Assembly (NCBI GenBank): GCA_947624085.1
Contig: CANQIK010000007.1
Coordinates: 1 to 46,796, forward strand
Length of the DNA: 46,796 nucleotides
Direction of reading: 5' to 3'
Origin: an uncultured Bacilli bacterium
GTDB taxonomy: Bacteria > Bacillota_I > Bacilli_A > RF39 > UBA660
The notes under the pieces are model-generated. The model saw nothing but the letters and a program-made list of their open reading frames with translations. It was not told where the DNA came from and ran no database searches. Both the position numbers and the translations under genes were made by a program. Position 1 is the first letter of the stretch. Each line of letters opens with the position of its first letter. Shown here one piece after another: positions 1 through 46,796 of the stretch.

Positions 1-48
1 TGCTAATTTATTTAAATATATTAAAAACATATCTAAACCTACTTAATT

Positions 49-648
49 TTATTTATTGACTTTTACCAGATGTTCTTCTTTATTTCTTTCTAACTCTTCT
101 TCACTCATCCCTATTGCTGCTATATGTCTTATTTCTTTTCTTTTATCCCCTTTGTACCATTCTTCTTTTGCTTTATCGATATTTACTTCATATACTTTTA
201 TATTATCTATATACTCTTCTTGTTTATCATTTTGTAGTTTATATATTTCTATTACTTCATGTTTCTTACCCATCTTTGCTGTTAAGTTTATACTTATATA
301 TTTTTGCTCTGCTTTATACTTTCTTCCAATTTCATGGTCTAATAAGATTACTCCTGCAAAATACACAAAGTTTCTAAATCTTATTATTCTTGAATAACTT
401 GAGTTTAACTCGATATGGACTACTTCTTCTTTTATTCTTACTAGCAAATCAATTATTTTTGTTTTCTCTGTGGCACTTATTTTTGGTAATTCTCTATTTT
501 TATATTCTATTATCTCTACTTCTTTTTTTAAAATATCTCTAAGAAGAGTTTCTAACAACGGCTTGCCTGTTTTACTTCCAAATATAGCTTTAAATATACT
601 ATCACTTTTTATTTTTAAATTTGTTTTATTCTCTGGTGCTTTATTCAT
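49..648 (-). CDS. Rpn-family PD-(D/E)XK nuclease (PDDEXK_2), possibly C-terminally truncated
   Basis: The 199-residue protein looks like the Rpn family of recombination-promoting nucleases, once annotated as transposases. Visible hallmarks are an N-terminal KSDSIFKAIFG segment, an Asp in KIIDLLVRI (about residue 67) and a following VVHIELN strand that carries the nuclease Glu. Family members usually run to about 250-300 residues. This one stops soon after an MSEEELERN segment where relatives continue, so it may have lost its C-terminus. A good AAGGAGG site lies about 26 bases upstream of the ATG, too far for that start, and no conventional start codon sits at the right distance, so the start is uncertain. 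Rpn genes often behave as mobile or multicopy genes. The family call is fairly sure; activity is not. Confidence 0.75.
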   Translation of the reverse strand: MNKAPENKTNLKIKSDSIFKAIFGSKTGKPLLETLLRDILKKEVEIIEYKNRELPKISATEKTKIIDLLVRIKEEVVHIELNSSYSRIIRFRNFVYFAGVILLDHEIGRKYKAEQKYISINLTAKMGKKHEVIEIYKLQNDKQEEYIDNIKVYEVNIDKAKEEWYKGDKRKEIRHIAAIGMSEEELERNKEEHLVKVNK

Positions 649-772
649 AACTTTTTTTCTTCTTTGTTTTAGAACCTCCTTTCTTTTACTTTTAGTACAT
701 TTTTACCCCTTCTATATTTATATATACCGGCTCGAGGTCCAATTTCCTTTTTTTATTGCTATTTTTTTGAAA

Positions 773-797
773 AAATCTCACTTTTTTTGTGAGATTT
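773..797 (-). terminator. Intrinsic terminator of glmS
   Basis: A perfect 9-bp inverted repeat (AAATCTCAC / GTGAGATTT) with a 7-base loop lies just after the glmS stop codon. On the minus strand the stem runs into a short T run, as expected for factor-independent termination. Confidence 0.8.
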
Positions 798-799
798 AA

Positions 800-2563
800 T
801 TATTCTACAGTTACGCTTTTAGCTAAATTTCTTGGTTTATCAATGTCATATTTTTTTAATAAAGCAACATGATAAGCAAGCATTTGTAAAGGCACTACCA
901 TCAAAATAGGATCTACTATTTCATGAATATGGGGTACTTCTATTATATCATCATAAAACTTATCAGCTTCTTTGGCATTCGTAATATTCAAAAGATAAGC
1001 TCCTCTTGCTTTAACTTCTTTAGCATTACTTATTGTCTTATATTTTAATTCAGAATTGCTTGTTATAACAACAACTGGGGTATTTTTTTCAATCAATGAT
1101 ATTGTTCCATGTTTAAGCTCACCCGCAGGGAAAGCTTGAGCATTAATATATGATATTTCCTTGAGCTTTAAGCTCCCTTCTTCACAAAGACCATAATCTA
1201 TACCTCGCCCTATAAAAAATGCGCTACAGGACTTATAAAAGTGTTTAGCAAGGGTTTTATAGTCAAGTTCTAATAATTTCTTTATTTGCTTATCTAAATC
1301 AAGAAAATATTTTAATAATTCTTCTTTTCCGGCCATTTTAATAGCTATAAAATTAAGAAGGCAAATTTGGGCTACAAAAGCTTTAGTGGTAGCAACCGCT
1401 ACTTCAACCCCAGCTTTAAGATATAATACTTTATCAGCTTCTCTAGCAATAGATGAAGCATACCCGTTAACAATTGCTAAAGTATCTATTTTATCTTCTT
1501 TAGTTTTGCGAAGAGCCTCTAAAGTATCAGCTGTTTCTCCAGATTGCGATATAAAAATTGCTAAAGTATTTTTGTCATAAAAATTTTTTTGATAGCGATA
1601 CTCACTAGCAAGATAACAATAAACTGGTATATCTACATATTTTTCAAAAATATTTTTCGCTATTTCACCTGTATAATATGCACTACCACACCCTATAATA
1701 AATATTTTATTATATCTTTTAAAATTAGGCATATTTTCATTAAATTTATTATCCTTAACGTAATAATTTAATAAATCATTTATTACCTTAGGTTCTTCAT
1801 TTATTTCTTTAAGCATGAAATGCTTATATTTACCTTTTTGAGTAGCTTCTACAGTCTTATCAAATATCTGTTCTATTTTGTTTATTTTTGTTAAATCTTT
1901 ATTGTAAAAATCAATATTATTATGAGCTATAGCAATATCATTGTTATCAAGTAAATAATATTTTTTTGTATATTTTATTATCGCCGGTACATCAGAAGCA
2001 AAGTATGTACCATCAACAGTATGTGATACTATAAGTGGCGAATTATATCTTGTAGCATATATTTTGTCAGGCTCTTTTTCATTTAATATTAATAGTGCAT
2101 AACTGCCTTTTACTTCTTTTTGCATTAAAGATATAGTCTTTAGCATATCATTATTTTGCTTATAAAGCATATCGATATAAGCACATAATACTTCGCTATC
2201 CGTCTGTCCATTAAAGACATAGTTCTTTTTAAGTAGTTCATTTTTAAGCTCAATATAATTTTCAATAATACCATTGTGAACTAAAGTAATTAGGCCTTGA
2301 TGATGAGGATGGGCGTTTTCATTACACACCTTTCCATGAGTTGCCCATCTTGTATGAGCAATGCCCGTTTGGGCCTCTATGCCTTTAGCAATTTTCTTTT
2401 CTAAATTTATAACTTTACCAACTTCTTTAATAATTGTTGTTTTATTATTTGTCAATATAGCAATACCCGCGGAATCATAGCCCCGGTATTCTAATGCTTT
2501 TAAGCCATCTAATAAAATAGGAACAACGCTATTTTTACCTTGATAGCCAACTATTCCACACAT
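800..2563 (-). CDS. glmS: Glutamine--fructose-6-phosphate aminotransferase (isomerizing)
   Basis: GlmS makes glucosamine-6-phosphate from fructose-6-phosphate and glutamine in the cytosol, the entry step to UDP-GlcNAc for peptidoglycan and the wall polymers encoded downstream of TagO here. The 587-residue protein starts MCGIVGYQG, which places the catalytic Cys of the class II glutaminase domain right after the initiator Met. Two sugar-isomerase (SIS) domains follow at about 280-410 and 450-585, and the chain ends in KPRNLAKSVTVE, the usual GlmS tail. Length is close to the bacterial norm of about 600. The start follows an AAAGGA site. The gene is monocistronic with its own terminator, and its leader carries a glmS ribozyme, so expression should fall as glucosamine-6-phosphate rises. 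Confidence 0.97.
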   Translation of the reverse strand: MCGIVGYQGKNSVVPILLDGLKALEYRGYDSAGIAILTNNKTTIIKEVGKVINLEKKIAKGIEAQTGIAHTRWATHGKVCNENAHPHHQGLITLVHNGIIENYIELKNELLKKNYVFNGQTDSEVLCAYIDMLYKQNNDMLKTISLMQKEVKGSYALLILNEKEPDKIYATRYNSPLIVSHTVDGTYFASDVPAIIKYTKKYYLLDNNDIAIAHNNIDFYNKDLTKINKIEQIFDKTVEATQKGKYKHFMLKEINEEPKVINDLLNYYVKDNKFNENMPNFKRYNKIFIIGCGSAYYTGEIAKNIFEKYVDIPVYCYLASEYRYQKNFYDKNTLAIFISQSGETADTLEALRKTKEDKIDTLAIVNGYASSIAREADKVLYLKAGVEVAVATTKAFVAQICLLNFIAIKMAGKEELLKYFLDLDKQIKKLLELDYKTLAKHFYKSCSAFFIGRGIDYGLCEEGSLKLKEISYINAQAFPAGELKHGTISLIEKNTPVVVITSNSELKYKTISNAKEVKARGAYLLNITNAKEADKFYDDIIEVPHIHEIVDPILMVVPLQMLAYHVALLKKYDIDKPRNLAKSVTVE

Positions 2564-2588
2564 AAAATTCCTTTCAATATAATTTTAT

Positions 2589-2726
2589 GATATATCCTTT
2601 GTAATAAAATCATTTTTATCTTTTAAGATATATCTTACGATCAAAATTAAACCGCTGTATTATCCGCTGATAAATCGATCATACAGTCCTCGTCACCTAT
2701 AAACGGCCATGCGCCATTATTTAGCT
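2589..2726 (-). ncRNA. glmS ribozyme/riboswitch (glucosamine-6-phosphate)
   Basis: The glmS leader contains the conserved glmS ribozyme core on the minus strand. The GTGACGAGGA segment is followed by a perfect 6-bp P3-like stem (CTGTAT / ATACAG) enclosing GATCGA and AGCGGAT elements, which match the family's ATCGA...GGCGGAT core. The 3' part, with GATCGTAAG, a GATATATC arm and an ACAAAGG-GATATATC partner, matches the P4/P4.1 region of the Bacillus subtilis ribozyme as remembered. The self-cleavage site would be the A|GCTAAAT junction, with G1 at 2725. The known family binds glucosamine-6-phosphate as cofactor and cleaves its own mRNA. Exact ends are estimates. Confidence 0.9.
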
Positions 2727-2741
2727 TCCATCCTTTCTTTG

Positions 2742-2770
2742 CTATAATAATTTAGATAATCGTATCACAA
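2742..2770 (-). promoter_or_regulatory. Probable glmS promoter
   Basis: TTGTGA (2765-2770) lies about 17 bases upstream of TTATAG/TATTAT (2742-2749) on the minus strand. Transcription would start 10-15 bases before the ribozyme cleavage site. The match is moderate; position supports it. Confidence 0.5.
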
Positions 2771-2800
2771 CTAAATAATTAATGCAAATATCCTTTACAT

Positions 2801-2832
2801 AAAAAAACTATTTATCTTTTTTCAATAAATAG
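2801..2832 (-). terminator. Intrinsic terminator after the GtrA-like gene
   Basis: An 8-bp A/T-rich hairpin (CTATTTAT / ATAAATAG, loop of 9) overlaps the stop codon of the GtrA-like gene and is followed by seven T on the minus strand. It separates that pair from glmS. Confidence 0.65.
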
Positions 2833-3198
2833 CTTTCTCGTAATAAAATTAAAGACCATAACGATACAAGTTGCAAGTAACTTGATAAGTAAATGATATT
2901 TTTTAAGGCCTAGAATATCAATACCTAGCCATAATATAAGTTCATTAATGCCAAGCCCTACAATACTAAGGCCTATAAATAGTATAGCTTCCTTTGGCGT
3001 TTGCTTTTTAGCATCAAATACCCATTTAATTGAAGCCCAATAATTAAAAGCAAGTGATATTGCAAAAGAAATAACTTGTGATATAGCATAATGAATACCT
3101 ATAACTTCAGTAAGTAATGAGTATAGTCCAACATCAATAATCGTAGCAATTACTCCGACTATCCCAAACTTTAAAATTTGTTTAATTAGTTTTTTCAT
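2812..3198 (-). CDS. GtrA-like family membrane protein
   Basis: This is a small polytopic membrane protein of 128 residues with four predicted hydrophobic segments and the GtrA signature FGIVGVIATIIDVGLYSLL near the N-terminus, plus FNYWASIKWVF in the middle. GtrA-like proteins are thought to flip undecaprenyl-phosphate-linked monosaccharides across the membrane for modification of surface polymers. Its start lies 17 bases inside the end of the upstream GtrB-like glycosyltransferase gene, so the two are translationally coupled. Together they look like a lipid-sugar maker and its flippase. The sugar and the acceptor polymer cannot be told from sequence, though the phosphoglycerol transferases nearby make a wall polymer a reasonable guess. 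Confidence 0.88.
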   Translation of the reverse strand: MKKLIKQILKFGIVGVIATIIDVGLYSLLTEVIGIHYAISQVISFAISLAFNYWASIKWVFDAKKQTPKEAILFIGLSIVGLGINELILWLGIDILGLKKYHLLIKLLATCIVMVFNFITRKLFIEKR

Positions 3199-4114
3199 TA
3201 TTCCTCATCATGTTCATTAGTATTTCATATAATTGTTTATGCTTTTTAACAATGACTTGTAATATTACACCACATATCCATAGTAATAAAGCTATTACTA
3301 TAAAAATACAAGCAACAATAAGGGTTGGAAATCTTTCGACTAAACCCGTTTTATAAAATTCTACAACAACGGGAATACCAAAGCCTAAAGCCAAGGCTAA
3401 AAAGATGAAAGCAAAGATATTAAAAAATGCTGATGGTTTATATTCTTTAAACAAAACGGCGATGGTTTTTAAAACTTTAAAGCCATCAGTTACCGTATTA
3501 AGTTTAGATACACTACCTGCGGGACGGTCGCGGAAATCAACTGGTATTTCTACTAACCGATAATTTTTATCAACAGCATGAATAGTCATTTCTGTTTCAA
3601 TTTCAAATCCTTTAGATAAAACAGGAAAGCCTTTTACAAATTCATAACTAAAAGCTCTGTAACCCGTCATTATATCTTTTACTTTGCTCTTAAATAAGAA
3701 ATTAATGCTAAATCTTACTAAACGATTGCCAAAATTATGGAATGCTCTTTTATTCTCTGTAAAATAAGTAGATGATAGTCTATCACCAATAACCATATCT
3801 GCTTTCTTTTCTAAAATCATATCGCACATTTCTTTAGCGTGTTTCGCCGGATATGTATCATCGCCATCAATCATAAGGTAACATTCAGCGTCAATATTTC
3901 TAAACATATTTCTAACAACATTACCTTTGCCTTGTTTGTATTCATAACGCACTACTGCTCCGGCTTTTTTAGCTATTTCAGCTGTGCCGTCACTTGAATT
4001 ATTATCATACACATAAATTGTCGCTTCCGGTAAGGCTTTCTTAAAATCTTTTACTACCTTTTCGATAGTTTGTGCCTCATTATAACATGGTATTAATACC
4101 GCTATTTTATCCAT
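3182..4114 (-). CDS. GtrB/DPM-like family 2 glycosyltransferase with C-terminal membrane segments
   Basis: The protein (about 310 residues) has a GT2 catalytic domain beginning IAVLIPCYNEAQTI, a DNNSSDGT loop and a metal-binding MIDGDDTYP (DxD-type) motif near residue 80, then two hydrophobic segments at about 230-290 as in bactoprenol glucosyltransferases. It should transfer a sugar from a nucleotide donor to undecaprenyl phosphate at the inner membrane face. The start is the ATG at 4114, because AGGAG lies five to six bases upstream; the longer frame begins at a GTG two codons earlier that overlaps this site. It overlaps the GtrA-like gene by 17 bases, supporting a two-gene unit. The sugar donor is not predictable. 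Confidence 0.88.
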   Translation of the reverse strand: MDKIAVLIPCYNEAQTIEKVVKDFKKALPEATIYVYDNNSSDGTAEIAKKAGAVVRYEYKQGKGNVVRNMFRNIDAECYLMIDGDDTYPAKHAKEMCDMILEKKADMVIGDRLSSTYFTENKRAFHNFGNRLVRFSINFLFKSKVKDIMTGYRAFSYEFVKGFPVLSKGFEIETEMTIHAVDKNYRLVEIPVDFRDRPAGSVSKLNTVTDGFKVLKTIAVLFKEYKPSAFFNIFAFIFLALALGFGIPVVVEFYKTGLVERFPTLIVACIFIVIALLLWICGVILQVIVKKHKQLYEILMNMMRNNEKTN

Positions 4115-4133
4115 ATTCACTCCTATAGATATT

Positions 4134-4139
4134 ATTATA
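4134..4139 (-). promoter_or_regulatory. Likely -10 element for the GtrB/GtrA pair
   Basis: A perfect TATAAT lies 20 bases upstream of the chosen ATG on the minus strand. The best -35 candidate, TTGCTA, is 19 bases further up, so spacing is poor and the call is tentative. Confidence 0.4.
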
Positions 4140-4253
4140 ACATATCTGATATTAATTATAGCAATTTCTTTTATACTTCTTTTTTAGATTTTATTTGTTT
4201 ATAATTCAATTTAGTGAAACTTTAAAATAATATTCTTTATCAAATATTTTTAA

Positions 4254-5174
4254 CTAAGACATTACTTGACCACCATTTACATGAAGAACTTGACCTGTTA
4301 CATAACTTGAATCACTAGATGCTAAGTAAACAAAAGTTGGAGCAAGTTCATAAGGATTAGCCATTCTAGCCATAGCACTATCACTTCCTAAAGATGGTAT
4401 AACCTCTTTGTCCCAGCATGATGGTTGAAGTGGAGTCCAAAAATAACCAGGCGCTATTGCATTTACTCTAATACCCTTGAGAGCAAGATTTCTAGCTAAA
4501 GCCCTTGTAAAGCCCACGATTGCCCCTTTAGTAGTAACATAATCTATTAGTCTTGGCTCTCCATAAAAAGTTGTTACTGAAGAAAGATTTATAATACTAC
4601 TTCCCTTTTCCATATACTTAAGAGCACATCTGGTTAAGTAAAACATTCCATATATATTAGTTTTCATAGTTTTATCAAATTGCTCATCAGATATTTCCTC
4701 CAAAGAGTCAGCTTGATATTGAACGCCAGCATTATTAACTAAAATATCTATTTTGCCAAAATACTCCATTGTTTTAGATACAACTTCTTCACAAAATTGT
4801 TTAGTTTCTAAATTACCTGATAAAAGCAAACATTTACCACCCATTTTTTCAATATAATCTTTTGTATACAAAGCATCTTGATGTTCGTCTAAATAAGGAA
4901 TTACTACACTTGCGCCCTCTTTAACAAAAGCAATTGCACAAGCTCTTCCCAGCCCACTATCGCCACCAGTAATAATAGCTACCTTATCTTTTAACTTACC
5001 TGAACCTTTATAATTTGGATCATCAAATATCGGCGCGGGGTACATTTTACTTTCTATACCTGGTTGTTTATCTTGCTTTTGAGCAGGAGCTAGTATGTGA
5101 TACTTGGTACTTTTTACTCCTATATCATCAAAATATTTATAATAATTATTTCCATAAACATAATCAAATTTCAT
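4254..5174 (-). CDS. SDR family NAD(P)-dependent oxidoreductase (YhdF/YghA type)
   Basis: This is a short-chain dehydrogenase/reductase of 306 residues. The cofactor loop TGGDSGLG is at residues 69-76, NNAG at 147-150, the catalytic Ser near 199 and the YxxxK pair at Y212/K216. The N-terminal extension with PAQKQDKQPGIES and DDPNYKGSGKL before the Rossmann fold is typical of the YhdF/YhxC/YdaD group in Bacillus and YghA in Escherichia coli, which are often stress-linked and of unsettled substrate. The start follows GGAGG at seven bases. It sits between wall-polymer genes with short gaps but no obvious functional link, so a role in sugar or aldehyde reduction is only a guess. Confidence 0.9.
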   Translation of the reverse strand: MKFDYVYGNNYYKYFDDIGVKSTKYHILAPAQKQDKQPGIESKMYPAPIFDDPNYKGSGKLKDKVAIITGGDSGLGRACAIAFVKEGASVVIPYLDEHQDALYTKDYIEKMGGKCLLLSGNLETKQFCEEVVSKTMEYFGKIDILVNNAGVQYQADSLEEISDEQFDKTMKTNIYGMFYLTRCALKYMEKGSSIINLSSVTTFYGEPRLIDYVTTKGAIVGFTRALARNLALKGIRVNAIAPGYFWTPLQPSCWDKEVIPSLGSDSAMARMANPYELAPTFVYLASSDSSYVTGQVLHVNGGQVMS

Positions 5175-5221
5175 AAAAAATCCTCCATTTTAATTTATGG
5201 AAGATTTCTGAATATGGTGTA

Positions 5222-6655
5222 TTAATTAAGTAAATATTTATCATAATATTTAGACTTTTTCGATATTTCATTACTAAACTTTGCTGGTCCTAATTTTTCT
5301 ATTAAAGTCTTCTCATTAGAAAATAAATTAACGCCAAGTCCTAAACGATTGCCTTCAATATCGGCCCCTAAAGCAGTTAAAGTTGTTGGGAACATATCAA
5401 CAGTAGTAAATAACCTATTCTTACTATTAACAGGGATCAAGTCAGTGTTAATAAAAGCATTATATATAGTTCTATCTTGTGGATTTGTTAAATAGTCTTT
5501 AACATTAGTTTGCATTGTTAAATGATCTCCCGATATTATAATAACGGTATCATCATAAAATTCTTGTTCTTGAAGCCATATAATAAAGTCATTTAACATA
5601 CTATCAGCACATTTTAATGAATTAGCATATTTATAATCATATTCTTTTTTACAGGCCTTATCAGTATATCCATCTACAGCATGGGTATCGATTGTAATCA
5701 TCGTAAAATTAAACGGCTCTTTATTATCCCGGGAAATTTCTAATAATTCTTCTTTAGCCATTCTATATAATTTAGCATCTTCAAAGCCCCAATTTACTTT
5801 ATAATCTTTAGCTATTTTTCCCTCTTTTTTTGCCCATTTATAGTCTAGTATAGTAAAATTACCATGATTTTTAAGTAGAGCCTCAGTTCCTGCGAATTTA
5901 GCATTTGAGCCAAGTAAATAATAGTTATGATAGCCATTTTCTTTTAAAATATCGCCAAGCATTATAGCACCCGGTAAAAACTCATCGTTTCCTAAACCAT
6001 ACTTATTCCTTTTCATACTAGATTTTAAAGGTATACCACCCATTTGTGCAACGGTACCGGCTACAGTCCATGTTGTAAGTGGAAGCCTTACTGCCCCTCC
6101 CATACCTTTAGTATTACTAAAATTGATATTATCATTTGCTATTTTTGTTAAATGAGGAATAACATTTACTTCTTTGCCATCAAAAGTAAATGATGAAAAG
6201 CTTGATTCCATAGATTCCATATAAATATAAATTAAATTTTTCTTTTGTTCAGGAAATGTAATAGCAACTTTGCTAGGATCAACATAATATTCTTCAAAAA
6301 GATTAGAAGTTGCAAACATATTATAGCACCAGTTAAAAAAGCCCATGGATATTAATGAATATAGCGTAAAAAGCAAAGTTAAAACTAAAGTATATATCCC
6401 TTTTTTAAATTTAATATTTTTTAAATAAAGTGGCACTAATAAAATGATAAGTAAAACTATAACGATAGGCAAACAATAAAGAACGCCATCAATAATTATA
6501 GCCATACTTGAACCTCGTGGAGCATACATAGTATCAATTACTTGTTCAAATTGAGGATTACCAAATTTATTTCTTAAAAATAAACTAATTGCAAATAAAA
6601 TGCATGATAAAATAATTAAGATTGTGTATATAACTTTTTTTACTACTGGTTTCAT
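5222..6655 (-). CDS. MdoB/OpgB-like phosphoglycerol transferase (LTA-synthase-type sulfatase fold), copy 1
   Basis: The 477-residue protein has two or three N-terminal membrane segments (about 8-27, 52-78, 86-108) and an extracytoplasmic alkaline-phosphatase/sulfatase-fold domain from about 138. Visible elements are YIYMESMESS with the metal-site Glu147, LTTWTVAGT with a likely nucleophile Thr197, TIDTHAVDG and the metal-binding GDH at 376-378. This pattern fits the MdoB branch, whose members move phosphoglycerol from phosphatidylglycerol to a glycan, rather than true LtaS. The next gene upstream is a close paralogue (14-base gap). The substrate is probably a surface glycopolymer, inferred from context. 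The ribosome binding site is weak. Confidence 0.85.
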   Translation of the reverse strand: MKPVVKKVIYTILIILSCILFAISLFLRNKFGNPQFEQVIDTMYAPRGSSMAIIIDGVLYCLPIVIVLLIILLVPLYLKNIKFKKGIYTLVLTLLFTLYSLISMGFFNWCYNMFATSNLFEEYYVDPSKVAITFPEQKKNLIYIYMESMESSFSSFTFDGKEVNVIPHLTKIANDNINFSNTKGMGGAVRLPLTTWTVAGTVAQMGGIPLKSSMKRNKYGLGNDEFLPGAIMLGDILKENGYHNYYLLGSNAKFAGTEALLKNHGNFTILDYKWAKKEGKIAKDYKVNWGFEDAKLYRMAKEELLEISRDNKEPFNFTMITIDTHAVDGYTDKACKKEYDYKYANSLKCADSMLNDFIIWLQEQEFYDDTVIIISGDHLTMQTNVKDYLTNPQDRTIYNAFINTDLIPVNSKNRLFTTVDMFPTTLTALGADIEGNRLGLGVNLFSNEKTLIEKLGPAKFSNEISKKSKYYDKYLLN

Positions 6656-6669
6656 AATGTATTGCCTAC

Positions 6670-8103
6670 TTACATGAACTTGTCATAGTAGAAATCAGAA
6701 TATTTTGGTAGCTCTTTAACAACATATTCATAGCCATATTTTTCCGTAATAGTTTTTTCCGCAGAAAATAAATTAGTGCCTAACCCTAAGCGATTATTTT
6801 CTATTTTAAAGCCTAAAGCATAAAGAATAGTAGGATACATATCAAATGGCGATATTTGTCTATTTTTATTATTTACTGCTTCAATATCTGTATTAATAAA
6901 TACATTATATACTTCCCGATTAGCATTTTTTAAATGCTCTTCAATATCAGTTTGCATGGAAATGTGATCACCAGTTATAACAATGACTGTGTTTTCATAA
7001 AAATCTTCATTTTGCACCCAAGTTATGAAATCCTCTATTAAGCTATCTTCACATAAAATACTACTTCCATATTGATAATTTAAAGTATCCTTACACTCTT
7101 TATCTAAATAACCATCGATAGGATGAGTATCAATAGTAGATATTACTAAACTAAATGGTTCATCTTCTTGAGCTAATTCGTTAAGTTTATCTTTTGCAAA
7201 GCCAAATAATTTACGATCTTCAAGGCCCCAAAATTCATAATAATCTTTAGGTATTAAGCCATTTTCTTTAGCATAATTGTAGTCTTGCATTAAATAGCCA
7301 TGATTTGTAAAAAGAGTATACTCAGCGCCAAAAGCCGAATCAGATCCTGTTAAGTGGTAGTTTTTGTAACCAGCCGTTTCAAGAATATCGCCAAGCATTA
7401 CTGCATTATTTAAAAATTTATCTTTATAGCCATAATCAGTTAAATTTAGTCGTACGCGAAGAGGAAGCCCAGAGATTTGCGCTACGGTACCTGCTGCAGT
7501 CCAATTAGCAAGTGGATATGTTTTAAAACCGCCAATACCATCATTACTACTAAAATTTATATTATCTTCGGCTAGTGATGTGAGGTATGGTATTAAATTT
7601 ACATCTTTACCGTTAAATTCAGTATTGATATAGCTAGCCTCTAAAGACTCTACTAAAATATATATTAAGTTCTTTTTGTTTTCGGGATATTCTATTTTAA
7701 CATCTTTGGGATCTACATAATTTTCTTTTAAAAAATCACTTTTGGTAAGTTCATTATAAATATATTTATGTAATCCTACACTTGTAATACTATAAATAAT
7801 TAATATTAAAGACACTACTATGGTATAAATTCCTTTAAATTTAATAGTTTTATTTTTAATATTGATATTTAAAAACAAAGGGAATAGAGCTATAAATCCT
7901 AGCTTTAATACATACTTAAGGCAGAAAAAAAGACCATCCAAAAATACATCTAAACTAGTTCCTTTAGGTAGTATAGTCGTGTATATTATCCGTGCCATAT
8001 CTGCTCCACCAAAAGCTTCTTCAGAATATCTAGTTAGAGAAAATAATATTACACTAATAATAATTAATATTGAATAAATTATTTTTCGCTTTTTAGAAAT
8101 CAT
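6670..8103 (-). CDS. MdoB/OpgB-like phosphoglycerol transferase, copy 2
   Basis: This paralogue of the preceding enzyme has the same layout: N-terminal membrane segments, then a sulfatase-fold domain with ILVESLEASY, a LANWTAAGT nucleophile segment, STIDTHPIDG and ITGDHISMQ. Catalytic residues appear intact. The start is set at the ATG at 8103 because GAGG lies seven bases upstream; the longer frame begins at a TTG inside that site. The gene follows the glycosyltransferase upstream with a 14-base gap, so glycosyltransferase, copy 2 and copy 1 form one unit. Two retained copies may act on different sugars or positions of one polymer. That is an inference. Confidence 0.85.
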   Translation of the reverse strand: MISKKRKIIYSILIIISVILFSLTRYSEEAFGGADMARIIYTTILPKGTSLDVFLDGLFFCLKYVLKLGFIALFPLFLNINIKNKTIKFKGIYTIVVSLILIIYSITSVGLHKYIYNELTKSDFLKENYVDPKDVKIEYPENKKNLIYILVESLEASYINTEFNGKDVNLIPYLTSLAEDNINFSSNDGIGGFKTYPLANWTAAGTVAQISGLPLRVRLNLTDYGYKDKFLNNAVMLGDILETAGYKNYHLTGSDSAFGAEYTLFTNHGYLMQDYNYAKENGLIPKDYYEFWGLEDRKLFGFAKDKLNELAQEDEPFSLVISTIDTHPIDGYLDKECKDTLNYQYGSSILCEDSLIEDFITWVQNEDFYENTVIVITGDHISMQTDIEEHLKNANREVYNVFINTDIEAVNNKNRQISPFDMYPTILYALGFKIENNRLGLGTNLFSAEKTITEKYGYEYVVKELPKYSDFYYDKFM

Positions 8104-8117
8104 TTTAAGCCTCAATC

Positions 8118-9392
8118 TTATTTTTCACTTTTTTTAATTTTATTAATTATGGCTTGAGCTTTATATTCCCAGTCATTTTCTTTAGCTTCTTTATCAAGAA
8201 GACTTATATATTTCTTATCATCTTTCATTTTAAGCGCTTTGTCAAGTAATTTTAGAAATTCTTGGTGGTTATGACCAATCATAACGCTTTTATATTGCCT
8301 ACACTCTTTTAAATCAGTTATAACTATAGGTTTATGTAAGGCCATATATTCAAATATCTTAACAGGACTTGTAGCTTCTGTTATATCATTAATTAGAAAA
8401 GGAATTGTTAAAATGTCACATTTGCGCGCATAATTTTTAAGTACTTTATAATCTCTAGGTCCTAAGAAATAAATATTCTTTTCCTTACCTGTTAAGTTCT
8501 TATCAAAAGAATCATCATATTTAATACCAAATAATACAATACTATATTTATTAGTCTTAGCTATTTCTTTAATTAAGTCATAATCAAACCATTTAGCTAA
8601 AGCCCCATAATAACAAAGTATTGGTTTCTTTTTAGCTAAAATATTTTTAAAATCTTCATCAAATTCAAAGTCTTCATCAAAATTTTCAAAATATTTATAA
8701 TCTACCCCATTAGAAGAAAAGATAACATTTTTCTTCCCCCTTTTAGATACAACATCTTCTTCTAGATTAGAGGCTGTTACAACAACAAATACATCTTCAT
8801 GACTCATGGCATATTCATATTTATCAATTATATTTTGAGGTAGTGATTTAGTGCCTGCAAGCTCTGGAGATAAGTGATCAATATATTCATATATAAATCG
8901 ATAGCCCTTATTAATATAATTTTCGATATCAGAAATTGTTAACTTCCAATCCGTAGAATAAAGTTGAATGTATTTAGGTTTGTTTATTTTGCTAAGTTCA
9001 CTCATTAGTAATTTATTTAATAATATATTGTTAAAATTAGTAAGATAAATATGTTCATTAAATTTCTTAATAGTCTTAACTTTGTCAGTCATAGTAGTAA
9101 CTTCATAAAAAACTAAACAATTTTCTTTAGCTAAATTGCTGGCAATATGTTGAGGTCTTTGATATAAAGGAACATTATAGCCAAAACTACTACGCCAAAG
9201 AATTATACGATCATATTTAGTATTTATTAGGATATCATTTATTATCTTACGATATTTGCCCTTTTGAAAAAATACTTTAAAACTTATTTTATCTAAATAA
9301 TTAGCTTTAATATAAGCATATAATTTCTTGCAAAATCCTATAAAGCCATATTTTTTATATACATTTACTAATTTAGAAATCTTATCTTTCAT
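8118..9392 (-). CDS. Glycosyltransferase, GT4/GT-B-like
   Basis: The protein (424 residues) looks like a GT-B glycosyltransferase. It has NVPLYQRPQHIASNL near the acceptor region, SSNGVDYKYF, a CYYGALAKWFDYDL strand, and a C-terminal SPVKIFEYMALHKPIV segment that matches the nucleotide-sugar Glu-containing loop of GT4 enzymes. Its N-terminal helix and several motifs resemble the GT4 halves of the double enzymes at 15104-19081. The start is the ATG at 9392, with GAGGT seven bases upstream. The longer frame begins at a TTG that lies within the promoter (-10 TATAAT at 9412-9417), so it cannot be the true start. Donor and acceptor are unknown. Confidence 0.85.
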   Translation of the reverse strand: MKDKISKLVNVYKKYGFIGFCKKLYAYIKANYLDKISFKVFFQKGKYRKIINDILINTKYDRIILWRSSFGYNVPLYQRPQHIASNLAKENCLVFYEVTTMTDKVKTIKKFNEHIYLTNFNNILLNKLLMSELSKINKPKYIQLYSTDWKLTISDIENYINKGYRFIYEYIDHLSPELAGTKSLPQNIIDKYEYAMSHEDVFVVVTASNLEEDVVSKRGKKNVIFSSNGVDYKYFENFDEDFEFDEDFKNILAKKKPILCYYGALAKWFDYDLIKEIAKTNKYSIVLFGIKYDDSFDKNLTGKEKNIYFLGPRDYKVLKNYARKCDILTIPFLINDITEATSPVKIFEYMALHKPIVITDLKECRQYKSVMIGHNHQEFLKLLDKALKMKDDKKYISLLDKEAKENDWEYKAQAIINKIKKSEK

Positions 9393-9411
9393 AATTACCT
9401 CATACAAAAGA

Positions 9412-9440
9412 ATTATATCACAAAAATTATGCAATCAAAA
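9412..9440 (-). promoter_or_regulatory. Promoter of the glycosyltransferase-MdoB unit
   Basis: TATAAT at 9412-9417 with TTTTGA 17 bases upstream. Transcription would start about 13 bases before the ATG at 9392, just beyond the edge of the tandem-repeat region. Confidence 0.6.
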
Positions 9441-9468
9441 ATGAACTATTAGGATCTTTTTCAGCAAA

Positions 9469-9812
9469 GGGGCGACTATTTTTGTTTGCTTTTTTTGCGA
9501 AGGTGTCGCGCGTTTTTGTTCGCTTTTTTGTGAGTTAGTGTCGGCCATTTTTAATGACCTTTTTGGCCCATAATTTCGGTTTTTTTGAATTATAGCAAAA
9601 AAAATTAAAGAAAGTGTCGGCCATTTCCGTTCGCTTTTTTCGTAAAGGTGTGGCGCGTTTTTGTTCGCTTTTTCAAAGTTACTGTTGACCATTTTCGTTA
9701 GCCATTTTAACCGATAATTTCACGCATTTCTTGAATCGCAGTAAAGAAGCCAAAGAAAATATCGACCATTTTTGTTTGCTTTTTTTGTGAAAGTGTGGCG
9801 CGTTTTGGCTTT
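9469..9812. repeat. Nested tandem repeat, 145-bp period with ~35-bp subunits
   Basis: The element GTGT(C/G)GCGCG followed by TTTTTGTTCGC starts at 9503 and 9648 and, in part, 9793, exactly 145 bases apart. Each 145-base unit holds related 34-35-base subunits: GTGTCGGCCATTT-type at about 9469, 9538, 9614, 9683 and 9759, and GTGTGGCGCG-type at 9503, 9648, 9793, plus a 75-base unit that includes an AAAGAA-rich stretch. About 2.4 higher-order copies are present. The subunits are richer in G+C than their surroundings. No known element was recognised. An open frame of 85 codons runs through it but looks like repeat-derived noise. Confidence 0.85.
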
Positions 9813-9819
9813 AGGTATT

Positions 9820-9942
9820 ATAAATTAGTTTCTTCAACTTTAAAAGTAGTTATATATATTTTATTTGTGATATACTTGATAATCAATTGATTTTTCTTTT
9901 TCACAATTATAATTCCTAATGTATCATTATGATTATTCTTTT
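9820..9942. other. Intergenic stretch, nothing recognised
   Basis: Between the tandem repeat and the DUF1016 remnant lies very A+T-rich sequence in which I see no gene, clear hairpin or promoter. Confidence 0.5.
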
Positions 9943-10302
9943 TTATATTTTTATCTTATTACTTAAACACTCATAAGCATTGCTCTTAATTAAGCATATT
10001 AATTCCCTAGTAGAAAGATTATTTAAAACAATTTGGTTAATATAATAGTTTTTTTCACTTTTAAATGAAATTATTTGCTTTATATGTGACCAACTTAATT
10101 TGAGTGACACTGTCGCCCAAATTTGAATGTTAAATAAAATTGTCGCATTCTTTCTCTGCTTTGTAATATCATAACTTTTTCCATATAATGGATTTAACTC
10201 AACTCCTCACTTTTTAACTAATTTTTCTCCATAAGAGGTCCTAGTCCCTGAGGCCTTAACTATACACATAAAAATTATTTTATAGTTTATTGTTTCTTTA
10301 TG
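9943..10302 (-). pseudogene. Decayed DUF1016/YhcG N-terminal nuclease gene
   Basis: Reading the minus strand gives a frame with RTSYGEKLVKK, then an in-frame TGA (10207-10209), then YGKSYDITKQRKNAT, IQIWATVSLKLSWSHIKQI and NLSTRELICLIKS, ending at TAA 9943. This is the order of conserved segments in the DUF1016 N-terminal domain of YhcG-type PD-(D/E)XK proteins (YGxxLI...SxxLTxxYGKGF...WxTVSxKLSWSH...WSxRELxxQI). The catalytic C-terminal nuclease domain is absent, two stops precede the frame and one interrupts it. TGA is a stop elsewhere in the window, so recoding is unlikely. The gene is therefore a remnant. Related genes often travel with restriction-modification or other defence islands, so this and the adjacent repeat may mark a former accessory insertion. 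Confidence 0.75.
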
Positions 10303-10423
10303 TCATCATTTCTATTACAGTAAGTGCCTCATACAATAAACCCATTCCAAAAGAATAACATAAAGTAAAATTTTTGGCTAAAAATTATGATAATAAAAAT
10401 GTATTAATTTTATAAATATTATT

Positions 10424-11974
10424 TTAAAAAATAAATCTTTCTATCATATAAATCCAAACAATACCGCTAGTAAATAATATTGTAGTTACGTAGAAGCTTA
10501 AATTTATTTTTCCAATTTTAATTCCCTTAAATAAATACGGTAACACAAATAATAATGGCACAAAATATCTTCCTTGCAACCCTATTATTTCATGAAATCC
10601 CACTCCGTAGCTTCCAGAGGTACATTGAATGTATATTGCGGTGCTAATCAAACCAATGATTGCAATGGAAACTAAAGCCAAAAAACTTTTGTCAAAAGTG
10701 TTTGAATTGCATTTAGTTTCATCATTTAAGAGAGCAAGAATAACAATTATATTATAAAAAACAGATAATAAAGTTGAAATGTTTAGTTGGGTGTGATACA
10801 TTGTAGTGCCTACAAGTAAACATTCAAAGTATTTAAAACCATATATTATATAAGTTCTTATAAAAATAACTAGATATTCAATTATATTATTTAATATAAA
10901 TTGTTTTTGTAACCCGGCTTGTTGATAAGCAATATCAAATATTGGATTGGTAGTGCTCATCCATAAAAAGCTAACAAATACAGCTATGGCTATTGTAATT
11001 ATGCAAAATATGTATTTTTCCTTATTACCATTCTTGTACTTATTTTTGGGAATTAGTAGAAGTAAAAAAGCAACAGGCAAATAAACAATTTTGCACAATG
11101 CTATAGTAATAGATAATAAAAACAAAAATAATTCTTCCCACTTTGAAATAATTTTGTCTTTAGATTTAATCATAAAAATCAAGGAAATCAAAAGCAAAAA
11201 AATCGCATTTGTAAATGCATCCGCAGATAAAGTTGTAGCACATTGCAACATATTAGGCGACAATAAAATCATCATAATAAAAGTTTTACCTTTAGGGATA
11301 ATCTTTAAAGCCAAGAAACCTAGCAAAGCATAGAAAATAAGATTAAAAATTCTTCCTAATAACCCTATACCATAAACACCAAAATTAGCTATTTTTCCAA
11401 TAGAAAACCCTATAATATGAGGCAAATATTGTACCGGTGAATAAAGAGCAGTATTGGAATAAAAATCTGTATAATCATTGCCATAAACTACTTTATCATC
11501 TTTATCAATTTTGACTTTTATCATATCTTTAATATTGCCATACTTTACACTATTATCACCGGATCCTATAATAAATGTCTCTTTTAATGCTCTTGGAAGT
11601 TTGCTACCTACAACTCCATACTTTGTATCAGTAATAAATTTCCCTTCCGTAATTTCATAAATTCTGTAATAATGATTATGTTCATCACTGCCAGTAAATA
11701 ATGGCGATGCAAAAATATAAATGACACCTAAAATAATACATAATGTTATAAAAATATAAGGAATATTTTTTTCTTTAAATTTTTTTGAATATGTAAAAAT
11801 TAAAAATCCACTAATAAGTATACATATACCTAAATATATAATAGCTATTGTTTTTAGATGTTGATACGAAGCAGTTTTTAAATTATAAACACTTACACCT
11901 GCAAATACAAATGTAGTTAAAATCAATAATAGTAAATATAAATTATTAGTTATAATTGTTAGTGCTTTTTTCAT
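10424..11974 (-). CDS. DUF2142 family polytopic membrane protein
   Basis: This membrane protein of 516 residues has about a dozen hydrophobic segments. An extracytoplasmic loop after the second or third segment carries SPLFTGSDEHNHYYRIYEI, the hallmark of DUF2142 (acidic DEHxH motif after the first segments). DUF2142 proteins occur in surface-polysaccharide loci and their topology resembles GT-C glycosyltransferases that use lipid-linked sugars, the acidic loop being the likely catalytic site. That role is not proven. It has its own promoter and an AAAGGA ribosome binding site. It lies at the 3' side of the wall-polymer locus next to a DUF6020 protein of similar design, so the two may add different side groups outside the membrane. 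Confidence 0.85.
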   Translation of the reverse strand: MKKALTIITNNLYLLLLILTTFVFAGVSVYNLKTASYQHLKTIAIIYLGICILISGFLIFTYSKKFKEKNIPYIFITLCIILGVIYIFASPLFTGSDEHNHYYRIYEITEGKFITDTKYGVVGSKLPRALKETFIIGSGDNSVKYGNIKDMIKVKIDKDDKVVYGNDYTDFYSNTALYSPVQYLPHIIGFSIGKIANFGVYGIGLLGRIFNLIFYALLGFLALKIIPKGKTFIMMILLSPNMLQCATTLSADAFTNAIFLLLISLIFMIKSKDKIISKWEELFLFLLSITIALCKIVYLPVAFLLLLIPKNKYKNGNKEKYIFCIITIAIAVFVSFLWMSTTNPIFDIAYQQAGLQKQFILNNIIEYLVIFIRTYIIYGFKYFECLLVGTTMYHTQLNISTLLSVFYNIIVILALLNDETKCNSNTFDKSFLALVSIAIIGLISTAIYIQCTSGSYGVGFHEIIGLQGRYFVPLLFVLPYLFKGIKIGKINLSFYVTTILFTSGIVWIYMIERFIF

Positions 11975-12086
11975 TGAAATCCTTTCTCATTGCTTATTAC
12001 TTTTTAAATATATTTTTTAAGTTCTTTGAGTTTCGCATTTTTTACAGCTACTCATTCTTTTATAGATTTGCAACATTTCTCAGTTC

Positions 12087-12114
12087 ATTATATCATTTCT
12101 TCAAACATTATCAA
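12087..12114 (-). promoter_or_regulatory. Promoter of the DUF2142 gene
   Basis: TTGATA (12109-12114) and TATAAT (12087-12092) are separated by 16 bases on the minus strand. The leader to the ATG at 11974 is about 105 bases; I see no known riboswitch in it. Confidence 0.65.
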
Positions 12115-12160
12115 ACAGTATATTGTTTTATATAAATATCAATTAATAACTTATTATATA

Positions 12161-13948
12161 TTAAACTTTTTGCTTCTTTTTTATATTAACTTTTTCATTA
12201 TTTGCATCTTTTGCATTCAAAAATGGAATTATTAAAATGAGTGGCAAACATGTAAATACTCCATATATATATCTTAATTCAGCAAAAACAGGAGAACTAA
12301 CCATAAGAGTCAACCATAGTGACAATAATGTAATATAGCAAATAATGTTTTTGTTTGAAAATCCATTTAAATAAACGAAAATGATTGAAGACAAAAATAG
12401 CAAATAACAATATAACCCTGTTCCCCATATTAAAATACTAAATGGTATGCTTTTATCAGCAGATTTATCAATTGTATTACGCAAATAAGTTGAAACTTTT
12501 GGTTCATTTTTTATGCCATATTTATATCCATTATACTCTTCTGTTTCACAACCAATACAACCTATTGAAGGATATTCCACATCAGGATACCAATAACCAC
12601 ATGTTGATGTTAAATAACTCTCAACATAAATTGTTGGATGTTGAATCAATAAATTAAGCCATGATTTAAAAAACTTTGTTTTTGAATTATTAAAAACATC
12701 AGAATTTACAGAGTTTTTTGCGTTGTCAGCTATAGAACGACTATACCCGCTTTTTAAAAATTCTATATCAAATAATTCATTAAAATAGGAACTTGATTTA
12801 GCATCAATTGTTTGATTTGAAGCAATGACATTAGCCATTTGTTGAATTGGTATTGAAAGAGCTTCTATAGGATTTGTTGGCAAAACACCAATTTTTTTAT
12901 ATATTGGACCAGTCAATACAAAATAAAATGATATCAGGCCAAGACATACAGGAATAATAACTTTCTTTTTGCTTTTATAAAGTGCAATTAGGAAAGGCGT
13001 CATTAATATCAAAATAAATATTCCATTATTTCTAAAAAATAATAAAATCAAAAGAGCAACAATTAACATAAAGGTATTTTTAATCGTAAACCCGTTTTCA
13101 TTTATATTCAAAAATATCAAAAGAAGCAGTGCAAAATTTGCTCCGAACAATACATCTTTCCATAGCGTTACACTATAAAAAGCATGCAAAGGAGAAAGCG
13201 CATAATATCCAATCGTTAACAATATTATCCACTTATTGACATTCTTTTTATATAAATATGATACAACTGATGAAAAAATCAGTGACATTATAATCATTTG
13301 AACAATGATATAAAAACCTACAGCCATATTACCAGATTTAAAAATAAGCTTTCCTAATTTATATATAACCCCAAAAAACTGGGTTTGAATAAAAGGATGG
13401 TGGTTTGCAAATATTTTTTCTTCAACAAGACTTATTTGCACATATGAATCTGGAGTCATTATAGCAGGATAACATCTTAAAAAATAAGGAATATAACATA
13501 AAAATATTATAAGAAATGAAATAAAGAAAACCTTTACGTAATGCTTATTGCTTTTTTTAACTTGATTAAATACTTTAACATTTTTTAACCCTTTGTATAA
13601 AGCACCGAACAAATAATAAGAAATAATAAAGTCCGCGACAAAATATAGTATTATTACAACTAAATTGTGTAATGAAAAAATCCTATACTCAGCCGACAAA
13701 TATTCGTATTTATAAGTCATAGTTCCAAAAGATAAAAGAATGCTTGATACAATAGATGTAAAAATAGTAAATGAGTTCTCCCTTTTGTCTAATTTTGTTT
13801 TATTTTTTGCAACAAAATATAAAACCAAAATCGTAAAAACCACAAAAAAGATAGAATAATTAATACTTTCTAATTCAAATTGATGTGAAATTAAAAACAT
13901 TGAAACAATACACAATATAATTTTAAAAATCACTTTATAGTTTGTCAT
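12161..13948 (-). CDS. DUF6020 family polytopic membrane protein, GT-C-like
   Basis: The 595-residue protein has roughly a dozen hydrophobic segments. The loop YPAIMTPDSYVQ followed by NHHPFIQTQFFG matches the DUF6020 signature (GxMTPDS...HHP). A long hydrophilic extracytoplasmic region of about 150 residues, containing a Cys-rich GCIGCETEE piece, lies near residues 350-510. The fold is like GT-C or oligosaccharyl-transferase enzymes with a catalytic Asp in the first outer loop, but no activity is established for the family. It follows the wecB-like gene by 33 bases with an AAGGAG site, and ends the wzm-wzt transcription unit. A role in decorating the exported polymer is inferred from position. 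Confidence 0.85.
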   Translation of the reverse strand: MTNYKVIFKIILCIVSMFLISHQFELESINYSIFFVVFTILVLYFVAKNKTKLDKRENSFTIFTSIVSSILLSFGTMTYKYEYLSAEYRIFSLHNLVVIILYFVADFIISYYLFGALYKGLKNVKVFNQVKKSNKHYVKVFFISFLIIFLCYIPYFLRCYPAIMTPDSYVQISLVEEKIFANHHPFIQTQFFGVIYKLGKLIFKSGNMAVGFYIIVQMIIMSLIFSSVVSYLYKKNVNKWIILLTIGYYALSPLHAFYSVTLWKDVLFGANFALLLLIFLNINENGFTIKNTFMLIVALLILLFFRNNGIFILILMTPFLIALYKSKKKVIIPVCLGLISFYFVLTGPIYKKIGVLPTNPIEALSIPIQQMANVIASNQTIDAKSSSYFNELFDIEFLKSGYSRSIADNAKNSVNSDVFNNSKTKFFKSWLNLLIQHPTIYVESYLTSTCGYWYPDVEYPSIGCIGCETEEYNGYKYGIKNEPKVSTYLRNTIDKSADKSIPFSILIWGTGLYCYLLFLSSIIFVYLNGFSNKNIICYITLLSLWLTLMVSSPVFAELRYIYGVFTCLPLILIIPFLNAKDANNEKVNIKKKQKV

Positions 13949-13981
13949 AAATACTCCTTACATTTTTTAATATTTTTCTTA

Positions 13982-15088
13982 TTATTCACTGAATTTCTGT
14001 ACTATAGCCTCCACAATTCTCTCGCTTGCATGTCCATCGCCATATGGGTTAGACGCTTTGCTCATTTTTTCATATTCTTTTTTATCAGTTAATAATTTTT
14101 TAGTTTCTTCATAAATAGTATCTTCATCAGTTCCTACAAGTTTTAAAGTACCTGCTGTAATTCCTTCAGGTCTTTCGGTTGTATCTCTTAAAACTAAAAC
14201 AGGTTTGCCAAGTGAAGGTGCCTCTTCTTGAATTCCGCCACTATCGGTTAAAATGATGTATGATTTATTTTGAAAGTTATGAAAATCAAAAACCTCTAAA
14301 GGTTCAATCATTTTAACTCTATCACAATCGCCAAATACCTCACTTGCTACTTCTCTAACCTTAGGATTTTTATGTATTGGGTAAATTACTTTAACATCTG
14401 CAAATTCATCTAATACTCTTTTGATACCTCTAAAAATATGTCTCATAGGATCGCCAAGATTTTCTCTTCTATGAGCAGTTAAAAGAATCATTCTTTCACC
14501 CTCTTTTATCCACTCAAGTTCATGATGAGTATAATTTTCATCTACAGTTGTATTCATCGCGTCTATGGCAGTATTACCAGTAACGAATATTTTACTTTCA
14601 TCAATATTTTCTTTTAATAAATTTTCTTTACTAATTTCGGTTGGAGCAAAATACATATCCGTCATACAATCCACCATTTGTCTATTCATTTCTTCAGGAT
14701 ATGGACTGTATTTATCATTTGTCCTTAGTCCTGCTTCAACATGACCTATAGCAACTTGATTATAAAAAGCTGCTAAAGCACCTGCAAAAGTCGTAGTAGT
14801 ATCGCCATGAACAAGTACTATATCTGGATGGCAATCTTGCATTATTCCTTCAAGACCTACTAAAGCTCTAGTAGTAACATCAGAAAGGGTTTGGCCTTGA
14901 GTCATTATGTTTAAATCATAATCAGGTTTAATTTCAAATGTTTCAAGCACTTGATCAAGCATTTCTCTATGTTGCGCAGTAACACATACTATACTTTCTA
15001 TTTCTTTTCTTTTTTCTAATTCTTTTACAAGAGGGGCCATTTTAATTGCTTCGGGCCTAGTCCCGAATATACTCATTACTTTAATCAT
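13982..15088 (-). CDS. wecB: UDP-N-acetylglucosamine 2-epimerase (non-hydrolysing)
   Basis: This cytosolic enzyme interconverts UDP-GlcNAc and UDP-ManNAc, the donor for TagA/WecG-type transferases such as the one fused to the polymerase at 20776. At 368 residues it has the family length and motifs: FGTRPEAIKMAPL at the N-terminus, VHGDTTTTFAG, HVEAGLRT, LLTAHRRENLG and the TDSGGIQEEAPSLGKPVL segment that binds the UDP moiety. The start has only a weak ribosome binding site, 15 bases after the stop of the upstream double glycosyltransferase, so it probably depends on coupling. In Bacillus the orthologue is mnaA. The call is firm. Confidence 0.96.
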   Translation of the reverse strand: MIKVMSIFGTRPEAIKMAPLVKELEKRKEIESIVCVTAQHREMLDQVLETFEIKPDYDLNIMTQGQTLSDVTTRALVGLEGIMQDCHPDIVLVHGDTTTTFAGALAAFYNQVAIGHVEAGLRTNDKYSPYPEEMNRQMVDCMTDMYFAPTEISKENLLKENIDESKIFVTGNTAIDAMNTTVDENYTHHELEWIKEGERMILLTAHRRENLGDPMRHIFRGIKRVLDEFADVKVIYPIHKNPKVREVASEVFGDCDRVKMIEPLEVFDFHNFQNKSYIILTDSGGIQEEAPSLGKPVLVLRDTTERPEGITAGTLKLVGTDEDTIYEETKKLLTDKKEYEKMSKASNPYGDGHASERIVEAIVQKFSE

Positions 15089-15103
15089 TTTAAATAATTC
15101 TTT

Positions 15104-17098
15104 CTATTTTTTATATTTATTAATTAAATTTGGATTTAATTTAAGCCATTTTTCCAAAAAATAATTGCCTTTTTCCATAATTAATTTAGTATGAGCATCA
15201 GTTCCACTCTTAGTAGTTTGATGTGGCAAATGCCCAACTCCTAAGTTTATTGAATAATAAATTTCAAATCCGTGATGGCGAATATTTAAAGAAAGATCAG
15301 TGTCTTCGTAACAAGTAGGATCATATGCCTCATCAAATCCGCCAATTTGCTTAAATAATTCTTTTTTCATTAAGAAGCCACAAGTAGCTAAATAGCCTAT
15401 ATCTTTTCGTGCAATTATATTTGGAGGCATATATTTAAATTCGAATGCCTCGGCTACCTTATATGCCAATCCCTTATTATTGAACCAACCAGCAGCCCAA
15501 CCTATAGCTCCAATTTTTGGTATAGATGTGAATATTTTTAGATAACTATCTAACCAATATTTATTCGTTATCCATTCATCACTATCTAAGAACATTATAT
15601 ATTCATATTTAGCTTTCTTTACTCCTAAATTACGCCCACTAGAACAACCATTTTTAGTATTTCTTACTAAAGTGATTTTATCCTTATATTTTTTAAGTTC
15701 TTCATATGAACCATCAGTACTTTGATTATCCACAACAACAATTTGATAATTATATCTTTCTTTAAATTTTAACAAAGTATCAACGCACCGGAAAATAACA
15801 TTTTTATTATTATAATTCAAAATTATAATTGAAATATTTTGCCAAAATTCTTTACTTGGTAAGTTTTTAGGATAAATATAATCTAAAATAGCACTGCATC
15901 TGCTATACCAATTATTTTGAGTAATAAAATCTTGGTTGTCTACTAACTTAGGCATTTCTTTTATACAATTTATCCATTCATCAAAATTTTTCAAAATATG
16001 AACATTAGGATAATCTTTTATATCTGGTAGATCAGTAGCTAAGACAACTTTATCCATTGCAATATATTCAAATACTTTTAAAGGAGAAACATAATTTCCA
16101 ATGTCTCCTGGTTTAAACGGCAATATGGCATAATCAGCATATTTTAAATAAGCAGGTAACTCTGTTTGCTTTTTCAAACCTAAAAAATGAATGTTATGTG
16201 GACAGCAGGCAACTTTATTACTTATGCCAGAATAATCACCTATTAAATTAAAGGAATAGTGAGGATTAGCTAATGCTAAATCAATTAACAAATCCCAATC
16301 AAACCACTCTCCCCACAAACTGCCATAATAAAGAAATGATTTTTCTCCTAATTGCATATCGCTAGGTTTATTATAGCTTTTACGTGGATTAAATAGCTCA
16401 TCATCTACGGCATTTGGTAAATAAATTGCTTCTTTTTTACTAAAAGAATATTTTTTAATATATTCTTTTGTTTGTTTAATTAATTCTTTAGCAGTACCTA
16501 CAACCATGTCAGATTCTTTAATCATGAGCTTTAAGGTTTCTCTATCAAAAAGTATATTACCTAATGAAGACTCCCAGTTATCTATATTTTCATAAACTAT
16601 TTTGCAATTAGTTTTTTTAGCAAGTTTGATGTATTCCTTAAAACTTTTCGCTGGGGCTTCAAAAACAAATAAATCATCGCTTTTTATATATTTTAATAGT
16701 TCATTTTGTTCAATATCTTCTATATATTTGTGATAAGTAACTGGTATTTCTATAAATGGCACATTTTTTTCACTTGATTTAAACGCATAGATATAATGTA
16801 CATTAAATCCCATTCGATTAAAAATTTTAGCTAGTTGAGCTGAACGTTGACCGCCTCCGACATCAAAATAAGGAACTGTAGCAAAAATAAAAACATTTTT
16901 AGTTTCTTTTTTTATTTCATTGTTTGTTATAGGCTCCAGATAAAGATCAATATTTTGCATTTTTTCTAAACTTATCTTATAGCTATTTTTATAAAAGGGA
17001 TTCAATTTTCTAATTATTGCTTTTATCGTTTCCAATGTACCATGGTATTGATAATAATTATATACCCTTTTAAAAATACTAGAACCAGCTTTTTTCAT
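15104..17098 (-). CDS. Double glycosyltransferase: GT4-like plus GT2, copy 1
   Basis: The 664-residue protein joins two transferases. Residues about 65-400 are a GT-B/GT4-like domain with VPYFDVGGGQRSAQLAK, LPNAVDDELF, YYGSLWGEWFDWDLL and a SPLKVFEYIAMDKVVL donor loop. Residues about 420-664 are a GT2 domain with ISIIILNYNNKN, VVDNQSTDGS, the metal-binding FLDSDEW and GGFDEAYDPTCYEDTDL. It lies three bases after its paralogue at 17102 with an AAAGGA site. The two catalytic centres may add two sugars in turn to the lipid-linked chain in the cytosol before export by the ABC transporter encoded upstream. Sugars are not predictable. Catalytic motifs look intact in both halves. Confidence 0.9.
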   Translation of the reverse strand: MKKAGSSIFKRVYNYYQYHGTLETIKAIIRKLNPFYKNSYKISLEKMQNIDLYLEPITNNEIKKETKNVFIFATVPYFDVGGGQRSAQLAKIFNRMGFNVHYIYAFKSSEKNVPFIEIPVTYHKYIEDIEQNELLKYIKSDDLFVFEAPAKSFKEYIKLAKKTNCKIVYENIDNWESSLGNILFDRETLKLMIKESDMVVGTAKELIKQTKEYIKKYSFSKKEAIYLPNAVDDELFNPRKSYNKPSDMQLGEKSFLYYGSLWGEWFDWDLLIDLALANPHYSFNLIGDYSGISNKVACCPHNIHFLGLKKQTELPAYLKYADYAILPFKPGDIGNYVSPLKVFEYIAMDKVVLATDLPDIKDYPNVHILKNFDEWINCIKEMPKLVDNQDFITQNNWYSRCSAILDYIYPKNLPSKEFWQNISIIILNYNNKNVIFRCVDTLLKFKERYNYQIVVVDNQSTDGSYEELKKYKDKITLVRNTKNGCSSGRNLGVKKAKYEYIMFLDSDEWITNKYWLDSYLKIFTSIPKIGAIGWAAGWFNNKGLAYKVAEAFEFKYMPPNIIARKDIGYLATCGFLMKKELFKQIGGFDEAYDPTCYEDTDLSLNIRHHGFEIYYSINLGVGHLPHQTTKSGTDAHTKLIMEKGNYFLEKWLKLNPNLINKYKK

Positions 17099-17101
17099 AT
17101 A

Positions 17102-19081
17102 CTATCCTTTCTTGACAAACATTTTTAATAATTTTTTATTCTCTTTTAACCATTTATCTTTAAAATATATTTTTTTCTCATTTAATATTTGAGTATGCGT
17201 TTTAGAACCACTTTTTGTAGTTTGATGTGGCAAATGTACTAGGCCTAAATATTGACAATAATAAATCTCTTTACGTATATTTCTAACTTTTAAAGAAAGG
17301 TCTGTATCTTCATAACATGTTGGATCATATTTTTCGTCAAACCCTCCAATTTTAATAAAAGTATCTTTTGTCATAAGCATTCCGCCTGAACCTAAATAAC
17401 TTATATCATTACAGCAAAGCATATTAGGAGGTAAATAGCGATATTCAAAACTGTCAACAACATGAAATGCATACCCCTTTTTATTAAAGAATCCCGCAGC
17501 CCAACCAATTAATCCATAATCAGGATATTTTTTTATTATTGTTTCATAAGGTTGAAGCCAATATTTACTTACTACCCACTGATCACTATCCAAAAACATT
17601 ATATTGTTCTTAGTAGAAATTTCTACTCCTAAATTTCGTCCACTTGAGCAACCATTTTTGTTATTCTTTATAAGCTTTATCTTATTCTTATATTTTTTTT
17701 CTAATAATTTATAGGAACCATCTGTACTACCATTATCAACCACAATAATCTCATAATTATATAGTTCATTAAATTTAATTAATGAATCAATTGATTTAAA
17801 TATAATATTTTTATTATTATAATTTAAAATTATAATAGATAAATCGTCTTTCAATATAGAATTGCCAAATTCTGGATAAACCCTATCTATAATGTTATCT
17901 ACTCTATTAGACCAAGTGTTATGTTGAATAAAATCGTTAGCAGAATCATAATTCACTTCATAGTCTTTATCTATAATTTCTTTCCATTGTTCAATTGTAT
18001 TGCCATAATAAACATTCGGATAATCTTTTATATCTGGTAAAGAAGTAGTTAAAACTTTTGAATACATTGAAATATATTCAAATACTTTTAAAGGAGAAAC
18101 ATAGTCTCCAATATCCCCCGTTTTAAATGGAATCATAGCATAATCAGTATATTTTAAATAAGCAGGCAAATCTGTTTGCCTTTTTAAGCCTAAAAAGTGA
18201 ATATTATGTGGACAACATTCAAGTATATTGTTTATACCTGAATAATCACCTATTAAATTAAAGGAATAGCGAGGATTGTCTAATGCAAAATCAATCAGCA
18301 AATCCCAGTCAAACCACTCTCCCCACAAACTGCCATAATAAAGAAATGTTTTCTTATCAGTTATTAAATCTTCTGGTTTATTAAAATTTTTTGCGCCACA
18401 AAACAATTCTTCATCAACGGCATTCGGTGAATATAATATTTCTTTTTTACTAATATTATATTTTTTTAAATATTTTTCTAATTGGTTAACTAATGTTTTT
18501 GCTGTTCCTGTCAAAAGAGTAGCGCTAGTTAAAAGTTTTATTAACATTTTCTCATCTAATACATTATTTCCTAAAGATGTTTCCCAATTATCAATATTCT
18601 CGTAAACTATTTTAGTGTTGGATTCTAGTGCAATTGATAATATTTTTTCAAACCTTTTGGATGGGGCCTCAAAAATAAACAAATCATTTTTTTGAACTGT
18701 TTTTTTCACAAAATTCAATGTACTATTATTTATAAACAGATGTGCAGACACAGGTATTTGCATTTTAATCTCTTGAAATTCTTGTGATTTATAAGCATAT
18801 AAGTATATAACATTATAGCCAGCTTTATTAAAGGCTTTGGCAAGTTGACTACACCTTTGCCCGCCGCCAATGTCATAATAAGGAACACTAGCAACAATAA
18901 AAACATTAGGTAATGTTTTACTCAGCAAATATTTTTTGCGAGATTGGGCAATCTTCACGGTTTTAAAATCAAATTCACTTAACCTAAAACTTTTCATTTT
19001 AAAAATTATACAATTATATAACCAGCTAATTGTTTTTATAAAACCATAATCATTCAAATGATCAATTATTTTTTTGAACAT
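17102..19081 (-). CDS. Double glycosyltransferase: GT4-like plus GT2, copy 2
   Basis: This 659-residue paralogue of the downstream protein has the same two-domain order: GT4-like with VPYYDIGGGQRCSQLAK, SPNAVDEELF, YYGSLWGEWFDWDLL and SPLKVFEYISMYSK, then GT2 with LSIIILNYNNKN, VVDNGSTDGS, FLDSDQW and GGFDEKYDPTCYEDTDL. The central parts are nearly identical between copies, while the N-termini and mid-linkers differ, so the pair arose by tandem duplication some time ago or is kept alike by gene conversion. The start follows AAAGGAGG at eight bases and lies 14 bases after the ABC ATPase gene. It probably works with copy 1 on the same lipid-linked glycan. Confidence 0.9.
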   Translation of the reverse strand: MFKKIIDHLNDYGFIKTISWLYNCIIFKMKSFRLSEFDFKTVKIAQSRKKYLLSKTLPNVFIVASVPYYDIGGGQRCSQLAKAFNKAGYNVIYLYAYKSQEFQEIKMQIPVSAHLFINNSTLNFVKKTVQKNDLFIFEAPSKRFEKILSIALESNTKIVYENIDNWETSLGNNVLDEKMLIKLLTSATLLTGTAKTLVNQLEKYLKKYNISKKEILYSPNAVDEELFCGAKNFNKPEDLITDKKTFLYYGSLWGEWFDWDLLIDFALDNPRYSFNLIGDYSGINNILECCPHNIHFLGLKRQTDLPAYLKYTDYAMIPFKTGDIGDYVSPLKVFEYISMYSKVLTTSLPDIKDYPNVYYGNTIEQWKEIIDKDYEVNYDSANDFIQHNTWSNRVDNIIDRVYPEFGNSILKDDLSIIILNYNNKNIIFKSIDSLIKFNELYNYEIIVVDNGSTDGSYKLLEKKYKNKIKLIKNNKNGCSSGRNLGVEISTKNNIMFLDSDQWVVSKYWLQPYETIIKKYPDYGLIGWAAGFFNKKGYAFHVVDSFEYRYLPPNMLCCNDISYLGSGGMLMTKDTFIKIGGFDEKYDPTCYEDTDLSLKVRNIRKEIYYCQYLGLVHLPHQTTKSGSKTHTQILNEKKIYFKDKWLKENKKLLKMFVKKG

Positions 19082-19095
19082 GGTTTATTCCTCCT

Positions 19096-19860
19096 TTAAT
19101 TATTAACATAATTTAAATAGTCATCACACACTTCTTTGCCACCAATTTTTTGAACAACCCCATGTTCTATCCATATAACTTTATCACATAATTTTTTAAT
19201 TGCTTCAATTGAATGAGAAACATATAAAACCGTAGTACCCCCATTTATCATACTCATCATTTTAGCTTCACTTTTGGCTTGAAAAGCAATATCGCCTACT
19301 GATAAGATTTCATCTACAATTAATATTTCGGGCTCAACTATAGTTGCAATACTAAAAGCAAGTCTTGCTACCATACCTGATGAAAAGTTTTGAACAGGAA
19401 CATCCAAAAAATCTTTTAATTCAGAGAACTCAACTATTTCATCAAATTTAGAATCTAATAATTCTTTTGAATATCCCATAACCGCCCCATTTAAGTAAAT
19501 GTTTTCTCTGGCCGTAAGTTGAGGATCAAATCCAGCACCAAGTTCAATCATTGGACAAATATTACCATAACTATTAACATGTCCTTTTGTAGGTTTCATA
19601 ACTCCTGCGATAACTTTTAATAATGTTGATTTACCAGCACCATTGGAACCAATAAAGCCAACAACTTCTCCTTTTTTCACTTTAAAAGATACATCTTTAA
19701 GAGCCCAAAACTCATTTTTATTTTTCTTTTTTTCTTTTCTTTTTTTAGGATGAAATAAATCTATAAATCCTTGCTTTAAAGAAAAGCCTTTTTCTATTCC
19801 GAGGTTAAATCTCATAGAAATATTATCAGCATTAATCATTATGTCATTATCTTTTTCCAT
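19096..19860 (-). CDS. Polysaccharide/teichoic acid ABC exporter, ATP-binding subunit (TagH/Wzt-like)
   Basis: This cytosolic ATPase (254 residues) powers export of the lipid-linked polymer with the permease encoded just upstream. Motifs are Walker A GSNGAGKST, signature NFSSGMVARL and Walker B ILIVDEILSVGD, the last with the SVGD ending typical of TagH/Wzt proteins. There is no long C-terminal carbohydrate-binding domain as in Wzt of O9a type, nor the extended tail of Bacillus TagH. The longest frame starts at 19923 inside the permease gene; I chose the ATG at 19860 because GGGAGGTTAGT precedes it and it begins ten bases after the permease stop. The call is firm for family; the exported polymer is inferred. 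Confidence 0.93.
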   Translation of the reverse strand: MEKDNDIMINADNISMRFNLGIEKGFSLKQGFIDLFHPKKRKEKKKNKNEFWALKDVSFKVKKGEVVGFIGSNGAGKSTLLKVIAGVMKPTKGHVNSYGNICPMIELGAGFDPQLTARENIYLNGAVMGYSKELLDSKFDEIVEFSELKDFLDVPVQNFSSGMVARLAFSIATIVEPEILIVDEILSVGDIAFQAKSEAKMMSMINGGTTVLYVSHSIEAIKKLCDKVIWIEHGVVQKIGGKEVCDDYLNYVNN

Positions 19861-19870
19861 ACTAACCTCC

Positions 19871-20656
19871 CTATACATAATAAATAAATTTGTCTTGCGT
19901 TTTCTTAAATATAACCATGCCAATAACCAAGAAAACTAAACCACAAATTCCACAATAAATCCACACATTAAGTGTTGGAACAGCATGATAAATAACAATA
20001 TCTCTTACAAATTTTACGATCCAATATAATGGATTACATTTAAATATAAACATAAATTTTTCCGGAATAATAGCTACATCATACATAATAGGTGTCATAT
20101 ATGTCCATAATGTTATAACAACACCATAAATATAAAACATATCTCTTAAAAATACAGATACTGCCGAAAGAATAAATCCCATACCTAGTGTAAACATTAG
20201 CAAACATATAAAAGCATATGGAAGCAAAATATGGTGCCAAGTTATACCAGTTCCTGTTAAAAAGATAATTGCATAAAGCGGAATAAGAGTTAATAAAAAG
20301 TTAATGCCTACGAATAAACACTTTGAAACAGGAAATATATATTTAGGCATATATACTTTATTTATTAAACTAAAATTTCCGACAACACTACTCATAGCTA
20401 AATTACTTGCTTCAGAAAAATAATTAAATATAACGAGGCCTGTCATAAGATACACTAAATAATTAACATTTGGCATACTCATTTTAAACATATTAGAAAA
20501 TACTAAAGCCATTACAGACATAGTCAAAACAGGATACAAAAGGCTCCATAAAACGCCTAAAACACTTCTTTTATATTTAACTTTAAAATCCCGAGAAACT
20601 AATTGCCGTAACAAAAAAGAATATTTCTTTATTGTATATGTTATCTTTGATATCAT
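19871..20656 (-). CDS. Polysaccharide/teichoic acid ABC exporter, permease subunit (TagG/Wzm-like)
   Basis: The 261-residue ABC-2 permease has six predicted membrane segments and the conserved amphipathic N-terminal stretch ending FKVKYKRSVLGVLWSLLYP, typical of TagG, Wzm and RgpC proteins. With the ATPase of the next gene it should flip a long undecaprenyl-diphosphate-linked polymer outwards. Gene order permease, ATPase, glycosyltransferases, epimerase matches wall-polymer operons of Bacillota. An extended -10 promoter lies just upstream, so this gene opens the transcription unit running to the DUF6020 gene. Length and motifs are normal. Whether the polymer is teichoic-acid-like or a polysaccharide is not shown by the permease itself. 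Confidence 0.93.
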   Translation of the reverse strand: MISKITYTIKKYSFLLRQLVSRDFKVKYKRSVLGVLWSLLYPVLTMSVMALVFSNMFKMSMPNVNYLVYLMTGLVIFNYFSEASNLAMSSVVGNFSLINKVYMPKYIFPVSKCLFVGINFLLTLIPLYAIIFLTGTGITWHHILLPYAFICLLMFTLGMGFILSAVSVFLRDMFYIYGVVITLWTYMTPIMYDVAIIPEKFMFIFKCNPLYWIVKFVRDIVIYHAVPTLNVWIYCGICGLVFLVIGMVIFKKTQDKFIYYV

Positions 20657-20674
20657 TAACTAACCTCTCTTTCC

Positions 20675-20683
20675 ATTATACCA
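20675..20683 (-). promoter_or_regulatory. Extended -10 promoter of the exporter operon
   Basis: TGGTATAAT, an extended -10 element, ends about 18 bases before the permease ATG on the minus strand. No good -35 is visible, which extended -10 promoters tolerate. Confidence 0.6.
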
Positions 20684-20775
20684 ACTATTTATAAATTTTA
20701 CTAGGAAAACCATGTTTATACTCTACTATCAAAGAAGTAAGTCATGCATTTAAAACAGTGAATATAGGTATATTA

Positions 20776-22893
20776 CTATTTGTTTTTAAATACAACTAGA
20801 AACATAAATTTAACGATATTTAAATTATTTTTAATTCTTTTTGGTTCTTTTATCATACGATAAAGCCATTCTAATTTTAACTTTTGCCATACTTTTGGAG
20901 CTCTTTTGGTATACCCACTTATAACATCAAAAGAACCACCCACGGGCATTATTAATTTAATATTTTTCAGCTTATCTTCATTTTTGATAATAAACTCTTC
21001 TTGATTAGGACTACCCACTGCTACAAAAAGCATATCTGGTTTAGTTTTTATAATATTTGCTAAAGCCTTTTCTTTACCCTCATAACCAGATGTTACGCCT
21101 ACAATATTAATATTTTTATATTGCTTTTCGATATTCTCTTTAGCCTTTTGAGCGACTTCTTTTTTAGCCCCATATAAATATACTTTATATTTATTTTGAA
21201 CGGCAATATGAAGAAGATCTTCGAATAAATCAATGCCTGCCACTCTTGAAGAAATATTAATATCTTTCATTTTAAGGGCCATAACAGTACCTACTCCATC
21301 AGGAATGTTGTATTTTTGTTCATTAAATTTAGCTTTTATCTTGGCATCTTGATAGAAATTCATTACAATTAAAGGATTAATATTATAAATAATATTTTTC
21401 TTATTATTTTTTAAATCATTTTTAATATTTGTTAATAAATTGTTATATTCTAATGTACTAACATTAAAGCCCAATACTTTACTTTCTTTAGTCTTTTTAC
21501 TTCTAATTTCATTTAAACATATACCAATAACGGTTCCCAAAGGAATTATTATTGAAATACTATTAAGAAGGTTACCACTAAAATAAGAAGATACTAATAC
21601 AATAGCTATACTTAATAAAAGCATAATATTCTTATAGACTAGTTTATCTTCCATATTTATAAATACTTTAAATAGTAAATATAAATATAAAGCCATATAC
21701 ACCCCAATAACCATAATAAGACCTATAATACCTAAAGAATAATACTGCATAACAAAGTCTTGTTCAATGTTTTGCATATCAATTATTCTCTTATAACCAA
21801 TTCCTAGTAAGTCATCTAATAAAGTGTTGTTATTAAGATATTTAACTCTTTTAATAATACTTTTCTCAACAAATCTTGAATCTGATAAAATATTATCATC
21901 ATATTTCATAAGATCTTGCCAAAATTCAGGATCATTTTTATAGGGATATATTTCATTTGGAAAAGCCATATTAATTATTCTATCTTTGAAAATATCAATA
22001 TCGTTATTATCAAGAGAAGATGTATTGTCTTTATCACTACTTGGCGAATTTGATAGTAGTGAGTCATAATAATTATAACGATCTATTACGGGCGATTTAA
22101 TGAGTAAGGTGCCATAACCCATAATTAATAATAACGTTAAAATTATAAAACTAGGTTTAAGTTTTCCTTTTTTTATTATAATTAAGAAAACATATATCAA
22201 TAAAGATAATATAAGTATAATTAAAGGTACTATCGACGCAATTCTAGTCCCTAGCATTAATAAAGATAAAAGAGCCACTATTAAGGTAAGAATGTCGAAT
22301 ATTTTAACCTTATCTTTTATCTTAGCAATTAGAATAGGTAAATATAATATAATGATAGCACTAATTTGATTACCATATTCAAAAAAACCTTTATTAGAAA
22401 CATCCACAAAATAAAAACGTTTATTAGAAAACCATTCAAATATGTTATGTTTTATAGGTAAAAAAGTGTATGAAGAATAGCCTAGCTTAAAGATATTACA
22501 TATTACGATTTGCCCACTTATAAGTAAGATACATATATTTAATACTTTATAGAAATTATCTAATCTTATATCTAATTTAGTAATGATATAAATAAGAAGA
22601 ATATTCATACTCATTTTATAGAAATATAGTATTTCACTAGCAATAGTATTATTAGGAATATTACATAAATGAAATATAACATAGATTAATAATAAACCAA
22701 AATATATGTATAAATATTTTCTATCACGTTTTTGCCCATATTTAAAAAAGATAAATAAAAATAAGATACTAATAAATATACATCTTATAAGCGTACTAAA
22801 AGAATTATAAAAAAAATGTAAATCTAAAAAAATAGATAATACAAAAAAGGTCAAAAAAAGATTGATTAAAATATTTTTAGTTTTACTTTTCAT
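20776..22893 (-). CDS. Fusion of Wzy-like O-antigen polymerase/ligase and TagA/WecG (GT26) glycosyltransferase
   Basis: The protein (705 residues) has about twelve membrane segments over the first ~460 residues, with a large hydrophilic loop near 265-360, as in O-antigen ligase/polymerase (Wzy, WaaL) proteins. A complete GT26 domain follows. Its motifs are NIPDGVGTV (catalytic Asp of TagA), RVAGIDLFEDL, AVGSPNQEEFI, GGSFDVISGYTKRAP and KLEWLYRMIKEPKR. TagA/WecG adds ManNAc from UDP-ManNAc to GlcNAc-PP-undecaprenol, which the TagO gene immediately upstream would make. The start is the ATG at 22893, with GAGG seven bases upstream, 13 bases after the TagO stop; the longer frame overlaps TagO. 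Fusion of these two activities is not something I know as standard. A polymerase usually goes with Wzx, yet here an ABC exporter is present. Confidence 0.85.
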   Translation of the reverse strand: MKSKTKNILINLFLTFFVLSIFLDLHFFYNSFSTLIRCIFISILFLFIFFKYGQKRDRKYLYIYFGLLLIYVIFHLCNIPNNTIASEILYFYKMSMNILLIYIITKLDIRLDNFYKVLNICILLISGQIVICNIFKLGYSSYTFLPIKHNIFEWFSNKRFYFVDVSNKGFFEYGNQISAIIILYLPILIAKIKDKVKIFDILTLIVALLSLLMLGTRIASIVPLIILILSLLIYVFLIIIKKGKLKPSFIILTLLLIMGYGTLLIKSPVIDRYNYYDSLLSNSPSSDKDNTSSLDNNDIDIFKDRIINMAFPNEIYPYKNDPEFWQDLMKYDDNILSDSRFVEKSIIKRVKYLNNNTLLDDLLGIGYKRIIDMQNIEQDFVMQYYSLGIIGLIMVIGVYMALYLYLLFKVFINMEDKLVYKNIMLLLSIAIVLVSSYFSGNLLNSISIIIPLGTVIGICLNEIRSKKTKESKVLGFNVSTLEYNNLLTNIKNDLKNNKKNIIYNINPLIVMNFYQDAKIKAKFNEQKYNIPDGVGTVMALKMKDINISSRVAGIDLFEDLLHIAVQNKYKVYLYGAKKEVAQKAKENIEKQYKNINIVGVTSGYEGKEKALANIIKTKPDMLFVAVGSPNQEEFIIKNEDKLKNIKLIMPVGGSFDVISGYTKRAPKVWQKLKLEWLYRMIKEPKRIKNNLNIVKFMFLVVFKNK

Positions 22894-22906
22894 ATAATTC
22901 CTCATT

Positions 22907-23959
22907 CTATTTTTTCTTTTTCTTATGTTCAAATAAAATATTAGTTTTAGCTACTATAATGATTAAAATAATCATTAAAACAATATAGATAGCGATAGCT
23001 ACTTTACTATTATCACCTAAAGCATAGAATATTGATACTAAAGAGAAAAGAATACTTATAAAGTAGATAATAAATAAGCTTATCCTAGGTGTAAATTTCA
23101 TTCTAAGAAGTTGATGATGTAAATGTTCTTTATCTGGTTGCCCTATACTTTGATGTTTAATAAGTCTTCTAAAAATAGCAAATAAAGTATCAAAAATAGG
23201 AATAGCAAGTATTAGCATAGGAACAATCAAAGAAGTAATAGTCGCCACCTTAAATCCTAATAAAGCTATAATAGAAATCATAAAGCCTAAAAAGGTGCTA
23301 CCACAGTCGCCCATAAACGTTTTAGCAGGAGGAAAATTATGAGTTAAAAAGCCAAGGGTTGAACCTAGCATAATCAAACATAAAATAACATCAAGGCCAG
23401 AAGTATTACCTAAAATAAAGGCAATAACTGATATTGTAGCAAAATAAATACTACTTACCCCGGCACATAAACCATCTAAGCCATCAATTAAATTAATTGC
23501 ATTAATTGCCGATACAATAAATAAAACCGATATTACCTCCCCAGCCCAAACTGGTAAATAAATATTAAGACCTAGTAAAGAAATATGTTGGAAAAATAAC
23601 CTGCCATAAAAAACAACAATGGAAGCCACCACTAAATGAACTAAAAATTTATATTTAGCTCGAAGAGGCTTAATATCATCTAATATGCCTAAGACTACTA
23701 AAATAAAAGAAGCTATTAAAATAGAAAGCATTTGCGTAGTTATTTCGCCATACATGACATAGCCAAACAAAAACCCACCATAAATGGCAATACCTCCGAG
23801 TCTGGGCATTGGATGTTTATGGATTTTTCGTTCATTAGGCATATCTAAAGCCCCAACATGAACGGCTAGTTTTTTGGATAGAAATACTAACGCAAAACTT
23901 ACGACATAAGTTACAATAAGTATTTCTAATATATTATGATTATTAACTACAAAATTCAT
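22907..23959 (-). CDS. tagO: Undecaprenyl-phosphate GlcNAc-1-phosphate transferase (TagO/WecA)
   Basis: This integral membrane enzyme starts wall-polymer synthesis by joining GlcNAc-1-phosphate to undecaprenyl phosphate. At 350 residues with about ten membrane segments it has the MraY-superfamily signatures: DMPNERKIHKHPMPRLGG at the N-terminus, NAINLIDGLDGLCAG, GDCGSTFLGF and the DKEHLHHQLL segment near the C-terminus that is characteristic of the GlcNAc-specific branch. It is the first gene of the locus, with a promoter at 23977-24006 and AGGGAG before the ATG. The neighbouring GT26 domain would use its product. The enzyme class is firm; the symbol tagO rather than wecA reflects Bacillota usage. 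Confidence 0.94.
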   Translation of the reverse strand: MNFVVNNHNILEILIVTYVVSFALVFLSKKLAVHVGALDMPNERKIHKHPMPRLGGIAIYGGFLFGYVMYGEITTQMLSILIASFILVVLGILDDIKPLRAKYKFLVHLVVASIVVFYGRLFFQHISLLGLNIYLPVWAGEVISVLFIVSAINAINLIDGLDGLCAGVSSIYFATISVIAFILGNTSGLDVILCLIMLGSTLGFLTHNFPPAKTFMGDCGSTFLGFMISIIALLGFKVATITSLIVPMLILAIPIFDTLFAIFRRLIKHQSIGQPDKEHLHHQLLRMKFTPRISLFIIYFISILFSLVSIFYALGDNSKVAIAIYIVLMIILIIIVAKTNILFEHKKKKK

Positions 23960-23976
23960 TATAACTCCCTATATAT

Positions 23977-24006
23977 ATTATAACCCATAATAAGAAAGTT
24001 TAACAA
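23977..24006 (-). promoter_or_regulatory. Promoter of the tagO unit
   Basis: TTGTTA (24001-24006) and TATAAT (23977-23982) are 18 bases apart on the minus strand, with about 10-15 bases from the predicted start of transcription to the ATG. It faces away from the DUF3800 gene. Confidence 0.65.
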
Positions 24007-24076
24007 TAATAACATTAATAAAAAGGAAACTTCGTCTTAATTCGTAATATATAAATTTAGAAGCAAGGAGATATTA

Positions 24077-24784
24077 ATGAACAAATTATATATTTATATG
24101 GATGATTCAGGTGTTTTAACCGCTAAAGAAAATACTTTTGTTTACGGGGGCTTATTCTTTTATTCCTCTCAAGAGTACAATGAATTTATTATTCGCTATA
24201 AAAGCCTAATTAATAAAATAAAATGTTGTTATTGTCATAATAGCCTATGTAATAAAAAATGTCCCGAAATTAAGGGTTCTTTAAAACTAAGTAGTGCTAC
24301 TCGCCGGCGAATATTTAATCTTTTAAAAAAGCAAAAATGTTATGGAGTTCTAGTAAATAATCAAAAAATATTTAAAAGTATCTTAAATAATAAACTAGCA
24401 CGGGGACGTTTCTGTGAATATGCCCAAAAAAGGATTGTTAAAGAAATTGTTTATCATGCCATAAAAGAAAAAATGATTAATGAACAAGAGAGCTTAAAAA
24501 TGGAAATAAAAATAGATGAAAGTAACTTTAAAAGTAATGGTTATTATAATTTATTTGATAGCATTTATGAAGAACTTGTTCATGGTAATATAAACTATAA
24601 TTATTTTGTTACGCATAAAGCGCTTTTAAAAAATGGTTTAGAATTAAAGGTAAAAAAATATAATTCTAAAAATAACTATGGTATCCAAAGTGCTGATATG
24701 ATTGCTAATTTAATACATCGTAAATTCAAACAAAATAATTTAAATGATTTAGAATTTATTACTGTTAAATTATTTTTGCCATAG
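24077..24784 (+). CDS. DUF3800 family protein with N-terminal Cys cluster
   Basis: The 235-residue protein has the DUF3800 layout, a predicted RNase H-like fold: an N-terminal YIYMDDSGV strand with acidic residues (D9, D10), an EIKGS segment (64-68) and a C-terminal IQSADMIANLIHRK with the last acidic residue. Just before EIKGS sits a cluster of five cysteines at 50, 51, 53, 58 and 62 (CCYC...C...C), which could bind zinc or a metal cluster. The start is firm: AAGGAGATATTA precedes the ATG. It is one of two protein genes on the plus strand and has no partner, so its link to the wall-polymer genes is probably fortuitous. DUF3800 genes are common beside mobile and defence genes, and no activity is established. 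Confidence 0.85.
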   Translation: MNKLYIYMDDSGVLTAKENTFVYGGLFFYSSQEYNEFIIRYKSLINKIKCCYCHNSLCNKKCPEIKGSLKLSSATRRRIFNLLKKQKCYGVLVNNQKIFKSILNNKLARGRFCEYAQKRIVKEIVYHAIKEKMINEQESLKMEIKIDESNFKSNGYYNLFDSIYEELVHGNINYNYFVTHKALLKNGLELKVKKYNSKNNYGIQSADMIANLIHRKFKQNNLNDLEFITVKLFLP

Positions 24785-24804
24785 AAAAAAGAAGCCGAAG
24801 CTTC
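24784..24804 (-). terminator. Strong intrinsic terminator after the cohesin-like gene
   Basis: On the minus strand GAAGC-TTCG-GCTTC forms a hairpin with a stable UUCG loop followed by six T. It ends transcription coming from the cohesin/dockerin pair and lies right beside the stop of the convergent DUF3800 gene. Confidence 0.85.
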
Positions 24805-24918
24805 CTTAAACCTAACTGAGAAGGTGCTAAGCACTAAATAATTCATACATCAGTTATTGACCTGACGAAGCATTATCGCTTCCGGTAAAGAAAATATAAC
24901 ATAACACTCTATTAAGTG
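24805..24918 (-). other. Structured 3' region between convergent genes
   Basis: On the minus strand this stretch holds several hairpins: ACACT/AGTGT near 24903-24918, GGAAGC-GATAAT-GCTTC near 24869-24885, and an AACTGA...TCAGTT arm enclosing GTGC-TTA-GCAC near 24814-24857. They end in the terminator at 24784-24804. It could be a long 3' untranslated region or a separate small RNA. It did not match any riboswitch or housekeeping RNA I know. Confidence 0.4.
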
Positions 24919-26514
24919 TCAATCATGCTTTTTAGCTTTCTTTTCTTTTTTCTGCTTTTTACGGTTATGTTCATCTTCAAAAATATCATAAACTTCTTCT
25001 TCAATAGGCTCTTCTTTTGGCTCTGTTATTGTAATATCAGGCTCAATATTTACCTCTTTAGTTACTTCTTTTTCCTCTTGTATTTGAGGAGCATCCTCGA
25101 TAGGAGTATCTTTTTCTTGAGATTTTTGAGCACAATATGGACAAGTCTTTTCTTTAGCATTATATTCTTGATGACACTCAGGACATACTACTTTTTTCTT
25201 TTTTGTTTTAGTTAATTCCTTTTTATCTTCTTTTGGTTTACTATCAGTTTTTTTCGGTTTCTTATTTAATAAAGAAATAATAACAATGAAACTTAGAAGC
25301 GTTGTCCCCGCAAAAGCACAAGTTACATAAAATAGCATTTTTGTTTTCTCAGTGCTTTCCTTTTTTTCTTCTTTATCCAATTTCATAATAGTATTATCTT
25401 TAGTATCTACAGTATATAAGCCCTCTTCGTTTGTCTCAACATTAATAGCATAAATATACTTATAGCGATCCTCTGGAGCTTTTTGCAAACACTCGATACT
25501 AATATTATTTATTTTTAAGTTACCTTTTACATAACCTGATAAGGTTTCTTGCATTTCAAGAGGTCTAATCGTAATATTACCTAGATTTATTTCATAATAT
25601 TTTTCATATTTACCATCTTGATAAGTGGCCATGATTATTTTACCGTCATCATCTTTTAGACCAACCACGGTAATTTTCATAATATCACTATAATACGCTG
25701 GTATTTCAAACTCGCCAATATTTATTGTAGATTCTTTAAAACCTTTAGGAGAAGTTAAGTTATCTCTAATCTTAACAACGGTATATTTATCATTATCCAT
25801 TTTAATTTCAATAGGATTTTTATCAATGACCTCTACATTTAATTTATAAATTTTCTCACTACCATTTTGAGCTACAACATAAATTTCAAAAATATTATTG
25901 CCAGGTGAAACAGCTTGAGGTCCCGTTCCGCTTACTGAAGCAGTATTATCTTCAGGTGTAGCGGTAATATTAATTTCTTTTGTATCTTCAGAAACTTTAG
26001 CATTATACTCTAAAGTATCTTTATCAAACTCCGGATCAATTTCAGCCTCCTCAATTTTTAAAGAAGCTAAATTATTATTAGTCGATAAACTTGCTTGATA
26101 TTCATTATAAGTAATACTGTTTACAGTAACTGAACTAGAACTTAAGGTCATTTCATTTTCATCAAATCCTATAACTCCTGCTGAACCAACAGAAAATGTG
26201 CTAGAGCCTTTTGATACAGCTGTAAAAGTATAAGTATAAGTTTTAGTTTTCGTAGCATTATTTTCAGCAAAATCAACAATGTGAAGCGATTCTTTTGAAT
26301 CTATATTAAATACAGTACTATCATAATTTAAACCATATTCCCAAGTTCCTAAAGGCGATGAAGAAGAAATAGTTACATATATCGTCACACTATTACCAAT
26401 AACTACTTGAGAACTGGACGCTGATACTCTTATATTAGCAGTTGCCGCATGAGCAGTACCAGTGAATAATAATGACATAATTAATGCAAATAATATTTTT
26501 TTTACCCTTTTCAT
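24919..26514 (-). CDS. Membrane-anchored cohesin-like surface protein with cytoplasmic zinc ribbon
   Basis: The 531-residue protein begins with a signal peptide (about 1-24). Residues 26-134 resemble a cohesin domain (VVIGNSVTIYVTIS, WEYGLNYDSTVFN, YTFTAVSKGSSTFSV). Residues about 145-230 are a cadherin-like beta-sandwich (NNLASLKIEEAEIDPEFD, KDTLEYNAKV, SGTG). An unassigned region follows to about 390, a membrane segment at 393-416, a Lys-rich stretch, a zinc ribbon with C444, C447, C458 and C461, and a Glu/Lys-rich tail. The layout puts the cohesin-like part outside and the zinc ribbon inside. It lies 11 bases after a glucosaminidase gene whose product ends in a dockerin, so it is the likely docking site. 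Start follows AAGGAG. The cohesin call is moderate; the rest is clear. Confidence 0.75.
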   Translation of the reverse strand: MKRVKKILFALIMSLLFTGTAHAATANIRVSASSSQVVIGNSVTIYVTISSSSPLGTWEYGLNYDSTVFNIDSKESLHIVDFAENNATKTKTYTYTFTAVSKGSSTFSVGSAGVIGFDENEMTLSSSSVTVNSITYNEYQASLSTNNNLASLKIEEAEIDPEFDKDTLEYNAKVSEDTKEINITATPEDNTASVSGTGPQAVSPGNNIFEIYVVAQNGSEKIYKLNVEVIDKNPIEIKMDNDKYTVVKIRDNLTSPKGFKESTINIGEFEIPAYYSDIMKITVVGLKDDDGKIIMATYQDGKYEKYYEINLGNITIRPLEMQETLSGYVKGNLKINNISIECLQKAPEDRYKYIYAINVETNEEGLYTVDTKDNTIMKLDKEEKKESTEKTKMLFYVTCAFAGTTLLSFIVIISLLNKKPKKTDSKPKEDKKELTKTKKKKVVCPECHQEYNAKEKTCPYCAQKSQEKDTPIEDAPQIQEEKEVTKEVNIEPDITITEPKEEPIEEEVYDIFEDEHNRKKQKKEKKAKKHD

Positions 26515-26525
26515 TTTCTTTCTCC

Positions 26526-28472
26526 TTATTGAATTGTTATATATCCTAGAATATGTTTTTGAACTCTTAATAAATCTTTAATATTAACAATTCCATCTTG
26601 ATTGGTATCGGCGCCTTTGAAATAAGGTCCTGCTAAATCAGAATATCCTAAAATATATTTTTGAACTACTAATAAATCTTTTATATCAATATTACCATCG
26701 CCACTACAATCACCTTTAATAGAGATGTTAAGGGTTTTGGTATCATTACCATTTACAATTGTTATCGTATCACCAGTTGAAAGCGTTGTAGAATTTTTAG
26801 CATTTATTGTCACATTGGCAGTAGCAGACACCTTATTTACTTCATTTCGTAATTGATCAGGAGTTATACCTGCTGAATAAATTAGCATTTCACCAGATAT
26901 TGGTGCAGACATACTAGTTAAAATATCATCAACACTCATATCCATACCATCAGTTCTAATTACATTAACAGTATATTTTTGCACTTTTTGATTTTGCGCC
27001 GTTACTGATAACACAATTGGTGTTTTTTGACCGGTTAAGTTTATCGTTCCCGTACCGCTTAGTTTAGCATTCTTATTAATTATCGTTCCATCAATTTTAA
27101 CAGACTTAACTCCCTCAGCGACATAATAATTATATTCAAAGGTATCATGTTTAAAACCCGGAATTTCTTTTCCACCAATAGTAATACTCTTTAAATGATT
27201 GTTAGGATTACCATAGCTAGGCATTGGACTTGCTTGACTAGGCATATTAGCATATACTGGAATTACAAAGTCAAAGGCTGTATCTAAAAGATTATTAACG
27301 GCATAAGAATTGTAAGTAGGTACAGCTTCTGTAGCAGGTCCTTGGATATTAGTTTGATATTGATGAGTATATGTTGTGTAGTTCGAATAAGAAGATGTAT
27401 TAAACTTTTGAAAATATGTAGTATCTTGACCTTTACCAATATAAGTAGAAGCAATATAACTTGCTCCCCCATAAATAGATTTATCAAGAGTTGTCCACGG
27501 AGTTTGATAACCTTGATTTCCGGCAGCCCATTTAATACCATCAGCAGCTCCCGTGTATGCACCTATATTATAGGCATTATAAATATTTGCATAATTGCCA
27601 TAAGCTACGCCTTTAATTGAGTAGTTACTATAATTACCTGTTGTTTCAAGTTTTATTCTACTAGCAAGATAAATAGGACTAACATTACTTTGCCGACCAG
27701 CATCATAAATTACTGTACTTTTTTGTTTTATATCCGTACCATTTAAAATGCTATCTACGGTTTCTTGCTTTTGAGTTACACTATCAAATGATAATTTTTG
27801 AAAAATAAATATTTCCTTTTCATTAAAGAAATTACGTGGATCAAGGAAATAAGCTACAGCTTCATGACTAGCATTATACCAATTACTTCCTTCTTTTACG
27901 ATAAAAGTATCTGTTAAATAATCATAAGAAATATACTCAGTATCAAGGAACCCTTGCGTTTTTTCACTAGTAGATTGGATTAAAGCTTTGCGATCGTATT
28001 CTTGTTCGGTAATAGATTTATTCCAATCCAAATTATTAAAATCAGGGGTAAACGTCCAATTAGGATGAATCGCTTTTAAATCACATAAACCGCCTATATA
28101 GCTATCTGGAAAGCCCTTTCTTTGTAAATCCGTTTCACAATTTGCGGCTACAGTATCATCATAAACAACACGAGAAAATTCTTCGGCATAATTTGCACAA
28201 ACATAACCAACGTTATGACCACTATAATATACTTTATACCAACCTTGAGTACATAATAATGATGGCGAATATTTAGTTTCATCTACTAATTCATAAACTG
28301 AATTTTCGGTTATCGCGTCAATTAATGATCTTGAACTAGTAGTAGGTTCTTCTCTAAGTCTTACTCCCGAATAAGGGATAATAATCTTAACGACGGTTTT
28401 AGCATCGACATTTGTTAAGCCTAAAAAAAGGAAAAATGCTATAAAAGATAATATAAATAATTTACGTCTCAT
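26526..28472 (-). CDS. Secreted SH3 / beta-N-acetylglucosaminidase / dockerin protein
   Basis: The 648-residue secreted protein has a signal peptide (about 1-24), an SH3-like domain (about 28-95, VRLREEPTTSSRSL), and a glucosaminidase domain at roughly 140-400 with VSPIYLASRIKLETTG, whose Glu is the likely catalytic acid, and NIYNAYNIGA. A cadherin-like beta-sandwich follows (about 425-505, EYNYYVAEGVKSVKIDG, LSGTG). A type I dockerin fills 587-648, with two calcium-binding repeats, DCSGDGNIDIKDL and DTNQDGIVNIKDL. It should cut GlcNAc-MurNAc bonds in peptidoglycan, as in LytD/LytB-type autolysins. The dockerin replaces the choline- or wall-binding repeats usual for such enzymes. The adjacent cohesin-like membrane protein is the obvious anchor. 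Domain calls are strong; pairing is inferred. Confidence 0.9.
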   Translation of the reverse strand: MRRKLFILSFIAFFLFLGLTNVDAKTVVKIIIPYSGVRLREEPTTSSRSLIDAITENSVYELVDETKYSPSLLCTQGWYKVYYSGHNVGYVCANYAEEFSRVVYDDTVAANCETDLQRKGFPDSYIGGLCDLKAIHPNWTFTPDFNNLDWNKSITEQEYDRKALIQSTSEKTQGFLDTEYISYDYLTDTFIVKEGSNWYNASHEAVAYFLDPRNFFNEKEIFIFQKLSFDSVTQKQETVDSILNGTDIKQKSTVIYDAGRQSNVSPIYLASRIKLETTGNYSNYSIKGVAYGNYANIYNAYNIGAYTGAADGIKWAAGNQGYQTPWTTLDKSIYGGASYIASTYIGKGQDTTYFQKFNTSSYSNYTTYTHQYQTNIQGPATEAVPTYNSYAVNNLLDTAFDFVIPVYANMPSQASPMPSYGNPNNHLKSITIGGKEIPGFKHDTFEYNYYVAEGVKSVKIDGTIINKNAKLSGTGTINLTGQKTPIVLSVTAQNQKVQKYTVNVIRTDGMDMSVDDILTSMSAPISGEMLIYSAGITPDQLRNEVNKVSATANVTINAKNSTTLSTGDTITIVNGNDTKTLNISIKGDCSGDGNIDIKDLLVVQKYILGYSDLAGPYFKGADTNQDGIVNIKDLLRVQKHILGYITIQ

Positions 28473-28559
28473 ATAGCACCTTCCTTTCTTACTCTCATAT
28501 AATTATATCATTATATTCTAAGAAAATCCGAAAACTTTACATTTTTTTGTAGTAATATG

Positions 28560-29345
28560 TCAACTTAAGGCAACATCAAGGACCATCATAATAACAAAAC
28601 CCAGTAAAGCTAAAAAAGTCATTAAGTTTTTACGTTTATTATTTTGACTTTCAGGAATTATTTCTGATATGACAACAAAAATCATTGCTCCTCCGGCAAA
28701 AGCCAGTAAATAAGGAAGAGAGTTACGTACATTAAGAACTAGGATTGCGCCAATTAAGCTTGAAATCGGTTCGACAATTCCACTTAACGCCCCAATTAAG
28801 AATGACTTTAAGCGGGAATGACCTGCTCCTCTTAAAGGTAAACTTATAGCAGCTCCCTCGGGAAAATTTTGGATTCCAATTCCTACAGCAAGCATAACAG
28901 CCGATAACAAAGTTACACCATCTAAACCATATTTAATAGATCCAAAGGCTACACCAATAGCAAGGCCCTCGGGAATATTATGTAAAACAATGGAACTAAC
29001 TAGTAAAATAAGCCTTTTAGTATTACTTTCACTATTGACATGTCGAGATACTAGTTTATCACTTATTATTAAGAAAATTCCTCCTAAAATAAAACCGATA
29101 GCAACTACTAGCCAAGGATTTAAACCTAGGTTTTCTGCTCCACTTAAAGCGGGGTTTATTAAAGAAAAGAAACTAGCCGCGAGCATTATACCCGCGGATA
29201 TAGACAACATCATAGCTAAAATATTATTATTAACTTTTTTAAAGAAAACAACTATGCCAGCTCCTAGCGAGGTTATAGCAAAGGTTAACATACCTGCCAA
29301 AAAAGCTTGGACACAGTTATTCAAATTCGCATACCACGATAACAT
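28560..29345 (-). CDS. zupT: ZIP family metal transporter (ZupT-like)
   Basis: This eight-segment membrane protein imports divalent metals, mainly zinc and perhaps iron or manganese. The metal-binding helices are clear: LHNIPEGLAIGVAFGS in one and IQNFPEGAAISLPL in the next, matching the HNxPEG and xNxPEG pair of the GufA/ZupT branch. Length (about 261 residues) is normal. I chose the ATG at 29345, where AGGGTGA lies six bases upstream; the longer frame opens at a GTG that overlaps that site. It follows the thermonuclease gene by 57 bases and ends in TGA. Metal specificity cannot be read from the sequence. Confidence 0.92.
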   Translation of the reverse strand: MLSWYANLNNCVQAFLAGMLTFAITSLGAGIVVFFKKVNNNILAMMLSISAGIMLAASFFSLINPALSGAENLGLNPWLVVAIGFILGGIFLIISDKLVSRHVNSESNTKRLILLVSSIVLHNIPEGLAIGVAFGSIKYGLDGVTLLSAVMLAVGIGIQNFPEGAAISLPLRGAGHSRLKSFLIGALSGIVEPISSLIGAILVLNVRNSLPYLLAFAGGAMIFVVISEIIPESQNNKRKNLMTFLALLGFVIMMVLDVALS

Positions 29346-29402
29346 TTTATTCACCCTATCGATAGTATATTAACAATTTAATATCTTGCCTGGGCTTAAA
29401 GT

Positions 29403-30137
29403 TTATTTCTTCTTATAGCCTTTAAACATAGCATATAGGGCCGCAATACCGACGAAAACAAAAATAAATATTCTTGTTACCATGCTATCATTATCAACTA
29501 AAAAATCATTTATTTTATCCGTAAAATCACTTACTTCATTAAGGGTATCTTCAACTTTTTGAATTTTATTTTCTTCTATTTGCGTTTGATCAATATTTTC
29601 AGCATCAATATTATCTTGGACATTTGCGGTATCAATAGTTGAGCAATAGCCTTCTTCTTTGCTTTCACTCCATAATCCTAAGCCATTTTCTTTAGCAGTT
29701 TTTTGGGTTAAACATAAACTTTCTGTATACCTATAATTACCATAAATATAAGCAACTTCAGCATAGCCTACCGATACTAACTCTTTTTGAAGCAAACTAT
29801 CATCAACCCATATCCATGCTAAATAACGACCATATTTATCAACTTTATTGCTATTTTCATATTCAACTATGATTGTAGTAGCATTAGTTAGTTTATTACA
29901 AGTATATTCACTTGCGTCTTTTCCAAAAGCTTCTACTTCCTTTGTTGGGTGAACAGTTTCAGGGGTATCAATTGCAAGAAATCTAAATTTTATTTCTTCA
30001 TTATCTACTAAAAAAACGGCAGTATCACCATCAACACATCTTACAAATGATACTTCTTCAAAACTAGTATCAGCATATGCTCTTGTAATAGGCATTAATA
30101 TTATCAATAAAATTAAGAAAATAATCTTTTTTTTCAT
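29403..30137 (-). CDS. Membrane-anchored thermonuclease (SNase-like)
   Basis: The 244-residue protein has an N-terminal signal segment, a staphylococcal-nuclease OB-fold domain (about 28-155) and a C-terminal membrane segment ending GYKKK. Catalytic residues of SNase are present: FRFLAIDTPET gives the first Arg and the Glu, and YGRYLAWIW the second Arg; the calcium-site Asp is in VDGDTAVF. It should be a calcium-dependent nuclease held at the outer membrane face, probably cutting extracellular DNA or RNA for nucleotide salvage. The start follows AGTAGG. It lies six bases after a small gene, in one unit with the ABC exporter. Anchoring at both ends is less usual, but the N-terminal segment may be cleaved. 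Confidence 0.9.
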   Translation of the reverse strand: MKKKIIFLILLIILMPITRAYADTSFEEVSFVRCVDGDTAVFLVDNEEIKFRFLAIDTPETVHPTKEVEAFGKDASEYTCNKLTNATTIIVEYENSNKVDKYGRYLAWIWVDDSLLQKELVSVGYAEVAYIYGNYRYTESLCLTQKTAKENGLGLWSESKEEGYCSTIDTANVQDNIDAENIDQTQIEENKIQKVEDTLNEVSDFTDKINDFLVDNDSMVTRIFIFVFVGIAALYAMFKGYKKK

Positions 30138-30143
30138 AGTTAC

Positions 30144-30386
30144 CTACTTATGGTAATAATCCATTTCATCTAATTCTCTAGCAACTTGTTCTAATTCATC
30201 ATCCTCATCAATATCCATTTCGTTAATGGCAAACAATAATTCTTTAATATTATTATACTTTTTATAATCAATATTATTTTTAGCTAGGGTTTTTATATGA
30301 TGATCAGAAAGTAGCATACCGTTTTCTCTTTTTTCAAGCCAAGAATCTTCTTTTGGCAATAAATTTTCTAATTCTTTTTCTTCCAT
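30144..30386 (-). CDS. Small acidic protein of unknown function
   Basis: I do not recognise this 80-residue protein. It is hydrophilic and acidic, with no membrane segment or Cys, and a C-terminal Asp/Glu-rich stretch (DIDEDDELEQVARELDEMD). A short NNIDYKKYNNIKELLFAINE segment looks helical. It is a real gene by position: it begins two bases after the ABC exporter stop with AAAGGAG upstream, and ends six bases before the thermonuclease gene. A role with either neighbour is possible but unsupported. Confidence 0.7.
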   Translation of the reverse strand: MEEKELENLLPKEDSWLEKRENGMLLSDHHIKTLAKNNIDYKKYNNIKELLFAINEMDIDEDDELEQVARELDEMDYYHK

Positions 30387-30388
30387 CG

Positions 30389-32146
30389 TTATTCATCTCC
30401 TTTTAATTCTTCACTTACATATAAATTCTTATATATTTGCGAAGATTTTAATAAGCTTTCATGGGTTCCCTTAGCTTTTAAGGTTCCTTTATCAATCAAG
30501 TATATTTCATCAGCATCAATGATAGTTGATAACCGGTGAGCTATTATAATAATGGTATGATCTTTAACTAATTTATCAATCGTTTTTTTAATATATTTTT
30601 GCGACTCATTATCCAAAGAAGAGGTTGCTTCATCAAATAATATAACTTTAGTATTTAATAAAATCGTTCTCGCAATAGCTAATCTTTGCTTTTGCCCACC
30701 AGATAAATTAATACCCCCTTCACCTATAATAGTATTATATTTTTTAGGCAGACTCATTATATAATCATCGATATATGCCTGTTTACATACTTTTCTAACT
30801 TCATTTAAAGTAACATTTGGTTTAACTATCCGAAAATTATCAATAAATGACATATTAAATAAAAAAGGATTTTGTCTAATTATGGAAATGATAGATCTTA
30901 ATGATTTTTCAGTTAATTCTTTGATATCAACATCATCAATTAATATTTTGCCATTGGTTGCATCAAAATATCTTAGCAGAAGATTAAATATTGTGGATTT
31001 ACCATTACCACTTTTGCCGACAATCGCAATTTTCTTATTAGGTTCTAAGCTAAAGCTTAAATTATTTAAAGTTAATTTTTCATCATCTCGGTATTTAAAA
31101 GATACTTTATCAAAAGTTATGTATCCCCTTGGCTTTTTAATATTAACAGCTCCATAAACTTCATCAGCATATAACTTATTATTTACGATTTCATTAATAC
31201 GGTTTAATGATACTTTAACTTTGCTATAATCAACGCCGAATTCAGAAACAAAACCTACGGCACTATCAATACGCCAAATGTAATTTTCAAACATCATAAA
31301 AACACTATATACAATGTGCCCTTTTATAAATAAATAGCCACACGTTAGTAATATGAGAAATTCTAATATGTAATAAATAATATTACTAATAGCAAAATAA
31401 GTTAATTCAAAATTTTTAATTCTAAGTGAATTTTTATTTAATGAGTCGATTCTTTTATTGACAAGCTTTTCCATAATAGGCTTAATGCCTAAAGCTTTTA
31501 TTTCCCGCATACCCGTTATGTTTTCAGTTGAACTTTTGACTAATTTATCGGCCTCAGCTTTAATTTCTTTTTGCGTTTGCTTTATAATAGGGAAATATTT
31601 ATAATAAATAAAGCTTAGGATTAAACCGAATAATAATATTTCTAAGCCAACAAGAGAGGATACTTTAAATGATATTGCTATTATAAAAAATATCATAGCA
31701 AATTGACAAGCAATATTTATTATCCGGCTAAGAAGGTCAATTATTCTATCAGTATCAGAGCTAAGGCGATTAACAAGTTCCCCAACGCCCATTTCTTCTA
31801 AAGCAATAGCCGGTAAATTTTGATATTTATGATAAATTTCTTTAGTAACATTTTTAATAAATTTTATTTCTAGTAAATTATATATATAATTTTTAACTGC
31901 TGAAATAACACCAAAACGAAGTATCTCTAACCCAGAAGATAACAGTAAAAAAAGAATAAATTTACGAAAGTTATGTAAAACTAATGCTTCAAAGCTAAGC
32001 CCCAATATAAAGCCTGCGAATAAAGTTGGCAAAAAATATAATATAGTAAAAATTGCATATAAAAAAAGTTTAAGTTTATCTTGTTTTAAATACTTAAATA
32101 ATAATTTAAATGCTCCCTTGTCATCATCTTTTGTAATATTTTCCAT
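30389..32146 (-). CDS. ABC exporter, fused membrane and ATPase domains
   Basis: The 585-residue half-transporter has a six-helix exporter domain (about 20-305) and an ATPase domain (about 345-585) with Walker A GKSGNGKST, signature LSGGQKQR, Walker B VILFDEATSSLD and the switch His in IIIIAHRLSTI. It resembles MsbA/LmrA-type exporters that act as dimers; the substrate could be a lipid, peptide or drug. No second half-transporter is adjacent, so it may be a homodimer. Its ATG has no ribosome binding site and lies exactly where transcription should start from a TTGGTT/TATAAT promoter, suggesting a leaderless mRNA. It begins a unit with the small acidic protein and thermonuclease. Confidence 0.92.
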   Translation of the reverse strand: MENITKDDDKGAFKLLFKYLKQDKLKLFLYAIFTILYFLPTLFAGFILGLSFEALVLHNFRKFILFLLLSSGLEILRFGVISAVKNYIYNLLEIKFIKNVTKEIYHKYQNLPAIALEEMGVGELVNRLSSDTDRIIDLLSRIINIACQFAMIFFIIAISFKVSSLVGLEILLFGLILSFIYYKYFPIIKQTQKEIKAEADKLVKSSTENITGMREIKALGIKPIMEKLVNKRIDSLNKNSLRIKNFELTYFAISNIIYYILEFLILLTCGYLFIKGHIVYSVFMMFENYIWRIDSAVGFVSEFGVDYSKVKVSLNRINEIVNNKLYADEVYGAVNIKKPRGYITFDKVSFKYRDDEKLTLNNLSFSLEPNKKIAIVGKSGNGKSTIFNLLLRYFDATNGKILIDDVDIKELTEKSLRSIISIIRQNPFLFNMSFIDNFRIVKPNVTLNEVRKVCKQAYIDDYIMSLPKKYNTIIGEGGINLSGGQKQRLAIARTILLNTKVILFDEATSSLDNESQKYIKKTIDKLVKDHTIIIIAHRLSTIIDADEIYLIDKGTLKAKGTHESLLKSSQIYKNLYVSEELKGDE

Positions 32147-32152
32147 AATTTA

Positions 32153-32181
32153 ATTATAACTTAATTGCACCAAAAAACCAA
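32153..32181 (-). promoter_or_regulatory. Promoter giving a leaderless ABC exporter mRNA
   Basis: TTGGTT (32176-32181) and a perfect TATAAT (32153-32158) are 17 bases apart. The A of the exporter ATG (32146) is seven bases past the -10, the normal start point of transcription. The -35 overlaps the Hsp20 terminator stem. Confidence 0.6.
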
Positions 32182-32193
32182 CTTAATTGTTGG
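32172..32193 (-). terminator. Intrinsic terminator of hsp20
   Basis: CCAAC-AATTAA-GTTGG followed by six T on the minus strand, 15 bases after the Hsp20 stop codon. Confidence 0.8.
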
Positions 32194-32207
32194 CTTTTTG
32201 CTATATA

Positions 32208-32591
32208 CTAATTAATCGTTATTGTCTTTTTAGTTTCGACCACATCTTGTTTAGGAACTGTTATACTTAAGATACCATCCTTAAAGCTTGCTTGTATTTG
32301 TTCTTCATTAACATTTCCCAAATAGAATGATCTTTCGCATTTCTCATAGGTTTTTCTTTCACGGTGAAGGAATTTTTTGTTTTCTTTATCTTCACTATGA
32401 CGCTCAGCGATAATTTTTAGATTGCCTTGATCACATTCAATTTTAATGTCATCTTTTTTGAATCCAGGAGCATCTATATCAATATGATAGGTGTTATCCT
32501 TTTCATAAATATCGCACAACATTCCTTGAGGTCTTCTAACATCTAAGTCATCATCAAATAGATCATCAAACAATATTCTTCCAGGTAACAT
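32208..32591 (-). CDS. Hsp20/alpha-crystallin small heat-shock protein
   Basis: This 127-residue cytosolic chaperone holds unfolded proteins in an ATP-independent way as part of large oligomers. The alpha-crystallin domain spans about 22-115, with YHIDIDAPGFKKDDIKIE, ERSFYLGNVNEEQIQASFKDGILSI-type beta strands and a C-terminal ITVPKQ leading to an I-x-I-like ending TITIN. Length is typical. It is probably transcribed alone, with a terminator right after it. I looked for a CIRCE operator (TTAGCACTC inverted repeat) in the 74-base upstream gap and saw none, so any heat control must work otherwise. Confidence 0.94.
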   Translation of the reverse strand: MLPGRILFDDLFDDDLDVRRPQGMLCDIYEKDNTYHIDIDAPGFKKDDIKIECDQGNLKIIAERHSEDKENKKFLHRERKTYEKCERSFYLGNVNEEQIQASFKDGILSITVPKQDVVETKKTITIN

Positions 32592-32665
32592 ACCCTTTCA
32601 CATCCTTTCCTAATTATTAATATAGTACTATTATGTGAAGAAATTGTGATATTTATACTTATATT

Positions 32666-32932
32666 TTAATTTTCGTTTTCTTCCTCAGCAGTCATGGCGT
32701 CAGTTTGCATTTGAAACGTCTCAATAAGTCTTGTTTTTAAAGCTTCTTCATTAACTTTTTCAACTGCAAACTCATTGTCTACTACTAATTCTTTAAATAC
32801 TTCATAAGAATCAGTAGGTGCACCATTTACATACTTTGAAGCTAAAAAATATTTAGCACCATTATCTTCAGTAGATAATAATAAAATATATTCGCTACCA
32901 TCTTCTAATGTTATTATTTCGTCAATCCCCAT
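32666..32932 (-). CDS. DUF1292 family small protein
   Basis: This 88-residue protein starts IDEIITLEDGSEYILLLS and continues with KYFLASKYVNG and FKELVVDNE, the usual pattern of DUF1292 (YrzB-like) proteins of Bacillota. These are small cytosolic proteins, mostly beta-strand, without an established function. In Bacillus they often sit beside yrrK and yrzL near alaS; here the gene follows a hypothetical coiled-coil protein by nine bases with an AGGAGG site. The C-terminus is acidic. Family assignment is good, function open. Confidence 0.85.
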   Translation of the reverse strand: MGIDEIITLEDGSEYILLLSTEDNGAKYFLASKYVNGAPTDSYEVFKELVVDNEFAVEKVNEEALKTRLIETFQMQTDAMTAEEENEN

Positions 32933-32941
32933 AATATCCTC

Positions 32942-33874
32942 CTATCTTGCAATGCTTTGCGCATATCTTTCAACTTTTTTAGCGCCGACATTTAATTTAC
33001 GATATAATGTTCTTTTTTCATCAACAGTTAAGGTATTACTTGCCCCTATAGCTTGATCTAAAGTATCTAAAGATACATTATCTTCTTCCGGGGTAAATGC
33101 TCGATAATTTAATAATAAATTACCAATTTGCGTACTTATATTGCGGTAATCATCAGATTTACCTTCAAAATTTTCACCAAAAGTCATTGTTCTAATAATC
33201 GCATTATTTCTTTGTTGGCTACTTTCCCAACCGCATAAGCGACGGCCTTTAACAATCATATAGTCTCTTTCACTAGCACTAGGCACATCCGAATATTCGG
33301 TAGGCAAAACATTTGTAGTTTCAGTAGGAGCACTATTTTCTAAAGGCACTACAGGCTTAATATCTTCTTCTTGAGAAAAAGCGTCTTTTTGCCAATCGTA
33401 TTTTATATCATCTGGATCATAATCAATTTCGATTCTAGGAATTTCATAAGTAGGAACATCAGGATTTGTAAAACTTAAAGAAACATCATCAGCTTTTTTT
33501 TTATCTAAATCTTCACTACTAGGTAGTTCCACAGAAACAGGATCTATTGCAGGTTGTTCACCACGTAATTCACGATTTTTTTCAACCATTCGACCAATGA
33601 TAGCATTAAGGGATACCCCAGTTTTATCACATAAGGAATTAACTTTTAAGAATAAGTCCTCATTATCTTTAACAATGCCATCAAGTTCAAGCATCATTTC
33701 ATATGTTTCTTTTTGACTTTTTAAAACGCGTTTCCCATCAGAGGCAATTTCGGAAAGATTATCAAGAACTTCTTTTTCAACTTCTTTCTTTCTTCTTTCA
33801 ATTGTATCATCAATTTCTCTTTGAGCTGCGTTTTGAACGTTTTCTAACTCTGGTCCTAATAATTTAATATCCAT
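32942..33874 (-). CDS. Hypothetical cytosolic protein with N-terminal coiled coil
   Basis: I do not recognise this protein of about 310 residues. The first ~110 residues are charged and helical, with a likely coiled coil around REIDDTIERRKKEVEKEVLDN. A Pro- and acid-rich linker without clear structure (about 110-200) follows, then a C-terminal part with RDYMIVKGRRLCGWESSQQR and a helical end. No membrane segment or signal peptide is seen. The start is the ATG at 33874, with AGAGG ten bases upstream; the longer frame opens at a GTG inside that site. A promoter (TTGACT-17-TAATAT) precedes it. It shares a transcript with the DUF1292 gene. Confidence 0.75.
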   Translation of the reverse strand: MDIKLLGPELENVQNAAQREIDDTIERRKKEVEKEVLDNLSEIASDGKRVLKSQKETYEMMLELDGIVKDNEDLFLKVNSLCDKTGVSLNAIIGRMVEKNRELRGEQPAIDPVSVELPSSEDLDKKKADDVSLSFTNPDVPTYEIPRIEIDYDPDDIKYDWQKDAFSQEEDIKPVVPLENSAPTETTNVLPTEYSDVPSASERDYMIVKGRRLCGWESSQQRNNAIIRTMTFGENFEGKSDDYRNISTQIGNLLLNYRAFTPEEDNVSLDTLDQAIGASNTLTVDEKRTLYRKLNVGAKKVERYAQSIAR

Positions 33875-33910
33875 ACAATACACCCTCTATCTTACATTCT
33901 ATACATACTA

Positions 33911-33939
33911 ATATTACTATAAAATATAAGCTAAGTCAA
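33911..33939 (-). promoter_or_regulatory. Promoter of the hypothetical/DUF1292 unit
   Basis: TTGACT (33934-33939) and TAATAT (33911-33916), spacing 17, on the minus strand just after the end of valS. It is one of the closest matches to the consensus in this window. Confidence 0.7.
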
Positions 33940-33950
33940 ATAAAACTATG

Positions 33951-36374
33951 TTAATTTTCTTCAGTTTCTAAATCAAGCTCAATATTATTAAGATGATAGT
34001 CTTCTCTACCCTCATTTAAAATTAAATTTTCAATAAATAATGTTGCCTTAAAATCTTTATTTGCCTTTTCAATAGCCGTTTTAACTTCTTTATTAACCGT
34101 AATATCTAGTATTTTAATTGGGGTTTTTAAAGATACATTATTATTTGTTTTTTCACCTCGTGCTTCACTTATTATATTAACTAAAATATCGCCAATTTTT
34201 GCTTCGCCAGCAAAGTCATAGTCTAAAGGCTTAATCTTGGTTAAATGAATAGATTTTTCTTCGTGATATAATTCTTGATAAATTTCTTCGGTAATAAACG
34301 GAAAATAAATACTAAAATCTTGTAAAAGTTTATATAAAAGCAAGTAAACGGTTTTTTGACCAGAGTATCTAGGAACTTCCCCAAATTCTTCGGGACGATA
34401 TAACCGATGTTTTACTATTTCTATATAGTTATCGCAAAAATTCCAAAAGAACTTTTCTAAAGTATTTAAAGCAAGACCTACTTCATAATCATTTAAGTAA
34501 TTAATAAAGTTCTTCTCCATTTCAGCAAATTTACCAATAATCCATTTATCTACAAATTCAAAATCACTAAATTCTTTATCTTGGAAATCTGCCAAATGCA
34601 TTTCAATAAACTTAGCAACATTCCATAACTTATTAACTAGTTTTTTACCTCTTAAGAAAGTTTCATCACTAAATATTATATCCGTACCAAGTCTTCCTGA
34701 ACCAGCCCAGTATCTTACCACATCAGCTGAATAATTATTAATTAAATCTAAAGGTTCAACTCTCGCATTAGACTTAGATTTACTTATCTTTTCGCCTTTA
34801 TTTGCCATAACAAAGCCAGAAATCATAACATTATCCCACGGTCTTTGGCCAAATAAATAATAACTTTTAACAATCGTATAGAAATCCCAAGTACGAATAA
34901 TGTCATGAGCATTTGTTCTAATACTCATTGGTTTTAAGATACCTTCATAATTATCTTTTTCCCCATAGCGCATATTAATAAGTGGTGTCCCTGAGGAAGT
35001 AGCCCAAGTATCCATAACATCAGTTTCCGGGTTAAACTTAGTTCCCCCACATTTAGGACACTTATCTATAGGACATTTATCTACTAAGGGATTAACAGGT
35101 AAAGCTTCTTTCTTAGCAAAAACCGCTTCGCCACACTTATCACAATACCAAACAGGAAATGGGACGCCAAAATAACGTTGTCTTGAAATACACCAATCCC
35201 ATGCTACATTATTTACCCATTCATCATATCTTACATGCATATGTTCCGGATACCAGTTAATTGTATTACCTATTTTGATAAAGTCATCTTTATGATTCAT
35301 GATATCAATGAACCATTGATTCATAACTGAATATTCTACTTCTTTACCACATCTTTCATGGGTTTGTACTTCATGCTCTAGTTCGTCAATCTTAACAACA
35401 ACCCCTGCTTCTTGTAAATCTTCAATTATTTTAGCTCGGGCTTCTTTAATCTTTAAACCACCATAGTTAGGTACCGAATCTATAATCTTACCATCTTTAG
35501 TAAAAATATTCTTAAGGGGTAAATTATATTTTTTCCACCATTCAATATCGGTTTGGTCCCCAAAAGTACAGCACATAACTACACCCGTACCTTTATCCAT
35601 TGCGACTTTACTATCCGCCATAATAGGAACTTCAACATCAATTACTGGAATATGAGCCGTTTTACCAATTAAATGATTATGCTCTTCATCTTCCGGATTA
35701 ACAAAAACACATACGATAGCCGGCAATAATTCTGGTCTTGTAGTAGCAATCGTAAATTCTTCATTATCCTCAACTGTCTTAAAATTAATATAGTTAAAGG
35801 TTGTTTTAATCGTTTTAGTTTCAAGTTCAGCTTGGGCAATTGAAGTTAAACATTCGTTACACCATAAAGCTGGACTTTCTTTATGATAACATACCCCTTT
35901 ATCTACCAAGTCAAGAAAAGAAAGTTGACTTATCTTAATAGTTGAGGGGCTAACTGTTTTATATCTTTTGCTCCAGTCAGTACTAACACCAAGCTTTGAG
36001 AACAAATCTTTAAATTCAGCTTCATATTTATCAGTTGTTTCATAACAAAGTTTAGAGAAAGCTTCTCTTCCAATCTCATGGGCTTTTTTACCTTGTTCTT
36101 TTTCAACTAATCTTTCTGAAGGAAGCCCATTATCATCAAAACCAAAAGGGTAAAAAATATTATAACCACATAGTCTTTTGAATCTTGCGATCATTTCAGT
36201 TTGGGAATAAGAAAAAACATGGCCAATGTGAATTTTACCATTTACAGTAGGAGGCGGTGTATCTATCGAAAACACTTTTCTTTCATCAGGTTTAAACTCA
36301 TATATTTTATTTTCTTGCCAATAATTTAACCATTTACTTTCTTTTTCTAAAGCATTATATTTTTTATCTAACAT
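33951..36374 (-). CDS. valS: Valyl-tRNA synthetase, Rickettsia/archaeal-like type
   Basis: ValRS charges tRNA-Val in the cytosol. The 807-residue class I enzyme has PPTVNGKIHIGH with HIGH at 49-52, the KMSKS-equivalent KISKS at 529-533, an editing domain with TTRPE near 211-215 and Cys pairs at 411/414 and 439/442 that may bind zinc. The stretch FGFDDNGLPSERLVEKE at about 78-92, TFGDQTDIEWW and the absence of a C-terminal coiled coil fit the archaeal-like ValRS seen in Rickettsia. Most bacteria instead carry a PGTDHAGIATQ-type enzyme of about 880 residues. It overlaps the HD-domain gene by seven bases and is controlled by the T-box upstream. Enzyme identity is firm; the lineage reading is from memory of family sequences. 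Confidence 0.96.
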   Translation of the reverse strand: MLDKKYNALEKESKWLNYWQENKIYEFKPDERKVFSIDTPPPTVNGKIHIGHVFSYSQTEMIARFKRLCGYNIFYPFGFDDNGLPSERLVEKEQGKKAHEIGREAFSKLCYETTDKYEAEFKDLFSKLGVSTDWSKRYKTVSPSTIKISQLSFLDLVDKGVCYHKESPALWCNECLTSIAQAELETKTIKTTFNYINFKTVEDNEEFTIATTRPELLPAIVCVFVNPEDEEHNHLIGKTAHIPVIDVEVPIMADSKVAMDKGTGVVMCCTFGDQTDIEWWKKYNLPLKNIFTKDGKIIDSVPNYGGLKIKEARAKIIEDLQEAGVVVKIDELEHEVQTHERCGKEVEYSVMNQWFIDIMNHKDDFIKIGNTINWYPEHMHVRYDEWVNNVAWDWCISRQRYFGVPFPVWYCDKCGEAVFAKKEALPVNPLVDKCPIDKCPKCGGTKFNPETDVMDTWATSSGTPLINMRYGEKDNYEGILKPMSIRTNAHDIIRTWDFYTIVKSYYLFGQRPWDNVMISGFVMANKGEKISKSKSNARVEPLDLINNYSADVVRYWAGSGRLGTDIIFSDETFLRGKKLVNKLWNVAKFIEMHLADFQDKEFSDFEFVDKWIIGKFAEMEKNFINYLNDYEVGLALNTLEKFFWNFCDNYIEIVKHRLYRPEEFGEVPRYSGQKTVYLLLYKLLQDFSIYFPFITEEIYQELYHEEKSIHLTKIKPLDYDFAGEAKIGDILVNIISEARGEKTNNNVSLKTPIKILDITVNKEVKTAIEKANKDFKATLFIENLILNEGREDYHLNNIELDLETEEN

Positions 36375-37081
36375 TTTTCATTCTCCTTTATATACTCATT
36401 TAATATTTTAAAATAAACTTCATATTTTTTCGCGGAAAGCTTTTTTTGTAACTTTTCCAAAAATTTATTATCTTTAATTATTTTAAATGACTCTTTATAT
36501 TTTAAATCAAATATATAGGCTAACATTAAAATATTTTTATCGGTTTCACTTTTAACTAGTTTATAATCTATTGGTTCATGCTTTATAAACTGGTCATTTA
36601 CTTCTTTAGATACATCAGTATTATCTAAAGTTATTAAACCTTTGATAGTAACTTTTTGAAATAAGATATCAATCTTATCAGCATCTCTAGTAAGGCATAA
36701 AAACTCTTTTTGATTATCAGTTAACTTACTAGGAACTTTTAATTTATTATGATACATGATGACCTTTGCAATTGTACTTTCCTCTCTTGGTGAAATATCT
36801 TCTTTTAAAGCTAGCTGATTCAAAAATATTTTATGTCCTAAGTCGCCATGGTCCACCGTAGTAACGTCATCTAATGAATGATATTTTTTTATTTGCATAA
36901 AGCTACCTATATCATGGTATAACCCACATAAATAAGCTAACGCTATATTTTTATCATCCATTTTTAGTTTTTGGGCAATTAACTTTGTTAAAGTTGCAAC
37001 CCTTAAAGAATGTTTATATTTTAATTGTATCATTTCATCCGTCATATCAAATTTACTGACGTATTTTTCAAATATTTCCAT
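36368..37081 (-). CDS. HD-domain phosphohydrolase-like protein
   Basis: The 237-residue cytosolic protein has an HD domain: KYKHSLRVA with the first His (H24), LCGLYHDIGS with the HD pair (56-57) and a downstream VDHGDLGHKIF segment. HD proteins hydrolyse phosphates on nucleotides or related metabolites, but the substrate here is unknown. The start is the ATG at 37081, with GGAG seven bases upstream. The longer frame would run back through the T-box terminator and must be wrong. It is the first gene of the T-box-controlled unit and overlaps valS by seven bases (ATGTTAG), so its product is made when charged tRNA-Val is short. That link with translation is inferred from position. Confidence 0.85.
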   Translation of the reverse strand: MEIFEKYVSKFDMTDEMIQLKYKHSLRVATLTKLIAQKLKMDDKNIALAYLCGLYHDIGSFMQIKKYHSLDDVTTVDHGDLGHKIFLNQLALKEDISPREESTIAKVIMYHNKLKVPSKLTDNQKEFLCLTRDADKIDILFQKVTIKGLITLDNTDVSKEVNDQFIKHEPIDYKLVKSETDKNILMLAYIFDLKYKESFKIIKDNKFLEKLQKKLSAKKYEVYFKILNEYIKENEKC

Positions 37082-37094
37082 CTTATTCTCCATT

Positions 37095-37308
37095 AAAAAA
37101 AGGTAATACCAAAGGGCGAAATATCGCGGTACCACCTTTATTTATCACTTATGGCCTTAATGCGGCTTATACATTTTTGCCTACTATCATATTCAGCAAA
37201 ACAACTCACAAGCTACCTTCATTTAATCAAGCTTTAGAAAAGTTTCCAGCTTATAACTTTTCCTCTCTATAAAATTAATTAAACTACTCCTCTTGGTCTT
37301 CGTTTTTC
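37095..37308 (-). promoter_or_regulatory. T-box riboswitch, valine (GUA specifier)
   Basis: The leader carries the T-box sequence AAAGGTGGTACCGCG at 37125-37139 on the minus strand. It is followed by a terminator stem (37102-37110 with 37129-37137, nine pairs including two G-U) and seven T. Upstream lie Stem I features, including GACCAAGAGGAGTAGT, an AG-rich arm and a specifier loop GAAGGTAGCTTGTGAG. The codon GTA at 37214-37216 fits valine and the downstream valS. Uncharged tRNA-Val should stabilise the antiterminator and let transcription proceed. Confidence 0.92.
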
Positions 37309-37314
37309 AGCTTA

Positions 37315-37343
37315 ATTATAGCAAAACGCTTATAATTTAGCAA
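37315..37343 (-). promoter_or_regulatory. Promoter of the T-box/HD/valS operon
   Basis: TTGCTA (37338-37343) and TATAAT (37315-37320) spaced 17 bases. Transcription should begin about 37308, just before Stem I of the T-box. The same TTGCTA-17-TATAAT pair precedes the LtaS operon. Confidence 0.75.
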
Positions 37344-37351
37344 TACTTATC

Positions 37352-37438
37352 TTGCAAAATCACCAGTATAAAAGTTTATAGGCTTTATCGCGCATTATTT
37401 GTTCAACGATTTTAATCATCTTACACGTTTTTTGCCGG
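37352..37438 (-). pseudogene. Duplicated 3' fragment of the neighbouring membrane-protein gene
   Basis: This stretch repeats, with many changes, the 3' end of the gene at 37498-38115 (its counterpart is about 37530-37614). Translation on the minus strand gives VEQIMRDKAYK, against MEQLMLDKAYK in the intact gene, and after a one-base insertion FYTGDFA against FYTGRLG. No start or upstream domain remains. It is a remnant of a tandem copy. The T-box promoter lies right next to it. The 57 bases between it and the intact gene hold nothing I recognise. Confidence 0.7.
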
Positions 37439-37497
37439 GAAGCTGAATAGCTAAATAAAACCTAGTAATCGCATTAACAACTTAATATTTCTGCTTT

Positions 37498-38115
37498 TCA
37501 TAATAGCTTGCCTCTTAAGTGACGTTTTCTTCCCAAGCGACCTGTATAAAATTTATAAGCTTTATCAAGCATTAATTGCTCCATATTTTTTATTAATATA
37601 GTAGTTTGCTCAGGCGGATATTTTTTAAAAAAATGATTGTCGATAATTTGATTAGTAAGGTTAACATCATTTTCATATCTAGGATAGCCTACTTCTTGAG
37701 CAAAGCTAATAAGCAAATCTCTTTTTTGTAGTAAAACTAAATCATCATCCATCTCTGTAGTTTCAATTTGCTCGACTAACTCATCAAGATCGCCAAATAG
37801 ACGTTCAACACTATCATATATATCATCAGTCTCGGCTGTAACTTCTCTTTTTATTTGTTTAATTATAGATCTTCTAATTAGGTAAAAGCCTATAGCACAT
37901 AGTCCCATAGATAGTCCTATAATTAAAGCGCCAGTTATAATAATTATATTTGGCTTAACCAGATAATCAATTAAAGACCCTGCTATACAACCAATGCATA
38001 TGCTTGTAGCAAGCGTTTGCCATTTTTTAATTTCATCTAAATCTGCTTGGGCCTCATTTTTCAATTGGTTAAAAAAATCTTCTATTTCTTTTTGCCATTC
38101 TTCCTCTTCCGTCAT
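37498..38115 (-). CDS. Hypothetical protein with two membrane segments
   Basis: I do not recognise this 205-residue protein. An acidic N-terminal helix (about 1-28) is followed by two hydrophobic segments at about 31-48 and 52-77, then a long soluble helical part with LFGDLDELVEQIE and a basic C-terminus (TGRLGRKRHLRGKLL). Both ends should face the cytoplasm. It has its own promoter with TATAAT at 38139-38144 and an AAGGAG site. A decayed copy of its 3' end lies just downstream, so the gene was once duplicated. Nothing links it to the suf operon upstream, which has its own terminator. Confidence 0.75.
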   Translation of the reverse strand: MTEEEEWQKEIEDFFNQLKNEAQADLDEIKKWQTLATSICIGCIAGSLIDYLVKPNIIIITGALIIGLSMGLCAIGFYLIRRSIIKQIKREVTAETDDIYDSVERLFGDLDELVEQIETTEMDDDLVLLQKRDLLISFAQEVGYPRYENDVNLTNQIIDNHFFKKYPPEQTTILIKNMEQLMLDKAYKFYTGRLGRKRHLRGKLL

Positions 38116-38138
38116 ATTTGCTCCTTAAATTACCGAGT

Positions 38139-38147
38139 ATTATAACA
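38139..38147 (-). promoter_or_regulatory. Extended -10 promoter of the 37498 gene
   Basis: TGTTATAAT, an extended -10 element, on the minus strand 24 bases before the ATG. No convincing -35 is visible upstream, where the sufU terminator lies. Confidence 0.55.
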
Positions 38148-38154
38148 CATTTTC

Positions 38155-38184
38155 CCAAAAATAAAAGGCTAATTTAGCCCTTTA
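38155..38184 (-). terminator. Intrinsic terminator of the suf operon
   Basis: An inverted repeat AAAGGGCT / AGCCTTTT with a five-base loop spans the sufU stop codon and runs into TTATTTTT on the minus strand. It ends the suf unit right after sufU, so no sufB follows on the same transcript. Confidence 0.7.
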
Positions 38185-38597
38185 TTAGTTAATGCTTCTC
38201 TAAGTCCCCTATAAGGTAAAAAAGCACATGACTTTCGAGAATTTTGTTTATAAATATCACTATATACAATAGCATTACCCAAAACTTCTTCTTCATAATC
38301 TTTTTCATTTATCATATTTTCAAAGTTATCTATGATATTTAAAGCTTCTTCTCTTGTCTTCCCTATAAGGTTTTCAATCATTATCGAAGTTGATGAGATA
38401 CTTATAGCACACGCTTCTCCCTCAAAAGCAATATCTTTTATAACATCGCCCTCAAATTTAATATAAATATTTAAATTATCAATACATGAACTATTAGCCG
38501 TATTTACCATATCATAACTATCATCATCAACATGATGTTTATGAATAGGATTTTGATAATGTTCCATAATTATTTCACGTTTTATTTCCGGATCCAT
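38169..38597 (-). CDS. sufU: SufU-type sulphur acceptor/scaffold
   Basis: This 142-residue cytosolic protein takes persulphide sulphur from the SufS desulphurase and passes it to the SufBCD-type scaffold. The zinc/sulphur site typical of SufU is present: C38 and D40 (SSCID), C63 (GEACAIS) and C124 (RKSCAFL). The first motif lacks the usual NPxCGD form but keeps the Cys-x-Asp spacing. It starts at an ATG sharing one base with the sufS stop (TAATG) and has AAGGAG upstream. The arrangement sufC-D-S-U is normal for Bacillota except that sufB would usually come next and does not. The call is firm. Confidence 0.93.
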   Translation of the reverse strand: MDPEIKREIIMEHYQNPIHKHHVDDDSYDMVNTANSSCIDNLNIYIKFEGDVIKDIAFEGEACAISISSTSIMIENLIGKTREEALNIIDNFENMINEKDYEEEVLGNAIVYSDIYKQNSRKSCAFLPYRGLREALTNKGLN

Positions 38598-39790
38598 TAT
38601 AACATCTCCTTAAGTATCTTATCTTTATTTGCAAGTAATTCTACTAAAGTATCTATCTCACTTTCTGTATTATAAAATGCTAAGCTAACTCGTAAGGAAT
38701 TAGTTACTTTTGTAGCATTTTTAAGAATTTTAGCACAGTGATTACCTGCTCTTACACAAACTTTATACTTATTTAAATAAAAGGCAACATCTTGCGAAAA
38801 AATACCTTCAACATTAAAGCTAACTATACCACTATCAGCTTCTAAATTAATAATATCAATATAAGGTATTTTAATTAATTTATCAACTAAATATTTTCGG
38901 AGATACAATTCTCTTTCATTTATCTTATCCATGCCTAATTTATTTAAATAATCAATGGTTTGCCCAAAGGCTATAACACCTGCTATAGGGGGGGTTCCCG
39001 CTTCAAGTCTTGTTGGCAGTTCTTTAAGTAAAATTTCACTGGGACTATCAAAGCTTTCATTCATACCTCCGCCAAGATTTACAGGTTCTAAACTTTCCAA
39101 TAGTTCTCTTTTACCATAAAGTATCCCAAGACCTGTAGGCCCATACATTTTATGAGCAGAAAAAGCTAGGAAATCACAATCTAAATCCTTAACGTCAACT
39201 TTTTGATGAGGAACACTTTGCGCCCCATCTACAACAACAAAAATGTTATTCTCATGAGCAAATTTGCATATTTCTTTAATAGGTCTTAAATCGCCAATTA
39301 CATTAGTTATTTGTGCTAAAGCAATAACCTTTGTATTAGGCGTAACCATTTTCTTAACATTATCTAACGTAACATGATAATTACTATCAAGAGGAATATA
39401 TTTAACTACCGCTCCATATTTATTTTGAAGTCTAAACCAAGGAAGGACGTTGGAAGCGTGTTCACTTGTTGTTATTAATATTTCATCGCCAGCTTCAATC
39501 AAAGGGCCAAAAAAACCCGTGGCAATCATATTAAGTGAATCAGTAGCCCCCGAAGTGAAAATAATTTCATCGCTATCTGCATTTAAAAATTTAGCAACTT
39601 TTTCCCTTGTTCCTTCATATTCCGAATCAACTTTATACGATATATCATAATCGCCACGATGAGCATTTGCACTATATTTAGAATAATATTCTATCATTTT
39701 ATCAATTACACACTTAGGTTTTAAACTAGTTGCCCCATTATCTAAATAAATGATATCCTCATCAAGCATTGGAAAATCTTCTCTATTCAT
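38597..39790 (-). CDS. sufS: Cysteine desulphurase, SufS type
   Basis: SufS is a pyridoxal-phosphate enzyme that removes sulphur from cysteine as an enzyme-bound persulphide. The protein (397 residues) has the cofactor Lys at about 214 (AFSAHKMYG), the TSEHASNVLPW segment, VDGAQSVPHQ and the catalytic Cys at about 352 in RAGNHCAKI, all in the type II (SufS) context. The start is set at the ATG at 39790: AAAGGA lies six bases upstream and it overlaps the sufD stop as ATGAATAG. The longer frame begins five codons earlier inside that site. Length is normal. Its partner SufU is encoded right after it. Confidence 0.95.
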   Translation of the reverse strand: MNREDFPMLDEDIIYLDNGATSLKPKCVIDKMIEYYSKYSANAHRGDYDISYKVDSEYEGTREKVAKFLNADSDEIIFTSGATDSLNMIATGFFGPLIEAGDEILITTSEHASNVLPWFRLQNKYGAVVKYIPLDSNYHVTLDNVKKMVTPNTKVIALAQITNVIGDLRPIKEICKFAHENNIFVVVDGAQSVPHQKVDVKDLDCDFLAFSAHKMYGPTGLGILYGKRELLESLEPVNLGGGMNESFDSPSEILLKELPTRLEAGTPPIAGVIAFGQTIDYLNKLGMDKINERELYLRKYLVDKLIKIPYIDIINLEADSGIVSFNVEGIFSQDVAFYLNKYKVCVRAGNHCAKILKNATKVTNSLRVSLAFYNTESEIDTLVELLANKDKILKEML

Positions 39791-40385
39791 CCTGTTCCTT
39801 TCCATAACTTATTTGCTTAATAAAATCTTCGGCAAATAAATTAAATAAAAAACTCTTCTTTAATATCTTTATTGCTTCTTCTTTACTTATACCTTTTGTC
39901 TGTAGATAAAAAAGTTCTTCTAAAGGGTAATGACCAATTGTTGCATAGTGTTCTGCTTTAACTTCACTTGTATCAATTTCTAATATCGGCATAAAGTTTA
40001 AAGTTCCCTCTTCTAATATACCTTTTAAATCTTCTTTTACTTCATTATTCTTTGTACCGGGTTTAACATGAACATTTGCCTTAATAGTGCCATGACAACT
40101 TGAAGCAATACCATGAAAGTTAATGATATAGTGATTGTTATCGCCCTCAATAAGACTTTCAATATTTATATTCCCATCTTTATTAATAAAACCTGCGAAG
40201 TTAATAACAACATAACTATTATTATATTGCTTAGTGTTAATAGCAAAAGAAGTCATATTACTATTAAAGATATTTATAATAAGCATTTCATTATCTTTAA
40301 CATCGTACATTAAATCCTTGACATTATCAATTAGATTAATTACTTTTTTATCCATTAATATATTATTCACTTTTTTCATCTTCAT
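39783..40385 (-). CDS. sufD: Short SufD-like (SufB/SufD family) scaffold protein
   Basis: This 200-residue protein matches the SufB/SufD core and C-terminal part: FHGIASSCHGTIKANV, VKPGTKNNEVKEDL, MPILEIDTSEVKAEHYATIG and LEELFYLQTKGISKEEA. Normal SufD and SufB proteins are about 430-480 residues, so roughly the N-terminal half of the beta-helix is missing, with no sign of it upstream, where sufC overlaps by 23 bases. The conserved His (H146) of SufD is present. The Cys of SufB (in the CDS-type motif after the PGAK segment) is not. No full-length SufB is in the window. It may form a homodimer with SufC as a minimal scaffold, or pair with a distant SufB. The start is uncertain; a GTG at 40370 overlapping the sufC stop is an alternative. 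Confidence 0.85.
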   Translation of the reverse strand: MKMKKVNNILMDKKVINLIDNVKDLMYDVKDNEMLIINIFNSNMTSFAINTKQYNNSYVVINFAGFINKDGNINIESLIEGDNNHYIINFHGIASSCHGTIKANVHVKPGTKNNEVKEDLKGILEEGTLNFMPILEIDTSEVKAEHYATIGHYPLEELFYLQTKGISKEEAIKILKKSFLFNLFAEDFIKQISYGKEQDE

Positions 40386-41115
40386 CTATAATATTAGACC
40401 TAAAACCAAGGGATTCTATCTCTTCTGCAAGATGATAATCGCCAGTTTTAGTAATCTTACCTCCTGATAAAATATGAACATAATTGGGCTTAATATAGTC
40501 AAGTAGTTGTTTATGATGGGTTATAATTAAAATAGAGCACCCAGTTTGTTTATGGTATTCATTAATAAAGTTAGAAACAACTTTTAAAGCATCAACATCA
40601 AGACCAGAATCTATTTCATCTAAAATTAAGAAACTAGGTTTTAATATAGCTATATGTAAAAGTTCTATTTTTTTACGTTCGCCACCTGAGGCACCAACAT
40701 TAATATCTTTGTGAATAAATTTAGGATCAAGCTCAAGCTTTTGGCAAGCTTCTTCCATTTCTTTATTAAACTTAAAAATATTAATATTTTCTTCGTTTTT
40801 TTCTCTTAATGCCGTTCGCAAAACCTCCATGTTAGTAACACCCTCGATTGAAATAGGATTTTGATTTACAAGCATAATCCCAGCTTTAGCTATTTCATAA
40901 GTAGGCTTACCTAAAATAGATTCATTATTATATGTAATATGCCCCGCTTTGATTTCATAATGAGGATCGTTTAAGATAATCTTACATAATGTAGATTTAC
41001 CAATGCCATTTTTACCCATTATAGCGTGTATTTCCCCATCATTTACCTCTAGAGAAAAATCATCTAAAATCTTTTTGCTTTCAATATATGCCGTTAAATT
41101 ACTAATTTTAAACAT
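40363..41115 (-). CDS. sufC: Fe-S cluster assembly ATPase SufC
   Basis: SufC is the ABC-type ATPase that drives conformational change in the SufB/SufD scaffold during cluster assembly. The 250-residue protein has Walker A GKNGIGKST, a GASGGERKK signature loop, Walker B FLILDEIDSGLDVDAL and the switch His in LIITHHKQLL, as in other SufC proteins. It is the first gene of the operon, with GAGG before the ATG and a promoter at 41133-41160. Its 3' end overlaps sufD by 23 bases, which points to tight coupling. Length is typical. Identity is firm. Confidence 0.96.
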   Translation of the reverse strand: MFKISNLTAYIESKKILDDFSLEVNDGEIHAIMGKNGIGKSTLCKIILNDPHYEIKAGHITYNNESILGKPTYEIAKAGIMLVNQNPISIEGVTNMEVLRTALREKNEENINIFKFNKEMEEACQKLELDPKFIHKDINVGASGGERKKIELLHIAILKPSFLILDEIDSGLDVDALKVVSNFINEYHKQTGCSILIITHHKQLLDYIKPNYVHILSGGKITKTGDYHLAEEIESLGFRSNIIDEDEKSE

Positions 41116-41132
41116 ACTGCCTCACCAAACAT

Positions 41133-41160
41133 ATTTTATCATGTCTAAAGCATTTGTTAA
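41133..41160 (-). promoter_or_regulatory. Promoter of the suf operon
   Basis: TTAACA (41155-41160) and TAAAAT (41133-41138), spacing 16, on the minus strand just upstream of sufC. I see no operator repeat. Confidence 0.55.
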
Positions 41161-41174
41161 ATACATTATTTTAC

Positions 41175-41203
41175 TTGATTAAATAATATAAGTTCAGTAA
41201 AAT
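41175..41203 (+). promoter_or_regulatory. Promoter of the small plus-strand gene
   Basis: TTGATT (41175-41180) and TAAAAT (41198-41203), spacing 17, on the plus strand, about 45 bases upstream of the ATG at 41252. Confidence 0.55.
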
Positions 41204-41251
41204 ATTAATAGAAATGCCTAGTAGTGCATATTAATTTGAAGAGGGATGAAT

Positions 41252-41554
41252 ATGAATCGGGTTTTTGATCCAATAGATATTGTTTTTATTGCCTTAATAT
41301 CTGTTTACTTTTTTATTTTGTTTTTAATTATTATGGTTTTATATTTATGCCGTAATAAAAATCGTCATCGTCATCAAATTATCAAAATTGAAAAACCGGT
41401 TCGTTATAAAGTAATTAAAATTAGTAAACCTGCTCCTAAGAAAAAGAATAATAATATCAAAAAGAAAAAAACACCTAGACCAAGAAATAATAATTCTAAT
41501 AAGAAAAAGAATTATCAAAGTAAAAATAATAATCCAAAGAAAAAGAAGAAATAA
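41252..41554 (+). CDS. Small membrane protein with Lys/Asn-rich basic tail
   Basis: This protein of 100 residues has a single hydrophobic segment at about 9-31 (IVFIALISVYFFILFLIIMV) and then a very basic, low-complexity tail of Lys, Asn and Pro (KKKNNN- and PKKKKK-type). The tail should lie in the cytoplasm, where it could bind nucleic acid or acidic surfaces. The start is the ATG at 41252, since GAAGAGGG lies about six bases upstream; the ATG at 41246 touches that site. It has a promoter and a bidirectional terminator, so it is a stand-alone gene between the suf and LtaS operons. I do not recognise a family. Confidence 0.7.
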   Translation: MNRVFDPIDIVFIALISVYFFILFLIIMVLYLCRNKNRHRHQIIKIEKPVRYKVIKISKPAPKKKNNNIKKKKTPRPRNNNSNKKKNYQSKNNNPKKKKK

Positions 41555-41579
41555 AATCCCTTTTACGGATTCTATTTCT
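41547..41579. terminator. Bidirectional terminator between convergent genes
   Basis: A 13-pair stem (AGAAATAAAATCC with GGATTCTATTTCT, one mismatch) and a seven-base loop, with T-rich sequence on both sides. It serves the small plus-strand gene and the LtaS operon. Confidence 0.7.
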
Positions 41580-41603
41580 AAACTTTTTTCCTTAACTAAA
41601 TGA

Positions 41604-42038
41604 TTATTTATTTTTACGCTTATTTTTTAATAATAAAATTATACCAATAATTAGAAGAATAGTACTAGGCGCTAAAAATTCTAAACAGCGTACTATGATG
41701 GTAATATAAAATGGGGCTGATGGATAATTAGAAGAATAAGTTACCCAGTCATGATTTAAAACTACAATAAATCCTAAAACTAGTAGTAAAGATATGAAGA
41801 ATATTATTAAACTTAGGATTTTTTTAATGTCAATTTTTTCTTTCTTTACTTTCTTACTAATTAAATAAGTTAATGTTAATGAAACATAAATTATAAAACT
41901 AAAGATAAAAAGTAAATAAGTAAAGGTTGTAAAAGTTGGAGCAGTGCCCAAATGATAGATACTAAATGTTTCTGCGAAGAAAAAAGTTATTATTAAAGAT
42001 AAAAGAAATGTTCCTAAAATAGTTAATACCTTTTTCAT
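41604..42038 (-). CDS. Hypothetical membrane protein, four segments
   Basis: I do not recognise this 144-residue protein. It has four hydrophobic segments at about 4-24, 38-62, 71-92 and 115-138, with a short extracytoplasmic loop containing VLNHDWVTYSSNYPSAPF between the last two, and a basic C-terminal end. The start follows AAAGGAAG. It lies 19 bases after the LCP gene and closes the LtaS operon before the bidirectional terminator. A link with wall-polymer assembly is suggested only by position. Confidence 0.75.
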   Translation of the reverse strand: MKKVLTILGTFLLSLIITFFFAETFSIYHLGTAPTFTTFTYLLFIFSFIIYVSLTLTYLISKKVKKEKIDIKKILSLIIFFISLLLVLGFIVVLNHDWVTYSSNYPSAPFYITIIVRCLEFLAPSTILLIIGIILLLKNKRKNK

Positions 42039-42057
42039 AATTCTTCCTTTTTAAAAG

Positions 42058-43914
42058 TTAATCAATAGCTCCTATAACATAGAAAGTCATTTCTTCAACA
42101 TCTGTAGAACTACTTCCAGCGTGAGGATCTTGAGCAGCTATCATATCAGGTGCTAAACTAGAATCATAATAACTACTAGATTCATCGATATATTTATATG
42201 TACAAGTAAAATTATTAGCTAAACAGTATTCTTCAGCAGTTTTTCTACTTTGGCCAACGAAATTATCTATAGTTGCATTTTTAGGAGATGTTTTGATACC
42301 TTTACCTGCTATATTTTCAATATAAGTTTCATTAATATTATAAGTAAAAGTCTTAGTTAAAGTTGCTTCTTCTAAATCAAGATTTATTCTCATTGCCTTA
42401 ATAATATCTTTTAAACTATCTTCATAATAACCTAAAGCATAAGTAACCATGCCTGAGGGTAAATAAACATTTAAATTATATGTTTCTAAATAAGACTTTT
42501 TAATATTAATAAACTCGGCTCCTTGCAATACTCTATTTACCATATCTTTTAGAATATTATAGCCTGATAAGATTTGTTCAACACTCATATTTGTAGCAAT
42601 ATTATTACTTACTGCATCATATACTTTTTGAAATTCTTCATAGCTACTAATTTGCGAAGCTTTCTTTGCAACCGCTAAAATAATGTCTTGTTGATGTCTA
42701 TTACGAGCTAAATCACTTTCATTATATAAATGCCGACATCTAGCGTATGCTAAAGCTTGCTCACCATCTAGATGTTGCATACCCGTATCTATATAAATCG
42801 TTTTGTCGCCCCATTGACGGTCAGAATTTTGTTCACATACCATTCCTTTACAATCATGGCCACTATTAAATTGGAAATCAGGTTCTTCAATTTCAACATC
42901 AACACCATTTAAAGCGTCAACTAAATCAACAACCCCTTTAAAATTAATTTTAACATAGTAATCTATATCAACCTTAGTTAAATCTTCAATTGTATCAATA
43001 ACACAAGAGGTGCTATAAGCCGCTGAAGAATTTATTTTAGCTTCAGCGCCATTACGGCAGGCAATAGGTACATAAGTATCACGGGGAATGCTCAATAAAG
43101 TTGCCTTTAAAGTTTGAGGGTTAAAAGTTGCAAGTATTAATGTATCACCATTAAACGCAGCATTTTCATTAAGCCCTTCATTTTCAGAATCAACACCCAT
43201 TATTAAAACTGTAACCGGTTCAGTTAATGACTTATCGGACGCCAAAGATAAATCTTTATTAGCAAATTTATCACTAGCTTCATATAATATTTTTGTTTCA
43301 GTGCCAATATTATTAAATGCTTCTTCAGGACTATATAATATTATATAATTATTAGAAACAATAGCTCCATCAATAGCGCCATTATATAAATCATAAAGCA
43401 TTTCTAAAGGATCTTCATAATACTGAATATCATTTTTTAAATCATTATCCTCTATAATTTTATTACCTAAAATATGACCTTCAATATTTTCTTCATCTTT
43501 AATCATACCTATAGTAGAATCACTTGTAAAATTAGTATCATTTAAAGCAATCATGTATGATGTATAGGTTATTTCATCACTTTCACGTAATTTGTTTAAC
43601 ATATCAAGACCAATACCAATTACTTTAGAACTAGCCATAAATATAATTATAAATATAATAGCTATAATACTATTAAAATAAAATCCCCCATATTTTTTAT
43701 TACCAATTTTAACAAGAGAGTGCCATATATAAAATAATAAATATAGTAAAAATAAAACAATTAGAATATAACGAATTAAGGTTTCTACTTTAGCTAAAGC
43801 CATAATGTTTTTAACAAAATAAACAAAGCCTATAATGTAGAAAATAACAATTAAAAAATATAATAATTTAGCAAATAATTTGCCTTTTTTAAATCTGCGA
43901 TAAAGTCTATTCAT
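42058..43914 (-). CDS. LCP (LytR-CpsA-Psr) family ligase with accessory domain and PASTA-like C-terminus
   Basis: LCP enzymes move wall polymers from the undecaprenyl carrier to peptidoglycan outside the membrane. The protein (618 residues) has three N-terminal membrane segments (about 15-36, 47-68, 82-100) and an accessory domain at about 105-225, like the one in CpsA-type LCPs. The LCP domain at about 230-415 has TVLIMGVDSE, NGDTLILATF, LLSIPRDTYV, HLDGEQALAYARCRHL and DLARNRHQQDI, so the phosphate-binding Arg and Asp residues are intact. The last ~75 residues resemble a PASTA domain (VGQSRKTAEEYCLANNF), unusual in LCPs. The start at 43914 follows GAGG and overlaps the upstream stop as ATGAATAG. 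It is likely the step that attaches the polymer made by the tagO locus. Confidence 0.9.
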   Translation of the reverse strand: MNRLYRRFKKGKLFAKLLYFLIVIFYIIGFVYFVKNIMALAKVETLIRYILIVLFLLYLLFYIWHSLVKIGNKKYGGFYFNSIIAIIFIIIFMASSKVIGIGLDMLNKLRESDEITYTSYMIALNDTNFTSDSTIGMIKDEENIEGHILGNKIIEDNDLKNDIQYYEDPLEMLYDLYNGAIDGAIVSNNYIILYSPEEAFNNIGTETKILYEASDKFANKDLSLASDKSLTEPVTVLIMGVDSENEGLNENAAFNGDTLILATFNPQTLKATLLSIPRDTYVPIACRNGAEAKINSSAAYSTSCVIDTIEDLTKVDIDYYVKINFKGVVDLVDALNGVDVEIEEPDFQFNSGHDCKGMVCEQNSDRQWGDKTIYIDTGMQHLDGEQALAYARCRHLYNESDLARNRHQQDIILAVAKKASQISSYEEFQKVYDAVSNNIATNMSVEQILSGYNILKDMVNRVLQGAEFINIKKSYLETYNLNVYLPSGMVTYALGYYEDSLKDIIKAMRINLDLEEATLTKTFTYNINETYIENIAGKGIKTSPKNATIDNFVGQSRKTAEEYCLANNFTCTYKYIDESSSYYDSSLAPDMIAAQDPHAGSSSTDVEEMTFYVIGAID

Positions 43915-44539
43915 CTTGAGCCTCACCTGTTATAAATTCACCTATATATAATTTGTCATCTTTTTTAAATACTGTTACTTGGGCCTTATCATCATAGCCT
44001 AAATCTTTAGTATATTTCCAAGTAATATTAACTATATACGCATCATAAGATTCTTCATTATATACAAAAGTAGCCTCTTTACTTTTAACACTTTCAATAC
44101 TTTTTACTTCTGGCAATTTAATATCCCGATCATCAATATAACCAATATAATCATACAAAGTACCCATTACATTATACTTATATTCTTGAGCATCCTCAGG
44201 ATATATATACTCAAGACCACCAACATCATATGTATCTACCTTATTGGAAATAGTATATAAATCAATAACAAATAACTTACTTAAAGTTTCTGCATATTTT
44301 TGATAGTCAATAGAATCACTAGCTAATATATTTTCTAGTTCATTATAAGTATTAGCCATTAATTTAGTATCACGTTTTTCTAAGGTATAACCATAGCCCT
44401 CGATTTCTTTTAAAACAATAGGTTTGTTAGGATTATTTCTAAAGAAAAATAAATATATTGATACTCCTATTACAATAATTATAATTAATATAAAACTGAT
44501 AATAATTAAACCTTTATTACGTTTTTTTCGTCTATTCAC
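43907..44539 (-). CDS. Hypothetical single-pass membrane protein
   Basis: The protein of 210 residues has a basic N-terminus (NRRKKRNKG), one membrane segment at about 12-33 and an extracytoplasmic part of about 175 residues without Cys or recognised domain. I start it at the GTG at 44539: AAGGAGG lies six bases upstream, and the codon overlaps the LtaS-like stop as GTGAATAG. The longer frame would begin inside the LtaS-like gene. It lies between the LtaS-like and LCP genes with eight-base overlaps at both ends, so it is made with them. A role as an accessory factor of either enzyme is a guess. Confidence 0.75.
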   Translation of the reverse strand: MNRRKKRNKGLIIISFILIIIIVIGVSIYLFFFRNNPNKPIVLKEIEGYGYTLEKRDTKLMANTYNELENILASDSIDYQKYAETLSKLFVIDLYTISNKVDTYDVGGLEYIYPEDAQEYKYNVMGTLYDYIGYIDDRDIKLPEVKSIESVKSKEATFVYNEESYDAYIVNITWKYTKDLGYDDKAQVTVFKKDDKLYIGEFITGEAQDE

Positions 44540-46547
44540 CGGTTGCCTCCTTCTTAGCCAATAAATCATAAACAATTATAGAGTTTGAAACCTCTAATAA
44601 ATTTTCTACATAGCTCTTTTTAGTAGCTACATAATCATCATCTATTACAATATTAGTATTAATAGGCTTATATTGTTCTACAGAATTATTATAGTACATA
44701 GCATTTGTTAAGAAACTACCATCAGGGAAAGGAATAATATTATCTTCTTTAATATTAAATATATCATGACCTAAAGCATATTCATTTTTAAGACCATACA
44801 TATTTAAAATTGTTGGTTGAAGATCAAGCATTCCCATATAATAATCAATAGTTCCCTTGAATATATTTTTAAGTTCAGGATCTTTAGTCCATATAATAAG
44901 AGGCGTATTTTTAGATAAACTATGATCAAATGAATCATATGGTGTATAGCCCTCTTCATCTTCACTATACACTTCGCCATCCGTTAATTTATGGTTATGT
45001 AAATAATTTAATTCTTTTCTTGATAATTTGGCATCATGATCTCCATAGAAAACAAATACTGTATTATTAAAGTAATTAGAATCTTTAATATAAGTGATAA
45101 AATCGCCTAAAGCCTCATCAGCATAATGAGCACTATGAATATAATTACCAACAGGTGTATCCTCTAAATAATCAGAAGTTATTTCTTCATATTCACCCGT
45201 TTGTTCATTAAGAACGGTACCCGTTTCTGATAAATCAAATTCGCCATATTTATCTGTAAAAGTAAAAGGAGAATGATTAGATAAAGTTATAACTTCGGCC
45301 ATATAATTTGGATAATCAGCTTCAATACTTTCCATTATTGGGATTGCCTCTTTAAAGAATAGTTTATCATTTATCCCTAAATTTATAACATCATCTTCGG
45401 TATAATCAAAATTTTCTTCAAAATATAATCCTTGATAGCCTAAAGTAGGATGAGCTTTGTTACGTCCCCACATTGTTGCATCATTACCATGCATACTATA
45501 AGTATAATAACCTTCATTACCAAGGATTTTCATCGTTGTATTATAGTTATTACGATAATAATTGATAAATACCGTTCCTGATACCGCGGGCATTAAACTT
45601 GTTGCCATTGTAAATTCGGTATCTGAAGAAGTTCCTGTAGAAATTTGAGGATAAAAGTGAGGAAAAAACATCCCTTCTTTAGCTAAAGCATTTAAGTTTG
45701 GTGTAGCTTCTCCCCCATTGAATTTTAAATCCATTAAGAAAGTTTGCATACCTTCCATATGAACAAAGACAATATTTTTGCCTTTTAGAATACCTGTATA
45801 TTTATTATCTTCTTTATATTGTTGGTTTTCTTCGCTTTTAAAATAAGAATTAAATAATTCTAGGGCATCCTCATAGCCAAATAAACTCGATATTTTAGGT
45901 TTTAAAGTTTGAACTAAATCATTACCATGATAAAGAAGAATCCCAAATCTTTCAACAATATATTGTTTATACCATTGTTTCTTTAAACGCGAATAATCTG
46001 AGGCTGTTGCATTTAGAAAAGAAATAGCTATAAGAGCAATAGCAACAATACTTGTTCCTAAACACATCCATTTACCCTTTTCTATTTTATTAAGAAATGA
46101 ATAATAAGATGAATATGACAATTTACGATGAATAACATAGAATATTATAGGGATTAAAATGAAAACAATAAAAACAGGGTTTAAACGTTCAAATATTGAT
46201 CCTGTTACCGTTTCGGCTTGAGAAAGGGTCGCTAAGTCTCCGGCAGAAGCAAAGTTGTTATAAAAAATATAGTAAATAGAATTAATAATTCCTAATAAAT
46301 TGAAAAAGCATAACCATAAAAAATAGTACCTAAATTGTTTATTAGGCTTAATGAAATAACCGAATGCTCCTATCAAGATAATAATACCTAAATCTGTAAT
46401 TGAAGCATACACATTAGATACTTTTTCTATCGTAAGTCCTCTTGTTATTAGTGTTGCTATAAAAGATAGTACAACATATGATAAGAAAAGACGGTTTGTT
46501 ATTATATATTCAATTAATCGCTTATAAGCTTTTTTTATCTTTTTCAA
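44532..46547 (-). CDS. LTA synthase-like glycerophosphotransferase (LtaS family)
   Basis: The 671-residue protein has five N-terminal membrane segments (about 20-40, 52-66, 73-96, 122-140, 161-178) and an extracytoplasmic LtaS-type sulfatase domain from about 255. It has VHMEGMQTFL with metal-site Glu265, STGTSSDTEF at 303-312, a MHGNDATMWGRN segment, LSNHSPF and FYGDHDAKLS, the main LtaS signatures. LtaS makes polyglycerol-phosphate from phosphatidylglycerol. The position matching catalytic Thr300 of the Staphylococcus aureus enzyme appears to be Ser307, a change worth checking. The start is TTG at 46547 with AAGGG eight bases upstream. It is the first gene of a four-gene unit with the LCP ligase. 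Confidence 0.88.
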   Translation of the reverse strand: MKKIKKAYKRLIEYIITNRLFLSYVVLSFIATLITRGLTIEKVSNVYASITDLGIIILIGAFGYFIKPNKQFRYYFLWLCFFNLLGIINSIYYIFYNNFASAGDLATLSQAETVTGSIFERLNPVFIVFILIPIIFYVIHRKLSYSSYYSFLNKIEKGKWMCLGTSIVAIALIAISFLNATASDYSRLKKQWYKQYIVERFGILLYHGNDLVQTLKPKISSLFGYEDALELFNSYFKSEENQQYKEDNKYTGILKGKNIVFVHMEGMQTFLMDLKFNGGEATPNLNALAKEGMFFPHFYPQISTGTSSDTEFTMATSLMPAVSGTVFINYYRNNYNTTMKILGNEGYYTYSMHGNDATMWGRNKAHPTLGYQGLYFEENFDYTEDDVINLGINDKLFFKEAIPIMESIEADYPNYMAEVITLSNHSPFTFTDKYGEFDLSETGTVLNEQTGEYEEITSDYLEDTPVGNYIHSAHYADEALGDFITYIKDSNYFNNTVFVFYGDHDAKLSRKELNYLHNHKLTDGEVYSEDEEGYTPYDSFDHSLSKNTPLIIWTKDPELKNIFKGTIDYYMGMLDLQPTILNMYGLKNEYALGHDIFNIKEDNIIPFPDGSFLTNAMYYNNSVEQYKPINTNIVIDDDYVATKKSYVENLLEVSNSIIVYDLLAKKEATGE

Positions 46548-46576
46548 CTTAATTCCCTTCTTAATTTTCTAGAACA

Positions 46577-46605
46577 ATTATACCAATATCTAAAAAAATT
46601 AGCAA
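46577..46605 (-). promoter_or_regulatory. Promoter of the LtaS/LCP operon
   Basis: TTGCTA (46600-46605), spacer 17, and TGGTATAAT with TATAAT at 46577-46582, so both a -35 and an extended -10. It is back to back with the tRNA-Gly promoter. Confidence 0.75.
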
Positions 46606-46611
46606 TTAAAC

Positions 46612-46641
46612 TTGCAATGTTTTACTATTTCGTGTTACAAT
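46612..46641 (+). promoter_or_regulatory. Promoter of tRNA-Gly
   Basis: TTGCAA (46612-46617) and TACAAT (46636-46641), spacing 18, on the plus strand. Transcription should begin only a few bases before the tRNA 5' end. Confidence 0.6.
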
Positions 46642-46651
46642 AGCTTCATGT

Positions 46652-46726
46652 GCAGGTGTAGTACAGCGGTTAGTATGTGGCCTTGCCAAGGCTAAGACGG
46701 CGGTTCGATTCCGCTCACTTGCTCCA
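46652..46726 (+). tRNA. tRNA-Gly (GCC)
   Basis: A full cloverleaf of 75 bases: acceptor stem GCAGGTG with CACTTGC, D arm with AGCGGTTA loop, anticodon stem of five pairs with loop TTGCCAA (anticodon GCC), variable region and T arm with GGTTCGATTCC. Discriminator T and an encoded CCA end it at 46726. It decodes GGC/GGU glycine codons. Confidence 0.95.
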
Positions 46727-46772
46727 GATTGATAGGAAACTCGGAAAATTCTTCGAGTAGTAATATACATTA

Positions 46773-46796
46773 ACTAGAAGTACGTTCTAGTTTTTT
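46773..46796 (+). terminator. Intrinsic terminator of tRNA-Gly
   Basis: ACTAGAA / TTCTAGT, a seven-pair stem with a five-base loop, followed by six T at the right edge of the window. A second small hairpin (ACTCG / CGAGT) lies between it and the tRNA. Confidence 0.85.

Follow-up and report, generated by a model that had tools for sequence, protein, structure and literature searches.

Two adjacent genes in a 46 796-nucleotide window (the whole stretch of DNA that was analysed, from an uncultured bacterium of the order RF39) encode a secreted glucosaminidase and a membrane-anchored protein, and we consider it highly probable (about 0.88) that a dockerin–cohesin plug between the two products holds this wall enzyme at the cell's own membrane. 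Physical binding of the dockerin to the cohesin is very likely in our judgement, and membrane tethering of the glucosaminidase only slightly less so; the enzyme more likely acts on the newly made wall of its own cell than on other cells, and a specific role in releasing strands or controlling their length is offered as a tentative proposal. Cohesin–dockerin binding is a textbook feature of cellulosomes. The gut bacteria considered here have small genomes, the one examined shows no trace of a cellulosome, and the conserved interaction apparently fastens a wall-cutting enzyme to its own cell. For this uncultured, thin-walled group, in which many classical wall hydrolases are predicted to have been lost (PMC10868615), the pair offers a concrete candidate for wall remodelling positioned at the membrane. 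A search of the open-access literature, with most subscription papers outside its coverage, found no description of a dockerin–cohesin/glucosaminidase pair.

The two open reading frames are separated by 11 nt, with the sequence AAGGAG preceding the start of the downstream anchor gene (Table 1). A terminator-like hairpin 3′ of the anchor gene is consistent with a two-gene operon. TagO is located directly downstream in only 11 of 64 loci and is not a conserved neighbour.

Table 1. Features of the glucosaminidase–anchor locus (positions in the window).
Feature	Positions	Strand	Basis
Glucosaminidase with C-terminal type I dockerin, secreted, SagB/autolysin-like, 648 aa	26526..28472	(-)	ORF; PDB autolysin/SagB matches; Dockerin_1
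Predicted signal peptide of glucosaminidase, residues 1–24	28401..28472	(-)	Read from sequence
SH3_3 domain of glucosaminidase, residues 35–95	28188..28370	(-)	Pfam, E 3.8e-6
Catalytic region of glucosaminidase, about residues 113–411	27240..28136	(-)	PDB sequence matches
Predicted catalytic Glu276 of glucosaminidase	27645-27647	(-)	Invariant in 185/185 homologues
Cadherin-like β-sandwich (PF12733) of glucosaminidase, residues 428–506	26955..27191	(-)	Pfam
Type I dockerin of glucosaminidase, residues 586–642, loops from D588 and D622	26547..26717	(-)	Dockerin_1, E 1.2e-10
Membrane anchor protein bearing cohesin, 531 aa	24919..26514	(-)	ORF
Cohesin domain of anchor, residues 26–137	26104..26439	(-)	Pfam Cohesin in orthologues; predicted fold
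Cadherin-like β-sandwich (PF12733) of anchor, residues 149–228	25831..26070	(-)	Pfam, E 3.7e-11
Third ectodomain of anchor, about residues 233–385	25360..25818	(-)	Conserved in orthologues
Transmembrane helix of anchor, residues 393–416	25267..25338	(-)	Hydrophobic helix in sequence
Zinc-ribbon-like CPEC..CPYC, predicted cytoplasmic tail of anchor, residues 444–461	25132..25185	(-)	Sequence
Terminator-like hairpin 3′ of anchor gene	24788..24807	(-)	Consensus scan only

The catalytic region of the glucosaminidase matches Autolysin (E = 4e-10), AtlA and SagB (6u0o_B; E = 6e-8) in the PDB, and the protein gives a match to the NCBIfam SagB model with an E value of 2.2e-12 that stays far below the cut-off score of that model. 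The Pfam Glucosaminidase family (PF01832) gave no match up to E = 1; in view of the solved SagB/AtlE relatives, we take this miss to reflect a limit of sensitivity and not an exclusion. From its kinship to solved autolysin glucosaminidases and its conserved catalytic glutamate, both judged from sequence, the enzyme counts as a GH73/SagB-like glucosaminidase. The cargo proteins at this position, whether homologous or analogous, contain no further hydrophobic helix past residue 80 (195 of 195) and are predicted to be soluble. The C-terminal domain scores above the Dockerin_1 cut-off and shows the hallmark of type I dockerins, two duplicated calcium-loop–helix repeats in which loop positions 1, 5 and 12 are acidic. 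The recognition positions 10, 11, 17 and 18 are occupied by I, K, Q and K in both repeats (Ile597, Lys598, Gln604 and Lys605 in repeat 1 and Ile631, Lys632, Gln638 and Lys639 in repeat 2). The predicted dockerin fold, modelled on the relative L040, superimposes on 8x39_A with a Z score of 12.8 and an r.m.s.d. of 1.2 over 65 residues.

The anchor begins with a signal peptide, and its transmembrane helix is followed by a zinc-ribbon-like, lysine-rich tail. A single transmembrane helix is found in 192 of 195 anchors and in none of the cargo proteins; the CxxC..CxxC motif of the tail is present in only two of the 195. The N-terminal domain by itself scores 23.5 bits against Pfam Cohesin (PF00963), just under the cut-off of 24.1, and the same model matches all 26 of 26 orthologous N-terminal domains (best E value 4.8e-10). 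Its predicted structure (pLDDT 92.3) is a jelly-roll sandwich of nine strands, as in cohesins. The best structural matches are cohesins, which make up most of the top 50 entries of a structure search (VIA), with a Z score of 12.6 for 2vo8 over 110 residues at 2.1 Å; this result rules out an unrelated Ig domain for the cohesin type at this locus. Missing Pfam matches had also raised the suspicion that the cohesin was swapped for an unrelated domain in divergent classes. For the classes inside the order, which the hhalign profile comparison covered (the outside-order domains L238–L249 being kept apart from it), this was dropped because their ∼95-residue domains align with the cohesin type over nearly the full length with probabilities of 94–98%. 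The third ectodomain has no convincing sequence match in Pfam or the PDB. The sequence-only reading had described a secreted glucosaminidase ending in a type I dockerin with two calcium repeats, followed 11 nt later by a signal-peptide protein with a cohesin-like N-terminal domain and a membrane anchor; the gene positions and these assignments all stand, with the glucosaminidase now placed in the SagB-like branch. The Cadherin-like sandwich that it had noted in both proteins is PF12733 in each, and the shared SGTG is the conserved motif of that domain.

The pairing itself had been proposed from adjacency alone and now draws on synteny, single-dockerin genomes, cargo replacement and co-divergence. 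A dockerin gene directly adjoins the anchor gene in 222 of 223 intact loci of relatives (30/30 and 78/78 in the first two sets of loci), with the gene order reversed in only two pairs (L118 and L135), and no dockerin gene adjoins the two anchors from which the N-terminal domain is missing. Where the glucosaminidase is replaced, the slot usually holds another dockerin-bearing peptidoglycan glycosidase (GH73 and, once, GH25); the glycosidases that fill it are unrelated and the dockerin stays. Within the order, the glucosaminidase was found in 162 and the anchor in 163 of 193 genomes; the pair is absent from about 30, and penicillin-binding transpeptidases are present in all 193, including those without the pair. 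In the relative G025 the anchor cohesin is kept and the adjoining glucosaminidase has extra SH3 domains and no dockerin, so the tether is dispensable there. The genome under study encodes two cohesins in two proteins and gives three dockerin matches, located in the glucosaminidase, in a papain-like protease and, as a weak match, within an M60 peptidase-like protein. The one other clear cohesin is that of protein C41 (E = 1.4e-13), to which the dockerin might bind instead, with the gene adjacency owing to other causes such as shared regulation. However, the C41 cohesin adjoins a dockerin protease of its own, the only dockerin of single-dockerin genomes adjoins the anchor in 56 of 57 cases and the co-divergence is specific to the dockerin and cohesin, which makes this alternative extremely unlikely.

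Evolutionary distances between dockerins correlate with those between their partner cohesins (Spearman 0.77, partial correlation 0.71, 0 of 500 permutations, 184 pairs), compared with 0.26–0.32 for the dockerin and its own protein and 0.28–0.29 for the dockerin and the remainder of the anchor. Dockerin recognition-helix positions account for 47 of the 50 most strongly coupled pairs, against 9–22 for control domains. On the dockerin side the co-variation falls on the known recognition positions, and on the same ones in both repeats; positions 10, 11, 17 and 18 are identical between the two repeats in 89–99% of the dockerins (28–54% expected). The coupled cohesin positions are Leu55, Gly56, Thr57, Trp58, Tyr64 and Ile71. 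Residues 55–58 adjoin Glu59; the residue aligned with it in 2y3n, Gln37, makes contact with the dockerin in the crystal structure (PMC8063739). Only a stop codon, a short spacer and a signal peptide separate the two domains, and they might co-vary through DNA proximity and joint recombination without any contact. Equally close segments lack such co-variation, however (0.35 for the cohesin and its own adjacent Cadherin-like domain and 0.26 for the dockerin and the preceding ∼60 residues), and the couplings focus on the recognition positions of both repeats; we regard this explanation as very unlikely. The two reversed-order pairs are the sole direct control for it. The two genes of L040 share one frame, and an AlphaFold chain read through them, with one stop codon taken as Gly, gave confident domains (pLDDT 90.7) and no confident interface (pTM 0.59). 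The monomer protocol, the absence of calcium and the signal peptide lying between the domains each put this test at a disadvantage.

In the proposed mechanism, the products of both genes would form one complex, with a co-expressed single-pass anchor and a glucosaminidase exported in soluble form. The calcium-loaded C-terminal dockerin would dock on the cohesin of the anchor, and the enzyme would thereby be held noncovalently just outside the membrane on top of a two-domain stalk (the Cadherin-like domain and the third ectodomain). It would most likely cut peptidoglycan glycan strands near their site of synthesis and trim or free strands from the membrane, in a mode of working like that of the Staphylococcus aureus SagB–SpdC peptidoglycan release complex (6u0o), with assembly by a cohesin–dockerin plug. 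In that complex a sequence-related glucosaminidase is likewise held at the membrane by a membrane partner; SpdC, however, belongs to the CAAX protease family and is integral to the membrane, whereas the anchor is single-pass with an extracellular cohesin and has no such domain, which sets it apart from SpdC-type partners. A role of the tether as a sortase substitute was considered and ruled out; the genome gives four sortase matches, and sortases are present in 183 of 193 relatives.

The pair shares with the type I pairs of cellulosomes (Clostridium cellulolyticum 2vn5/2vn6 and C. thermocellum 1ohz) the same two domains and folds, the two symmetric calcium repeats and the location of the co-varying residues at the recognition positions. 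Unlike in cellulosomes, each anchor has a single cohesin and a single enzyme, and the cargo is a wall-degrading enzyme or protease; the cellulosomal combination of a multi-cohesin scaffoldin with dockerin-bearing plant-polysaccharide enzymes was not found in this genome. Non-cellulosomal use is known from the C. perfringens cohesins (2vo8, 2jh2, NagJ) that match the anchor cohesin best in structure; those modules are carried by secreted glycoside hydrolases (GH33 and GH84), whereas here the cohesin is on a membrane anchor and is paired with a wall hydrolase. Wall hydrolases with dockerins, including a lysozyme, are also attributed to the Ruminococcus champanellensis cellulosome in work cited in PMC6403190; as described there, they join a multi-enzyme cellulosome, in contrast to the dedicated two-gene, one-to-one tether proposed here.

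The same physical complex is expected if the tether restrains or stores the autolysin against loss and self-lysis, with release by calcium or proteolysis, instead of positioning it on newly made strands. In known systems cohesin–dockerin binding is calcium dependent, which would suit such restraint, and the several SH3 domains of the G025 enzyme that has lost its dockerin suggest that retention in the wall matters. Nevertheless, SH3 domains alone could retain the enzyme, the glucosaminidase already has one and the attachment of the anchor to the membrane suggests that the enzyme works there, so that restraint seems rather unlikely as the main role. The enzyme could also be a surface-displayed muralytic weapon against other bacteria or a food-gathering enzyme that scavenges gut muropeptides. 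Some peptidoglycan-precursor steps are predicted to be missing from the order, which may depend on scavenged muropeptides (PMC10868615), and proteases are displayed here by the same principle. Its placement near the membrane beneath the cell's own wall, the near-universal conservation in the group and the kinship to the housekeeping SagB argue against this use, which we judge improbable.

Across the order and its same-class relatives, it is possible, at slightly less than even odds, that two-gene dockerin–cohesin cassettes serve as a general mounting of enzymes on the membrane, with the glucosaminidase pair as the strand-release complex. Specificity would then have switched several times (QK, RQ, KN and LR classes) through concerted change of both partners, and the symmetry of the dockerin would be selected despite the single cohesin per anchor. 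PMC8063739 calls the biological role of dual binding elusive and gives, as the consensus view, that it eases crowding on large scaffolds; here, the strict retention of two-fold symmetry with one enzyme and one cohesin makes scaffold crowding an unlikely reason. The more than 180 naturally co-varying pairs could serve directly for mapping or selecting orthogonal binding partners.

The source genome (1.22 Mb, 94% complete) carries the pair on contig C7, which is the window in its entirety. In the secreted protein, a signal peptide is followed by SH3_3, catalytic and Cadherin-like domains, and the C-terminus is a Dockerin_1 domain (E = 1.2e-10). The closest solved relatives of the catalytic domain are autolysin E, AtlA and SagB. 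The membrane protein (the anchor) begins with a signal peptide; cohesin-like, Cadherin-like and conserved unknown domains then precede a transmembrane helix and a cytoplasmic tail. The sequence-only reading had described the genes accurately, except that the Pfam Glucosaminidase model does not match this SagB-like branch. A zinc-ribbon-like CPEC..CPYC motif (25132–25185) in the cytoplasmic tail is found in only two of 195 anchors. A Glycosyl transferase family 4 gene (TagO/WecA-like; 22907–23959) lies near the pair, and 11 of 64 relatives have a member of this family directly downstream of their anchor.

Features of the dockerin–cohesin gene pair
Feature	Position	Strand	Remarks
Secreted glucosaminidase	26526–28472	minus	648 residues
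Membrane anchor	24919–26514	minus	531 residues; 11 nt downstream of glucosaminidase gene; AAGGAG ribosome site
Transmembrane helix of anchor	residues 393–416		sole transmembrane helix
Terminator-like hairpin	24807–24788		after anchor gene

The arrangement is strongly conserved. Of 193 genomes sampled across the order, 163 encode the anchor, 162 the glucosaminidase and 161 a dockerin. In all of the first 30 loci, and in all 78 public GTDB loci that extend upstream, the anchor's immediate upstream neighbour ends in a dockerin; over all loci fetched, a dockerin gene lies directly beside the anchor in 222 of the 223 with complete flanks. The loci reduce to 199 non-redundant pairs owing to overlap of the two collections, and contig ends truncate five others. 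The sole exception (genome G025, locus L119) retains the cohesin and has an adjoining glucosaminidase with several N-terminal SH3 domains and no dockerin, a natural loss of the dockerin. In genomes with one detectable dockerin of known location and an anchor, the dockerin adjoins the anchor in 56 of 57 cases.

The window's copy of the anchor N-terminal domain is borderline against Pfam Cohesin (23.5 bits; cut-off 24.1), which is matched by all 26 orthologous domains (best E = 4.8e-10). A profile of these 26 domains compared with PDB sequences placed cohesins among its top matches, weakly and beside unrelated proteins. The AlphaFold2 model (72 rows) has a mean pLDDT of 92.3, and C. perfringens and clostridial cohesins rank first in VIA-align (Z = 12.6, 110 residues, 2.1 Å). 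Other immunoglobulin-like folds rank below them (translocon TRAP subunit, Z = 11.3; the rest ≤9.5), except for one multi-domain galactosidase with Z = 12.1 but an r.m.s.d. of 16 Å. Cohesins were again retrieved with the domain of a relative, modeled independently (Z = 13.7).

Distance matrices were compared over 184 pairs for six segments (in DNA order: catalytic, pre-dockerin stretch, dockerin, cohesin, Cadherin-like and third domain). Dockerin and cohesin, which reside on different proteins, show a correlation of 0.77 (partial 0.71; 0/500 permutations), and every other segment pair gives 0.18–0.35. Linkage alone does not explain the former value, because even segments adjoining within one gene stay in the lower range. 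The correlation persists, more weakly, within the canonical cohesin class (139 pairs; 0.59, partial 0.42). When positions were scored by mutual information with average-product correction, recognition-helix positions held 47 of the top 50 dockerin–cohesin pairs, compared with 9 for the third domain, 12 for the catalytic, 18 for the pre-dockerin and 22 for the Cadherin-like segment. The top dockerin positions are twofold-related twins (Q604/Q638, L600/L634, K605/K639, L601/L635 and I597/I631); in each repeat, positions 10 and 11 are established specificity determinants (PMC8063739). The top cohesin positions, L55–W58, lie next to E59; the residue aligned with E59 in 2y3n, Gln37, touches the dockerin in that crystal structure. 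Canonical cohesins pair with Gln at dockerin position 17 (QK, QR or QM at positions 17/18 in 133 of 141), whereas divergent cohesins show QK or QR in none of 54 pairs and mainly KN, RQ or LR. The divergent domains are shorter and missed by Pfam, yet align with the cohesin type in profile comparison.

The catalytic Glu is invariant (185/185). None of 195 cargo proteins has a hydrophobic helix beyond the signal peptide, and 192 of 195 anchors have one. In the simplest reading, a membrane-held receptor would catch a soluble enzyme at a location resembling that of SagB; SagB is positioned and modulated by SpdC for release of nascent glycan (PMC12272431). We infer that the dockerin binds the cohesin and so tethers the enzyme to the membrane, perhaps for strand release. 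A fused dockerin–cohesin AlphaFold chain from a relative (L040), modeled with no calcium and with a signal peptide between the domains, gave a pTM of 0.59 and an interface that is not confident. The pair may work like SagB–SpdC, from which it differs in its partner protein; it does not fit the definition of a cellulosome. Dockerin-bearing wall hydrolases are on record as parts of a Ruminococcus cellulosome (PMC6403190), and none outside it were found in the open-access literature. The parts are known; judged by that literature, their combination appears to be new.

A search for further dockerins in the source genome identified a second adjacent pair on contig C41 (L006:2063-7872), in which the gene for a papain-like protease with a dockerin overlaps that of a cohesin protein carrying three Cadherin-like domains. 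A weak dockerin-like stretch occurs in the N-terminal part of an M60 peptidase-like protein (1739 residues; contig C2, L007:2903-8122), beside which no cohesin was found.

The cargo of the 199 pairs is a SagB-like glucosaminidase in 166, a circularly permuted form in 21 and other in 12. The permuted form, seen in one branch (including L120, L121, L122, L123 and L125–L128), has the stretch matching residues 322–411 of the window's glucosaminidase (P0002) ahead of that matching 113–318 and retains the dockerin. Among the remaining 12, the three members of one group that were scanned have a different glucosaminidase, of family PF01832, and four further sequences look like the same protein. In other families of the class, outside the sampled order, nine scanned loci with dockerin neighbours encode PF01832 glucosaminidases (six clear, one weak) and, in one case each, a GH25 muramidase and a SagB-like enzyme. 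At L240 the muramidase with its dockerin adjoins an anchor; its genome (G261) has a GH73 pair as well (L239). Pfam did not recognize a cohesin in the N-terminal domain of most of these out-of-order anchors, and two of the anchors there, which lack this domain, have no dockerin neighbour. Partners of more distant anchors are M6 or papain-like proteases. The cassette is thus modular, with the window's branch specialized in wall glycosidases. Gene order is reversed at L118 (G145) and L135 (G181), where a dockerin-bearing M6 peptidase (immune inhibitor A type) comes after the anchor.
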